This document shows, in pieces, positions 1 to 64,000 of a DNA stretch of 64,000 nt (the stretch's first letter is position 1; each line of letters opens with the position of its first letter). The position numbers were made by a program, and so were the translations under genes. Under the pieces are notes generated by a model. It did not search any database. It was not told the DNA's origin and saw only the letters and a program-made list of their open reading frames with translations. This DNA is from Hoyosella rhizosphaerae (lineage in GTDB: Bacteria > Actinomycetota > Actinomycetes > Mycobacteriales > Mycobacteriaceae), in contig NZ_BMJH01000001.1 of the NCBI RefSeq assembly GCF_014643175.1, forward strand, positions 1,277,926 through 1,341,925. Direction: 5' to 3'.

Positions 1-459
1 GGCGCCCAGCAATGGGACCCCAGCAAACGCCAAAACTTCGCCAATGATCCACGAAACCTACTTGCCGTCGACGGCTCTGCGAACCAGCAAAAAAGTGACG
101 GTGACGCAGCCACATGGTTGCCACCACACCGTGCCTTCCGATGCTCAATGGTCGCAATCCAGGTCGATGTGAAAACAACCTATGGGCTCTGGGTGACGAG
201 AGCCGAACGCGATGCGATTGAACGCGTCCTCAACAATTGCGGAAGCAGCGGCCCGCAATTACCGGGGACAGTTCCGCCGATGATGCCAGAACTCGAAGCA
301 ACGATCGAACCTGACACTAAACCAGCGCAGGCGCCATCGAATGTCTACTACAAGAACTGCACCGCAGCACGAGAGGCAGGCGCAGCACCTATCTATGCGG
401 GACAACCGGGCTATCGATCAGAGCTCGATCGTGACGGCGACGGCGTTGCGTGCGAGTAG
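1..459 (+). CDS. HNH-type nuclease of the DUF1524 family with C-terminal Excalibur domain (5' end outside window)
   Basis: The reading frame is open from the first base, so the gene starts upstream of the window. The first 80 residues carry the conserved DUF1524/GmrSD C-terminal signature: GAQQW, then FANDPRNLLAVDG, then NQQKSDGDAATWLPP, then a Cys and the VKTTYGLWV strand. The catalytic HxxP-type motif of this family would lie before base 1 and cannot be checked. After a Pro-rich linker, the last 40 residues form an Excalibur calcium-binding motif (YYKNC near its start, DRDGDGVACE at the end). Proteins of this architecture in actinobacteria are usually secreted or membrane-linked nucleases. 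The substrate is not predictable. The gene lies at the outer edge of the accessory patch next to tRNA-Pro. Confidence 0.85.
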   Translation, partial: GAQQWDPSKRQNFANDPRNLLAVDGSANQQKSDGDAATWLPPHRAFRCSMVAIQVDVKTTYGLWVTRAERDAIERVLNNCGSSGPQLPGTVPPMMPELEATIEPDTKPAQAPSNVYYKNCTAAREAGAAPIYAGQPGYRSELDRDGDGVACE

Positions 460-904
460 AGGCAACGTGTTTGTGAAACCGGCGCAGCCTGGCGGACGTC
501 GATCCGCACGGTTACGGCAGAGTTTTGGCGCGATCTTCTAACTTGCGGTGTTCTGAGTACACGCGATGTAGTCAGAACACCACAAGATGCAGCGAACCAG
601 CATGAGCGTCGACTGCATAGCGACCCACACTACGGCGTGGACGGCAACCACAACTTCCTGCCTCAGGTCGGACATATGTATGCCCGCCAGCCTTGAGAAA
701 CGCCTCGGCCAGAACATCTTGCGGCATACGTGCTCCACAGACGATTATCTCGCCACCGATCGAGGACCAACAGATCGCAGAAACTGACATCTGCAAACTA
801 CGAACTCAACAAGACACTGGCTAGCGGAAGTATGAACCCGACCACGCTTATGTTTCAGGGATCCCGATTGGAAGTCTTTAACTGCCTATCAGTGGTTGCG
901 CAGT
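460..904. other. 445-bp gap with no convincing gene
   Basis: There is no open frame with a ribosome-binding site and recognisable product. A minus-strand frame at 572-796 contains a plausible protein-like stretch (residues ARMPQDVLAEAFLKAGGHTY), then turns into Arg/Cys-rich nonsense. It may be a gene remnant but I cannot identify it. The stretch also holds the inverted repeat listed at 542-586. Confidence 0.4.
542..586. repeat. Inverted repeat, 15-bp arms, 15-nt loop
   Basis: Arms at 542-556 and 572-586 (cttgcggtgttctga and tcagaacaccacaag) are complementary with one mismatch. It lies 83 bp after the nuclease stop codon. There is no T-run on either side, so a classical intrinsic terminator is doubtful. 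It could be a remnant of a mobile-element end or a hairpin in the 3' UTR. Confidence 0.5.
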
Positions 905-1525
905 TCAGTACCCGACCGCAGTTACGCCGTACTCGGCTTGCGATGGGGTAAATCCCTCGTAAATGAGCTGGTCAATAAGTCCCTGTCTTGAGAAGCTCGT
1001 GTAAGCAAGGTAAGACTCGGCACTCTCCGCTGCCTCGGCGTTCCAATCGACTTTGTCATTTCGTTCAAGGTGGCTTACCGCAAACTCTGCATCCTCGGCG
1101 CTATAGTCCTCGTAAAGTAGCTGATCTATCAACCCCGTTCGCGAGAATCCGGTGTATGCAAGGTAGGACTGAGCGGACCTTATCGCGTTCTGTTGGGCTC
1201 TGGTTGCCCCAGTGTTCTCGGGCTCCGCTTGCTGTGCAGGTGCGGGGTCTACTACCGGTTGTTCGGCGGGTGCTGGTGCCGGTTCTAGTGCAGGTTCGGA
1301 CGCGGTTCCCGGTGCAGGTTGTGCATCTTCGACGACAGGTTCCCCTACGCCAGCAGCGTTTTGTGTGTCTTGATCTTCCTCACCACCAAAGATCGCTGCG
1401 AGCAGTATGAAGGCAGCAATAATGCCGACTACCCACGGCCACTTCTTGCGTTTCCCCTTCGCTGGCGGCGGTGTTTGCTGGGGATCCGCGTACCCATATG
1501 CTGGCTGCTGATGTGGTTCTGTCAT
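905..1525 (-). CDS. Ltp-family membrane-anchored protein with two surface-lipoprotein repeats
   Basis: 206 aa. Residues 1-28 are cytoplasmic, rich in Pro/Gln and then Lys/Arg. About residues 29-49 form one membrane segment (WPWVVGIIAAFILLAAIF). An acidic and Pro/Ala/Glu-rich extracellular linker follows to about residue 105. The C-terminus has two copies of the Ltp (host cell surface-exposed lipoprotein, PF07553) repeat: RSAQSYLAYTGFSRTGLIDQL ending YEDYSAEDAEFAV, and a second copy with SYLAYTSFSRQGLIDQL ending YEGFTPSQAEYGV. There is no lipobox, so despite the family name this copy is held by a transmembrane helix. Ltp proteins of some Gram-positive phages and plasmids block phage DNA injection (established for TP-J34). 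Whether this chromosomal copy does so is inference. It is flanked by degraded DNA. Confidence 0.85.
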   Translation of the reverse strand: MTEPHQQPAYGYADPQQTPPPAKGKRKKWPWVVGIIAAFILLAAIFGGEEDQDTQNAAGVGEPVVEDAQPAPGTASEPALEPAPAPAEQPVVDPAPAQQAEPENTGATRAQQNAIRSAQSYLAYTGFSRTGLIDQLLYEDYSAEDAEFAVSHLERNDKVDWNAEAAESAESYLAYTSFSRQGLIDQLIYEGFTPSQAEYGVTAVGY

Positions 1526-1774
1526 GGAAGGCTGTTCCTTTTAGCGTTGCCGGGAAGGTACCCCTGTACAGTTACCGGGTTTCACTCAGTAGCGGTAGCC
1601 CCAGAACTAGGGGCCGAATCGCGTAATTAATGGTGGAACGGTACATTTTCACGACAGAATGCCGCGAAAAACAACTACCGAGCGACGCCAGAAACGCTGC
1701 GAGGACCGGGGCAGGTGCACCGGGGGCACTCATTCGTTGCATTAACGCGACTACGGGCCCAGCGATTAACACGC

Positions 1775-2191
1775 CTACGGTTGCATCACGCCTTCGTCGT
1801 AATTGCTCGCCATAAGACGACCGGTCATCGATGGAGGACCCGCTAACTGTGCCGTGTGACGATACGTACCATTGTTGACGGAATCTGATGCGTACGCGGT
1901 TGTTCCGTCTCTGGACGGTCTTTGGTCGGTTTGGGCTCGCTCTGACCGCAAGCGACAACGCTCCCTCTCACGCTGAATATGGTCCGCCATCATCACTGGC
2001 AGATTATCGAGCTGCTCCTCCCACACGTGAAGGTAGATGTCGAGAGTGCGGGCCGCTGACAGATGCCCCAACATCAACTGGACCGTCTTCACATTCGCAC
2101 CCGCGTGGATCGCCAGCGAGGCCGCTGTGTGCCAAAGTTCGTACGTTGTGAATCCCCTGAAGCTGTGGGTGCAAGGCCAGTGGGACTGGTC
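1775..2191 (-). pseudogene. Tyrosine recombinase (phage-type integrase) C-terminal remnant
   Basis: The frame from 2191 down to 1775 encodes the C-terminal part of a phage-type integrase: FTTYELWHTAASLAIHAGA, then VKTVQLMLGHLSA, then TLDIYLHVW. Actinophage integrases normally read HDLRHTAASLAI here. The first catalytic His is Tyr and the catalytic Arg is Trp, while the LGH histidine and the nucleophile Tyr remain. A TAA codon at 2192-2194 interrupts the frame just upstream, and no N-terminal or core-binding domain can be found in frame. This is therefore a dead fragment. It lies about 1.2 kb from tRNA-Pro, a typical integration site for this family, and suggests that a prophage or integrative element once occupied the region. 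Confidence 0.8.
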
Positions 2192-2194
2192 TTA

Positions 2195-2555
2195 GCAACG
2201 CCGAGTCACTAACACTGAACGCTGGAAGGCTTGGGGTACGAGGGCATCGTTGGGCGGGTTGAGGGATTACTAAGGAACGCTTACCCCTCCAGGTTCCGCT
2301 GTTCTCGCATTGGTCATCTCCGACCACGAGACCGAAGGCTGCTTCTTCGACCGTCACAATTTGGTCTTTTCGACGCCATCGCTGCCCACCACGTCTACTT
2401 ACGCACGCAAATGATTAGCTTCGGCATTGATCGAACAGGCGGACTGTACGTGTACTCTCAAATGTCCGGCGGCAAGTTGCCGGACCAAAACTGAGTTTGC
2501 GAAATTTTCCAGCACGCCACCCACAACCCATCCTTGCAGGTAAGGTCCGTAATCT
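2195..2555. other. 361-bp gap, probably the rest of a decayed integrase gene
   Basis: No intact gene seen. The minus strand directly upstream of the integrase remnant has open frames (for example 2004-2357) whose reading shifts relative to the integrase frame. This would fit an eroded catalytic domain, but no motif is clear enough to say so. Confidence 0.35.
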
Positions 2556-2921
2556 ATGTCAGATGCGTTGCGTGACACCCATACAACGGAATCCGAATTG
2601 TCAAGCAATCGGCGGCGTCCGGCTGAAATAGTGCTGTGCGCAGCAGCGGCAGTGTCAATCTATATTTCAATCGGTTCAATCATAGGGATTCTCTTCGGAG
2701 TCTCCTTCGGCACACTAGCGCTGATATGGATCGTCCGCAGTAAACCACCGCGGTCACGCCTGACTTGGGCCGCGCTTTGCCTGTCAGTGCTCGCGGTCAT
2801 TGTTGGTGTGCTTTCCGCAGTCATGCTTGCCACCGCAGAGCCTGTGCCTCGTGGAATCGTGTGCACGCCAGCAGATGAACCGTGCCCTATGCCTATCGAC
2901 GAGTGGCTCAAAACTCGATAG
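2556..2921 (+). CDS. Small two-helix membrane protein, unknown function
   Basis: 121 aa, not recognised. It has a short polar N-terminus (about residues 1-22), a hydrophobic hairpin region (residues 24-60, IVLCAAAAVSIYISIGSII onward), a basic loop (RSKPPRSR), a second membrane segment around residues 70-92 and a short tail with two cysteines (VCTPADEPCPMP). The pattern resembles small DUF4190-like membrane proteins but there is no firm match. A weak purine-rich site (aggtaaggt) precedes the ATG. It stands alone in the decayed patch between the integrase remnant and tRNA-Pro, and may be a leftover accessory gene. The hydrophobic pattern argues for a real protein; the context argues for caution. 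Confidence 0.55.
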   Translation: MSDALRDTHTTESELSSNRRRPAEIVLCAAAAVSIYISIGSIIGILFGVSFGTLALIWIVRSKPPRSRLTWAALCLSVLAVIVGVLSAVMLATAEPVPRGIVCTPADEPCPMPIDEWLKTR

Positions 2922-3314
2922 CGCTTGCCACTACCGTCAGGAAGGGTTGACTACGGGGCTAGGCGTCTTGGGTGCGAAGCCGTTTCTCCAGGGAATCGTC
3001 CCGTCGAGTTTCACCGAACCTTGCTAGGTATTGTTTGCCTTCAATGCTGGCTCGGCCACGCGCCCATTGATGGAGGCTCTCGACCTCTAGGCAGTCCGCC
3101 GCTTCGCACGTGAGCGGTAATCTCCCGCCGCATGCTCCTGAGACCTGCCGACTCGTGTACCCGGGGCCACCCTAGTCGGCCGATACGGAGGCTCCAGCAG
3201 CGATTTGATCACCTCCGCCACAATTACCACGTGTACAAGCGAAAGCCGGAGCTCCTCGTCAGGACATTCCCCGATCTAGCGATGACTATCTCGGTCAGTT
3301 CTACCCCAAGACAG
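2922..3314. other. 393-bp gap with no recognisable gene
   Basis: Open frames exist on both strands, but none shows a family motif, hydrophobic segment or convincing ribosome-binding site. Its position between a small orphan gene and the tRNA terminator fits degraded mobile-element DNA. Confidence 0.4.
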
Positions 3315-3353
3315 CAAAAAACCCCAGGTGAAATACTGTTTCACCTGGGGTTT
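3315..3353 (-). terminator. Intrinsic terminator of tRNA-Pro
   Basis: Fifteen-base arms (3319-3333 and 3339-3353, aaaccccaggtgaaa and its complement) with a 5-nt loop. Read on the minus strand, the stem runs into a T-run, complementary to the a-run at 3316-3320. It lies immediately downstream of the tRNA gene. Confidence 0.9.
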
Positions 3354-3359
3354 TCTATG

Positions 3360-3433
<74 letters not shown>

Positions 3434-3509
3434 CCACTGCTTCGTCCCCGTGGGGCGTTGTCAGCTCAGCTAGAGTACAACATTCCGTGCGTGTGGTGCC
3501 AATTGCTGA

Positions 3510-3550
3510 CGCCCGCCCGGTCGGCGTGTTTCTTGGCGACTGGGCGGGCG
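3510..3550 (-). terminator. GC-rich hairpin just after der
   Basis: Arms at 3510-3523 and 3537-3550 (cgcccgcccggtcg and cgactgggcgggcg) pair with one mismatch. The hairpin starts 6 bp after the der stop codon. No T-run follows on the minus strand, so it is a candidate GC-hairpin terminator or 3'-end stabiliser for the scpA-der operon. Confidence 0.5.
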
Positions 3551-3555
3551 GGGTG

Positions 3556-4995
3556 TCAGCTCTTGCGGGCTCGTTTTTCGCGGACTCGGACGTTCACACG
3601 AACGGGGCTGCCCTCGAATCCGAAGGATTCGCGGAGTTTGCGTTCGAGGAAGCGCCGGTACCCGGCCTCAAGGAAGCCTGTGGTGAACAGGACGAAGGTG
3701 GGTGGCCGAGTGGTGGCTTGCGTCGCGAAGAGGACGCGCGGGAGTCGACCGCCACGCATGGGTGGTGGTGTGGCGGAGATTGTTTCGCGTAGCCATGTGT
3801 TGAGGCGCCCGGTGGGTACGCGGGTGTCCCATGAATTCAGTGCTGTGTCCATGACGGGCACCAGTTTTTGCACTGCTCGACCGGTGTGGGCGGAGATGTT
3901 CACTCGTTGCGCCCACTGGATGCGGACGAGGTCGCGGTCGATTTCTTTGTCGAGTTGGAGGCGACGGTCTTCGTCGACGAGGTCCCATTTGTTGAAGGCG
4001 ATTACCATCGCTCGACCGGTTTCTTCGACCATCGTGATGATGCGGAGGTCTTGTTCGGTGATGGGTTGGGATGAGTCGATAAGGACGACGACTACTTCGG
4101 CTGATTCGATGGCGGATCGGGTTCTGAGCGAGGCGTAGTATTCCGCTCCACTTGCGGTGATGACCCGTTTACGTAGTCCTGCGGTGTCGACGAAACGCCA
4201 CACTTTGCCGCCTAGTTCGACGAGCGAATCGACTGGGTCCACTGTTGTTCCTGCAACGTCGTGCACTACCGATCGTTCGTCACCGGTGAGTTTGTTGAGG
4301 AGGCTGGACTTGCCGACGTTTGGCTTGCCAACTAGCGCGATTCGTCGTGGCCCGCCTGTGAACTGGTTTGGGTCACGAGGCTTTTCGGGCAGGATTCCGA
4401 TGACGGTGTCGAGGAGGTCTGCGGTGCCCCGGCCGTGGGTTGCGCTGATGGGGAATGGTTCCCCTAGTCCGAGGTTCCACAGTTCCGCAACATCTGAGTC
4501 GAGCTTCGCGTTGTCCACCTTGTTGGCGACAAGGATGACTGGTGCTTTTGAGCGGCGAAGGATTCTGGCTACAGCTTCGTCGGTGGTTGTTGAGCCGACT
4601 GTGGCGTCGACGACGACGAGAATGGCGTCAGCAGTGCGCATGGCGTGTTCCGCTTGCCGGGTGATGGACTGCTGGAGCCCTTTTGCTGTGGGTTCCCAGC
4701 CGCCGGTGTCTTGCACCATGAAGCGTTTGGTGTTCCATTCGGCTTCGTAGGAGATGCGGTCGCGTGTCACACCCGGAACATCTTCTACAACCGCTTCGCG
4801 CCGACCGATTATGCGGTTGACGAGGGTGGATTTGCCGACGTTGGGACGACCAACAACCGCGAGTACGGGTAGGGGTCGATCTTCGTCATCGAGGTCGTCT
4901 TCGAGGTCGTCGAGTTCCCACTCAGATTCGTCGGCCCAGGTACCGTCGCCGGGCAGGATGAGTGTGTCGTCTGCGAAGTCGTTCATGTCTGTCAT
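3556..4995 (-). CDS. der: Ribosome biogenesis GTPase Der (EngA)
   Basis: 479 aa. Der has two tandem GTPase domains and a KH-like C-terminus, and acts in late 50S subunit assembly in the cytoplasm. The first P-loop (GRPNVGKST) is at residues 49-57, with the G3 motif DTGGW and G4 NKVD. The second P-loop (GKPNVGKSS) is near residue 222, with DTAGLRKR and NKWD. The last 90 residues carry the KH-like domain, ending Lys/Arg-rich. An acidic N-terminal extension (residues 18-40, many Asp/Glu) precedes domain 1, as in mycobacterial homologues. The ATG overlaps the cmk stop by 4 bp, indicating translational coupling. It is the last gene of the parA-scpA-scpB-rluB-cmk-der operon. Confidence 0.97.
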
Positions 4996-5675
4996 TGGGG
5001 TATTCCTGTTCGTTCACGCACGACGTCAAGCAGGTTTTGCACTACGCCGTCGAGGGTGAGGTCGCTGGTGTCAACGAGAATTGCGTCGTCCGCTGGCCGC
5101 AATGGCGAGACGGCTCGGTTTGAGTCGTGGTCGTCGCGCCGTTTGACGTCCGCGAGGACTGCATCAAAGTTGCTGTCGCGGCCTTCGCTGAGGTTTTGGT
5201 CGTGGCGGCGTTGCGCCCGAGCTTCTGGTGACGCGGTGAGGAAGATCTTCACCGGCGCGTCAGGGAGCACGACGGTGCCGATGTCGCGGCCTTCAACAAC
5301 GATGGTGCCTGCTTCGCTGGCGAGGCGTCGTTGAAGTGCGACGAGTTGTTCCCGAACTTCTGGCACAGCGGAGACCGCGGATACTGCTGCGGTTACTTCG
5401 GGGCCACGGATGTCGGAAGCAACATTGACGCCGTCGAGGTTGACTTCTTCACTGTCTGGGTCGGACCCGATAGTGAACGGTAGGTTGGCTGTCGCTTCAG
5501 CCAACGCCACTGGGTCTTCGATGTTGGCGCCTTGGCGAAGTGCGTGCAGGGTCGCGATGCGATACATCGCACCTGTGTCGAGGTACCGCGCACCTAGGCG
5601 TTTAGCTACGATCCGGGACACACTCGACTTGCCTGTGCCAGCTGGACCGTCGATAGCTACTACGAATGTGCTCAT
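4992..5675 (-). CDS. cmk: Cytidylate kinase
   Basis: 227 aa, the usual length for bacterial Cmk. It phosphorylates CMP and dCMP with ATP in pyrimidine nucleotide salvage and synthesis. The P-loop GPAGTGKSS is at residues 10-18. The NMP-binding stretch [10 protein letters not shown] follows at about 30-39, then GRDIGTVV (about 133-140) and the Arg-rich lid ([16 protein letters not shown]). It overlaps der by 4 bp downstream and the rluB stop by 4 bp upstream. The rluB-cmk-der order is conserved in actinobacteria and links nucleotide supply with ribosome maturation. Confidence 0.97.
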
Positions 5676-7489
5676 AACCCCACAGCCTTGTATAGTGCGC
5701 CCACCTCTTGCCCGTTGAGGACACGAAGCGTGCCGGGACGTTGCTCGCCGAGTGGAACTGTTCCCACCTGGGTGCGGACTAGACGTGTCACTGGGTGGCC
5801 GACGTGCTCAAGCAGTCGACGCACGATGTGTTTCCGACCTTCGTGAAGAACAATTTTGATCAGTGTGCTGCCTTCGTGAATGTCTAGGTTTGCACATTCG
5901 TCGACTGCTACGGGGCCGTCTTCGAGTTCAATTCCTTCTTTAAGGGTTCGCAATGTCTCACGTGACACCACACCATCGACGTCAGCGAGGTACGTCTTGC
6001 GGACCTTGTAGGACGGGTGCATGAGGCGGTGCGCAAGTTCGCCATCATTTGTGAGCAGGAGCAAGCCTTCTGTTTCGGCGTCGAGGCGACCCACATGAAA
6101 TAGGCGTTGTCCGGCGGCGATGCGTTCTGCGACGAGGTCGCCTACGCATGGTCGGCCCATTTCGTCGGCCATCGTTGACTGCCAACCGATTGGCTTGTTC
6201 AACGCGAGGTGCACCAGTTCTTCAGTGATCATCACGCGCATTCCATCAACCTTGACGACAGCGGTCTTGGGGTCGATGCGCATTCCTTGTTTGGTCACCT
6301 TGGTGCCGTTGACTTCGATGCGACCCTTGTCGATGAGGTGCTCGCATACGCGGCGAGAACCGACTCCGGCTTGGGCGAGCACCTTTTGCAGGCGGACGCC
6401 TTCTTCGCTGAATGCTTGCGTGTCTGGCAGAGCAGCGCCGACCATTGGTGCACCTTCAGGTGCTGGTCGTGCGTTGCTGACGTATGGGGTTTTGCTCGCG
6501 GACTTCTTCTGCGCGGGCCGGTTACTTTCGCTGCGCTTCGGGGCGCTTTGGGGTGGCTTTTGCTGCCCCGCGCGGGAATCGAGTGTGCGCGGCGCCCACT
6601 GTGGTGCCGAGCCACTGTCACGGGACGGGCGAGCATCGCGGGTTCCGCCAGTTCGCGGTGCCGAAGAGCTGCCGTATGCGGGACGGTCGTAGCTAGGTCG
6701 GCGATCATTTCCGCCTTGGCGACTGTCTGATCCTCGCGTATCGGAGCTTCTGTCAGACGAGAAGGTGCGCCGATCGCCCGAAGCGGGACGACGATCATCG
6801 AAACGACGGTCCCCCGAAGACGGACGGCGGTCACCTGAAGCGGGACGACGATCATCAGAATGACGGCTATCAGAACGCCGATCATTCGAGAAACCACGAT
6901 CAGGCCGACCCGCACGATCCGTACTTGAGCGCCTGTCATCAAAACGACGATCACCCGACGCTGGGCGCCGATCGCCCGAAGTCGGACGACGGTCATCAGA
7001 ACGACGACTATCGGTACGACGATCATCAAAACGACGATCACCCGACGACGGACGGCGGTCACCCGAAGCGGGACGGCGGTCACCTGAAGCGGGACGGCGG
7101 TCATCAGAATGGCGGCTATCAGAACGCCGGTCATTCGAGAAACCACGATCAGGCCGACCCGCACGATCCGTACTTGAGCGCCTGTCATCAAAACGACGGT
7201 CCCCTGAAGACGGGCGGCGGTCACCTGAAGCGGGACGACGATCATCAAAACGACGGTCCCCTGAAGACGGGCGGCGGTCACCTGAAGCGGGACGACGATC
7301 ATCAAAACGACGGTCCCCTGAAGACGGGCGGCGGTCACCTGAAGCGGGACGACGATCATCAGAATGGCGGCTATCAGAACGCCGGTCATTCGAGAAACCA
7401 CGATCTGGTCGACTCGTGCGTTCGTTGTTGCGTGAACCGTGTGAACGGTTGCGGTCCGGTGTGCCATCTCGGCGAGCGGGCTTGTCCAT
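5672..7489 (-). CDS. rluB: 23S rRNA pseudouridine synthase RluB-type with a long N-terminal Arg/Asp/Ser repeat tail
   Basis: 605 aa; typical RluB is 240-300 aa. The C-terminal 245 residues are a standard RsuA/RluB enzyme: S4 RNA-binding domain from about residue 361 ([15 protein letters not shown]), catalytic motif [17 protein letters not shown] with the nucleophile Asp near residue 470, and the motif [11 protein letters not shown]. The family converts a uridine in 23S helix 80-90 to pseudouridine. Residues 1 to about 340 are low-complexity: blocks of [19 protein letters not shown] and [20 protein letters not shown] repeated many times, then a Pro/Lys/Ala stretch. The ATG lies 9 bp after the scpB stop with AGGA in the gap. 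Such tails occur in other actinobacterial RluB proteins, but this one is unusually regular. Confidence 0.93.
6740..7420 (-). repeat. Tandem coding repeats within rluB
   Basis: The DNA for the RluB tail is a nested array. An approximately 60-bp unit (encoding [19 protein letters not shown]) recurs almost unchanged at 7195-7350, and a longer unit (encoding the [12 protein letters not shown] block) appears around 6885, 7130 and 7385. Near-identity at nucleotide level indicates recent expansion by slippage or recombination. The array is likely to vary between strains and to be hard to assemble from short reads. Confidence 0.85.
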
Positions 7490-7498
7490 GCTGTATTC

Positions 7499-8158
7499 CT
7501 ATTCAGTGTGTGGCATAGGTCTTTTGCCTTGTCTTCGGCGGTCGACCTTTGCAATGCGGGTGGCGAGCTCGAGGTTGAGTTCGTCACCGATTTCGTCAAT
7601 CACATCCACGTCGGGTAGAAGCGGTGCAATTGGCGGTAGTTCTTCGAGAGACGCGATGCCGAGTCGCTCGAGGAACAAGTCTGTTGTCACATAGTGTGTC
7701 CCATATGTGTCCGGTATGGGTTCGGCTTCGGCAATGAGGCCGCGTGCGAGAAGGGTTCGCATGACGCCGTCCACGTTCACTCCTCGCACAGCGCTTACAC
7801 GGGCCCTTGTTACGGGTTGTCGGTAGGCTACGACGGCGAGTGTTTCGAGGGCAGCGCGGGTCAATTTAGACCGTGCTCCACCCAAGATGAGACGTTCAAC
7901 GTATTCAGAGTATTCGCTCCGGGTGTACATGCGCCAACCGTCTCCAGCGAAGCGCAGGTCAATGCCGCTTTTGCGTTTCTCATATGTTGCTGCTAAGTGG
8001 ATTAAAGTGCGGCGCACTCGTTCCTCTGGCGCATCGAGAGCTTCGGCGAGGGTTGATGACCCCACAGGGGTATCCACGACCAGCAGCAAGGCCTCGAGTG
8101 CTGATTCAAGTTCGTCGTCTGCCCAATCAGGTTGTTCGCGCTGTGCTGGGTTATCCAT
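7499..8158 (-). CDS. scpB: SMC-Scp complex subunit ScpB
   Basis: 219 aa. ScpB dimers bind the ScpA kleisin and complete the SMC condensin that organises and segregates the chromosome. Family features seen: an N-terminal winged helix (ELESALEALLLVVDTPVGSSTLAEAL), the core (LRFAGDGWRMYTRSEYSEYVERL), the strongly conserved LTRAALETLAVVAYRQPVTRARV, and GVNVDGVMRTLLARGLI of the second winged helix. The gene overlaps the end of scpA by 8 bp, and rluB starts 9 bp after it. Operon neighbours scpA and parA confirm a chromosome-segregation role. Confidence 0.96.
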   Translation of the reverse strand: MDNPAQREQPDWADDELESALEALLLVVDTPVGSSTLAEALDAPEERVRRTLIHLAATYEKRKSGIDLRFAGDGWRMYTRSEYSEYVERLILGGARSKLTRAALETLAVVAYRQPVTRARVSAVRGVNVDGVMRTLLARGLIAEAEPIPDTYGTHYVTTDLFLERLGIASLEELPPIAPLLPDVDVIDEIGDELNLELATRIAKVDRRRQGKRPMPHTE

Positions 8159-8963
8159 TTAAGTTCCCTGGTTCATTGCGGTCCTGCTCTGTGCCTGTCC
8201 ACCGCACCCGTAGTACACCGAGTGGTTCGTCTTGGTCGATGTCGATTGCTTTGTCGCGAAATAGTTCGAGCAGGCTGAGGAATCGAACAACTAGTCGCAG
8301 TACGGAGTCACAGTCAGCCACCAGTTCGGTGAAGGTAAACCACCTGCCGTGTGAGTTGTCACGAAATGTTTGCAGCAAAGTCTGGGCTTCTTCGGGCACA
8401 GTGATGTCTTCGCCATGCATGTGTTTAATGCTGACTTCGGGCGACGGCCGTGGGCGAAACGCAGCAGCTGCGAGTTCGGCGAACTTTTCGGCGGTGATTC
8501 CGAGGGTAACTTCGGGCAGGAGGTCGACGAAGCGGTCTTCGAGGGAGACGCTGCGGGGGAATCGTGCTTGCGCATTTTGTTCGAGTTCGCTGAAAAGTTC
8601 GGCGATCTGCCGGTAGGCCCGGTATTCGAGGAGCCTCGCAAACAGCACGTCTTGCGCTTCGAGAAGCGCAAGGTCTTCTTCGTCGTCGACGTCAGCAGCC
8701 GGAAGTAGTCGCGCTGCCTTGAGGTCTAGGAGTGTCGCGGCAACGACAAGAAACTCAGTGGTTTGGTCGAGGCCGTACTCTTCACCGAGGCGTTTCGTGT
8801 GAGCGATGAAGTCGTCGGTGACCTGATGTAAAGCAACGTGGGTGACGTCGAGTTTTTGTTGACCGATGAGGGTCAGCAGGAGATCGAATGGCCCCTCAAA
8901 ATTGCTGAGGCGAACACTGAAAACCGACGAAGTGCTGGCCTCAGTGCCGTCGCTGCCAATCAC
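8151..8963 (-). CDS. scpA: SMC-Scp complex kleisin subunit ScpA
   Basis: 270 aa. ScpA bridges the SMC heads and, with ScpB, forms bacterial condensin. The N-terminal kleisin motif is clear (LSNFEGPFDLLLTLIGQQKLDVTHVAL), followed by FLVVAATLLDLKAARLLP and RLLEYRAYRQIAELF. The C-terminal winged-helix part includes VVRFLSLLELFRDKAIDIDQDEP. The start is GTG overlapping the parA stop (GTGA), which couples translation. Its end overlaps scpB by 8 bp. It sits in the parA-scpA-scpB arrangement usual in actinobacteria. Confidence 0.96.
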   Translation of the reverse strand: MIGSDGTEASTSSVFSVRLSNFEGPFDLLLTLIGQQKLDVTHVALHQVTDDFIAHTKRLGEEYGLDQTTEFLVVAATLLDLKAARLLPAADVDDEEDLALLEAQDVLFARLLEYRAYRQIAELFSELEQNAQARFPRSVSLEDRFVDLLPEVTLGITAEKFAELAAAAFRPRPSPEVSIKHMHGEDITVPEEAQTLLQTFRDNSHGRWFTFTELVADCDSVLRLVVRFLSLLELFRDKAIDIDQDEPLGVLRVRWTGTEQDRNEPGNLNG

Positions 8964-9925
8964 CGGCCTTTACCGAACCCCGCGATCAGTTCACGAGCTA
9001 GCGCACGATATGCGACGGCTCCCGCAGATTTGGGTGCCCAACTTGTGATGGGCTCCCCCGCGACGCTCGTTTCTGGGAATCGAACGGTGCGGTTGATTGT
9101 GGTGTGGAAGACGAGGTCTCCGAATACTTCGACTACGCGATTCATGACGTCGCGGGCGTGCAGGGTGCGGGAGTCAAACATGGTCACCAAGATGCCAGCC
9201 ATTTGGAGACGCGGGTTGAGCCGTTCTTGCACTTTGTGCACAGTATCGTTGAGTAGCGCCAATCCTCGCAAGCTGAAGTATTCACACTCCATGGGGATCA
9301 TGACACCGTCAGAGCAGGCCAGCGCGTTGACTGTTAGCAGTCCCAACGATGGTTGGCAGTCGATGAGTACATAGTCGTACCTGTCGAGCACGGGGTGTAG
9401 TGCGCGGAACAATGTCTGTTCGCGACCCACCTCGTTGACCAGCTGAATCTCTGCGGCAGACAGGTCGATGTTGCTCGGTAGCAGGTCCATGCCGTCGACG
9501 CGCGTTCGCATGATGACGTCTTCGATGGATGCCCGTGGCTCGACCAGCAAGTTGTAGACCGTTTGATCGAGGTCGTGGTGCGCCACGCCCAGCCCTGCAG
9601 ACAGTGCGCCCTGCGGATCTAGGTCCACCAGAAGGACCCTGCGACCGTAATCTGCGAGCGCTGCGCCAAGGTTGATCGTCGATGTTGTTTTACCGACGCC
9701 ACCTTTTTGGTTGCAGAGCGACAAAACCTTCGCGGGCCCGTGTCCGCGAATGGGGTTTGGTTCCGGTATTTCACGGATCGGTCGGCCCGTTGGGCCTAGT
9801 TCCGTGGTACTTGCCTCTGACGGGCTTACGCCGCTGAAGGTTCCATCCGCGTCGTCCTCACCAGTGTGTCCGCTCAACGCGGCTGGTCGTTCGGACTCCG
9901 CTGCGAAGGGCTGCGGTGTCTTCAC
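8960..9925 (-). CDS. ParA/Soj-family chromosome-partitioning ATPase, second chromosomal copy type
   Basis: About 321 aa from the GTG at 9925. The deviant Walker A motif KGGVGKTTSTIN follows LSLCNQ, with VDLDPQGALSAGLG (Walker A') and YDYVLIDCQPSLGLLT (Walker B), all typical of ParA/MinD ATPases. This copy, linked to scpAB rather than to parB, corresponds to M. tuberculosis Rv1708; its partner is not established. The frame is open to an ATG at 9958, but that codon has no ribosome-binding site, whereas AAAGGAG (9937-9943) lies 11 bases before the GTG at 9925, so I prefer the GTG. The first 70 residues are Pro/Glu-rich and unconserved. No parB or parS site is nearby. Confidence 0.9.
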   Translation of the reverse strand: MKTPQPFAAESERPAALSGHTGEDDADGTFSGVSPSEASTTELGPTGRPIREIPEPNPIRGHGPAKVLSLCNQKGGVGKTTSTINLGAALADYGRRVLLVDLDPQGALSAGLGVAHHDLDQTVYNLLVEPRASIEDVIMRTRVDGMDLLPSNIDLSAAEIQLVNEVGREQTLFRALHPVLDRYDYVLIDCQPSLGLLTVNALACSDGVMIPMECEYFSLRGLALLNDTVHKVQERLNPRLQMAGILVTMFDSRTLHARDVMNRVVEVFGDLVFHTTINRTVRFPETSVAGEPITSWAPKSAGAVAYRALARELIAGFGKGR

Positions 9926-10082
9926 GGTTACGGGTTCTCCTTTACTGGGCTGGCCCATGCTGCGTCAAAAGTGACATGTTGTGCCACGTTCACTCGCGTT
10001 TGATTCTGCTAACGGTACCGTTTGCTGGCGTTAAACGTCAGGTTCGACACGAAACGATAACTTCTTGCCGTGTCTGCGACGT

Positions 10083-11000
10083 TCACCGGGCCCTCGGGTG
10101 CGCCTCTGCCCACACTTCCCTCAGCGCTGTCACCGTCACGGCTGTGTAGACCTGCGTTGTGGTCACCGATGCATGGCCAAGCAACTCCTGAAGCACACGG
10201 ACATCGGCACCACCTTCGAGCAAATGCGTGGCGAAAGAATGTCGCAGCGTGTGTGGAGACACTGTTGCTGTCACTCCGGCGCGTTCGGCTGTGTCTTGGA
10301 GGATCTGCCACGCACTTTGGCGAGACAGTCGCCCACCGCGAACATTTAGGAAAACCGCTGGCTGAGACCGGCGCACAAGTGACGGTCTACCACGGACAAG
10401 ATACGCCTGTAGCGCTTCCACAGCCGGTCGACCTACCGGAACTATCCGATGCTTGCCACCTTTACCGCGCAACAACACGGACCTTGATTCAAGATCCACG
10501 TCATCGACGTCAAGGTTCGTTGCTTCGGTTATACGGGCACCGCACGAGTAGAGGAGTTCTAGCAGCGCACGATCACGCAATCCACGTGGGCCGTCACCCT
10601 CACGTCCTGCACTGTCCAAGATCGCCAGGACGTCATCGACAGGAAGTGCTTTGGGGAGGCGTTTGTTGGGACTTGGTGGTTTAACAGCCCGCGCTACGTC
10701 GGTTGATGTCATTCCTTCGGCCAGCGCGAACCGGTGCAAGCCACGCGCAGCGATTAACGCCCGCGCCACTGAACTTGACGACAACGGACGAACCTTGTTA
10801 TCCGGATCTCCTTGACGCAGGGTCACCACAAACTGCTCGACATCGCTTTCTGCGACGTCGGCGAGATTGTGAATGTGCCGATTACTGAGGTGCGCCACAT
10901 ATCGCTGCAGGTCACGACGATAAGACAGCAAAGTGTTTGGCGAAGCGCCTTTTTCTACGGCCAGGTGATCTAAATACGCAGCGACCTGCGTGGCGATCAT
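10083..11000 (-). CDS. xerD: Tyrosine recombinase XerD
   Basis: 305 aa from the ATG at 11000. XerD with XerC resolves chromosome dimers at dif. The core-binding domain is N-terminal ([26 protein letters not shown]). The catalytic domain shows Arg in [18 protein letters not shown], Lys in [41 protein letters not shown] and the nucleophile Tyr in TTTQVYTAV, so the Arg-His-x-x-Arg-Tyr set is complete. An upstream in-frame ATG (11060) would overlap the nudix gene by 55 bp; the chosen start lies 5 bp after the nudix stop and matches the usual family N-terminus. Conservation with Rv1700-Rv1701 order supports a housekeeping role and not a phage integrase. Confidence 0.94.
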
Positions 11001-11005
11001 CAAGG

Positions 11006-11644
11006 CTATTCCCCAGAGGGATGGCGCCGTTGAGCTAATTTGGTGGGTCGGGTGCTCCACGGAGCGTCAACTGAACGGAGGGCGACATCGTTTCGCCGCG
11101 CCACGTCGAGCGCCAAAATCCCCGCTATCGCGGTGGCGTTGACGATGTCGCCATTGAGCACTTTGCGAACCGCATCAGCCAACGGGATGCGGTGAATGTG
11201 CATGTCCGCTTCCTCATGCTCAGGATCCGGGCGGTCAATGTCTTGTAGATCTTGGGCAACAAAAACTCGAATCGCCTCGTCAGTCATTCCAGGCGAAACT
11301 GCCGCATCGACGAGAACTGCCCAGGTTCGGGCGGAAAGCCCAGTTTCTTCCATCAACTCGCGTTGCGCGGCAGCCACCGGCGACTCGCCTGGCTCGTCGA
11401 GCAAACCCGCGGGGAGCTCCCAGAGCCGATCCCCCACCGGGTGTCGGTACTGGTCGACCATCACGATCTGATCGTGTTCGTCAATGGCGACGATGGCGAC
11501 CGCCCCGAAATGTTCCACAACTTCGCGCACTGCGGTGGCATCTCCCGGCATGACTACGTCATCAACACGCAGTGCAAGAATTGCCCCCTCGTATTCGATA
11601 CGAGAAGCGGTGGTACGGAATTCGTGACGGTCGCCGTCGGTCAT
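11006..11644 (-). CDS. ADP-ribose pyrophosphatase-type Nudix hydrolase
   Basis: 212 aa from the ATG at 11644, which lies 13 bp after pyrG. The Nudix box is complete: [24 protein letters not shown] (GX5EX7REUXEEXGU pattern) at about residues 87-110, preceded by [18 protein letters not shown], a substrate-loop signature of ADP-ribose pyrophosphatases. M. tuberculosis Rv1700 in the same position between pyrG and xerD is an ADP-ribose pyrophosphatase. The frame extends upstream to 11782, but that part overlaps pyrG and is not conserved-looking. The enzyme is cytosolic and probably cleaves ADP-ribose to AMP and ribose 5-phosphate. Confidence 0.93.
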
Positions 11645-11657
11645 GATTCTGCTTTGG

Positions 11658-13430
<1,773 letters not shown>

Positions 13431-13564
13431 CTACGACCGACGTGTGGGGCCTGCTGACCCACGGGATTTCACGGTAACACCTGTCACCGCAAACCTGCGA
13501 ACCAACAACCACAACCCGACGTCAGCGAGACTAAAATCCCACAATGAGTGAGACCACGGCCAAG

Positions 13565-14761
13565 CTACTGTCTCAGATCCTGGATGATCCCTTGCACCCA
13601 CAATGCAAACGAGTTCCACGTATCGATAGCCCAGCGAAGCGGATCCTCGACGCCATTGACGATGAGAAGCACCACCAACGCAGCTGACATCAGCGCGAGC
13701 ACAAACAGCGCAATCGCCGTGATCGATACCCTGCTTCGGTAGAGCGTCGCCAACGCGCGCCCGTCAACTAGCCGGTCGCCAACACGGAGACGTGTGAGGA
13801 ACGTGGACGGAGCGTCGTCCACACCATCGCGGTCAAAGAAGTCTTCCAGCGAGCCACGAATACCTACCGTGGCGATTAGGGACGCACCGTGGTGATAAGC
13901 CAACAGCAATGCGAGGTCAGCGGGGCTCGATGCGGCAGGGAACGTCATTGCCCCCACCCCGAGGTCCTGCACGCGTTCTAGGCCCTTGGCATAACCGTCA
14001 GGCTCTGCGGGCAACAGGATTTGCGCGCCACATTTCAATGTTTCCGAACTAATCACATCCGGATCGCCGATAATCAGGTCTGGCTTGCTACCGGACCGGA
14101 ACAGCGCATCGGCACCGCCATTCACACCGATGAGTATCGGCTGGTATTCCTTAATAAACGGACGCACACGCTTGAGGTCTTTCTCAAATCCCGTGTTCGC
14201 GCCGACAACTACAACCTGCCGGTCCTTCAGCGGAACATCAAGATCTGGCACGCCGATTCCCTCAACCAACAACGGGCTCTCGTCGTGGAGGAAGTTCACC
14301 ATGTTGCCGGCGAAATCATCTAAGTGGGCGGCAAGAGACTGCTTCGCATCGGCCAGAAGATCCTTGATTTCTTCTTCACGAAGTTCGATTCCTTGGCCAA
14401 TCAACCGCTGGCCGAGAAAGATATCCCCTTCGTGGATGCGCACCTTTGCGCCGTCTTTGATTTCGTCTTGCAGTTCGCCATCAACGCAATCGATAAGCAA
14501 AATGCCAGCTTGTACGAGCTGCAGCGGTCCGGCGTTGGGGTATCGTCCGGTGATTGACGACGCCAGGTTCACCACCGCGGCGACATCGGCTCGGATCAAC
14601 ACATCACACGTCTTGCGGTCAAGATCTGGATGGTTGAGGACGACCACATCACCACGCCCCGCGCGGCGAACAACCTTCGTCGTTTCACGATCGAACCGTG
14701 CAGTGCCACTCAATCCGGGCAAGGCAGTGCTATTTCGCGACAGCAGGGAGGGCATCTTCAT
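13565..14761 (-). CDS. steA: Cytokinetic ring protein SteA
   Basis: 398 aa. The N-terminal and middle parts form the SteA/thiamine-pyrophosphokinase-like fold: RRAGRGDVVVLNHPDLD, VNLASSITGRYPNAGPL and KPDLIIGDPDVIS are recognisable. One or two hydrophobic helices lie near the C-terminus (ITAIALFVLALMSAALVVLL), followed by an amphipathic tail. In Corynebacterium, SteA acts with membrane partner SteB in the pathway that activates the RipC cell-separation hydrolase (established there). The gene lies between recN and pyrG as in M. tuberculosis (Rv1697), but no steB/mctB-like gene follows. The start ATG has no clear ribosome-binding site. Confidence 0.9.
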   Translation of the reverse strand: MKMPSLLSRNSTALPGLSGTARFDRETTKVVRRAGRGDVVVLNHPDLDRKTCDVLIRADVAAVVNLASSITGRYPNAGPLQLVQAGILLIDCVDGELQDEIKDGAKVRIHEGDIFLGQRLIGQGIELREEEIKDLLADAKQSLAAHLDDFAGNMVNFLHDESPLLVEGIGVPDLDVPLKDRQVVVVGANTGFEKDLKRVRPFIKEYQPILIGVNGGADALFRSGSKPDLIIGDPDVISSETLKCGAQILLPAEPDGYAKGLERVQDLGVGAMTFPAASSPADLALLLAYHHGASLIATVGIRGSLEDFFDRDGVDDAPSTFLTRLRVGDRLVDGRALATLYRSRVSITAIALFVLALMSAALVVLLIVNGVEDPLRWAIDTWNSFALWVQGIIQDLRQ

Positions 14762-14811
14762 GTCCCGATGATGAACCTGTCAAGCGTTATCTCGTTGGAG
14801 GCGCGCCGAGA

Positions 14812-16599
14812 TCAAAAAGTTACGAAATTTTCGCACTCGGAAATCGCAGTGGCTCGAAGCTCGTCTGCGTGCGCTCGGGCGGTGTCAGACTCACCCATCC
14901 CGGCGAGCATTCGGGCCAACTCTGCAACGCGCTCACTGTCGGTTAGTGTCCGCACTCCACTGACTACTCCACCTTGGGAATCATCTTGTTTGTCGACCAC
15001 GAGATGAGTGTCTGCGTAAGCGGCTACCTGCGGTAGGTGGGTAACAACAATCACCTGATGGGTGCGGGCAAGTTTGGCTAGCCGCCGCCCAATCTCCACC
15101 GCGGCACGACCACCCACGCCAGCATCAACCTCATCGAATACGAGTGTCCCTGCCCCATCGCCGCCAGCGAGAACAACCTCAAGCGCGAGCATCACCCGTG
15201 ACAACTCTCCGCCAGACGCACTTTTTGCAATTGGCATTGGCTGTGCGCCGCTGTGAGACGCGAGGCGAAACTCAACCTCATCAACTCCATACGGCCCAGC
15301 AGAAAACCACTGTCCGTCGATCTCAACGGCGCCCTCGGTCATCGCTGGAACGGGCGTTGAGTCAACTTCGATCGTTAGTGTGGACTTCCCCATAGCAAGG
15401 CCAGCCAACTCCGCGGATACAGCAGAGGCCAAGAAACCAGCTGCCTTTTTCCGAGCGACAGAAAGCTTCGCCGCGCACGTCGCCACATCAGCTTGCGCCT
15501 TACTCACCTGTGCCGTTAGTTCCTCGAGCGCATCAGCGGAAACATCAATCTTCGTCAGACGTTCTCGTGCAGCCGAAGCCCACGCAATTACTCCATCGAT
15601 ATCGGCCGCATACTTCCGCGTGAGAATCCTCAGTTCAGATTGCCGACTCAACAATCCGTCGAGCGCCCCAGGATCCGTCGGAAGGTCACTGAGGAACCCA
15701 CTCAACTCGGCACCTAAGTCACTGACCACAGCGATTGCTTCGGCCGCGCGCGTAGCTAGTCCTCGCAAAACTGGATCATCCGACGTTTCGAGAGTGTTCC
15801 GAGCTTCTCCGAGTAACGACAGTGCGTTTGCGTCATCGCCGTTGCCGCTACCAAAATCTCCACCGCCAGCCACAGCTGCAGCAGCAGACGTAGCGGCCTC
15901 ACGGAGCGAATCAAGGTCACCTAGTCGACGTACCTCAGCAGCGATCAGGTCGTCTTCGCCTGGTTGGGGACTAACCTCGTCAATTTCGTTGAGCCCAAAC
16001 GTCAACCGATCGTGTTCCTGAGCAAGTTCCCGCGACCGAGTTGTTCGTTCGTTTAACTCCGCAGCCAGTTCTTTCCACCGTCGCCGCGCATTTCGATACT
16101 TCTCCACCAACGGTGCGATCTTCTCCGCACCAAACCTGTCGAGTGCATGCCTTTGCTGGTCTGGCTTTAACAGTCGCAACTGATCATTTTGGCCATGCAC
16201 CGTAAGCAGGGTTCCGGTGAACCGCCCAAGAACACTTGCCGGCACACTCCGCCCACCAAGGTGAGCCCTCGAACGCCCCTCGGACGTCACCGTTCGCACA
16301 GCGATGATCGATCCGTCGCTATCAGGTTCCGCGCCAGCCGATTCAAGCATCTCGGTGACTTCTGCTTGAGTAGATTCAGTAGACGTCTCGGTACTAAAGC
16401 GCCCCTCGACAATGGCTCTGTCCGCACCAGCTCGCACTCGCCTGGGATCAGCGCGCACCCCGCCGAGCAGATGCAAGCTCGTCACGACCATCGTTTTTCC
16501 GGCGCCAGTCTCCCCTGTCAAGACGGTCAAACCGGAGTGCAACTCTGCGGACGCCTGATCGATAACGCCCAAACAACTTATGCGTAATTCAACTAGCAC
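14812..16599 (-). CDS. recN: DNA repair protein RecN
   Basis: 595 aa. RecN is an SMC-like ATPase that acts at double-strand breaks. The N-terminal lobe has Walker A GETGAGKT at residues 29-36 and LRISCLGVID just before. The centre is coiled-coil rich (residues about 150-380, many Glu/Ala/Leu). The C-terminal lobe has the signature ASGGELSRVMLALE and Walker B LVFDEVDAGVGGRAA, then VTHLPQVAAYAD. It starts 2 bp after the nadK stop, so it is co-transcribed with nadK and tlyA, an arrangement widely kept in actinobacteria. Confidence 0.97.
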   Translation of the reverse strand: MLVELRISCLGVIDQASAELHSGLTVLTGETGAGKTMVVTSLHLLGGVRADPRRVRAGADRAIVEGRFSTETSTESTQAEVTEMLESAGAEPDSDGSIIAVRTVTSEGRSRAHLGGRSVPASVLGRFTGTLLTVHGQNDQLRLLKPDQQRHALDRFGAEKIAPLVEKYRNARRRWKELAAELNERTTRSRELAQEHDRLTFGLNEIDEVSPQPGEDDLIAAEVRRLGDLDSLREAATSAAAAVAGGGDFGSGNGDDANALSLLGEARNTLETSDDPVLRGLATRAAEAIAVVSDLGAELSGFLSDLPTDPGALDGLLSRQSELRILTRKYAADIDGVIAWASAARERLTKIDVSADALEELTAQVSKAQADVATCAAKLSVARKKAAGFLASAVSAELAGLAMGKSTLTIEVDSTPVPAMTEGAVEIDGQWFSAGPYGVDEVEFRLASHSGAQPMPIAKSASGGELSRVMLALEVVLAGGDGAGTLVFDEVDAGVGGRAAVEIGRRLAKLARTHQVIVVTHLPQVAAYADTHLVVDKQDDSQGGVVSGVRTLTDSERVAELARMLAGMGESDTARAHADELRATAISECENFVTF

Positions 16600-16601
16600 G
16601 A

Positions 16602-17549
16602 TTACTCCTCCCCCAAGCCTGCAACCGAGCGCCCACGCCAGCCTTGAACAGGCAACTCAAACTTGCGTACAAGACGGTCAGCAAACGGCGCGGAGTCCAA
16701 CCGCGCCCACAAAACAGGGGCAGAGTCCTTCCTGAACTCGATACGCCCACCTGCGGGAACTTGCGAAATTCGTCGACCGTCGCAAAACACCAATGCATCA
16801 TGGCCGCTAGGGTCAATTTCCACGGCAACAACAGAATTCGGGCTAGTCACCATGGGGCGTGCGAACAACGCGTGAGCATTGCTCGGCACAACAAGTAATG
16901 CCTCAAGCTCGGGCCACACAATCGGACCACCAGCCGAAAACGCGTAGGCCGTAGATCCGGTGGGCGTTGCGATAAGAACACCGTCGCACCCAAATGCGGA
17001 CACTGGCCTACCGTCCACCTCCAACACCACTTCAAGCACACCGAGTCGTGGCGCCTTCTCGACGCTCGCCTCGTTTAGCGCCCAGCCCGACGCGATAATT
17101 TCGCCACCAAGCCACACCTTCATGTCCAGCGTCATTCGGGTTTCCACCCGATACTCACGCCGCACGACCTTACCCAACGCATCCTCGAGGTGATCAACTT
17201 CGGTTTCCGCCAAGAAACCAATCCGACCGAGGTTTATACCCAAGACCGGAATATTGGCTTGCCGAGCTAGTTCCGCAGCACGCAACATAGATCCGTCGCC
17301 GCCGAGAACAAGAACAATTTCGCAACCCGCCGCAGCGTCAGGACCGGCCTCAATTACAGTTTCGTACCCCGATAAGGTTTCCTCCACGAGGTGGGTGCTC
17401 GCAGCTTCGTGCGCAAGTACACGCAACCCCATGCCATAGTGCTGAAGAATATGGGAAACGTGCTTAATCGTAGGTGCAATATCCGGCCGACCGGTGTGCG
17501 CGACTAGCAGGATCTCCCTCGCAGCCGCACTAGTTGCCCCGCTCGTCAC
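16602..17549 (-). CDS. nadK: NAD kinase
   Basis: 315 aa. It phosphorylates NAD to NADP, the only known bacterial route to NADP. The family GGDGS motif occurs in [14 protein letters not shown] (about residues 81-94), with [10 protein letters not shown] shortly after and the NAD-binding motif [16 protein letters not shown] near residue 195. It overlaps the tlyA stop by 4 bp, and recN begins 2 bp after its own stop. The C-terminal 20 residues are unconserved. Confidence 0.97.
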
Positions 17550-18394
17550 TGTGGGCCCTCGTCAACAGCCCGACGCACCATGTGTTCCACCATCTCGACC
17601 ACCTCAGAAGCAACCTTTTGATCGCTCGGTTTGTCAACGACTGCAGCTTTTGTCAGCCACAAAAAGTACTCAACATTGCCTGAAGGTCCTGGAAGTGGAC
17701 TTGCTACTACATCCCGGACATCAAAGCCATGCGCAACTGCGGCACACGCGACCTTCACCACCACTTCGCGTCGCATCGCACTATCGCGAACTACTCCGCC
17801 CGATCCTAGCCGTTCCTTGCCAACTTCGAACTGCGGCTTCACCATCGGCAGAACATCTGCACCCAGTTTTGCGCATCGAGCGAACGCTGGAAGTACAAGT
17901 TCGAGTGAAATAAAGGACAGATCAGCGACAATCACATCAACGTCGCCGCCAATCTGAAGGGGCTCTAAATTGCGGACATTAGTCCGGTCAAAGACATTGA
18001 CCCGTGGGTCGTTTTGTAACCGCCACACCAGTTGCCCGTAGCCAACATCAACAGCGGCTACCTCTGACACTCCGCGACGAAGGAGAACATCAGTGAACCC
18101 ACCGGTAGACGCACCGGCGTCTAGACATCGGCGGCCCTTCAGCTGAAGGCCTCCCGATTCGAACCGTTCGAGCGCCCCTACGAGCTTGTGCGCACCGCGC
18201 GACGCCCAATTGTCGTCTGATTCACCTGCCACGATGTGCAACGGGGCATGAACTTCGATCGCAGTAGCCGGCTTAGCGATCACGGCACCTGCGGATTGCA
18301 CTCGGCGAGCGGCAATTAACTCAACCGCATGCTCGCGCGACCGCGCAAGACCACGTCGCACAAGCTCTGCATCCACGCGCACTCTACGGGCCAT
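17546..18394 (-). CDS. tlyA: rRNA 2'-O-methyltransferase TlyA
   Basis: 282 aa. It contains an N-terminal S4 RNA-binding domain (residues 1-60, [21 protein letters not shown]) and an FtsJ-like methyltransferase domain: [11 protein letters not shown], AdoMet motif [27 protein letters not shown], and [12 protein letters not shown]. The M. tuberculosis enzyme methylates 16S C1409 and 23S C1920, and loss of it alters capreomycin susceptibility (established). The ATG shares its A with the stop of the preceding small gene (TGATG), and its end overlaps nadK by 4 bp, so the cluster is tightly coupled. Confidence 0.95.
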
Positions 18395-18618
18395 CAGACG
18401 TCTTCCACTGCGTCAAGCGCCTCCGCGAGAATCGCGTGCGCCCGTTCGAATAACACAATGTCACTACCAGTAAGCGGAGCGCCGCTTTCGCGCCCAGCAT
18501 CGAGTTTGTCGCACAGCGAGCGCATTTCATTCTGAACCCGTTCCGCCGTCCAAGCTGAACTCGCTGCGCGGCTAGGCCCAGGTATCGGCGCCCGTACGTT
18601 TGTTGTCGAATTACTCAT
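18394..18618 (-). CDS. Small conserved protein between HAD and tlyA genes
   Basis: 74 aa from the ATG at 18618; an upstream ATG at 18642 would overlap the HAD gene more deeply. Residues 30-74 form one or two amphipathic helices (AERVQNEMRSLCDKLDAGRE and DIVLFERAHAILAEALDAVED). M. tuberculosis has a small ORF of similar size in this position (Rv1693), so conserved position supports reality. Function unknown. It overlaps the HAD gene by 8 bp and tlyA by 1 bp, so it is expressed with them. Confidence 0.8.
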   Translation of the reverse strand: MSNSTTNVRAPIPGPSRAASSAWTAERVQNEMRSLCDKLDAGRESGAPLTGSDIVLFERAHAILAEALDAVEDV

Positions 18619-19717
18619 CGGAGATAACGCTAGCTGACACACGGCCGCAAGCGCTTGTCATGACGCGCTTACCCTGCAACCACGTGTTGAGCAGTGCCTG
18701 CGACTGAGCATCTTGGGCAACCACACTCACGGTGCACTCAGGGGATGATGTGTCCAGTATGGGCCACACTACTGCTGCCAACTCCCGAAGCGCGGACGCA
18801 CTATCACCGAGGTCTGACGATGCTTTTAGCGACACCGTGACCGCTGTTTGGCCTCTTGCGTGTATTGACCAATCGTCGCCCGTTTTGACCCGAAGGACAT
18901 CTGGCGAGCTATCGAGCGCACGTAAATCCGCACCTATGTAAGTCGGCCTTTCGCCTGGTAGAGCAGCCAAGATATCAACGGGTTGGGAAACACCTGTCAT
19001 TACGTAGAGCGACGGCAGTCTCATCGCGTTTGCGCCCGCAATATCTGTGTCGAGCCGATCACCAACAACCAGTGGTGACACAAAATCGTCGACACTCAAT
19101 GCATCATGAAAAATCTGATTCCCGGGTTTGCCAGCGACAATTGGAGTTTCATTCGTAGCCGCCTGGAGCGCGGCCACCATGGAACCATTCCCAGGCAAAA
19201 GGCCACGTTCCGTCGGGAGGGTTGCATCAATGTTCGCGGCGATCCACGTAGCGCCTGCCCTAATTGCTAGTGCCGCTTCTGCTAAGTCCGCCCAACCAGT
19301 GTGAGTTGAATGCCCCTGGACCACAGCAATGACCTCAGGACCGAAGCTGCGAGTTGCGCTCAGACCTACTGCGCGAACTTCCTCAACTAGCGCATCGGTA
19401 CCGACGACGAGCACAGTGCCCTCACTTGATGCATTTGCTCGCAGGGTTACGGAGAGTAGTTTTGCTGCGGCATGGGCGCTGGTGATGATGTCGCTATTTG
19501 TAGCTGCAAACCCCAATGAGTTCAGGTGTGCAGCAACTTCGTCAACACTTCGGCTTGCATTATTGGTGACGTACAAGCATCGCGGGGCGTTAGCTTGTTG
19601 CGTTCCAGGCCAAGCGAGGGCCTCCACTGCGTACGGTAGGACTCGATTTCCGGCGTAGAGGGTGCCATCAAGGTCGAGTAGGAGTACGTCGTGGCTCGTC
19701 CGAAGGGTTTTCGCCAT
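18611..19717 (-). CDS. HAD-superfamily phosphatase, class IIA (NagD/PGP-like) with C-terminal extension
   Basis: 368 aa. HAD motif I LLLDLDGTLYAG is at residues 14-25, the class IIA cap contains YVTNNASRS (motif II Asn), and motifs III-IV are in IVAGKPGNQIFHDAL and VVGDRLDTDIAGANAM. This class dephosphorylates small phosphometabolites; a homologue at the same locus (Rv1692) is reported as a glycerol-3-phosphate phosphatase. The last 100 residues form an extra alpha/beta domain of unknown role, as in mycobacterial homologues. The upstream TPR-like gene is 37 bp away, suggesting one operon. Confidence 0.92.
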   Translation of the reverse strand: MAKTLRTSHDVLLLDLDGTLYAGNRVLPYAVEALAWPGTQQANAPRCLYVTNNASRSVDEVAAHLNSLGFAATNSDIITSAHAAAKLLSVTLRANASSEGTVLVVGTDALVEEVRAVGLSATRSFGPEVIAVVQGHSTHTGWADLAEAALAIRAGATWIAANIDATLPTERGLLPGNGSMVAALQAATNETPIVAGKPGNQIFHDALSVDDFVSPLVVGDRLDTDIAGANAMRLPSLYVMTGVSQPVDILAALPGERPTYIGADLRALDSSPDVLRVKTGDDWSIHARGQTAVTVSLKASSDLGDSASALRELAAVVWPILDTSSPECTVSVVAQDAQSQALLNTWLQGKRVMTSACGRVSASVISDE

Positions 19718-19756
19718 GTGATCTGCTTGGGTTATGAAGACCTTGGGTTATGGAGA

Positions 19757-20644
19757 CTAAGCGTCGCTGTCGCTGTCTGGCGTATCACGCGCAAACTCCA
19801 CCATGCGGTCTTCTGCGTCGGTTTCTTCCGGGTCAGCTTCCACGGATCGCATGAACCATACGTGGGCCTCGTCGGTGCGACCGGCTGCGAGTAGGGCTTC
19901 AGCGTAGGCGTAGCACAACCGTGCCGCAGCTGGACCTTCCTTTGCGGCATCCAGTTCTGGGCCCTGCAAGGTTACGACTGCTGCATCGTATTGCTCAAGG
20001 TCCATTCGCGCGCCGGCGAGGACGATCTTGAGTTCAATTGCGGAGTCGCCATCAAGAGATTTTGTGTCGAATGTGCGACCGAGTTCGAGTGCTTTCTCCG
20101 GACGACCGAGCCCGCGTTCGCAGTCAGCCATGATGGCAACAAGTCCACTGCCTCCGCTGATGCGGCGAGCTGTTCTGAGTTCATTGAGCGCCTCAGCCCA
20201 TTCGCCGGCGTGATACGCGGTGATGCCAGCGGTTTCGCGAACGACTGCGATTCGGGAGGCTCGACGACGAGCTGCGCGTGCATGTTCGAGGGCTCGTTTG
20301 GGATCTTCGTCGAGTAATTCGACGGCGCATACTAGGTGGCGCGCAACCAGTTCGGCTGACGTTTTGTCTAGCGAGAGTAGGTCGCGGCGAACTTCAGGTG
20401 GGAGTTGTTGAGGTTCAATTTCAGGCGGCAGGAATGGGTCGCGTGGTCGATCATCGCGAACTGATGAACCGGAATCTCGTGAGGAAGAGCGGTTAAACCG
20501 TTGACGGTTGGGGTCTTGGCCGCCGCGACCTGGTGGCGTGTTGCGACCTTGCGTCCGGTTGGAGTTCCGATCACGGTTTGGATTGTCTCGTCCCGATGTC
20601 GCATGGCGTTCGGTTTGTCTTTTGCGCTCGCCACGATCGTCCAC
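19757..20644 (-). CDS. TPR-like helical protein with basic disordered N-terminus
   Basis: 295 aa. Residues 1-75 are low complexity, rich in Arg, Asn, Asp, Gly and Gln (ERKRQTERHATSGRDNPNRD). From about residue 80 there is an all-helical domain: ELVARHLVCAVELLDEDPKRALEHARAARRRA, then a TPR-like repeat run with VRETAGITAYHAGEWAEALNEL and ADCERGLGRPEKALELGRTF. The position next to the HAD gene matches Rv1691, a TPR protein of unknown function. The start is GTG at 20644 with AAGGA seven bases upstream. Protein-protein interaction is the most that can be inferred. Confidence 0.88.
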   Translation of the reverse strand: MDDRGERKRQTERHATSGRDNPNRDRNSNRTQGRNTPPGRGGQDPNRQRFNRSSSRDSGSSVRDDRPRDPFLPPEIEPQQLPPEVRRDLLSLDKTSAELVARHLVCAVELLDEDPKRALEHARAARRRASRIAVVRETAGITAYHAGEWAEALNELRTARRISGGSGLVAIMADCERGLGRPEKALELGRTFDTKSLDGDSAIELKIVLAGARMDLEQYDAAVVTLQGPELDAAKEGPAAARLCYAYAEALLAAGRTDEAHVWFMRSVEADPEETDAEDRMVEFARDTPDSDSDA

Positions 20645-20730
20645 ACGAGGTCCTTCCAGAGAATGTGCATCTATCGCACGGAAAACAACACGGATGACCG
20701 CGCCATATATAGTTCGACTTTGATTGTAGT

Positions 20731-20781
20731 AAAAAAATAGTGGTGGGGTGCACCAGAACTATGTCTGACACACCCCACCAC
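20731..20781 (-). terminator. Intrinsic terminator of the rRNA operon
   Basis: Arms at 20740-20750 and 20771-20781 (gtggtggggtg/caccccaccac) are perfectly complementary. Read on the minus strand the stem is followed by TA and seven T residues (a-run 20731-20737). It lies 10 bp after the 5S gene. Confidence 0.92.
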
Positions 20782-20789
20782 CAACAACC

Positions 20790-20909
20790 CTTGTCCGGCA
20801 GTGACCTACTCTCCCACACCCCAACGAGTGCAGTACCATCGGCGCAAGAGGGCTTAGCTTCCGGGTTCGGAATGGGACCGGGCGTTTCCCACTCTGCTAA
20901 CACCACCGA
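20790..20909 (-). rRNA. rrf: 5S rRNA
   Basis: Recognised on the minus strand from conserved bacterial 5S blocks: CGGTGGTGTTAGCAGAG at the 5' end, GGTCCCATTCCGAACCCGGA in loop B/helix III, and AGTAGGTCACTGCCGGAC at the 3' end. About 120 nt. It is the last gene of the 16S-23S-5S operon, followed by the terminator at 20731-20781. End positions are estimated to a few bases. Confidence 0.95.
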
Positions 20910-21114
20910 GACAAAGAACACAACAACACAACCCCACCCCCACACAGGACACCACCACACCCTGCATCCCCCTACAGGGAACACACGAATGCTTAAGGTG
21001 GCATCACCGCCAGGGTGAATGCATGTGCTGTCTCAGACAGCCGGATAGTGACGCAACACGACAAGAAAAAACCACAATCATCAATAATGTTCACACTCAA
21101 CCACCACTTGAGAC

Positions 21115-26073
<4,959 letters not shown>

Positions 26074-26270
26074 CCTTCAACCACACCCCACAAAGGGGGC
26101 GCAATCAAAACAAAGAGCCAAACATCTGGCCAAACAAAAACTAGCAAAAACTAGTTACAAAAAATTTCGGGCCATGGCACCACCGACGAGGAAAGCAACC
26201 ACAACCCACCCATGAACACCTGAAAACAAGCACTCACGCGCTTTCCGGCATCCACGAATCATCAAAAAAA

Positions 26271-26305
26271 CAATGACACACTGTTGAGTTCTCAAACACC
26301 ACACC
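26271..26305 (-). promoter_or_regulatory. rrn leader boxA-like antitermination element
   Basis: On the minus strand the leader reads GTGTTTGAGAACTCAACAGT, followed by GTGTCATTG. This is the conserved actinobacterial rrn leader element (TGTTTGAGAACTCAA), placed about 210 nt upstream of mature 16S. It is probably bound by NusB/NusE. Confidence 0.75.
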
Positions 26306-26352
26306 CACAAGAAGAACTGCTCGCGCAGTTCCGTCGAGGGGAACGATTAGCC

Positions 26353-26382
26353 AGACTAGCACTAGTTAACCCTCGCAGGCAA
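26353..26382 (-). promoter_or_regulatory. Candidate rrn promoter
   Basis: Minus strand: TTGCCT (26382-26377) and TAGTCT (26358-26353) separated by 18 bases, resembling a sigma-A promoter, about 280 nt upstream of 16S. A GC-rich inverted repeat (ccgggtgaaaccggg type, near 26428-26442) lies further upstream. No experimental support. Confidence 0.45.
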
Positions 26383-26741
26383 ACCCGAAAAACGGGCGTC
26401 TACCTGGGTCTCTAGCCGCTTGCCTTCCCGGTTTCACCCGGTCCGGACTCGCTGGCCCCAAGAAAGTTACACACAAGAAAACTCAAACACAAACCACCAG
26501 GTCAAAGGCCTAACAACTTCCCCGCCACCGATACCGATGGAGCACCGACCGGAACTGGGCGCTCGCTGGCAGAGTTTTTCGCGCCCCAACCGGCCAGCTT
26601 TGCCCGATTAGTGGCACGTCGCGTGCTTTCCGCAACGCATGTTCACCAATGTTCACTCGTCCGACTGTTCCTGTAAGTAGTCGCTTCGCTTCACCATGAT
26701 CGGGTTGCCTTGTTCTGCCTGGCATCGAGAATGGAGCAAGG
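26383..26741. other. Divergent upstream region between rrn and nptA, no gene
   Basis: 359 bp with no convincing coding frame. A minus-strand frame (26510-26776) overlaps the start of the Na/Pi gene and shows no motif. The region should contain upstream rrn promoter elements on the minus strand and the promoter of the phosphate cassette on the plus strand. No PhoP/PhoB-type direct repeat was evident by eye. Confidence 0.45.
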
Positions 26742-27977
26742 GTGACAAACCCACACGACGCTGGCGCCTCCCTCACGGATGTATCCGTAGCGCCACCAGA
26801 TACACACCGCTTGCGCGGACCTCTGGACTTTCTACCGATTGACGACCGCGCGCAGAAGTTCGCAAACTGGATCGGCGTAGTGGTTGGTATCTACGTACTT
26901 ATCACCGCGGTGGGCTTGATTGGCAGTGGGTTCAAAGCCGCCACTGGCGATCAAGCGGCTCAGCTGTTTCAGTTCGCAGCCAACCCGTTCGTAGGACTCA
27001 TGATTGGTGTACTCGCTACGGCGGCTACCCAATCTTCCTCCACCACGACGTCAATCACTGTTGGCCTTGTCGCGGGCGGTCTGCCCTTAGCGATCGCAAT
27101 CCCGGTCTTGATGGGCGCAAACATTGGCACGACCCTGACCAATACTCTCGTGAGCCTTGGGATGGTGCGTGACAAAGAAGGCTTTAAGCGCGCCTTTGCC
27201 GCAGCCACTGTGCATGACTTCTTCAACTTGATCGCGGTTGCCATATTCCTACCGCTCGAGCTGGCCTTCGGATTGCTTGCCCGCGCATCGGGTTGGTTGT
27301 CGGAGCAAACATCGGGCACTGATGGTGGGCTATTCGCCGCTGTCTTTGGCTCCATCGGCGTCTTCGTCAAGGCGGTCACCACTCCAGGCTCGGCCGCCGT
27401 CATCTGGGCAGCCTCACCACTTCCTGACCCGTGGCGCGGTATTGCACTCATCGCAATTGGTATCGCGCTGATTCTCTTTGTCATCAGCTTGATCGGCAAG
27501 CTACTCAAGGTGCTGATGGTGGGTAAAGCCGCAGACGTCCTGCACTCCGCCATTGGTCGCGGCCCTCTGACGGGCATCGGCTCAGGCGCTGTGGTGACAG
27601 TGATGGTGCAATCGTCATCCACAACCACGAGTCTCGCGGTGCCGCTCGCTGGCTCCGGGCAATTTTCCTTGCGGCAGATTTATCCCTTTACCGTCGGAGC
27701 GAACATTGGAACCACGATCACCGCGCTGATCGCCGCATTCGGGTTTACCGGGATTGAAGCCTCATTGGCACTGCAAGCCGCGTATGTGCACTTGCTATTC
27801 AACTTGTTTGCCACCGCCGTAATTTTCGGGATCCCGTTCCTTCGTGTCCTTCCATTACGGGGCGCGACGTGGCTGGCACAAATTGGCACGGAGAACAAGC
27901 TTTATGCCGCAGCGTGGGTACTTGGAGTCTTTGTGTTGATCCCGCTGGCCCTGATTTTCCTGACAGTGATCTTCTAA
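26742..27977 (+). CDS. Na+/phosphate cotransporter, NptA/PF02690 family
   Basis: 411 aa, polytopic. Two inverted copies of the Na/Pi signature are visible: ATQSSSTTTSITVGLVAGG (residues about 88-106) with GANIGTTLTNTL after it, and MVQSSSTTTSLAVPLAGSG (about 288-306) with VGANIGTTITALIAAFG. The QSSS and GANIGTT motifs are the substrate and Na+ sites of the SLC34-like family. There are about 8-10 hydrophobic helices. There is no C-terminal PhoU domain, unlike many bacterial homologues. The start is GTG with GGAG five bases upstream. It is followed at 13 bp by a coiled-coil gene, which overlaps a phosphate-binding lipoprotein gene. The three probably form one phosphate-uptake unit. Confidence 0.93.
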   Translation: MTNPHDAGASLTDVSVAPPDTHRLRGPLDFLPIDDRAQKFANWIGVVVGIYVLITAVGLIGSGFKAATGDQAAQLFQFAANPFVGLMIGVLATAATQSSSTTTSITVGLVAGGLPLAIAIPVLMGANIGTTLTNTLVSLGMVRDKEGFKRAFAAATVHDFFNLIAVAIFLPLELAFGLLARASGWLSEQTSGTDGGLFAAVFGSIGVFVKAVTTPGSAAVIWAASPLPDPWRGIALIAIGIALILFVISLIGKLLKVLMVGKAADVLHSAIGRGPLTGIGSGAVVTVMVQSSSTTTSLAVPLAGSGQFSLRQIYPFTVGANIGTTITALIAAFGFTGIEASLALQAAYVHLLFNLFATAVIFGIPFLRVLPLRGATWLAQIGTENKLYAAAWVLGVFVLIPLALIFLTVIF

Positions 27978-27990
27978 AAAAGGGGGAGCT

Positions 27991-28281
27991 ATGAATACCC
28001 ACGATAACGATCGTCCTAGTCGCACTTCTGAAGAACTAGATAGAGAACTCGAAGCGCTCCTAGCCGAAGCCGAAGAAACGGTTGGACGGCTACGACGCGA
28101 GATGAAGCTTCGCAGGGAGAACGCTGCACAGCACGCTGAGATCGATCACCTAGTTGACCACATGGCCGATGCACAGGTGCGGTGGAGTGAAGTGCGCGCA
28201 TTCTTCAACGACGTCCTTCACCAGCTAGTTTCTCGCAACCACGGAGCAGAAGGAGAACACAAGGCAGGCGACCATGCGTAA
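27991..28281 (+). CDS. Small coiled-coil protein of the phosphate cassette
   Basis: 96 aa, soluble and very charged. Residues 10-50 are heptad-rich (SEELDRELEALLAEAEETVG, then RLRREMKLRRENAAQHAEID), predicting a coiled coil, then HLVDHMADAQVRWSEVRAFF and a His/Gly/Glu tail. GGGGGAG lies 5 bases before the ATG. It sits between the Na/Pi transporter and the phosphate-binding lipoprotein and overlaps the latter by 8 bp, so it is translationally coupled. No family recognised. Its place is where a PhoU-like regulator might be expected, and its helical nature fits a regulatory partner, but that is inference only. Confidence 0.8.
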   Translation: MNTHDNDRPSRTSEELDRELEALLAEAEETVGRLRREMKLRRENAAQHAEIDHLVDHMADAQVRWSEVRAFFNDVLHQLVSRNHGAEGEHKAGDHA

Positions 28282-29266
28282 GGCAAGCGTTCATAGAGTG
28301 ATTGTGGCTATGCCTGTCGTTGCCACCTCACTGCTACTTGTTGCTGGTTGTGGCGCCCAAGGGACTGAAATCGAGGTATCCGGGTCGTCTACGGTAGCTC
28401 CGATTACCGAGGCAATCGCCCGTGATGGCGGTTTTAATGTCACCGTCACGGCAGAGGGCACGACTGATGGTTTCGCGCGTTTCTGCACTGGAGAAACTCC
28501 TCTCAACAATGCTTCTGAAGCTATCCCAGGGGCAGGACAGCGCGTTGATTATGTAGCGATGTGCGCTGAAAACGGCGTGGAGTTTATCGAGCTGCCGATT
28601 GGGATTGACGCCTTAAGCGTGGTGCGAAACGAGGCAAATCGTTTCGCTCAAGATTTGTCCGTAAGCGAGTTGCGTGAGATCTGGGCTCCGGGCTCCGCGG
28701 TGTCGAATTGGAGTGACGTCCGCGATGAATGGCCAGACACTCCAATCGGCCTTTACGGTAGGCCGGATGGTTCGGGAACATTCGACTATTTCACTCACTT
28801 TATTGTGGGCGAGGCCGGTTCAATTCGGGACGACTACCAATCAACTGATGCCATGGATGAGCTGACTCAGTGGATTGCTGATGACGAAAATGCTCTCGGT
28901 TTCCTCGGTATCGGAAACTATCTCTCTGCTGACGAAGACGTTCGTGACCGGATAACGAATGTGGCGGTCGACGGGGTTTTTCCTTCGTTGAGCAATGCCC
29001 AGGATGGGCGCTACACACCACTGACTCGGCCACTGTTTGTTTATGTGTCAACGAGCGCATTGGAGGAGAATCCTGAGGTTGCCTCGTTCGTGGAGCATTA
29101 TCTGAAGACCGCGCAGGCGATGCTCCCGCGGGTGTATTTCTATCCCTTGCAGGGCGAGGTGTACCCACTTGTCCAGCAACGCTTTGATGACCGCATCACG
29201 GGCACGCTGTTGGGCGGCGATCCGTACAGCTCGGTTTCAATCATCGACACCTTACAGGCGCAGTAG
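28274..29266 (+). CDS. PstS/SphX-like phosphate-binding lipoprotein
   Basis: 330 aa. There is a signal peptide with lipobox at residues 17-27 (LLLVAGCGAQ; lipidated Cys near residue 26). The mature protein starts EIEVSGSSTVAPITEAIA, the canonical PstS phosphate-site loop, and later has YGRPDGSGTFDYFTHFIVG, the second ligand loop (DSGTF-type) of the SphX/PstS family. It is therefore an extracytoplasmic phosphate binder anchored to the membrane. No pstC, pstA or pstB gene is present nearby; instead it is encoded with a secondary Na/Pi cotransporter, which is unusual. It overlaps the upstream coiled-coil gene by 8 bp and is closed by the terminator at 29294. Confidence 0.92.
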   Translation: MRKASVHRVIVAMPVVATSLLLVAGCGAQGTEIEVSGSSTVAPITEAIARDGGFNVTVTAEGTTDGFARFCTGETPLNNASEAIPGAGQRVDYVAMCAENGVEFIELPIGIDALSVVRNEANRFAQDLSVSELREIWAPGSAVSNWSDVRDEWPDTPIGLYGRPDGSGTFDYFTHFIVGEAGSIRDDYQSTDAMDELTQWIADDENALGFLGIGNYLSADEDVRDRITNVAVDGVFPSLSNAQDGRYTPLTRPLFVYVSTSALEENPEVASFVEHYLKTAQAMLPRVYFYPLQGEVYPLVQQRFDDRITGTLLGGDPYSSVSIIDTLQAQ

Positions 29267-29293
29267 GCTTACACGCCCAGTAGGCGCAAACGG

Positions 29294-29334
29294 CCTGGCC
29301 CGGCTACCGAAGTTCGGTAGCCGGGCCAGGTTTT
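29294..29334 (+). terminator. Intrinsic terminator after the phosphate cassette
   Basis: Eighteen-base arms (29294-29311 and 29313-29330) are perfectly complementary around one base, followed by TTTT. It lies between the plus-strand lipoprotein gene and the convergent groEL2 gene and may insulate both. Confidence 0.9.
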
Positions 29335-29354
29335 ATGGTTTGCGCGGACTTAGC

Positions 29355-31022
<1,668 letters not shown>

Positions 31023-31112
31023 TCACGTGGATCGCCCGCTATACGCGGTTGGCCAGGCGCGGTGCCCGCGACGGACGATCAGGGTGTCAATACCTGATCT
31101 CACCGTCCCGAC

Positions 31113-31139
31113 CTAGCACTCTCATGTGTTGAGTGCCAA
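31113..31139 (-). promoter_or_regulatory. CIRCE element 1 (HrcA operator), groEL2-proximal
   Basis: Half-sites ctagcactc (31113-31121) and gagtgccaa (31131-31139) separated by exactly nine bases match the CIRCE consensus TTAGCACTC-N9-GAGTGCTAA with few differences. It lies about 130 bp upstream of groEL2. HrcA represses from this element in the absence of heat stress (established for the family). Confidence 0.9.
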
Positions 31140-31147
31140 ACCCATGT

Positions 31148-31174
31148 TTAGCACTCAACACATGAGAGTGCAAG
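31148..31174 (-). promoter_or_regulatory. CIRCE element 2 (HrcA operator) overlapping a promoter
   Basis: Half-sites ttagcactc (31148-31156) and gagtgcaag (31166-31174), spacer nine bases. On the minus strand a sigma-A-like promoter lies inside it: TTGCAC, 17 bases, TAAACA, so HrcA binding would occlude RNA polymerase. Its nine-base spacer is the exact complement of that in element 1. Confidence 0.9.
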
Positions 31175-31313
31175 ACAGAAAACGTGGTGTCGGTATCCGC
31201 GCTGAGCGAACAGCACAATGAAGTGTGGGATTCTGGCGGGGGCCAATACTGCACTGGCCAATTGTGTGGCCCACATTTTCACGCAAGCGCAAACCGCGCA
31301 AAGGAGGACGTAG

Positions 31314-32243
31314 ATGCCGCACCCATCGCCAACCCGCGCCTCTCCCCTCCCCCCACGAGACGGCGTCGATGCCGCATGGATTCGGTTCCCTGATAATTCA
31401 CCGTGGAAAACTGTGGGCGACGCAATCTTCCACCGCTACCCTGACCACTGGGATCGCTTCTCCGCGCGTCTTGCCAACGGCGATGTCATTGATGCCGAGG
31501 GCAAAGCGGTCGCGCACGCCACACCGGTAGTGAACGGAATGACGCTGTACTACTACCGAGACCTTCCTGACGAAACCCCACCACCACGCGGCATTCACGT
31601 ACTGCACCAGGACAAAAACCTCGTCGTAGCTGACAAACCACACTTCATGGCAACCATGCCCCGGGGGCGCCACATCCGGTACTCAGCTACGGTCCTACTC
31701 CGGCAACAGCTTGGTCTACCTGAGTTGTCACCAGTTCATCGCCTCGACCGACCAACCGCAGGCGTCCTCATGTTCGCAACGAACGCGTCAGTCCGAGCGC
31801 CGTATCAGCAACTCTTCGCCAGGCGCGCAGTCGAGAAAATGTACGAAGCTATCGCTTCGGCACCTGGTCAGGTCGAGTTTCCTCAGACCGTACGAAACCG
31901 GATAGTGAAGGTCGAAGGAAACCGGCAAGCTGCCATCACAGACGGAGAGGTCAATGCGATCACGCATATTGAGCTCGCGCGCCTACTTTCAGAAACGCAC
32001 GCCCTGTATCGACTCACGCCGCTCACCGGACGCACTCACCAACTGCGCATACACATGAACTCACTGGGACTCCCACTTATCGGTGACGACCTCTACCCCG
32101 ACATCAAGGCCACAGCGACAGATGACTTCTCGGCTCCGCTGCAACTTTTGGCCAGATCGGTCACGTTCGTCGACCCGATCAGCGGATCTCGACGCAGCTT
32201 CACCAGCGAACAAACGCTCGACTTCGTGCAGAAGCCTCGATAG
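31314..32243 (+). CDS. RluA-family RNA pseudouridine synthase
   Basis: 309 aa. The catalytic motif HRLDRPTAGVLMFA (about residues 141-154) has the nucleophile Asp, and a further family motif is TGRTHQLRIHMNSLGLPLIGDD (about 242-263). VVADKPHFMATMP matches the RluA/RluD core strand. An N-terminal extension of about 95 residues has no clear S4 domain. AAAGGAGG lies 7 bases before the ATG. The gene is divergent from groEL2, sharing the CIRCE-bearing region, and convergent with the HAD gene 6 bp downstream. The exact target uridine cannot be told from sequence alone. Confidence 0.92.
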   Translation: MPHPSPTRASPLPPRDGVDAAWIRFPDNSPWKTVGDAIFHRYPDHWDRFSARLANGDVIDAEGKAVAHATPVVNGMTLYYYRDLPDETPPPRGIHVLHQDKNLVVADKPHFMATMPRGRHIRYSATVLLRQQLGLPELSPVHRLDRPTAGVLMFATNASVRAPYQQLFARRAVEKMYEAIASAPGQVEFPQTVRNRIVKVEGNRQAAITDGEVNAITHIELARLLSETHALYRLTPLTGRTHQLRIHMNSLGLPLIGDDLYPDIKATATDDFSAPLQLLARSVTFVDPISGSRRSFTSEQTLDFVQKPR

Positions 32244-32249
32244 CGCTTC

Positions 32250-33032
32250 TCAGTCTTGCGTCAGACCCAAAACCCCTGGGAGGTCACTCACCGAATCGAT
32301 AACGTGATGTGGTTTGGTCTTAGAACCTTCAAGTTGTGGGGCGTGGAACTTCCCCGTACGCACCAATACTCCGCGCATTCCGGCAGCTTGACTGGCGAGC
32401 ACGTCATTGATGAGGTCGTCGCCCACCATCATCGTATTTTTAGGTGCAATACCCAATGCCTGCGCAGCGGTGTCAAACGCATGCTGCGACGGCTTGCCCA
32501 CAACTGTGATCGCAGAGTTTCCGGCCGCCTCAAGCCCCGGAATGTACGCGCCCACGTCGAGTTTCAAGCCAGAGTTTGTAGCCCATGTCAGACCTCGATG
32601 CATGGCAACCACTGGAACGCCATCCACCATTAATTGGACCACCCTGCTCAAGTTTTCATGGCTATATTCCGGGCCGGCGCCACCAAGAACGATGACATCG
32701 GGGTCCTTGGAAGACCACGTCACTTCATCCATATCGATGAAGACGTCGCCGTGGTTAAGAACCCAGCACCGCGCTCGCGGATAGTTTTCCCGAATGTACT
32801 CGGCCGTCAGATGGGCCGCCGTGACAATGTCTTCAGTTTCGGCAGGTATCCCAAGCTTGCGCAGTTTGGCCGCAATCAACTCTCGGGTGAGCGAAGTAGT
32901 GCTGGTGAGAAACCCGCATTTATAACCGGCGTCGCCGACAGTCTGGACCGTTTCCGCCGCGCCCTCGATGGCGTGCCATGACGTGACGAGAACTCCGTCA
33001 ATGTCAAAAAGTACTCCGTCGATGTGAGCCAT
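32250..33032 (-). CDS. HAD-superfamily hydrolase class IIA (HDHD2/LHPP-like)
   Basis: 260 aa from the ATG at 33032 (MAHIDGVLFDIDGVLVTSW); an upstream in-frame ATG at 33089 gives an unconserved start. Motif I is FDIDGVL, motif II FLTSTTS, motif III Lys in VVGKPSQHAFDTAAQ, and motif IV VGDDLINDVLASQAAGMRGVLV. It resembles HDHD2 and phospholysine phosphohistidine inorganic pyrophosphate phosphatase, so a small phosphomonoester or phosphoramidate substrate is likely. It is convergent with the pseudouridine synthase and divergent from moeA. The M. tuberculosis locus between groEL2 and moeA2 has a different gene here as far as I recall. Confidence 0.88.
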   Translation of the reverse strand: MAHIDGVLFDIDGVLVTSWHAIEGAAETVQTVGDAGYKCGFLTSTTSLTRELIAAKLRKLGIPAETEDIVTAAHLTAEYIRENYPRARCWVLNHGDVFIDMDEVTWSSKDPDVIVLGGAGPEYSHENLSRVVQLMVDGVPVVAMHRGLTWATNSGLKLDVGAYIPGLEAAGNSAITVVGKPSQHAFDTAAQALGIAPKNTMMVGDDLINDVLASQAAGMRGVLVRTGKFHAPQLEGSKTKPHHVIDSVSDLPGVLGLTQD

Positions 33033-33184
33033 ACGTTCGACGATACTCACCCGACGGTTGCACCTTGCAGCAGGTTGCAGAAAGTTCACTGTCTACACAC
33101 AAACGTCACCTAGCGGAAACTGCTTGTATTGCGGTTTAGTGACCTGCCGTACCGAATGGCACGTGCACACAGCACAATCAAAAG

Positions 33185-34387
33185 ATGCGTTCAGTCAGCG
33201 AGCACGAATCGGCCATTTCAGAACTACTCACAGGTCGACCCGAATATGAAGCCACACTTTCTGCCGCGCAAGGCAAAATACTAGCCCGCGACGTGATTGC
33301 TCCCCGGCCACTGCCCGGCTTCGATAACTCCGCAATGGACGGGTATGCCGTTGTTGCGTCTGATATCGCAGCCGCAGGCTCCGATTCTCCAGTTTCTCTG
33401 CCGGTCGCCGCCGATATTCCTGCTGGAAGAACTGATATTCCTGCACTAGAACCCGGTAGCGCACATCGGATCATGACAGGCGCCGCAGTACCTGATGGTG
33501 CAGACGCCATCGTGCCCGTGGAACTTACAGATGGTGCGACTTCAGTAGTAACAATCAATGGCGCTGTTGCGTCAGGTAAACACATCCGCCGTACCGGCGA
33601 GGACATAAATACGGGCGAAGTCGCGCTGCACCGCGGCCAGGTGTTGTGTGCACCGCAACTGGGATTGCTCGCGGCACTCGGTTACGCGACAGTTCCTATT
33701 GTTCCGCCTATGCGCGTGGTCGTGCTGTCCACCGGCAGTGAACTCGTTGCGCCCGGCCAAGCATTGCGGCATGGCGAAATTTACGAGTCGAACGGAATCA
33801 TGCTGGCCGCTGCAGTACGCGAAGCTGGGGGCGAGGCAGCACAACTTCGCTTTGTTAGCGACGACCAAGAAGAGTTTCTCTCCACTTTGCGCCAGCACGC
33901 GGCTGATGCCGACCTCATCATCACTTCAGGTGGAGTGAGCGCTGGCGCCTACGAAGTTGTCAAAGACAGCTTGGCCGGTAGGGGCGTGGAGTTTGTCAAA
34001 GTTGCGATGCAACCCGGAATGCCGCAAGGGTGCGGACTTTTTGAAGGAACTCCCATCGTGACGTTGCCTGGCAACCCCGTCAGCGCGTTGATTTCCTTCG
34101 AAGTATTTCTGCGCCCTGCACTGCGAAGCGCGATGGGGTTCGCCGACGTTACTCGGCTACGGCATCGAGCGCGCGTCACCGAAAACATCCGGTCAATGGC
34201 CGGGAAACGCCAGTTTAGGCGGGGCATCTTCGATCAAGACAAAGGCACAGTCGAATTAATTGGCCCACCAGCATCACATTTTCTTCGCTGGTTGGCGTTG
34301 TCTAACTGTCTCGTCGAAATCCCCGAAGACGTCACGGAGATCGAAGCGGGCACTGAGGTTCCAGTGTGGGACCTGCGCTGTACTTAA
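33185..34387 (+). CDS. moeA: Molybdopterin molybdenumtransferase MoeA
   Basis: 400 aa. MoeA ligates molybdate to adenylylated molybdopterin to form the molybdenum cofactor. Visible family features: RPLPGFDNSAMDGYAV (residues about 40-55), the MPT-binding SGGVSAGAYEVVKD (about 250), QPGMPQGCGLFEGTPIVTLPGNPVSALISFEVF (about 279-311), and domain IV to the end. The position before psd and pssA matches M. tuberculosis moeA2 (Rv0438c). No other molybdenum cofactor gene lies in the window. The stop codon is inside a 14-bp tandem duplication (34374-34403). Confidence 0.95.
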   Translation: MRSVSEHESAISELLTGRPEYEATLSAAQGKILARDVIAPRPLPGFDNSAMDGYAVVASDIAAAGSDSPVSLPVAADIPAGRTDIPALEPGSAHRIMTGAAVPDGADAIVPVELTDGATSVVTINGAVASGKHIRRTGEDINTGEVALHRGQVLCAPQLGLLAALGYATVPIVPPMRVVVLSTGSELVAPGQALRHGEIYESNGIMLAAAVREAGGEAAQLRFVSDDQEEFLSTLRQHAADADLIITSGGVSAGAYEVVKDSLAGRGVEFVKVAMQPGMPQGCGLFEGTPIVTLPGNPVSALISFEVFLRPALRSAMGFADVTRLRHRARVTENIRSMAGKRQFRRGIFDQDKGTVELIGPPASHFLRWLALSNCLVEIPEDVTEIEAGTEVPVWDLRCT

Positions 34388-34403
34388 TATGCGCTGTACT
34401 TAA
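34374..34403. repeat. 14-bp tandem duplication at the moeA stop codon
   Basis: tgcgctgtacttaa occurs at 34374-34387 and again at 34390-34403. The first copy includes the moeA TAA stop, so a second in-frame-like stop cassette follows it. Probably a slippage duplication. Confidence 0.85.
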
Positions 34404-34486
34404 GCACCGACGCAACCCGACATACCTGACGCATGTCGCACATAACTTCGGTGCCGTAGTCTACATTCCAGAGATCGGCGACACAC

Positions 34487-35245
34487 ATGTCCGATGACGA
34501 TGGATATCAAAGTAAGGGAGGGCATCCGACAGTGGCCCGCAAACCTATTCCTCCTGGGCAAGAACCCAGAAACCCTGTGGGGCACGCCCTCGGGCTCGTT
34601 CGCGACCACATCCCGCCCGTACACCCGGCAGGAATCCCATTCATCGTGGTTCCGTTGGCCGTAGCTGCGCTCGGTCGCAAATCCCGACTTGTTCGCACAG
34701 CCGGACTTGGCCTTGCTGTGGCAAACGCGACGTTCTTCCGGCACCCCAACAGGGTTCCACCAACCCGTCCAGGCGTGGTTGTGTCGCCCGCTGACGGCGA
34801 GGTGACACTGGTAGACATGGCGGTACCACCGGCTGAGCTCGAACTCGGCGCCGAACCGCTCCCCCGTGTCAGTGTCTTCCTATCAGTTCTGGACGTTCAT
34901 GTTCAGCGAACCCCCGTCGCGGGGCAGGTAGTGAACGTGATTCACAAGTCGGGGAAATTCTTGTCGGCCGATCTAGATGAAGCCAGCGACGCAAACGAGC
35001 GCAACAGCATGCTGCTTCGCACACCGACTGGGCACGAGGTCGTTGTCGTTCAGATTGCTGGACTTATCGCCCGACGAATCATCTGTGACGCACGCTCAGG
35101 CGATGTTTTTCCACTCGGAGAAACGTACGGGTTGATCCGGTTCGGGTCACGCGTTGACACTTACCTTCCGAAAGGCACTCGCATCCTTGCAGAGCGTGGC
35201 CAGCGTGTGATCGGAGCGGAAACGGTGATCGCCGAACTGGTCTGA
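34487..35245 (+). CDS. psd: Phosphatidylserine decarboxylase
   Basis: 252 aa. It decarboxylates phosphatidylserine to phosphatidylethanolamine at the membrane. It belongs to the short actinobacterial Psd class. Family motifs: [13 protein letters not shown] (about residues 97-109), [18 protein letters not shown] (with the His of the maturation triad), and the self-cleavage Gly-Ser in [11 protein letters not shown] near residue 225, where the pyruvoyl group forms. One or two hydrophobic segments lie between residues 40 and 80. pssA follows 55 bp downstream and supplies the substrate. Confidence 0.95.
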
Positions 35246-35300
35246 CCAGTAGCGCGTCACATTACTGTTGATTGAGGAATCACATGACGCAGGTGCCAAG

Positions 35301-36236
35301 ATGACTGAGGGTCGCAACCAAGCACGTCACAACCGACCGGCCGTGACGTCCAACGAGCAATCGCCTCCCATTCGAAGCGCCGGCGTGCGATTGCTGCCTA
35401 GCGCCATCACAATTTTGGCACTCTGCGCCGGACTCTCAGCGGTGAAGTTCGGCCTTGAGGGCCGGATTGGGCTCGCCATTGCGGCAATCGGCGCGGCGGC
35501 CATCCTCGACGGGGTTGATGGCCGCATCGCACGATTGCTCGACGCCACCACCAAGATTGGGGCTGAGCTTGATTCGTTGTGCGATGCAATCAACTTTGGT
35601 GTGGCACCGGCACTAGTTATTTATGTGACGCTTCTGCACGGCAACAACGGCGGCTGGATCGTCGCACTGGTCTACGTCGTTGCGATTGTTCTTCGTCTTG
35701 CCCGGTTTAATGTGCTCACCGACGACGAGAACGCACCCGCATATCGAAAAGATTATTTTGTTGGAGTCCCATCCCCGGCGGGAGGTCTCATCGCGCTCGC
35801 GCCGCTTGCCGCATGGGAACAGTGGGGTACGGGGTGGTGGACTTCGTTCCCGTTCGTCGCTGCATGGACAGTCGGCGCCGCAGCACTGATCGTCAGTCGC
35901 GTACCGACGATGGCCATGAAGCAGGTTTCGGTGCCCCCGAAGATGGCTGCGCTGCTGCTTATCGTGGTTGCGCTGGTGGCGGCGGGGACAATCACATATC
36001 CCTACGTTGTGCTCGTGGCACTAGTCCTGGTGTATCTCGCTCATATCCCCTACGCGATTCACTCCAAACGATGGGTCGCCGCACGCCCCGAAACTTGGGA
36101 TATCCCGCCCGGGGAGCGTCGCGCGCTGCGCCGTTCGAGCGCACAGCGCCGATCCTTGACGCGCCTTGGTATGCGCCGATCTAAGCCAAAAGGTCGATCT
36201 TCCCGCGTTGCTGGGCGCGGTAGGTCCCGCCGTTAG
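35301..36236 (+). CDS. pssA: CDP-diacylglycerol-serine O-phosphatidyltransferase
   Basis: 311 aa from the ATG at 35301; a TTG at 35268 is in frame but has no better support. It makes phosphatidylserine from CDP-diacylglycerol and serine. The CDP-alcohol phosphatidyltransferase signature DG-x2-AR-x8-G-x3-D-x3-D is complete in DGVDGRIARLLDATTKIGAELDSLCD. About eight hydrophobic helices follow. The last 50 residues are strongly basic (many Arg, Lys and Ser), suggesting a cytoplasmic tail on anionic lipid. The psd-pssA-CDC48 order matches Rv0437c-Rv0435c. Confidence 0.95.
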   Translation: MTEGRNQARHNRPAVTSNEQSPPIRSAGVRLLPSAITILALCAGLSAVKFGLEGRIGLAIAAIGAAAILDGVDGRIARLLDATTKIGAELDSLCDAINFGVAPALVIYVTLLHGNNGGWIVALVYVVAIVLRLARFNVLTDDENAPAYRKDYFVGVPSPAGGLIALAPLAAWEQWGTGWWTSFPFVAAWTVGAAALIVSRVPTMAMKQVSVPPKMAALLLIVVALVAAGTITYPYVVLVALVLVYLAHIPYAIHSKRWVAARPETWDIPPGERRALRRSSAQRRSLTRLGMRRSKPKGRSSRVAGRGRSRR

Positions 36237-36262
36237 TTCGCTCTGCGTCTAGGCTCGTACAC

Positions 36263-38566
36263 GTGGATTCTGTTGATAACGCTGCACGGGTAACACTGAC
36301 GGCTCGGCTGACTTCATCGCATATGGACTCCAGGCGAGGAGTAGTGCGAGTTCACCCCGAGGTTCTGTCGGCGTTGAACCTGCGCGAGTGGGACGCGATC
36401 GAGTTGTTCGGAACCCGCCGCACTGCCGCGGTGGTGGCGCATGCTCACAGTGATTCTGCCCCGCGCACGATCCTTCTCGACGATGTCACCATGTCGAATG
36501 CGGGAATCCGCGAGGATGCCACGGTACTTGTTGGGCCTGTCCCAGTTCAGGGTGCCCGCAAGATTGTCCTCAGTGGTTCATCGCTCGCAATGACGTCGTT
36601 GTCGCCGAACACCCTACGTCAGGCGTTGCTCGGCAAAGTACTCACTGTCGGTGACACGGTGTCGCTGCTCCCTCGCGATTTGGGGCCCGGCACGAGCACT
36701 TCCGAGGCAACCCAAGCGCTGCGTCGAGCGATTGGCATCACCTGGACTTCAGAGCTGCTCACCGTTGTGGAAGCTGACCCGGACGGCGTTGTCAGCGTCC
36801 AACCCAACACTTCGATTACATGGCCAGGTTCGGCGACAGAGAACAAGGCCAGAGGTAGCGACCCGCTGTTCAGCCGCATCGCGCCTTCGACAACTCAGGA
36901 CAGCGCCGCCGACAGCAGGGCCACCGCCGGGGTTACGTCGCGGCCCGCAACGCGCACCGAAAACCCCACAACGCCGCCGGGTAGCAGTGAGCCCGCTCCA
37001 GCAGAGATGACCGTACCTGTTGCCGATTTGGTGGGCGTTGAATCGCAAGTGTCAAAACTCACCGACTGGTTGAGTCTCGCACTTGACGAACCTGAACTTC
37101 TCGCAACCTTAGGTGCGTCGCCTCGTTTGGGTGTCTTGGTGACAGGGCCTGCCGGAACGGGCAAAGCAACTTTTGTACGTTCGGTGTGCGCGAGCCGCAA
37201 CGTCATCGAACTCGACGGCCCCGGCACGGGCGCGTTGGAGGCAGGCAGTAGGGCCGAGACTGTATCGCAGGCCATTGATGCGGCCCGTGGCGGCGGAGTC
37301 TTGTTGATTACTGAGGTTGACGCGCTCTTGCCGTCCGAGCCTGAACCGGTGTCCAGCCTGATCTTGGGCAGGTTGCGTCGCGCAATCAATAATGACCGGG
37401 TCGTGCTCGTGGCAACTACCGCGCACCCTGATCTCACCGACGCACGGCTTCGTTCACCCGACCTGTGCGACCGCGAGATCACGATTGCGCTGCCTAATGG
37501 TGCAACGCGTCGAGCGCTACTCGGGTACTTGCTTCGCGACGTTCCATCGGACGAACTCGACCTTGAAGAGGTCTCGTTGCGCACGCCCGGGTTCGTTGCT
37601 GCTGACTTGATGTCACTGCGGCGTGAAGCAGCATTGCGCGCCGCGTCGAGGGCCTCCAAAAACGGGGGCAAAGCCGCTGTGCGCCAGGAGGACCTTATCG
37701 GCGCCTTGCAGGTGATTCGCCCGCTGTCCCGCTCTGGCACTGAGGAACTGTCGATGGGCAGCGTCACGCTTGAGGACGTCGGCGACATGGTGGAGACCAA
37801 ACAAGCGCTCACGGAGACGGTGTTGTGGCCCCTGCGGCACCCCGACACATTTGAACGGCTCGGGGTTCAGCCACCACGCGGAGTCTTGTTGTACGGACCT
37901 CCTGGTTGTGGAAAGACTTTTGTGGTCCGGGCCCTCGCAAGTTCGGGCCAACTCAGTGTTCACACCGTCAAGGGTTCAGAGTTGATGGACAAGTGGGTTG
38001 GGTCCTCCGAGAAGGCTGTTCGCGATCTCTTCCAGCGAGCGCGCAATACTGCTCCATCGCTTGTCTTTATTGACGAAATCGACGCGATGGTGCCACGGCG
38101 AGGACAGAGCACCGATTCTGGTGTAAGCGACAAAGTGGTGGCAGCGTTGCTGACGGAACTTGACGGAGCCGAGCCGCTTCGAGACGTCGTGGTGCTGGGC
38201 GCAACAAATCGCCCTGAACTCATCGACCCCGCGGTATTGCGCCCGGGTCGGCTGGAACGGTTAGTGTTTGTTCCGCCACCGGATGCCGAGGCCCGGGCCG
38301 CGATTCTGCGTGCGGCAGGAGCATCAATCCCGCTGGCAGACGATGTGAGCCTCGACGACCTCGCTGACCAACTCGATGGCTATTCGGCCGCGGACTGTGC
38401 TGCACTGTTGCGGGAATCGGCGCTTGCGGCGATGCGCAGGTCTATCGACGCCACGATCGTGACGGCGGATGACGTCGAAACTGCGCGGAAGTCGGTTCGA
38501 CCGTCACTCGACCCGGTTCAGGTGGCGGAGATCAAGGCTTTCGCCGACCGCCGCTCGAGTGACTGA
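36263..38566 (+). CDS. CDC48/VAT-type double AAA+ ATPase
   Basis: 767 aa, start GTG. The N-domain (residues about 10-180) resembles the Cdc48 N module (RRGVVRVHPEVLSALNLREWDAIEL). Then comes a Ser/Thr/Pro-rich linker (about 190-250). D1 has Walker A GPAGTGKAT near residue 295 and LLITEVDALLP where Walker B should be: the Ser/Thr after GK is Ala and the DE pair is EVD, so D1 probably binds nucleotide poorly. D2 is intact: GPPGCGKTF near residue 545, LVFIDEIDAMVPRRG near 602, and DPAVLRPGRLERLVFVPPP near 655. Family role is protein unfolding; in actinobacteria the substrate is unknown. Similar D1 changes occur, as I recall, in Rv0435c. Confidence 0.93.
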   Translation: MDSVDNAARVTLTARLTSSHMDSRRGVVRVHPEVLSALNLREWDAIELFGTRRTAAVVAHAHSDSAPRTILLDDVTMSNAGIREDATVLVGPVPVQGARKIVLSGSSLAMTSLSPNTLRQALLGKVLTVGDTVSLLPRDLGPGTSTSEATQALRRAIGITWTSELLTVVEADPDGVVSVQPNTSITWPGSATENKARGSDPLFSRIAPSTTQDSAADSRATAGVTSRPATRTENPTTPPGSSEPAPAEMTVPVADLVGVESQVSKLTDWLSLALDEPELLATLGASPRLGVLVTGPAGTGKATFVRSVCASRNVIELDGPGTGALEAGSRAETVSQAIDAARGGGVLLITEVDALLPSEPEPVSSLILGRLRRAINNDRVVLVATTAHPDLTDARLRSPDLCDREITIALPNGATRRALLGYLLRDVPSDELDLEEVSLRTPGFVAADLMSLRREAALRAASRASKNGGKAAVRQEDLIGALQVIRPLSRSGTEELSMGSVTLEDVGDMVETKQALTETVLWPLRHPDTFERLGVQPPRGVLLYGPPGCGKTFVVRALASSGQLSVHTVKGSELMDKWVGSSEKAVRDLFQRARNTAPSLVFIDEIDAMVPRRGQSTDSGVSDKVVAALLTELDGAEPLRDVVVLGATNRPELIDPAVLRPGRLERLVFVPPPDAEARAAILRAAGASIPLADDVSLDDLADQLDGYSAADCAALLRESALAAMRRSIDATIVTADDVETARKSVRPSLDPVQVAEIKAFADRRSSD

Positions 38567-38583
38567 CTTCGGGTAGGTTTGCC

Positions 38584-40008
38584 GTGATGACTTCACCCTT
38601 CCTGCGCGCTGACCCGGCTGTTGATTTCGCCCTTTCCGTAACGACCGCGTTTTTCGCCACCGCTGCGGCCTCTGTGATTTTGGTGGGTGGACTACCCGTC
38701 ACTGTGCACGCTGCGGAGTTCGCCGAACGCGGCGCACTGTTGGGATTCGGTGAACCAATCGCACTTGTGTTCGCGATGTTCGCGGCAGTGTGGTCCGCCG
38801 CCACCTTGGGGCGATCGACACAAACCTGGTCAATCGCTGCGGGATGTTTGCTGTTGGGCAGTTTCTTACTCGCATTTTTTGGGAGTTCAGGGTTTTACGG
38901 CCCGATGGATGCCGGGCCGTACCTGGCACTCCGCGCATTCACTGCTGTGTTGAGCGGGGTCGTTGTTGGTGCTGTTTTGTCGCGCGCGTGGTTTCGACCT
39001 AGCGCGGGACCAGCGGTAGCTGCGGCGGGCGGGGTGCTTACTGGGCTTTTGCTCTCCGGTACCGTCAGCGGCGCTGCTTCGGGCATCTATATCTCAGGGC
39101 AACTGCTTGCCGCCGCACCCGTTGGCACTGTGCTGATGTGGTTCGTCATGAGTTGCGGTCTCATTTCGTTGACGATGAGCATGATTCTTGATTCGCCCCT
39201 CCCTCGTGAATCGTCGCACTCCCCGAACAAGCGAACATTGGCACGAATCACAGTGGGAGCGGGTGTTCTAGCCGCATATCAGATTGTTGCGATCGCAGTG
39301 GCTGCGCAGGTATCGCAGGACTGGGGCGAATTAGCACGGTTCATCACGGCGGCGTTTGTGGTGGGGATCCTGGCTTTCGTTCTTTGGATGGTCGCCCTTG
39401 GCATGAGCCGGTGGGACGGACCGTGGGCGGCTGGTGCCTTACTGGTGATGGTGGCCTTTACTGCCGCTGCCGCTCCGGTTATCAGCCAGGTCCCTCGGAT
39501 CGGAAACACGGCGATGCTCCTACCCGTGGTTGCGGCATTGTGCGGAGGACTCGCCGTGGGTGTGCGCCTCAAGCACAGCGGCTATCACGTACTCAACGGC
39601 CTGCTCTTGCTGGCCGTCGTTCCCGTGATCGGGTTGATCGGCGGCGGTAGCGCCCTCGTCATTTTCATTCAACTTATGTTCTTGGCGACCGGGATCGGTC
39701 TGGCACTGGGTTCGGCGCTGCCCGGCGCTGGTCCGACCGCCACAGCACTCGCACTGACTGTTCCACTTGTGGCACATTCCCTGATTGCTCTGGTGTCGAC
39801 GCCCTTATTCCGCGGTGCTATTCCCTCGACAACCGTGCGCGACAGCGGCCCCCTACCGGCACTGTGGTTTCAGGTCATTCCTAACAGCGGGGGATCAATC
39901 TTCGCCGTCAGCCTCGTCGGGTTGTGCGGCGCTGGAATCTTAGGGATCGGTTACGCTACGTACCGATTCGCAGGAGACGAACCGCCCGTGGGCGCAACTG
40001 AACGCTAG
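38584..40008 (+). CDS. Polytopic membrane protein of unknown function
   Basis: 474 aa with about 12 hydrophobic segments (for example ALVFAMFAAVWSAATLG, VVAAAGGVLTGLLLSGTVSG-like stretches, AAYQIVAIAVAAQV and LALTVPLVAHSLIALV). There are no catalytic or transporter motifs I recognise, and it has a polar loop near residue 205 (DSPLPRESSHSPNKRT). The start is GTG at 38584 or ATG at 38587. A -10-like hexamer TAGGTT ends seven bases before the ATG and there is no ribosome-binding site, so a leaderless mRNA is possible. It follows the AAA ATPase by 17 bp and precedes the Mrp operon by 93 bp, without sharing their families. Confidence 0.85.
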   Translation: MMTSPFLRADPAVDFALSVTTAFFATAAASVILVGGLPVTVHAAEFAERGALLGFGEPIALVFAMFAAVWSAATLGRSTQTWSIAAGCLLLGSFLLAFFGSSGFYGPMDAGPYLALRAFTAVLSGVVVGAVLSRAWFRPSAGPAVAAAGGVLTGLLLSGTVSGAASGIYISGQLLAAAPVGTVLMWFVMSCGLISLTMSMILDSPLPRESSHSPNKRTLARITVGAGVLAAYQIVAIAVAAQVSQDWGELARFITAAFVVGILAFVLWMVALGMSRWDGPWAAGALLVMVAFTAAAAPVISQVPRIGNTAMLLPVVAALCGGLAVGVRLKHSGYHVLNGLLLLAVVPVIGLIGGGSALVIFIQLMFLATGIGLALGSALPGAGPTATALALTVPLVAHSLIALVSTPLFRGAIPSTTVRDSGPLPALWFQVIPNSGGSIFAVSLVGLCGAGILGIGYATYRFAGDEPPVGATER

Positions 40009-40101
40009 CTGTCAGCCAACACAATTAGGGATATACCCATAAGATAAGAACGCAACCCGCCCAGAGGGCTTCTGCGCCCATGACCCCGGACGGAGTAGTC
40101 C

Positions 40102-42942
40102 TTGATCGCGGTCCTTGTGGCGCACGCACTCGCAGCGCTCATCGCACCCCTTCTCGTTCGCAATCTTGGTCGGAACGCATTTTTGGTTTTGGCCGTTGTG
40201 CCATTCGCGAGTTTTTTGTGGGTGTTGGCGAACTTCACCAACTACCACCGCGTTTCGATCCCGTGGGCACCCGAGTTGGGCATGGACATCGAACTGTGGT
40301 TCGACGGCCTCACTGCGATCATGGCGTGCATCGTCTTGGGCATCGGTGCGCTCGTCCTGGTGTACTGCGCGCGTTACTTCCCGGCAAACGCAACACGACT
40401 CGGTTCATTCTCCGCTTACCTGGTCGCGTTTGCTGGTGCGATGTTCGGAATCATCACTTCCGACAACATGCTTGTGCTCTTCATCTTCTGGGAAGCGACC
40501 ACGGTTCTGTCATTCCTGCTCGTCGGGTACAAGGCGGAGAAGTTAGCAAGCCGCAAAGCTGCAACAAAAGCCCTGCTCGTCACCACTTTCGGCGGCTTGG
40601 CCATGCTCGTCGGCATCATCATGCTCGGGCAATCAACTGGCAGCTACCTGATCTCTGACCTCCTGGCTAATCCGCCACAGAGTTCGCTGGTAGACGTCGC
40701 CCTGGTTCTCATACTGGTCGGCGCCCTGAGCAAGTCGGCGATAATTCCGCTGCACTTCTGGCTTCCCGCCGCGATGGCAGCACCGACGCCAGTCAGCGCT
40801 TACTTGCACGCCGCAGCGATGGTGAAGGCCGGTGTTTTCATCGTCGCGCGCCTCTCCCCCGCATTTGCGGACGCTTCGCCATGGCGGGCTCTCATTATCT
40901 CGCTGGGTGCACTGTCCATGGTGTTGGCAGGGTGGCGGGCCTTGCGAGAGTTCGATCTCAAACTCATCCTCGCCTTCGGGACCGTCAGCCAACTCGGCTT
41001 CCTCATGATCCTTGCCGGGCTAGGAACCAGACACGCCGCGTTGGCGGCAATCGCACTTGTCGTAGCGCACGCCATGTTCAAGGGCACACTGTTTCTCGTC
41101 GTTGGCGTCATCGACCGTGTCACTGGAACGCGCGACATTCGAAAACTTTCAGGCTTGGGCAGGCGCGCCCCTGTCCTTGCCGCCGTCAGTATCCTGGCAG
41201 CGGCAAGCATGGCCGGCCTTCCCCCATTCCTTGGCTTCTACGGCAAGGAAACGGCGTTAACTGCAATCTCCGAAACAGCCGCGTTGTCGCCCACATTGGG
41301 CCTGGTGACCCTTGCCACGGTGGTTCTCGGATCAATCTTTACGGTGGCTTACAGCCTGCGCTTCATCTCGGGGGCGTTTTCGACCAAGCGTGGCATCAGC
41401 ACTAGTCCAGCAGTTGTCGAAATGAAAGCCCCCAGCGCACTGTTCCTGTTCTCACCCGCCGTGTTGTCAGTGAGCGGGCTCGTGGCCGGGTTCCTGACCG
41501 CAAACCTCGTCACGTATTCCTTGCCATACATCGATGCGTTCCCGGTTCTTGGAGAAGGCGTCGCGCCAAAGCTCGGCGGATCCGAGCTTGCACTTGCCCT
41601 CAGTGTGCTCGCCATTGCGGGCGGTGCAACGCTGTTCTTTGCTGACCCCCTAGTCACCAGGTGGCGCTCCCGCAAGCCAATTCTGGGGAACGCGGATCGC
41701 GTATACGACGCTACTTTGCGCGGAGTGGATGAGGTTTCGCAGCGGGTCACCGGCTTTACTCAGCGTGGTTCGTTACCCTTCACCCAGGCCATCATTCTGG
41801 CGACCTTGATCGGACTGCCCACACTCGCGCTGGTCCTATGGCCAAACTGGTCGCTTGTGCACGACGGCTCTGACGAGTCGGTGCTGCAGCTCGCAGTCGG
41901 GTTAATCATGGTCGCGGCCGCGATCGCAGCAACCGTGATGCGCAACCGCCTCACCGTCGTGTTGTTGATCGGTATTACGGGGTACGGGACGGCTGTGCTT
42001 TTTGGACTTCATGGCGCACCGGACCTCGCACTCACCCAGGTTGTGGTCGAAACTCTCACGCTGGTGATTTTCATCCTCTTGCTGAGAAAGCTTCCAGCGG
42101 AACCGCACGTTTCACGGATGATGGGGCATCGCCTAGTGCGCGCGGCGCTTGGCGCAGGTGCGGGAATCATGATCGTCGTCGTTGGTCTACTCGCCGTCAG
42201 CGCTCGCTCTGTGCAACCGGTGGGTGCTTACTTGCCTGATCTCGCCTACTCCGAAGGCAACGGCGCCAATGTCGTCAATGTTGTCCTCGTCGATATCCGC
42301 GCCTGGGACACTTTCGGCGAAATCAGCGTACTTCTTGTAGCCGCGACCGGTGTCGCGAGCCTCATCTTCCGCAACCGACGATTTGGCAGCGCTCCCCGAG
42401 TATCAGACGCACCCGACATGGCTGCGATGCCGTCTCGACGACACCTTCAGTACACCGAAATTGTGTGGCTCAAAGGCAGTGAGCTCAGAAATCCGCGAAA
42501 CCGGTCACTCATCCTTGAAGTCACCACACGCCTGCTCTTCCCCGTCATGATGGTGCTGTCGGTGTACTTCCTGTTCGCCGGACACAACGCACCAGGAGGT
42601 GGGTTTGCGGGCGGTCTCGTAGCTGGACTGGCGCTAGTCTTGCGATACCTAGCCGGTGGGAAGTACGAACTCGGCGAGTCAATACCAGTGGATGCCGGCA
42701 AAATCTTGGGACTAGGACTCGGGATCGCAGCGTGTGCAGCCCTCGCGTCGATGTTCTTCGGAGCTCCCGTCCTGTCGTCAGCGACGTTCTACTTTGACGT
42801 TTTCCTCTTCGGTGAAATCAAACTCGTCACAGCACTATTTTTCGATATAGGGGTGTACTTGCTTGTCATCGGACTGGTGGTGGACGTTCTGCGTAGCCTC
42901 GGTGCGCGCCTCGATTCCCGAATCGAGGTGACACAGCAATGA
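40102..42942 (+). CDS. mrpA: Mrp Na+/H+ antiporter subunit A, fused with the MrpB domain
   Basis: 946 aa. Subunit A is the large NADH-dehydrogenase-like membrane protein of the Mrp complex, which exports Na+ in exchange for protons. Residues 1 to about 650 form the proton-pumping-type core (about 14 helices; [34 protein letters not shown] is the ND5-like signature). About residues 650-760 match the MrpA C-terminal part ([29 protein letters not shown]). Residues from 809 correspond to MrpB ([24 protein letters not shown], then [22 protein letters not shown]). The start TTG has GGAG seven bases upstream. It overlaps mrpC by 4 bp. Confidence 0.95.
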
Positions 42943-43430
42943 CCACAAGTCTCGGCATGCTCATCATCATCGGTGTCCTATTCGGGTGCGGTGTCTACCT
43001 CGTGATGGAACGCAGCATCCTCAAAGCGCTCCTTGGGTTGCTCCTGATGACCAATGCCGTCAACCTGCTGATGCTCAGCATGGGAGGACTGTCCGGCGCC
43101 CCACCGGTCGTTGGTCGGGAATCTGATGTCCACACAGAGATGGCAGACCCGCTTGTTCAAGCACTAGTGCTCACCGCGATCGTGATTGGTATGGGCCTCG
43201 CCGCGTTTGTGGTCGCCTTGATCTACCGATCGTTCACTTTGAAAACTCGTGAAGAAATTGAGGATGATGACGACGACATTCAGGTCGCGCACCGCACGCG
43301 GTCTGAAGCGCCCGACTTCGAGCCATCCGCGCAAAGACAACCACAAGTTTCCGACGATCCGTTGAGCCCACCTACTGATGGTTCGGACTCTGACTTCGAC
43401 GCAACTGAACGAGGCGGTGGCAACCAGTGA
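42939..43430 (+). CDS. mrpC: Mrp antiporter subunit C
   Basis: 163 aa; typical MrpC is about 110 aa. Three NuoK-like helices: [41 protein letters not shown] and [25 protein letters not shown]. The conserved [15 protein letters not shown] is present. A long acidic cytoplasmic tail (residues about 105-163, with EDDDDD and many Ser/Pro) is extra to the core. Start and stop each overlap neighbours by 4 bp (ATGA), so it is tightly coupled in the operon. Confidence 0.95.
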
Positions 43431-45088
43431 TGCCGATCGCTCTCACATCGGAACTTGCAGAATTCCTGATCCCGCTACCGGTCTTGCTGCCATTACTTGG
43501 CGCTGCAGCATCGCTGTTCTTCAGTAGGCACTACAAGGTCCAGCGCTACATCACGCTCGGGGTCCTCGGCTCAGTGTTTACGGTGTCGGCGATGTTGCTG
43601 TACATCACCGACGTGTATGGCACGCATTCGGTCCAGGTCGGCGGCTGGGGGTCGCCAATTGGAATTTCACTCGTCGCTGACCGCTTATCGGCGTTAATGC
43701 TGCTCATTTCCTCCGCAGTTTTGCTTGCGGTGCTGGTCTATGCCGTAGGCCAGGGCATTAGAGATGGAAATCTTCAGCAACCAGTGTCGATCTTCGTACC
43801 CACATATCTGGCGCTCACAGCAGGTGTGTGCAACGCATTCCTCGCCGGTGACCTGTTCAACTTGTACGTCGGATTCGAAATTCTTTTGGCATCAAGCTTC
43901 GTGCTACTCACCATCGGGGTGAGCAAAGAACGCGTCCGCGCTGGAATTACCTACGTCTTGGTGTCGATGGTCTCGTCGATCATCTTTCTGCTCGGCATCG
44001 CCTTCACCTACGCCGCAGTCGGCACGCTAAACCTCGCGCACATCGCCGTGCGGATGCAAGATGTCCCAGAAAACACCCGCATGGCGATCTTTGCGGTGCT
44101 ACTCGTTGCGTTCGGTGTCAAAGCCGCAATTTTCCCGCTGTCGGGATGGTTGCCGGACTCCTACCCCACTGCCCCAGCGCCCGTTACCGCAGTTTTTGCT
44201 GGTCTGCTCACCAAAGTCGGAATCTACGCCATCATCCGAACGCACACGTTGATCTTTCCCAGCGGGCTCCTCGATAACCTTCTCCTCATCGCAGCCCTGC
44301 TCACGATGGTGATCGGAATCTTCGGCGCCATCGCACAGTCCGACATCAAACGTCTGCTCTCCTTCACTTTGGTGAGCCACATCGGATACATGGTGTTCGG
44401 CATCGCCCTATCATCCAACCTCGGATTGTCGGGGGCGATTTACTACGCAGCTCACCACATCATTGTGCAAACGACACTATTTCTTGTGGTGGGCCTGATT
44501 GAACGACAAGCAGGGTCAGCATCGTTGCGCAGATTGGGCGGTCTCGCCAAAGCGAGTCCACTGCTCGCAATCGTGTTCATCGTGCCAGCGCTCAATCTCG
44601 GTGGAATACCACCATTTAGTGGGTTCATCGGCAAGGTGGCGCTCCTACAAGCAGGAGTAGATGACGCCGGAATCCTCGCCTGGATCCTTGTCGGCGGTGG
44701 CGTTGTGACCAGCCTGCTCACCCTGTACGTGGTGGCCCGTATCTGGACAAAGGCATTCTGGCGTGAGCGAGAAGACGCGCCCGACGGTCACCTAGTCTCG
44801 TCGCAACCGACCGTTTTCATCGAGGACTCGTTCGATGTCCCCTACGACGAACGAACCGATGTCGGACGCATGCCAACCTTCATGGTTCTTCCAACGATAG
44901 GGCTGACGGTGCTGAGTTTGACCCTGACGATCTTTGCCGGACCGTTTTTGGAATTCACAAACAGGACAGCGTTCGATTTACGTGAGCGCAGCGACTACAT
45001 CAACTCAGTGCTCGGGGAGAACCAACCACTCCTTGACGGGCCTACCACAACGATTAGCGGGACCGAGTTGGGCGGCGGTGGCCGATGA
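43427..45088 (+). CDS. mrpD: Mrp antiporter subunit D
   Basis: 553 aa. NuoN/NuoM-like membrane subunit with about 14 helices: conserved FVPTYLALTAGVCNAFLAGDLFNLYVGFEILL (the Glu after VGF is the family proton-path residue), FGVKAAIFPLSGWLPDSYPTAPAPVTAVFAGLLTKVGIYA, and SDIKRLLSFTLVSHIGYM. The C-terminus past helix 13 is a polar loop (EREDAPDGHL), then a last helix. It overlaps mrpC and mrpE by 4 bp each. Confidence 0.95.
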   Translation: MMPIALTSELAEFLIPLPVLLPLLGAAASLFFSRHYKVQRYITLGVLGSVFTVSAMLLYITDVYGTHSVQVGGWGSPIGISLVADRLSALMLLISSAVLLAVLVYAVGQGIRDGNLQQPVSIFVPTYLALTAGVCNAFLAGDLFNLYVGFEILLASSFVLLTIGVSKERVRAGITYVLVSMVSSIIFLLGIAFTYAAVGTLNLAHIAVRMQDVPENTRMAIFAVLLVAFGVKAAIFPLSGWLPDSYPTAPAPVTAVFAGLLTKVGIYAIIRTHTLIFPSGLLDNLLLIAALLTMVIGIFGAIAQSDIKRLLSFTLVSHIGYMVFGIALSSNLGLSGAIYYAAHHIIVQTTLFLVVGLIERQAGSASLRRLGGLAKASPLLAIVFIVPALNLGGIPPFSGFIGKVALLQAGVDDAGILAWILVGGGVVTSLLTLYVVARIWTKAFWREREDAPDGHLVSSQPTVFIEDSFDVPYDERTDVGRMPTFMVLPTIGLTVLSLTLTIFAGPFLEFTNRTAFDLRERSDYINSVLGENQPLLDGPTTTISGTELGGGGR

Positions 45089-45678
45089 ACAGCCCATCAG
45101 CGTTTCGCAGAGTCCGGTCGCGAATGTTCGGTGTCCTCGCCCTGGCGACAGTTTGGGTGCTGTTATGGGGCACCTTATCGATCGGAAACGTACTGTCGGG
45201 AATCGCCGTCGGCCTCGCTGTGGTCTTGCTGTTTCCACTGCCCCGCATCCCCATTCGTGGCCGCTTCCACCTCACATCATTTATTGCACTGAACTTCGTC
45301 ATCGCTACGATGCTGGTCCGAGCCACACTTCAGGTCACGTGGATCACCCTGCGCCCAGGCCCACCACCGAAGTGCGCCATCCTCAAAAGACGACTTAGCG
45401 TGCAATCCGACATTGTGCTCACCCTGATTGTCGACGCATTAAGTCTCATTCCGGGAAGCCTGGTCCTTCAAGTCGACAAGGTGCAACGAGTGGTGTTTAT
45501 TCACGTCCTTGATGTCTCTGACAAACGCGCGATCGCTGACTTTCACCGCAACACAGACCAGCTTGAACGCTGGTTCATCCGCGCGTTCGAACGACCAGAG
45601 GATTGGCAGAACCGTTCAGTTGCCGACGCTGATTCTCCGACATCACCAGAAGGCAGACAGGGAGGCGACAACTCGTGA
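45085..45678 (+). CDS. mrpE: Mrp antiporter subunit E
   Basis: 197 aa. MrpE is a small membrane subunit required for complex assembly. Helices occupy residues 15-50 (FGVLALATVWVLLWGTLSIGN, GIAVGLAVVLLF) and 65-85 (FIALNFVIATMLVRATLQV). The soluble tail contains the family motif TLIVDALSLIPGSLVLQVDK. The 20 C-terminal residues are an extra Ser/Asp/Gly-rich tail. It overlaps mrpD and mrpF by 4 bp. Confidence 0.93.
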   Translation: MNSPSAFRRVRSRMFGVLALATVWVLLWGTLSIGNVLSGIAVGLAVVLLFPLPRIPIRGRFHLTSFIALNFVIATMLVRATLQVTWITLRPGPPPKCAILKRRLSVQSDIVLTLIVDALSLIPGSLVLQVDKVQRVVFIHVLDVSDKRAIADFHRNTDQLERWFIRAFERPEDWQNRSVADADSPTSPEGRQGGDNS

Positions 45679-45953
45679 CCACTGTTTTCGTGATTTGTGC
45701 GGTAGCGCTAGTGCTTGCCGCCGCCATTACCAGTTTTCGACTGGTGCGCGGTCCGAACAGCCTCGACAGGCTCGTTGCAGTCGATATGCTCGTCGCGCTC
45801 AGCGTGTGCGGACTCGCAGTGTGGACGGCATTCACCCGCGATACCACTCTCATTTCGGCGATCGTGGCACTCACCTTGCTCGGTTTTATCGGCTCGATCG
45901 CGATCACAAGGTACCGGGTGCCAGACACGACAGTAGAAGAAGAACCGACATGA
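45675..45953 (+). CDS. mrpF: Mrp antiporter subunit F
   Basis: 92 aa with three helices, normal for MrpF: TVFVICAVALVLAAAITSFRLVRGPNSLDRLVAVDMLV carries the family RGP-x-DR motif, followed by ALSVCGLAVWTAF and IVALTLLGFIGSIAITRYR. It overlaps mrpE by 4 bp and mrpG by 4 bp (ATGA at 45950). Confidence 0.94.
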   Translation: MTTVFVICAVALVLAAAITSFRLVRGPNSLDRLVAVDMLVALSVCGLAVWTAFTRDTTLISAIVALTLLGFIGSIAITRYRVPDTTVEEEPT

Positions 45954-46300
45954 CAAACCTATTTGAGGTCGCCGCTGACGTTGTAGTGGCGGTTCTACTG
46001 CTAGCAGGTTCGTTCCTCGCACTTGTGGCCGCGATTGGCGTTGTTCGTTTCCCCGATACGCTCACTCGGATGCACGCGGCGACCAAGCCCCAAATACTGA
46101 GTTTGATCCTCACCCTTACCGCTGCCGGGATCACGGTGTGGGGTTCTGTCGACATCGGGATGATTGTGCTCGCGATTCTCTTCGCTTGTCTCACCGTCCC
46201 TGTGGTTGCACACAGGGTCGGCCGCCTCGCCCACCGCGAAGGCTTGTTCAGGGAAGACCTGACGACGATCAATCAGATGGAACCAAACCGCGACGACTAA
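45950..46300 (+). CDS. mrpG: Mrp antiporter subunit G
   Basis: 116 aa. Starts at the ATG at 45950, four bases inside mrpF; the longer open frame starting at 45509 runs through mrpE and mrpF in another frame and is not the gene. Three helices: VVVAVLLLAGSFLALVAAIGVVRFPDTLTRMHAATKPQ holds the family motif RFPD-x-TRMHAATK, then LSLILTLTAAGITVW and IGMIVLAILFACLTVPVVAH. It completes the A(B)CDEFG set and ends the operon, 20 bp before the convergent ybdK gene. Confidence 0.95.
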   Translation: MTNLFEVAADVVVAVLLLAGSFLALVAAIGVVRFPDTLTRMHAATKPQILSLILTLTAAGITVWGSVDIGMIVLAILFACLTVPVVAHRVGRLAHREGLFREDLTTINQMEPNRDD

Positions 46301-46320
46301 GTGGGCATAACGAGCGGGTG

Positions 46321-47448
46321 TTACGGGCGCATTCTCAACTCAGTGACAAGTTGATCCACGACAGCGAGCACTCCACCGTGTTGCGAAGCACGACGTTGTC
46401 GCTGGTAAGACGCTCCCATCTTTGGAATATCGGCAACGGCAGCTAATTCCTGGGCGCACCCCAAGGAGCGAGCAACTGGTGCTAGTCGCTCAAGCTCATC
46501 GTTGAGGTCGTCGGTGACGAGACGTTCGCGACATAAGTGGTCGACAATTATTTCTGCGTCAAGTCCGTATCTTGCAGCTCGCCACTTGTTTTCCTGAACG
46601 AGCCATGGGGGCATCGAGGGCAAAATCTCACCGGAGACTAGGCGCCGATCGAGATCAACTACGAGGCAGTGGATCAACGCAGTTATCGCGGAGAGTTCCC
46701 GAACAGTCGGTGTGCCGTCGCATACGCGCACTTCGATGGTCCCCAGTGATGGGTTCGGCCTAATGTCCCAGTGCAGTCCACCAACAGTGTTGATGATCCC
46801 AGTTTTTACCTGGTCACCAGCAAACCGCTCAAATTCGGCCCACGTATCGAACTGAAATGGCAGACCTGCCGTGGGAAGTTGTTGGAAGAGTAGTGCGCGC
46901 GAACTTGCGTAGCCCGTATCCTGGCCGTCCCACATCGGCGATGACCCCGACAGGGCAAGTAGATGTGGGTACTTCATCAGAAGCGCATTGATGATGGGGA
47001 AAACCTTGTCGGGATGTGAAACGCCGACGTGGACGTGCACTCCCCAGATCAACATTTGACGGCCCCAGTACTGGCTCCTGTTGATTATCTCGACGTAGTG
47101 GGGTTTGTCGGTGAGCATGTTGTCAGTCCACTGCGCGAATGGGTGCGTGCCCGCACTGAAGAAGTCGACACCCAACTGGTCGCTCACACGGTGGATGATG
47201 TTGAGGGTGTCCACGACCTCAGCGGTCGCCTGCCCGACGTCGTCGCAGATACCGGTGACGATCTCGACGGTGTTTCGGAGAAACTCTTTGTGGACGCGGG
47301 TCCCTGGCGTGATTCCGAATTCGTTAGTCAACGAGTCGAAGACTGAGTCGGCGGTGTTGGACAAGTCGCGACTTGTTCGGTTGACGAGCGCTAGTTCCCA
47401 TTCGACACCAAGTGTTGGTCGCGGCGAGCCAACAAAATCGATTTGCAC
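46321..47448 (-). CDS. Carboxylate-amine ligase of the YbdK / GCS2 family
   Basis: 375 aa, full length for the family. Recognised motifs: PTLGVEWELALVNRTS at residues 11-26 (GVEWEL is the family mark), HPFAQWTDN, GVHVHVGVSH (about 136-145), and the C-terminal GLDAEIIVDHLCRERLVTDDLNDEL. The family belongs to glutamate-cysteine ligase type 2 (ATP-grasp-like), and E. coli YbdK has weak glutamate-cysteine ligase activity. True substrate in this organism unknown; the M. tuberculosis homologue Rv0433 also neighbours sodC. It is preceded by a large palindrome, 12 bp upstream of the ATG. Confidence 0.92.
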   Translation of the reverse strand: MQIDFVGSPRPTLGVEWELALVNRTSRDLSNTADSVFDSLTNEFGITPGTRVHKEFLRNTVEIVTGICDDVGQATAEVVDTLNIIHRVSDQLGVDFFSAGTHPFAQWTDNMLTDKPHYVEIINRSQYWGRQMLIWGVHVHVGVSHPDKVFPIINALLMKYPHLLALSGSSPMWDGQDTGYASSRALLFQQLPTAGLPFQFDTWAEFERFAGDQVKTGIINTVGGLHWDIRPNPSLGTIEVRVCDGTPTVRELSAITALIHCLVVDLDRRLVSGEILPSMPPWLVQENKWRAARYGLDAEIIVDHLCRERLVTDDLNDELERLAPVARSLGCAQELAAVADIPKMGASYQRQRRASQHGGVLAVVDQLVTELRMRP

Positions 47449-47458
47449 TCCTAAATAG

Positions 47459-47504
47459 AACCACAGTGGCGCCGCACTCTGCAGAGTGCGGCGCCACTGT
47501 GGTT
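47459..47504. repeat. Perfect 46-nt palindrome between sodC and ybdK
   Basis: From 47459 to 47504 the two 23-base halves are exact reverse complements with no loop (centre at 47481/47482; arms begin aaccacagtggc). It lies after the sodC stop and 10 bp upstream of the ybdK start on the minus strand, so it could end sodC transcription, but no T-run follows it. Confidence 0.9.
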
Positions 47505-47527
47505 ATCTCAGATCTGTGTGCGGGTTA

Positions 47528-48298
47528 CTACCGTGTCTCGATTACACCGCATGCAATACGTGGCCCAGCATCGCCGGTTGCCAAAGTTTGCTCATCCGGA
47601 ACGGATCCACCGTCAGGGAGTACGTAACGGTCTGGGATGTTAGTGAAGTTGTCTGGTCCTTCATGGACGATGACCGAGGTGCCGTCACCGAGGAGCAGGT
47701 CGTCGATGGTGACGCGGTCGGTGAGCGTAACCAGTTCGCCCGTCCCGTCCTCCAAGATGTGCAGTGAGGTCAGGTCACCGCTCATACCGGTGCCACTGTG
47801 AGTTGCCCCTTCGAGCATCAGGTGGCCACCGGCAGAAAGGAAGTCGCCTGTTGACTCGCCGTCTGGCGCTTCACTGTCGGGTTCGCACACTCCAAATTCG
47901 TGGATGTGGAATCCTTTGAACCCGGGCGTTACGGTATCTGAGTCACCACGGATCTGAGCGCGAACCCGCAGGTAATCGCGTGTTTCCGTGAATGTGACGG
48001 TACCGATCTCTGAACCGTCCGCCAGCGCCAAGTTGGCTTGCAGGGTCCGGGCCGGACCATCCGTCGGCTCTTCATCGTGATCATCGTCGTGATCGTCATC
48101 GTATCCGGGAGGGGCAGGCTGGCCCGTCCACACGGGTGGTGCGGGTGGTTCTTCAGTCATGTCTGACGGTGCCTCAAATGGCGCTGCGCAACTGCTGAGT
48201 AAGACAGCACCCGCAGCGAAAACCCCGGCAACCGTGCCGGTTTTACGCCACGCAAAACCTTGACTTAGAACTGTTCGCCGTGCATGTGAGGCCATCAC
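47528..48298 (-). CDS. sodC: Periplasmic Cu-type superoxide dismutase lipoprotein (SodC)
   Basis: 256 aa. N-terminal signal with lipobox LLSSCAAP (Cys near residue 37), so it is a lipoprotein outside the membrane. A Pro-rich linker with DDDHDDDHDEE (about residues 67-77) precedes the SOD domain. Cu ligands are visible in GFHIHEFG and SVIVHEGPD, with the bridging His in SAGGHLML. The usual zinc His before GDL (H-x-GDL) is absent: here the residues are TGMSGDL. As I recall, M. tuberculosis SodC is likewise a functional copper enzyme lacking zinc. Start GTG or ATG at 48298/48295, with AAGGAG upstream. Neighbours match Rv0431-Rv0433. Confidence 0.92.
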   Translation of the reverse strand: MMASHARRTVLSQGFAWRKTGTVAGVFAAGAVLLSSCAAPFEAPSDMTEEPPAPPVWTGQPAPPGYDDDHDDDHDEEPTDGPARTLQANLALADGSEIGTVTFTETRDYLRVRAQIRGDSDTVTPGFKGFHIHEFGVCEPDSEAPDGESTGDFLSAGGHLMLEGATHSGTGMSGDLTSLHILEDGTGELVTLTDRVTIDDLLLGDGTSVIVHEGPDNFTNIPDRYVLPDGGSVPDEQTLATGDAGPRIACGVIETR

Positions 48299-48396
48299 TA
48301 AAGCTCCTTAAGAGAAAGCTCGACGTGAATCGAACTCGATCAACGCAGATGTCAGCATATCGGTGCGCATTTCGGCGTCGCACACCGGTCCGTGAA

Positions 48397-48975
48397 CTAC
48401 CCGGTGAGAACCACTACCACTCCAGCCGAATGCCCTGACAGGCCCACCGGTCGGGGCGCTACCTGTGCACCGAGGTTGGCTGCGACTCGTTCAGCAACCT
48501 GGCGTTCTGCGTCGTTGGAGTAGAACACGGTTGTCGCCGACAGCGCGCTCGCGCTGTAGTTGCCTACCTCACCGACTTGCCAGCCGGATCCGCGAAGGTT
48601 GTCTGCGGTACGGCCTGCAAGACCTGAAACCGTGCTGTTGTTCAGAACGTGAACTTGCACAGCAGGAGCAGGGGGCGGCGCTAGTACCGAAGTGGTTTCG
48701 GAATCTGATTCGTCCTCTTCGGTTTCGTCGTCGGCATCCGCGTCGTCAGCGTCGTCAGCATCATCGTCGGAGTCATGGTCGTCATCATCAGAGGCAGGCG
48801 CAATGGCAGTCGTCGTCGCAGTTACCGCACTGTCCGACGCGGTTGCGTCTGCACTAGTACCGGAATCACGCAACACGAGCGCGCCAATAACGAAGAACAC
48901 CACTGCCGCCGATAGCAACATGAACGCAAAGGACCGCAGTGGCAAAGAGTTTGATCCGGGTTGTGGGCTATTCAT
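48397..48975 (-). CDS. Membrane-anchored LytR C-terminal domain protein
   Basis: 192 aa. One N-terminal transmembrane helix (FMLLSAAVVFFVIGALVL, about residues 18-35). A long acidic extracytoplasmic linker follows (residues about 57-90, runs of Asp with His and Glu), then the LytR_C domain (VQVHVLNNSTVSGLAGRTADNLRGSGW and ATTVFYSNDAERQVAERVAANLGA). LytR_C domains occur in actinobacterial cell-wall proteins of unproven function. The locus matches Rv0431. It follows DUF3263 by 14 bp. Acidic linkers here and in SodC next door are similar in composition. Confidence 0.88.
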   Translation of the reverse strand: MNSPQPGSNSLPLRSFAFMLLSAAVVFFVIGALVLRDSGTSADATASDSAVTATTTAIAPASDDDDHDSDDDADDADDADADDETEEDESDSETTSVLAPPPAPAVQVHVLNNSTVSGLAGRTADNLRGSGWQVGEVGNYSASALSATTVFYSNDAERQVAERVAANLGAQVAPRPVGLSGHSAGVVVVLTG

Positions 48976-48989
48976 ATGGGTTCTCCCCG

Positions 48990-49340
48990 CTACGTTGTTG
49001 TCATACCAAGACGGCGTGCCGTACGCGCCTTCTGCCTACCTGCACGCAAACGTCGCAGACGCTTGACCAACATCGGATCGGCCTTGAGCGCTTCCGGGCG
49101 ATCGATGAGTGCATTGAGTAACTGGTAGTAGCGGGTTGCGGAGAGGCCAAACATGTTTTTGATGGCCTCTTCTTTCGCGCCCGCGTACTTCCACCACTGC
49201 CGTTCAAAGCCGAGCACGTCAAGTTCGCGTTGAGTCAGCCCGTCGATAGCGCTAGCTTCCGACGCGGCTTCGCCGTGGGCCTGGCTGGTCGCACGGCCCG
49301 AAATTAAAGGCTGCTCGTTCTGCGCTGCGGCGCTGTCCAT
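48990..49340 (-). CDS. DUF3263 family helix-turn-helix-like protein
   Basis: 116 aa. DUF3263 domain from about residue 33: LTQRELDVLGFERQWWKYAGAKEEAIKNMFGLSATRYYQLLNALIDRPEALKADPMLVKRLRRLRAGRQKARTARR (in pieces: GLTQRELDVLGFERQWW, AIKNMFGLSATRYYQLLN, DPMLVKRLRRLR). The GLSATRYYQLLN part looks like a recognition helix and the Arg-rich tail could bind nucleic acid. The family is restricted to actinobacteria and lies upstream of LytR_C as Rv0430 does. Function unknown. The first 30 residues are Ala/Gln-rich and variable. Confidence 0.9.
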   Translation of the reverse strand: MDSAAAQNEQPLISGRATSQAHGEAASEASAIDGLTQRELDVLGFERQWWKYAGAKEEAIKNMFGLSATRYYQLLNALIDRPEALKADPMLVKRLRRLRAGRQKARTARRLGMTTT

Positions 49341-49595
49341 CTCGCTCCTCGCCTGACCACTTGAACCATCCCGCGTCCATGCTGCCCGTTGGTTACATGG
49401 TGCCCGCCTAGTCCACGGTGCCGATTAACTGCATAAACAGAGGCGTTGCGTCATCGGGCGCTAATGGATCGTGGTCTACGTGCATGTCTGTATAAAGCAC
49501 ATTCAACCACCCGTATCAGTCAGTTTTCCGCTACGCGGTGCGGCGAGTCTAAGGTTGTCGTGCTTTCGCAACTTCGCGTTGTCGGATCAACTTAG

Positions 49596-49601
49596 TACTC
49601 T
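49596..49601 (+). promoter_or_regulatory. Candidate -10 box for a leaderless def transcript
   Basis: TACTCT (TAnnnT pattern) ends eight bases before the def ATG, and no Shine-Dalgarno sequence is present between it and the ATG. If used, transcription would start on the ATG itself. Leaderless starts are common in actinobacteria. Inference only. Confidence 0.4.
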
Positions 49602-49609
49602 TTACATCC

Positions 49610-50200
49610 ATGGCCATCCATCCGATCCGCGTAGTCGGTGACCCAGTACTCCATGCGCCCACCCGCATCGTCGAGCAACCACCGCAGGATCTCGCGGAGC
49701 TCGTGCAAGACATGTTTGACACCATGGACGCAGCGAACGGCGTCGGGCTTGCCGCTAATCAGATTGGCATCGACCTACGGCTGTTTGTCTACGACTGCCC
49801 GCGGGAAGATGAGAACGGAAAACATGAACGGCAGCGTGGCGTCGTGATCAACCCGGTTCTCGAAACTTCTGAGATACCTGAAACGATGCCCGACCCTGAC
49901 GATGATTTAGAGGGCTGCCTGTCAGTTCCCGGCGAGCACTTCCCTACAGGGCGCGCGGACTGGGCCCGCGTGACTGGCGTCGATGTAGAAGGCAACCCCG
50001 TTGATATTTCGGGTACCGGTTTGTTCGCCCGCTGCTTGCAGCACGAAGTGGGGCATCTCGACGGGTACCTTTACGTGGACAGGTTGATCGGTCGCAATGC
50101 TCGTGCGGCACGCAAAACTATCAAGAAAAACGGTTGGGGCGTCCCGGGGCTTTCCTGGGTTCCCGGAGAAGTTCCAGACCCATTTGGCCACGACGACTGA
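49610..50200 (+). CDS. def: Peptide deformylase
   Basis: 196 aa. It removes the N-formyl group from new proteins. The three family motifs are visible: [10 protein letters not shown] (motif 1, residues 44-53), GCLSVPG (motif 2, Cys metal ligand, about 103-109) and [11 protein letters not shown] (motif 3, HExxH, about 143-153). Motif 3 usually reads HEVDHLDG; here the Asp is Gly, while the metal-binding HExxH frame is kept. It is divergent from DUF3263 and 12 bp upstream of xth. M. tuberculosis has an acetyltransferase gene (Rv0428c) between def and xthA that is missing here. Confidence 0.95.
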
Positions 50201-50212
50201 CAGGTATTTTCT

Positions 50213-51016
50213 GTGTCTGACACACTTCGCTTTGCCACATGGAACGTCAACTCTGCCCGCGCCCGCGTTGATCGAATTTGTGCGTGGCTTGAGAAGTCCA
50301 ACACTGATGTGCTGGCGATTCAGGAAACGAAATGTAAAGACAACCAGTTTCCGGCAGATAGGTTCACTGACCTCGGTTTTGAAGTCGCACATCTTGGGGC
50401 GAACCAATGGAACGGCGTGGCGTTGCTGTCGCGAGTTGGCATCGACGACGTTCAGCGTGGGTTTCCTGGTCAGCCGGAGTGGAGCAAAACAGAGTCGGTG
50501 GAGCCGCGGGCGATTGGCGCGACGTGTGCGGGTGTCACATTCTGGAGCCTGTACGTTCCCAACGGCCGGACTTTAGATGACCCGCATTACGCCTACAAGC
50601 TTGAGTGGCTTGATGAATTGGCAAATAACGCACAGCAGTGGCTCGAGTCCGATCCTGAGGCGAAAATTGCGCTGACCGGCGACTGGAACATTGCGCCACT
50701 GGACGAAGATGTGTGGGATATCGAGGTATTTAGGGATGCCACCCACGTGTCCGAACCTGAGCGGCGAGCATACGAAAGGTTCCTCGACGCCGGGTACAAA
50801 GATGTTGTTCGCCCGTTTACCCCCGGCCCCGGCGTCTACACCTACTGGGACTACACGCAACTGCGATTTCCGCGACGCGAAGGCATGCGCATCGATCATA
50901 TTCTGACTACTCCGGCGCTGGCTGACTGCATTGCCGATGCTCACATTGATCGCGACGAGCGAAAAGGTAAGGGTGCAAGCGACCATGCTCCGGTAGTGGT
51001 CGACATCAAGAAGTAG
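50213..51016 (+). CDS. xth: Exodeoxyribonuclease III / AP endonuclease
   Basis: 267 aa from the GTG at 50213. Class II AP endonuclease that cleaves abasic sites in base-excision repair. Conserved motifs: TWNVNSARARV, LAIQETKCKDNQFP (metal-binding Glu), GVALLSRVG, LTGDWNIAPLDEDVWD (Asp and Asn ligands), YTYWDYTQLRFPRREGMRIDHIL and SDHAPVVVDI at the end (catalytic Asp-His). Length and motif order are normal for the XthA family. It follows def by 12 bp. Confidence 0.95.
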   Translation: MSDTLRFATWNVNSARARVDRICAWLEKSNTDVLAIQETKCKDNQFPADRFTDLGFEVAHLGANQWNGVALLSRVGIDDVQRGFPGQPEWSKTESVEPRAIGATCAGVTFWSLYVPNGRTLDDPHYAYKLEWLDELANNAQQWLESDPEAKIALTGDWNIAPLDEDVWDIEVFRDATHVSEPERRAYERFLDAGYKDVVRPFTPGPGVYTYWDYTQLRFPRREGMRIDHILTTPALADCIADAHIDRDERKGKGASDHAPVVVDIKK

Positions 51017-51033
51017 GTTGAGCGCCCCTAGAC

Positions 51034-51069
51034 GCCGACACACTTAGTGCGGCCGACAAACTTAGTGCG
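51034..51069. repeat. 18-bp tandem repeat at the xth/membrane-gene boundary
   Basis: gccgacacacttagtgcg (51034-51051) is repeated as gccgacaaacttagtgcg (51052-51069), one mismatch. A second pair, gagcgcccct at 51020-51029 and 51071-51080, flanks it. The second copy overlaps the end of the minus-strand gene at 51062. Confidence 0.8.
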
Positions 51070-51460
51070 TGAGCGCCCCTGCCACTGGGCCGCCTACGCA
51101 CAGCGCTGTCGCACCAGCCATGGCGCCGACAAGTCGCACCCATCGGTGTCGCCGTGGGACTCGGGCGAGCAAGTCCATCGCCGCGCTTGCTGCGACGCCG
51201 AAGACTATTCCGCTCAGCAGCACAGTTGTGGTGACGCTACGAAACTGTTCTGTGCCGTTGAAGATCCAGTTGGCGAGATAGGCCACACTGAGCCCGATTC
51301 CCACAAATGGGATAGCTGCTTTCTGCAGTTCGTTAAACGCGGTTCCCCTTGCGTGTTGCTGAACCTTGCGCACTGAGGCGTCCAACCGTAGTGCGAGCGC
51401 AGTGTTCACGGCGATCAAAGTGATGGCGACCGCCCATAGAATCGCCATGAATGCGTGCAT
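51062..51460 (-). CDS. Small four-helix membrane protein
   Basis: 132 aa. Hydrophobic segments near residues 4-23 (FMAILWAVAITLIAVNTALAL), 49-67 (AIPFVGIGLSVAYLANWI), 77-95 (TTTVLLSGIVFGVAASAA) and 110-128 (LVGAMAGATALCVGGPVAG). A charged loop (RLDASVRKVQQHARGT) separates helices 1 and 2. Family not recognised. It has AAGGA nine bases before the ATG. It lies between xth and plsC on the opposite strand, so it is probably expressed alone. Confidence 0.75.
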   Translation of the reverse strand: MHAFMAILWAVAITLIAVNTALALRLDASVRKVQQHARGTAFNELQKAAIPFVGIGLSVAYLANWIFNGTEQFRSVTTTVLLSGIVFGVAASAAMDLLARVPRRHRWVRLVGAMAGATALCVGGPVAGALTH

Positions 51461-51616
51461 TGCTCGTCGTCCTTCCGACGCTCAGTGTGGCGTGTGTAGC
51501 CGTTCCCTGCCCCAAAACCACGAGTTGTATGAGACACATGTAACACTTACATTGCATTCGGGGCGCGCCCCGACAACAGTAGATACAACATCCTTGGAAC
51601 GAGCAAGAGAGGCACG

Positions 51617-52339
51617 ATGATGCCAGATACCCCAGACACCGTCGAAGTCAACCAGGACTTCACACACAAAAAGGGTTTGTACTGGTTCCTCAAATATATC
51701 CTGCTCGGCCCACTTGTCACGGTCTATAACAGGCCACACTTCGACGGCATCAACAACATTCCGTCTGACGGCCCCGCCATTCTGGCCGGAAACCACCTCT
51801 CCATGGCCGACTGGATTTTCACTCCACTCGGTTCCCCACGCAGAATCGCATACCTCGCCAAGAGTGAGTACTTCACCGGAACCGGACTCAACGGCACGTT
51901 TCAGCGAACATTCTTCGCCCAAACTGGGCAAGTTCCCATCGACCGCACATCGGCAAACGCGGCCGAAAATGCAATAAGCACCGCCAAGCGACTGCTCAAC
52001 GAAGGTCGACTAGTAGGCCTTTACCCGGAAGGCACCAGGTCACCCGATGCTCGCCTATACCGCGGCAAAACCGGCGTCGCCCGAATAGCACTGCACACCG
52101 GCACACCGATCATCCCTGTCGGTGTTGTTGGCACCGACAAAGTGTGTCGGCCGGGAAAGAAGGAATGGCGCCGACACCGCGTCACTGTCAAGTTCGGCGA
52201 GCCCATCGACCCAGCTGACTTTGGGCGCAGCGGAGACGCCGATGCTGAACGCGCCCTCACTGACCACCTGATGCAGCAAATCCAGGCGCTCACCGGGCAG
52301 CAATACGTTGATGAATACGCGCCGCGCCACAAACGCTAA
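51617..52339 (+). CDS. plsC: 1-acyl-sn-glycerol-3-phosphate acyltransferase
   Basis: 240 aa. PlsC-type acyltransferase that makes phosphatidic acid from lysophosphatidic acid. The HX4D motif is in AGNHLSMADWI (about residues 54-64), and the glycerophosphate site is in GLYPEGTRSPD (about 134-144) with RGKTGVARIAL and IIPVGVVGT. One hydrophobic stretch near residues 20-35 holds it at the membrane. Starts at the first of two adjacent ATG codons. Its end overlaps the convergent GNAT gene by 4 bp. Confidence 0.94.
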   Translation: MMPDTPDTVEVNQDFTHKKGLYWFLKYILLGPLVTVYNRPHFDGINNIPSDGPAILAGNHLSMADWIFTPLGSPRRIAYLAKSEYFTGTGLNGTFQRTFFAQTGQVPIDRTSANAAENAISTAKRLLNEGRLVGLYPEGTRSPDARLYRGKTGVARIALHTGTPIIPVGVVGTDKVCRPGKKEWRRHRVTVKFGEPIDPADFGRSGDADAERALTDHLMQQIQALTGQQYVDEYAPRHKR

Positions 52340-52635
52340 GAGGCAACCAAATCCTGATACTCCGGAAACCGCTTCAAAAAGCCCTGAACATACGTGCACA
52401 CTGGCCGAAACTGCTGCTGGCGCACTCGCATTCCGTCGAGCACTCCCCGCACTAAGGCCCGTGCAATTCCTTGGCGGCTGTATTCCTCGTCGATAATCGT
52501 GTGCAACAGGGTGATGGTGCCGTCGTCGGCAATTTCGTACCCTTCAAGGCCCGCGAATTCACCGTTGACCCACACTTCGTACCGGGACCTCGACTGGTTA
52601 TCGAACACCTCGATTGAGCGTTCCTCATCAGCCAT
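52336..52635 (-). CDS. GNAT-like N-acetyltransferase (YjdJ type)
   Basis: 99 aa from the ATG at 52635 (MADEERSIEVFDN). It is a compact GNAT-like domain: YEVWVNGEFAGLEGYEI, TLLHTIIDEEYSRQGIARALVRGVLDGM (acetyl-CoA loop, RQGIA) and VCTYVQGFLKRFPEYQDLV, typical of the YjdJ/GNAT_like (PF14542) family. Substrate unknown. It faces plsC and shares 4 bp with its end. The thiC riboswitch lies just upstream on the other strand. Confidence 0.87.
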   Translation of the reverse strand: MADEERSIEVFDNQSRSRYEVWVNGEFAGLEGYEIADDGTITLLHTIIDEEYSRQGIARALVRGVLDGMRVRQQQFRPVCTYVQGFLKRFPEYQDLVAS

Positions 52636-52668
52636 AATCGACCTCCCGTACACCGTCGCGGATCATGA

Positions 52669-52691
52669 GTGAATATCTTCAGTGTATTCAC
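52669..52691. promoter_or_regulatory. Inverted repeat upstream of the thiC riboswitch
   Basis: gtgaata (52669-52675) and tattcac (52685-52691) are perfect complements with nine bases between, a possible operator or short-arm site between the GNAT start and the thiC promoter. A TAGGGT at 52705-52710 could serve as -10 for the riboswitch transcript. Weak. Confidence 0.4.
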
Positions 52692-52732
52692 AAGCCCAAT
52701 CCGCTAGGGTGGGGGCCACTACGAACAATCTT

Positions 52733-54486
<1,754 letters not shown>

Positions 54487-54487
<1 letters not shown>

Positions 54488-55329
54488 TGGATTGGTTGCT
54501 CCCTCCCCCACCAGCCGGAGAGACGCCGCAACGGGTTCTCACCATTGCGGGCTCTGACTCTGGTGGGGGCGCGGGAATCCAAGCGGACTTACGCACGTTT
54601 GCGCTGTGTGGGGTGCACGGCTGCGTAGCGGTCACAGCTGTGACGGTGCAGAACTCCGTTGGGGTGACTGGGGTGCATGAAATTCCCCCGGACACCGTCG
54701 CGGCACAGATACATTCCGTCACTTCGGATATTGGCGTCAAAGCCGCAAAAACAGGGATGCTGTCGTCAGCGCCCATCATCGAAGCCGTAGTTGACGCATG
54801 TGAGGCACTCGGGATTGGTGCATCAATTCCGCTTGTCGTCGATCCCGTGGCCGCCTCCATGCACGGTGATCCCCTGCTGCGGGCTGATGCCCTCGATGCT
54901 GTGCGCAACAGGTTGATACCGCGGGCGACCGTCGTGACGCCCAACCTAGACGAGGTACGCCTCATCACCGGAATCGACGTCACCGACAACCAAAGTCAGC
55001 AAGCGGCAGCTGAAGCGCTATTGAACATGGGGGCGACGTGGGCGCTCGTAAAAGGTGGACACATGCGCTCTTCCCTTGAGAGCCGCGATTTGCTCACCAA
55101 CGGGCAGGAAAACTTCGAGTTCACCGCGAAACGTGTCGACACCACGCACGACCACGGCGGCGGGGACACTCTCGCGGCGGCAATTACCAGTGCGCTGGCC
55201 CACGACTACGCAATGCCTGACGCGGTCGCTTTCGCTAAAACCTGGGTGACGCAGTGCTTAACCGCGGCATACCCGCTGGGCGCAGGCCACGGCCCGGTAT
55301 CTCCGTTGTGGCGGCTGAATGCTCACTGA
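54487..55329 (+). CDS. thiD: HMP / HMP-phosphate kinase ThiD
   Basis: 280 aa. It phosphorylates HMP-P to HMP-PP. Ribokinase-fold motifs: TIAGSDSGGGAGIQADLRTF (residues about 21-40), AVTAVTVQNSVGVTGVHE, PLVVDPVAASMHGDPLL (the DP-x3 motif of the family) and TTHDHGGGDTLAAAITSALAH, the phosphate-binding anion hole with catalytic Asp. The ATG shares its A with the thiC stop, so it is translated with thiC under the riboswitch at 52733. Ends 26 bp before the convergent cyclase gene. Confidence 0.95.
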
Positions 55330-55355
55330 CGGGCTGTGTCGATCAGATTTGACGG

Positions 55356-56216
55356 TCAGTCAGATTTGATGCGCTTGATCGCAAAGATACGTACGTCGCT
55401 GGGAACGCCAGACATTTTCTGCTTAAAGAATCGACGGTGTGGTCGTGCAAAAACCCCGCGACGCTTAAGTTCTTCTTCGCCCAACACCTCGAGTGCGTGC
55501 CCCGACATCATGAGGTTTCCGCTGCCCCCTGCCTCCATGACGCGAGCTGCCACATTGACATCGACGCCGAGCCAGTCGTCGCCGATCGGGCGTGGTGAAC
55601 CAGTGTGGATTCCGACACGCATGTAGGGCCGGTACCCGCCTATCTCGACCCGTTTGAGTTTGGTTCGTGCGTCGATCATTGCGTCAAGAGCTAAACACGG
55701 TGCCGGGAACACCGCCATAATTCCGTCACCCATCCGTTTCACCACAGTTCCACGGTGGTCAGTGATGGCAGTTTCAACAGTTTGGGCCACCAGGCGCAAC
55801 AGTGTGAGTGTCGCATCGTCGCCCACTTCAAGAGCCCAGGCCGAGAAGCCGACGAGGTCCGTGAAGACAATGGTGACCTCACGTTCGCCCCGTCCGCGAC
55901 CACATTTCTCAAGGATTGACTGCCACACTTGGAGCCCGCCGAGGCTGACCTCTCGTGTCGCCCCGGGGGCGGGATCGAAAAACCTGTCGGCAACGCGTGC
56001 GATGCGAGCAGGTCCGCCCTTGCCTGCGGTGGACAGCGGATCACCAAACCCTGGGTCGCCCGGAAGGACTTTTCGTATGCGCCGGGTCATCGACACCAAT
56101 GTTGGGTGTTGGTCAGTCTTGTGAAGCCATTCAACAATGCGTTGTCCCGCGACGGGTACGGCCTCGAGATCAGGTTCACCCGGTTTTGCGTCAGGTCCTG
56201 GTGAATTGTCTGGCAC
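55356..56216 (-). CDS. Class III adenylate/guanylate cyclase
   Basis: 286 aa from a GTG at 56216 (AGGTGG six bases upstream); a longer frame to 56294 runs through a hairpin and is not likely coding. The C-terminal cyclase domain (about residues 110-270) has metal Asp in TIVFTDLVGFSAWA, GTVVKRMGDGIMAVFP (second metal Asp, substrate Lys in VKRMGDG), and DVNVAARVMEAG with Asn and Arg. All core catalytic residues are present, so it should make cAMP (or cGMP). The N-terminal part resembles the auto-inhibitory domain of mycobacterial cyclases. Expressed apart from thiC/thiD. Confidence 0.88.
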   Translation of the reverse strand: MPDNSPGPDAKPGEPDLEAVPVAGQRIVEWLHKTDQHPTLVSMTRRIRKVLPGDPGFGDPLSTAGKGGPARIARVADRFFDPAPGATREVSLGGLQVWQSILEKCGRGRGEREVTIVFTDLVGFSAWALEVGDDATLTLLRLVAQTVETAITDHRGTVVKRMGDGIMAVFPAPCLALDAMIDARTKLKRVEIGGYRPYMRVGIHTGSPRPIGDDWLGVDVNVAARVMEAGGSGNLMMSGHALEVLGEEELKRRGVFARPHRRFFKQKMSGVPSDVRIFAIKRIKSD

Positions 56217-56267
56217 AAAAACCACCTTACGTGATGACTTGCTTCTGATTTCGTATCTTCGACGCCA

Positions 56268-56303
56268 AGAGACCCGGTGCCGCTGGGGTGGCACCGGGTC
56301 TCT
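56268..56303 (-). terminator. Hairpin between the ABC permease and cyclase genes
   Basis: Fourteen-base arms (56268-56281 and 56290-56303, agagacccggtgcc and complement) pair exactly around an 8-nt loop. It lies after the permease gene on the minus strand and upstream of the cyclase GTG, so it probably ends the ABC operon. Confidence 0.7.
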
Positions 56304-56385
56304 GTTTACCGATCTCCACGGGGCGCACCACCACCCCGGAGTTCGGCATCTTGTGATTACTCCCGACTAGTAATCACAAGTCTTG

Positions 56386-57168
56386 TTAGGCGTCACGCTT
56401 ATTGAGAAGTACTAACGCGCCACCAAATATCACCGCGGTGACAGCGACGAAGTACGCCAGGCCACCCCAGTAGTTCCAGTGGAAAGTTTCGGCCAGCATT
56501 TCGCCCGCGAATCCTCTGCCACCGGTGAGGAAGTACTGGATGTTCAAGAACGGCAGGAAAGGCATAATGTGGTCGCCAACGCGGGGCAGGGCCGTAAGGA
56601 CATTCTCGACAAGCAATGGCCACAGCAACACGATCGTGACGGCTCCTGCTGTCTGCCGGACCAGTGAACCGATCGCTACGGCCAGAATCGACGCGAGGAC
56701 TGCGTAGACAACCAGTGACCCGATGGACCACAAGGTGTCACTGTTTGTCAGAACCAGTGCTTCGCCCTCGACGGGGCCTGCCACAAATCGTCCGATGAGG
56801 ACGGCAACAACAGATACGACGAGTACGAGAACGCCTGACCAGATCGCTGCGATTCCAGCTTTGGCAACAAGCACTTTGCTTCGGTTATTCGCCGCCATAA
56901 AGGTGTTTCGGATGACTCCGAAACGGTACTCGCTGGTGACTATCAGTGCAGCTAGCACCATAAGAACCATGATGCCGAACAGTTGCACACCGCCAAGGAC
57001 GGCCTCAGCTGTTAGTCCGCCGCCACCAAACTCTTCGGTGTCGAAGTTGCTGCTGAAGTGGGCAGTGACCCATGCCAAACCGAGTCCGGCAACGATCACG
57101 ATCGCGCTGCACCACCAAGGTGATTTCACTGATGTGAGCTTGATTCGCTCAGCTGCTAGAACGCCCAT
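56386..57168 (-). CDS. ABC-2 type transporter permease
   Basis: 260 aa with six hydrophobic segments: WWCSAIVIVAGLGLAWVTAHF, EAVLGGVQLFGIMVLMVLAALIV, GIAAIWSGVLVLVVSVVAVLI, IGSLVVYAVLASILAVAIGSLV, GAVTIVLLWPLLVENVLTAL and YWGGLAYFVAVTAVIFGGALVLL. Between helices 2 and 3 lies FGVIRNTFMAANNRSKVL. It is the membrane partner of the ATPase just upstream (1-bp overlap). ABC-2 exporters of this kind often export lipids or peptides; substrate not predictable. Confidence 0.9.
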   Translation of the reverse strand: MGVLAAERIKLTSVKSPWWCSAIVIVAGLGLAWVTAHFSSNFDTEEFGGGGLTAEAVLGGVQLFGIMVLMVLAALIVTSEYRFGVIRNTFMAANNRSKVLVAKAGIAAIWSGVLVLVVSVVAVLIGRFVAGPVEGEALVLTNSDTLWSIGSLVVYAVLASILAVAIGSLVRQTAGAVTIVLLWPLLVENVLTALPRVGDHIMPFLPFLNIQYFLTGGRGFAGEMLAETFHWNYWGGLAYFVAVTAVIFGGALVLLNKRDA

Positions 57169-58112
57169 CAGTGGACACCTCCTGCTGTATCGACGCCGAC
57201 TCCGTGGTATTCGACGGAGTCGCCGGTAAGTTTCATGAAAGCTTCTTCAAGTGATCCGCGCTGTGCTGCAAGCTCGTGCAAGGTGATCCGGTTTTGCGAC
57301 GCAATGTCACCGACCGCCTCTGTCGTTGTTCCGACCACGAGCAGCGATGGGGACTCAACTGTGCTGGCACCGTCTTCGCGAACGGTGAGACCGTGCGAGG
57401 TGAGTGCAGTGCGAAGTGCGTCGGCCTGCGGTGACCGAACCTTCACTGTGGCACCCGATGCACGTTCGACGAACTCGTCGACCGTTGTGTCAGCGATAAG
57501 TTGCCCCTTGCCGATAACGACCAAGTGTTCAGCAGTTTGGGCCATTTCAGACAGCATGTGGCTCGAAACGAGAACCGTGCGGCCCTCGCTTGCGAGTTGC
57601 TGCATGAACATCCGAATCCACCGAATTCCTTCGGGGTCAAGCCCGTTGACTGGTTCGTCAAACAGCAGGACTTCGGGATCGCCGAGAAGTGTTGCTGCGA
57701 GACCTAGTCGCTGTGACATTCCGAGGGAGAAGCTACCGGCCTTCTTCTTGCCTACGGCGCTGAGGCCAACAAGTTCGAGTACTTCGTCCACCCGAGATGC
57801 GGGGATCCCGTTGGTTGCCGCCATCCATCGGAGGTGACTCCTCGCCGAACGGTTGGGGTGCACCCACTTTGCGTCAAGAAGTGCACCAACATGGCGCAAA
57901 GGCTGCTTCAGTTCTGCGTACTTTTTGCCGTTGATCGTGGCTGTTCCGGCGGTTGGGTTATCCAGCCCGAGGATCATGCGCATTGTGGTTGATTTTCCCG
58001 CACCATTTGGGCCGAGGAATCCCGTCACAATTCCGGGACGAACGTCGAAGGTCAGGTTGTCGACTGCCTTCGTCGGTCCGTATGCCTTGGTTAGGCCGCG
58101 TACTTGGATCAT
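57168..58112 (-). CDS. ABC-2 type transporter ATPase
   Basis: 314 aa. Walker A GPNGAGKSTTM (about residue 34), signature SLGMSQRLGLAATLL (about 137-151), Walker B VLLFDEPVNGLDPEG (about 155-169) and switch His in SSHMLSE. The CcmA/DrrA-like ATPase domain is followed by a 90-residue C-terminal extension (RITLHELAAQRGSLEEAFMKLTGD), normal for the class. It starts ABC-operon transcription, with the permease gene overlapping its end by 1 bp. A 12-bp perfect inverted repeat lies 54 bp upstream. Confidence 0.93.
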   Translation of the reverse strand: MIQVRGLTKAYGPTKAVDNLTFDVRPGIVTGFLGPNGAGKSTTMRMILGLDNPTAGTATINGKKYAELKQPLRHVGALLDAKWVHPNRSARSHLRWMAATNGIPASRVDEVLELVGLSAVGKKKAGSFSLGMSQRLGLAATLLGDPEVLLFDEPVNGLDPEGIRWIRMFMQQLASEGRTVLVSSHMLSEMAQTAEHLVVIGKGQLIADTTVDEFVERASGATVKVRSPQADALRTALTSHGLTVREDGASTVESPSLLVVGTTTEAVGDIASQNRITLHELAAQRGSLEEAFMKLTGDSVEYHGVGVDTAGGVH

Positions 58113-58165
58113 GGTGAGAAGTCTGCCCGACAGGTCCCCTTTCCCACATCGTCCTTAGGTCTCAA

Positions 58166-58193
58166 CTTGAGTCATACTTTGGTATGACTCAAG
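58166..58193 (-). promoter_or_regulatory. Perfect 12-bp inverted repeat between thiG and the ABC genes
   Basis: cttgagtcatac (58166-58177) and gtatgactcaag (58182-58193) are exact complements around tttg. It begins 15 bp after the thiG stop and ends 54 bp before the ABC-transporter start, both on the minus strand. It may end thiG transcription (no clear T-run) or be an operator for the ABC operon. Confidence 0.6.
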
Positions 58194-58207
58194 CCCCTAA
58201 GCGACCC

Positions 58208-59179
<972 letters not shown>

Positions 59180-59183
<4 letters not shown>

Positions 59184-60277
59184 GTAAACCTCCTTGGGTG
59201 GGCCGACGCGATGTTCGGCATGGGCAAGCCCTCTATCTCAGCGCATACCGCGTCTGCGGTGAGTGGTGCGAGCAAAATGCCAGACCTTCCGTGTCCGGCC
59301 GCGACTATCGTGTCGTCACTAACCGCCCCGACCAGGGGTACGCCGTCGGGTGTCATGGGCCGCAATCCGGCGACATAGTCCGTGACCTCGTACTCGACGA
59401 TGCCGGGAAACACCACTTCTGCGTCCGCAATCAGGTCCCGTAACCCTCCCACCGTAACGGCAGTGTCGTGTCCTGCTTCGTATTGTGTTGCCCCGACGAC
59501 AAGGCCATCCGGTCGCGGCACAAGGTAGACCTGCCGCCCCCTGACCCAACCGCGAATAATGTACTGGGGTGGTTCGACGCTCGTCGACCGTCGCCGCACG
59601 CGCAAAACTTCCCCTTTGACGGGGCGGATGCGAATACTCGGCAGCAAACGCGGCGTCCACGGACCCGTCGCAACGATTCTCTTCGGTTCGGGCAACGATC
59701 GAAGGTCGGTCACTTGCTCCGTAATCGTAGTGACGCCCGTGAGTTCGCAGGCTTGCCGGAGAGCACGCAACAGCACTCGGTTGTCCACCGCAAGCTCCTG
59801 ATCCGCGAAGAACCCTGGACGCAAAGACCTCGACAACGCTGGCTCACGGTCGCGTAATTCCCGCCTCGTTAACATCGGGGCTTGTGCTCCGCGCTCGGCA
59901 AGCCACTGGTGGACTCGATGCACATTAGCTATGTCAGCATCATCCGCGCCGACGGTAATCGCACCGCGCGCCGTGATTATGTCCCGCCCCAACGCTCCGA
60001 GGTCGTCAACAAAACGCGGCCAGCGCTGCAGTGACGCCATCCCGAGGTCGAACAAGGCCTCCTCACCCGGCCATGCTTCACTCAGCGGCGCAACCATTCC
60101 GCCCGCAACCCATGTCGTGGTGTTCTCTAGCGGCGTTGGTTCGTACAAGCTGACAGTGTGCCCGTTCCGCGCCAGGCGCCACGCGATGGACGCACCGATG
60201 ACGCCACCTCCGACCACAGCGATCGAGCTCGACGACCTCGAGCTCACTGTGGTTGAGGTGGTTTCACTTGGGTACAC
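59180..60277 (-). CDS. thiO: Glycine oxidase ThiO
   Basis: 365 aa from a GTG at 60277. ThiO oxidises glycine to the imine used in thiazole synthesis. FAD-binding motif SIAVVGGGVIGASIAWRLARNG (about residues 19-40) and GHGRSGILLAPLTADAV near the C-terminus. The longer open frame to 60379 reads through the TPP riboswitch, so I place the start at the GTG preceded by GGAGG, seven bases away. Ser/Thr-rich residues 1-18 are an unstructured tail. It begins the riboswitch-led thiO-thiS-thiG operon; thiE is divergent. Confidence 0.93.
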
Positions 60278-60290
60278 CGAATATCCTCCA

Positions 60291-60374
60291 GCTCCCTGCG
60301 CCAGCATTACCTGGTCAGGTTCGACGGTCGGAGCGACGCGCTCCCTCTCAGCTTCCGTTCTTGAAGCTCCCGTG
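60291..60374 (-). ncRNA. TPP riboswitch controlling thiO-thiS-thiG
   Basis: Minus-strand THI core: CACGGGAGCTTC, then GGAAGCTGAGAGGGAGCG, then CGTCGAACCTGACCAGG, TAATGCTGGCGCAGGGAGC. The invariant CTGAGA and GAACCTGA loops are present. The 3' end at 60291 is followed directly by the thiO ribosome-binding site (GGAGG), again fitting translational control. It occupies the space between thiO and divergent thiE. Confidence 0.95.
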
Positions 60375-60419
60375 CACACGTGTGTGACAACTCCACGTTA
60401 GCCCGATACGGTCACAGGT

Positions 60420-61091
60420 GTGGAATCGCCGCGCGACCGTATTCGCTCAGCCCAGTTGTATCTTTGCACCGACGCCCGCCGAGAACGCGGGGATCTTGCT
60501 GACTTCGCAGAAGCTGCATTGTCTGGTGGCGTAGACATCATTCAGCTGCGCGACAAGGGTTCAGTTGGCGAGAAACAGTTTGGGCCCATGGAAGCTCAAG
60601 ATGAGCTCGCCGCGCTTGCGGTTCTCTCCGCAGCTGCCCATCGGCACGGAGCCCTGCTGGCCGTCAACGACCGAGCAGACATCGCCTTAGCCGCACGAGC
60701 TGACGTTCTGCACCTCGGCCAGCGCGACCTGCCCGTGCACTACGCACGAAGCATCGTCGGGAAAGACACAGTTATCGGGCGGTCCACCCACGATGCCCAC
60801 CAAGCAGAATTTGCAGCACACGAACCTGACATTGACTACTTCTGCGTCGGACCGTGTTGGAGCACCCCCACGAAGCCTGGTCGCACGCCCGCAGGTCTCG
60901 GCCTGGTGTGTGTCGCTCGTGACATCGAAACTGAACGACCGTGGTTCGCTATCGGCGGCATCGACGAGACACGTGTCTCGCAAGTGGTGGGGCACGGTGC
61001 TCAACGAATTGTGGTGGTCCGCGCCATCACTGAGGCCGATGATCCACACGCGGCCGCTCGCCGCCTCAAAACACAACTTCCGGCGCTATGA
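60420..61091 (+). CDS. thiE: Thiamine-phosphate synthase ThiE
   Basis: 223 aa from a GTG at 60420. It couples HMP-PP and thiazole phosphate to thiamine phosphate. Motifs: [22 protein letters not shown] (Gln/Arg of the pyrophosphate site), [57 protein letters not shown] and [15 protein letters not shown]. It is divergent from thiO and lies about 45 bp from the riboswitch on the other strand; no second riboswitch was seen on the plus strand, so it may not be TPP-controlled directly. Confidence 0.94.
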
Positions 61092-61982
61092 CCCACTAGC
61101 TGCCAGCCACGCCAGGATCGTTTTTGGACCCAGCACCCGCACATCACCTGGTAGGCGCTCCTTCAAACCGCGGTCCGCGCTCACGACGACAGTCGTCACC
61201 CTGTTGGTCGCGCTCCCGTCGGCAGCACTCCCGTCAGCGCTGCGTTTCGCACGTTCGACGATGTGATCATCACCAATCCCGTCAGCGGCGAACATTGTTA
61301 CTACGCCGGTGTCGTCGAACTTTTCGATAGCGCCGCGCGCCTGACCTTCTACAACAAGTTCCGCGCCGTTAACCCACCCGAAGCCACCACCCGGTAGCGG
61401 ACAAGTAACAGGAAAAGCATGCTGAAGTTCTTGCGCGAAGGCAAGCGTGGCCCCCGCCCTGTCCCGCCACCAGCCATTGGCCCTGGCTCCTACAACATTC
61501 GCGGAGTCAACAATGAGACGTATTTGCGTCAGTTCCAGTTTGGGCCACGTCTCCGCCAAACCCGGGTGAAGCCGGTAGCCCTTAACTTGAGATTCCGGGA
61601 CCCACGCCAGCGCAATGCTTTCGCTATTACCGACGGCCGGCATCTGACGGGCAATGTCGGCGACAACCGTGGTGTACTCCCAACCTGGGACATCCTCACC
61701 CGTCGCGACGCGAGCCCGCACCCGGACATGCTTCCGAGAAATCCCCGTCTCTTCCTCAGCTTCACGCAACGCCGCATGAATTTCGGTCTCATGACTATCT
61801 CGCGCCCCACCAGGCAAACCCCACGTGTCTCCGTGATGGCACCACTGGGCTCGATGTTGTAGGAGGACAGTGGGCGCGCCGGACGCATCCGGGCTTCTCA
61901 GCAACAAACCTGCTGCCCCGTGCTTGCCCCACCGGCGTACGCCATGAGACCCAACAACCCACCCATCACCGTCGCCACGCAT
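61086..61982 (-). CDS. Nudix hydrolase fused to a C-terminal NYN/PIN-like domain (MutT3 locus)
   Basis: 298 aa from the ATG at 61982 ([19 protein letters not shown]). The Nudix box is [23 protein letters not shown] (about residues 61-83), so a Nudix core is intact. After about residue 150 a second domain follows: [22 protein letters not shown] (catalytic-Asp loop of NYN/PIN-like nucleases), [12 protein letters not shown] and [19 protein letters not shown], which keep further acidic residues. Thus one protein may combine nucleotide-pyrophosphate cleavage with RNA cleavage. As I recall, mutT3 (Rv0413) is at this locus. Convergent with thiE (6-bp overlap). Confidence 0.87.
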
Positions 61983-62186
61983 CGCTGTCGAGCACCTCGC
62001 TTCCGCGGGAATCTCCCCCTCATTCCAGGGTAATTGCCAGATCTCAAATTGGTGACGATCGCGACACACCCCCCTCTGTCATGTAATGCATTACACACGG
62101 TGGAAGATGAAGGATAAAGAACCGGTTTGCGAACACAACCGTGGAACGCGAACTGTCGGCGCGAACTGATGGGGAGGTGTGGCGCG

Positions 62187-63629
62187 ATGCCCAAATCATC
62201 GGGCGCGCAGAAACACGAACCGGCATCGTTCGGGTTCAACCGATTCGGTATCGACCCGTCCGCTCCACAACCGCCCTCCGGTCAGGGCGAGCCGGAATGG
62301 CTCATGCCCAAGGCCCGAAAACCCAGCGCTCGAAAGTACGCAAAGTATTACCCGAACCAGGCGAATGTTGTGAGTGACATCGCCTCGTCGAGCCCAGGGA
62401 AACTTGTCCTCGCTGCTTTCGCTTTGATCTTGCTGTGTATTGGAGCAGGGGCGGTCACGGCATCATCGATCACCACGCGGCAGGATCAACTCGATGCCCT
62501 CATCGCCAATACGGAGCCGATCGCCAGTTCGGCACTTGAGCTCTACAGCGCGTTGTCGATTGCTGATGCTGCAGCCAGCACCGCATTCGTTTTCGGGGGA
62601 ATCGAACCGGACGACCTCAGGGACCGGTATTTGCGGGCGAACTTCGACGCGGCCCGTTCGATCGTCAACGCTTCGTCCCAAGTTGGCGATGATGATGGGC
62701 AAGCCCAGCAGCTTTTGTCAGAAATCTCCATGCACCTACCTCTGTATGCTGGGTTAATCGAGAGTGCCCGATCAAACAATCGAGTAGGCAACCCGGTCGG
62801 CGCCGCGTACCTCAACGAGGCGTCGCACATGATGCGCACACGAGTACTTCCCCAGTCTGAGGACCTGTACCGGACGCAAGCTCAGAAGGTTGCAGACTCG
62901 CACGCCACGTTCATTCATCCGCCATGGGCCGCGATCGCCACCGTCTTAGTGGTAGTGCTGATCCTTATCGGCGCGCAGATACGGTTGTCTCGAAAAACCC
63001 AGCGCACCCTGAATTTTGGGTGGGTGGTCGCAACTCTCGTGATGATCCTGGTCTTAATGTGGCTGCTCACGGTTGGGCTTTTTTCGCGCGCTGAAGCCAA
63101 CCGTGCACTAAACGAAGGAATCCGCCCACTAGACAAACTCGCTACTACCCGCATCCTCGCTCAACAGGCTCGCGCAGACGAAACACTCGGGCTTGCAAGG
63201 CGGGGCGAGGCCAGCGATATCGAAGCTAGCTTTTCTCGTGCTTCCGAAGCGGTGGCAGAGAACCTGTCCGCACTACAAGGCGACGATCGAATTTCTTCTG
63301 GCCGAGACGAGATTAATGCTGCAATTGCTGCCCACGATGGGTGGAGGCAGGCTCACGACCGGATGGCTGTGCTGTACAGCGCAGGTGATCACATTGGGGC
63401 TTCGCGTATCGCCGTCGGCGGAGGGGAGTTTGATTCCACTGCCCAGTTTGCAGCTCTCGACGACGCGCTGAGTGAGGGAATTGTCGCCACACGCGCGGAA
63501 GTTCGCACGGCCATCTTCCGCACTCGCAATGCTCTAGTGTTCGCTGCGGGCGGTGTTATCGCGCTGTCAGTCATCGCAGGCCTTGCTGTTGCCGGTGGGG
63601 TATGGCCACGACTCAGGGAGTATCAGTGA
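62187..63629 (+). CDS. glnX: GlnX-like four-helix membrane protein of the PknG signalling operon
   Basis: 480 aa from the ATG at 62187 (GGGGAGG eleven bases upstream); an earlier in-frame start (62127) has no such site. Helices near residues 70-92 (LVLAAFALILLCIGAGAVTA), 262-282 (AAIATVLVVVLILIGAQI), 293-313 (GWVVATLVMILVLMWLLTVG) and 450-472 (ALVFAAGGVIALSVIAGLAV). The two extracytoplasmic parts, between helices 1-2 and 3-4, are helical and acidic, like a sensor. In Corynebacterium and Mycobacterium, GlnX relays amino-acid signals from lipoprotein GlnH to kinase PknG, which controls 2-oxoglutarate dehydrogenase. glnH follows with a 4-bp overlap. Confidence 0.87.
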   Translation: MPKSSGAQKHEPASFGFNRFGIDPSAPQPPSGQGEPEWLMPKARKPSARKYAKYYPNQANVVSDIASSSPGKLVLAAFALILLCIGAGAVTASSITTRQDQLDALIANTEPIASSALELYSALSIADAAASTAFVFGGIEPDDLRDRYLRANFDAARSIVNASSQVGDDDGQAQQLLSEISMHLPLYAGLIESARSNNRVGNPVGAAYLNEASHMMRTRVLPQSEDLYRTQAQKVADSHATFIHPPWAAIATVLVVVLILIGAQIRLSRKTQRTLNFGWVVATLVMILVLMWLLTVGLFSRAEANRALNEGIRPLDKLATTRILAQQARADETLGLARRGEASDIEASFSRASEAVAENLSALQGDDRISSGRDEINAAIAAHDGWRQAHDRMAVLYSAGDHIGASRIAVGGGEFDSTAQFAALDDALSEGIVATRAEVRTAIFRTRNALVFAAGGVIALSVIAGLAVAGGVWPRLREYQ

Positions 63630-64000
63630 CGCGTATTGGTGCTCTGCGCAAGATCACGCTCGCCGCGGCGTTAGTAGTTGTTACCGCGACAAGTTGCGCA
63701 GCACCGTCAGAAGTGCCAGGGATCCCCCCGACGTATCCACCGTTACCGCTGCCGAGTGGCGCTGAAGTTGTGCCACACCCTGCGACGGTCGAGCCGCCGC
63801 CGAGTCTCGATTGCGACCCGACCGCCAGCCTGCGGCCGTCGGCTCCCAACCCGCCGCCGGGGGAACTTCCGCCCGACAACCCTGTCGCTGAGATCTACGA
63901 ACGGGGGCGCCTCATCGTCGGGCTCGATGCGGGTAGCAACCTTTTCAGCTTCCGCGATCCGATTTCTGGGGATTTGGTTGGATTCGATGTGGATATTGCC
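63626..64000 (+). CDS. glnH: GlnH-like amino-acid-binding lipoprotein (3' end outside window)
   Basis: 125 codons are inside the window. GTG start overlapping the glnX stop (GTGA). Signal peptide with lipobox ATSCAAP (Cys near residue 23), then a Pro-rich stretch of about 60 residues, then the start of the periplasmic binding domain (EIYERGRLIVGLDAGSN, FSFRDPISGDLVGFDVDIA), which is the classical amino-acid-binding-protein N-terminus. In mycolata, GlnH senses Asp/Asn/Glu-type amino acids for GlnX-PknG. pknG is expected directly downstream of the window. Confidence 0.92.
   Translation, partial: MTRIGALRKITLAAALVVVTATSCAAPSEVPGIPPTYPPLPLPSGAEVVPHPATVEPPPSLDCDPTASLRPSAPNPPPGELPPDNPVAEIYERGRLIVGLDAGSNLFSFRDPISGDLVGFDVDIA

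Follow-up and report, generated by a model that had tools for sequence, protein, structure and literature searches.

RenU (MSMEG_0790/Rv0413) is a mycobacterial Nudix hydrolase, formerly annotated mutT3, that in Mycobacterium smegmatis is a protein of approximately 17 kDa and hydrolyzes NADH, FAD, and ADP-ribose but not NAD+ (PMC4401782). According to the accessible part of that report, the enzyme prefers NDP-X over NTP substrates, its old MutT3 annotation is wrong, and mutation of E74, E77, and E78 yields a dead enzyme, RenU-DEAD (PMC4401782). M. smegmatis RenU co-purified with the ribosomal proteins L13 and L16 and with SmpB, as detected by mass spectrometry, with further confirmation for L13 only, and the RenU pathway is required in mycobacteria for oxidative stress resistance and biofilms as well as, in Mycobacterium tuberculosis, for survival in macrophages (PMC4401782). 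In this published PknG-L13-RenU redox system (RHOCS), PknG phosphorylates Thr11 of L13. A second relevant enzyme is Bacillus subtilis Rae1/YacP, a PIN/NYN-fold protein; the accessible text of two reports describes Rae1 as cleaving mRNA in the ribosomal A site (PMC6613710, PMC12320835). In eukaryotes, NYN endoribonucleases have likewise been described, in sources available in part, as cooperating with the Nudix decapping machinery, human MARF1 with DCP1:2 and Arabidopsis DNE1 with decapping proteins (PMC6294520, PMC10226599).

Here, we describe a gene of the actinomycete Hoyosella rhizosphaerae in which relatives of the first two enzymes appear to be joined in one chain. The gene lies in a 64,000-nucleotide stretch of DNA (RefSeq assembly GCF_014643175.1, contig NZ_BMJH01000001.1, forward-strand positions 1,277,926 to 1,341,925), hereafter the window, in which all coordinates below are given. 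We consider it probable, with moderate confidence, that the product is a RenU-type Nudix hydrolase carrying a C-terminal Rae1/YacP-like PIN domain with predicted endoribonuclease activity, as judged from sequence comparison and structural modeling. We regard the fusion as a novel form of a known enzyme rather than a new kind of system. The preliminary description of this locus knew of no described function for the fusion. No description of it was found among titles and the first lines of abstracts on Nudix/NYN or Nudix/PIN fusions, Rae1, RenU, mutT3, and DNE1/MARF1, a literature sample from which subscription papers were mostly absent, nor did we find a catalytic assay for any member of the family to which the C-terminal domain belongs; the Nudix half, in contrast, has a described orthologue in RenU.

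The fusion gene is read on the minus strand from an ATG at 61982 to a stop codon ending at 61086, as a single chain of 298 residues (Table 1). A GTG at 62069 would give a longer frame of the same open reading frame; the ATG is preferred because relatives likewise start with MRGDGDGW at that position (five of five aligned rows). The complete Nudix box noted in the preliminary description is intact (G59-x5-E65-x7-R73-E74-A-E-E77-E78-x-G80). At the top of 55 PDB matches for the fusion protein stands RenU (6uuf; E 4.8e-46, residues 1-150), and the second-best Nudix match is a CoA pyrophosphatase (E 0.0022). In a residue-by-residue alignment, the 167-residue 6uuf chain has alanine at the three catalytic positions, which fits the published E74/E77/E78 dead mutant. 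All three positions are glutamate in the window protein, and their numbering is the same as that of the catalytic residues of M. smegmatis RenU. The Nudix half is thus, by sequence, an orthologue of mycobacterial RenU, with catalytic numbering and a position beside glnX-glnH-pknG in common; the 6uuf chain stops after the Nudix domain and has no PIN domain, whereas the fusion has one. The proposal that the protein sanitizes damaged nucleotides finds little support, given that the accessible text of the RenU paper calls the MutT3 annotation wrong (PMC4401782).

Table 1. Features of the renU locus in the window and of related RenU tails.
Feature	Residues	Coordinates	Strand	Remarks
renU-type fusion gene	1-298	61086..61982	(-)	298 aa; start conserved in relatives
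Nudix domain, RenU orthologue	21-140	61563..61922	(-)	Pfam NUDIX E 1.3e-13
Nudix box	59-81	61740..61808	(-)	read from sequence
Predicted Rae1/YacP-like PIN domain	~153-296	61095..61526	(-)	profile, AlphaFold2, VIA-align, Foldseek
VDSANVVG, strand 1 motif		61488..61511	(-)	D159 aligned with Rae1 D7, N162 with Rae1 N10
WWRDR signature	171-175	61458..61472	(-)	hallmark of domain family; absent from aligned Rae1 stretch
Window form of RTVxLPxGxFGW segment	191-203	61374..61412	(-)	strict pattern missed
E212, acidic position	212	61347..61349	(-)	aligned with Rae1 D53
D238-D239	238-239	61266..61271	(-)	D238 aligned with Rae1 D81
D270 of SADRGL	270	61173..61175	(-)	aligned with Rae1 D104
thiE, convergent neighbor		60420..61091	(+)	TIGR00693 above cut-off; 6-bp overlap
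glnX, divergent neighbor		62127..63629	(+)	NF058618 above cut-off; start as called with the ORF, may be later
glnH-type solute-binding protein		63602..64000	(+)	SBP_bac_3; runs past window, then pknG
Decayed RenU tails with RTVxLPxGxFGW				L018, L019, L020, L021, L023, L025, L026, L027, L030, L031, L033

The adjacency to glnX-glnH that had been pointed out holds and was incomplete, as these two genes are part of a pknG locus. In the organism's own genome the order is thiO(-) thiE(+) renU(-) glnX(+) glnH(+) pknG(+), with a model match supporting thiO as well as thiE and GlnX. The pknG product carries PknG_rubred, Pkinase, and PknG_TPR domains, and its top PDB match is a pknG chain (2pzi, E 2.7e-237); what is presumably an ackA-like gene lies further on. 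The thiE-renU-glnX-glnH-pknG order recurs in three Lolliginicoccus species and in Hoyosella altamirensis (L005-L008), where the fusion is also present. As known for RenU genes, renU adjoins the glnX-glnH-pknG genes and shares an intergenic region with them.

The second domain had been proposed to be NYN/PIN-like on the basis of acidic motifs in the C-terminal half. Those motifs are present, and ten residues (D159, N162, G165, G170, W171, W172, R175, D238, D270, and L273) are invariant in 54 aligned related C-domains, which argues that the motifs are more than chance. The fourth acidic position, E212, is glutamate in 46 and aspartate in 11 rows of an earlier alignment, together 57 of its 58 rows; removal of four short or decayed rows (L057, L018, L019, and L025) from that alignment gave the set of 54. 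The window's C-domain alone matched no Pfam or NCBIfam model, so the domain's kind is visible only from the family profile and from structure. Consistent with this, neither the window protein nor its C-domain is listed by the Pfam model NYN_YacP (PF05991) at E<=10, and a search of the whole genome with this model returned a match elsewhere only, below cut-off. At E<=1, 34 of the 54 related C-domains do match NYN_YacP, the best of them at 3.6e-12; that of the window is not one of them. The domain search suggested in the preliminary description was thus silent for the single sequence and succeeded with the family: a profile of the 54 C-domains compared with 177,635 PDB sequences finds B. subtilis Rae1/YacP (5mq8/5mq9) first, at E 3.4e-4. 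In the profile alignment, D159, E212, D238, and D270 fall on Rae1 D7, D53, D81, and D104.

Structure prediction points to the same relative. In a full-length AlphaFold2 model built from five sequences, 12 of 15 ten-residue blocks from residue 151 onward have pLDDT values of 77-89, with dips to 61, 39, and 57. The Nudix half of this model is poor (block means 27-53), and the arrangement of the two halves is therefore left out of our conclusions. By VIA-align against 999 PDB chains, the closest match of this model is Rae1 (5mq8; Z 14.8, rmsd 2.5, 125 residues), and the next other protein among the matches listed is ExoIX (Z 8.3). The domain modeled alone has a mean pLDDT of 82.3 and a pTM of 0.80. 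Among its 282 Foldseek hits listed at E<=10, only three reach E<=1e-3, all of them Rae1 chains, with TM-scores of 0.58-0.63 by query length; ExoIX, PRORP, and SMG6 are further PIN-fold matches. Both fold searches report their best matches only, and no weight attaches to families missing from them. In the VIA-align alignment, the model spans Rae1 from residue 1 or 2 to residue 133, in chains of 159 or 174 residues; the window protein ends at that point, leaving the rest of Rae1 unmatched. Rae1 and the C-domain have the fold and the acidic residues in common but only 12-17% identity, and Rae1 lacks both WWRDR and a Nudix fusion. Sequence profile and predicted fold thus confirm that the C-terminal half has a Rae1/YacP-like PIN fold, the nuclease fold whose absence from structure predictions had been named as grounds for abandoning the proposal. 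Both halves are maintained as protein under purifying selection, as judged from dN/dS values in three Lolliginicoccus species pairs (0.08, 0.11, and 0.13 for the C-domain; 0.08, 0.06, and 0.09 for the Nudix half).

The fusion occurs in actinobacteria, as the preliminary description had surmised. Among 201 genomes of the source organism's family, 198 have a RenU-type match at E<=1e-20 and 115 a C-domain match at E<=0.001. The C-domain is fused to or directly follows RenU in 71 genomes and lies elsewhere in 42, and both arrangements are found in none of these 113 genomes with a strong C-domain (Fisher p 7.7e-10, kinship ignored). This count omits two of the 115 matching genomes, G020 (E 9e-9) and G359 (9e-8), together with weak second matches in G006, G014, G402, and G424 (E 2.6e-6 or weaker), and joins two pieces in G448; the search scored 21 candidates per genome, and a second copy could escape it. 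For genus g4, a match within 412 bp was counted as "fused", with a single frame in the two loci read (L081 and L082). In both of these RenU proteins, an additional insert several tens of residues long follows approximately residue 100 of the Nudix domain, before the PIN domain, and match gaps in other g4 genomes suggest the same insert there. The fused state occurs in nine genera of the family and the separate state in ten others. A match spanning both halves (residue <=12 to >=278, counted by hand) is present in 15 of 130 order genomes from outside the family, as well as in G314, a genome of the same class (L039). In G056, also outside the family, a second partial C-domain match on another contig is a possible exception to the mutual exclusion. 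The C-domain itself was matched in 86 of 150 genomes of an order sample at E<=1e-10 and, in a search with the single window domain, in 28 of 296 genomes of a phylum sample. No relative was confirmed among 96 pattern matches when viral contigs were searched with the C-domain profile, and this test gives no sign of a phage link.

The separate actinobacterial PIN proteins bear a GSxPDGWWRDR signature and belong to the same domain family by profile. Inspection of the neighborhoods of a set of these genes by eye revealed no evident common neighbor, with frames uncertain in this GC-rich DNA; one separate copy (L076:3314-4858) adjoins an SRP54/Ffh-like gene, named by eye. A quick tree of the C-domains, built on 128 columns and with 37 of its 76 inner branches open, places the 18 fused copies of the family opposite all 57 separate copies and four fused ones found beyond the family, across a branch with an SH-aLRT of 92; the fused/separate label needs five changes on it. 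We set aside the possibility that the family's separate copies are relocated fused domains, as the two groups lie on opposite sides of this branch of the quick tree. The fusion outside the family may have a separate origin, to judge from the same tree.

In many relatives the C-domain appears from sequence to be partly or wholly lost. Across 51 distinct RenU orthologues from the family and the order, near copies included, the full C-domain is present in 19, a shorter or degenerate tail of at least 28 residues in 17, and fewer than 28 residues in 15. One of the short tails, L079, is counted there only by a frame break, with Nudix and PIN parts in neighboring frames, and reflects either a disrupted fusion or a sequence error; it is labeled separate in the C-domain tree. 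L083 (G007) and L089 (G037) have a long, strongly divergent C-terminal half that lacks the nuclease motifs. None of the 17 decayed tails retains VDxAN or WWRDR, and 11 retain the segment RTVxLPxGxFGW. This segment is also present in eight of the 19 full fusions, all from the family, and is absent from the four full fusions outside it and from all 57 separate copies. The strict Nudix-box pattern was found in 41 of the 51 orthologues, the ten misses including the full fusions L029, L078, L081, and L082, in which the Nudix half may be altered. The simplest reading of these patterns would be that the fusion is old in the family, with repeated loss of its nuclease part, and that an RTVxLPxGxFGW hairpin serves the Nudix half. 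The other ground named for abandoning the proposal, absence of the acidic residues from most homologues, did not apply to the 54 aligned C-domains, which keep them. Many RenU orthologues, however, no longer have the domain or its motifs.

This decay bears directly on the possibility that the PIN-like domain is catalytically silent and acts as an RNA- or ribosome-binding module, or as a structural part of the Nudix enzyme. Part of the domain seems valuable without the catalytic motifs, since RTVxLPxGxFGW is kept in 11 of the 17 tails that have lost them, and the ribosomal partners of M. smegmatis RenU, of which L13 alone was confirmed further in the accessible account, would suit a binding role. 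The acidic positions, however, are kept across the 54 aligned C-domains, and the domain is located away from RenU in 42 of the 201 family genomes. A silent domain is, in our judgment, unlikely.

A role in RNA 5'-end processing, raised in the preliminary description as decapping, would have the Nudix half strip the cap or a pyrophosphate from an RNA that the PIN half also cuts, a one-chain counterpart of the decapping/NYN partnerships. The MARF1 and DNE1 systems show that Nudix and NYN proteins can cooperate, but their partners act in trans and include a different Nudix enzyme, so that they offer an analogy only. FAD-capped RNA is known, and an enzyme that cleaves FAD might be thought to act on it. 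The nearest solved Nudix relative of the fusion protein is nevertheless RenU, with RppH and Dcp2 chains in the PDB matching at E 0.1 or weaker only. The substrate range reported for RenU, cleavage of FAD, sparing of NAD+, and preference for NDP-X over NTP, lends this role little support, and neither RNA nor capped RNA is among the substrates in the accessible part of that report (PMC4401782). We therefore regard 5'-end processing as quite improbable. It is very improbable that the PIN half acts on DNA as a flap or 5' nuclease, despite the presence of ExoIX and T5 5'-nuclease among its next structural neighbors, or that unrelated housekeeping genes were joined incidentally in the fusion: the Z gap to Rae1 is 6.5, the domain has only 143 residues and, judged by length, little space for extra flap-nuclease parts, and the fusion is kept in nine genera of the family and recurs beyond it.

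If the favored reading of a RenU-type hydrolase with a Rae1-like endoribonuclease domain is correct, the Nudix half would cleave NADH, FAD, and ADP-ribose, by analogy with published M. smegmatis RenU. D159, E212, D238, and D270 of the C-terminal half would bind a divalent metal, and this half, given its predicted fold and residues, would cut RNA endonucleolytically. Both activities could act together in a PknG-linked redox or nutrient stress response, in which cofactor pools would be cut and mRNA trimmed simultaneously. Against this stands the finding that M. smegmatis RenU, which has no PIN domain, still works with PknG and L13; the nuclease is thus not required for the described pathway. Nor need both halves be active everywhere, because the nuclease motifs are missing from many orthologues and four of the 19 fusions fail the strict Nudix box. 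The pathway itself does not transfer simply to H. rhizosphaerae, as Thr11 of L13 is replaced by valine. In the organism's own L13 (L133:1465-1908), positions 11 and 12 are Val and Ser; the closest solved L13 chains (5v7q, 7kgb, and 5o60), which we take to be mycobacterial, have Thr11-Thr12. The PknG phosphosite Thr11 is, by sequence, absent from H. rhizosphaerae L13, and Ser12 could substitute for it.

For a metabolic enzyme, it is unusual that RenU should be linked to a ribosomal protein. Many relatives have RenU joined to a domain that, among solved structures, is closest to an endonuclease cutting mRNA in dependence on the ribosome, and the M. smegmatis protein is a reduced form. This suggests that the ribosomal-protein contact of RenU may survive from an earlier role in cutting RNA. 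Action at the ribosome, although speculative, is worth testing, because Rae1 cuts A-site mRNA and L13, L16, and SmpB co-purified with M. smegmatis RenU. An improbable but attractive extension is a redox-gated, ribosome-associated nuclease, in which the RenU half would read the NADH, FAD, and ADP-ribose state and dock on the large subunit, the Rae1-like half would cut A-site mRNA, and mycobacteria would have lost the nuclease and kept the ribosomal-protein contact. If this were true, a single protein would, in many actinobacteria, link the turnover of redox cofactors to a selective shutdown of translation.
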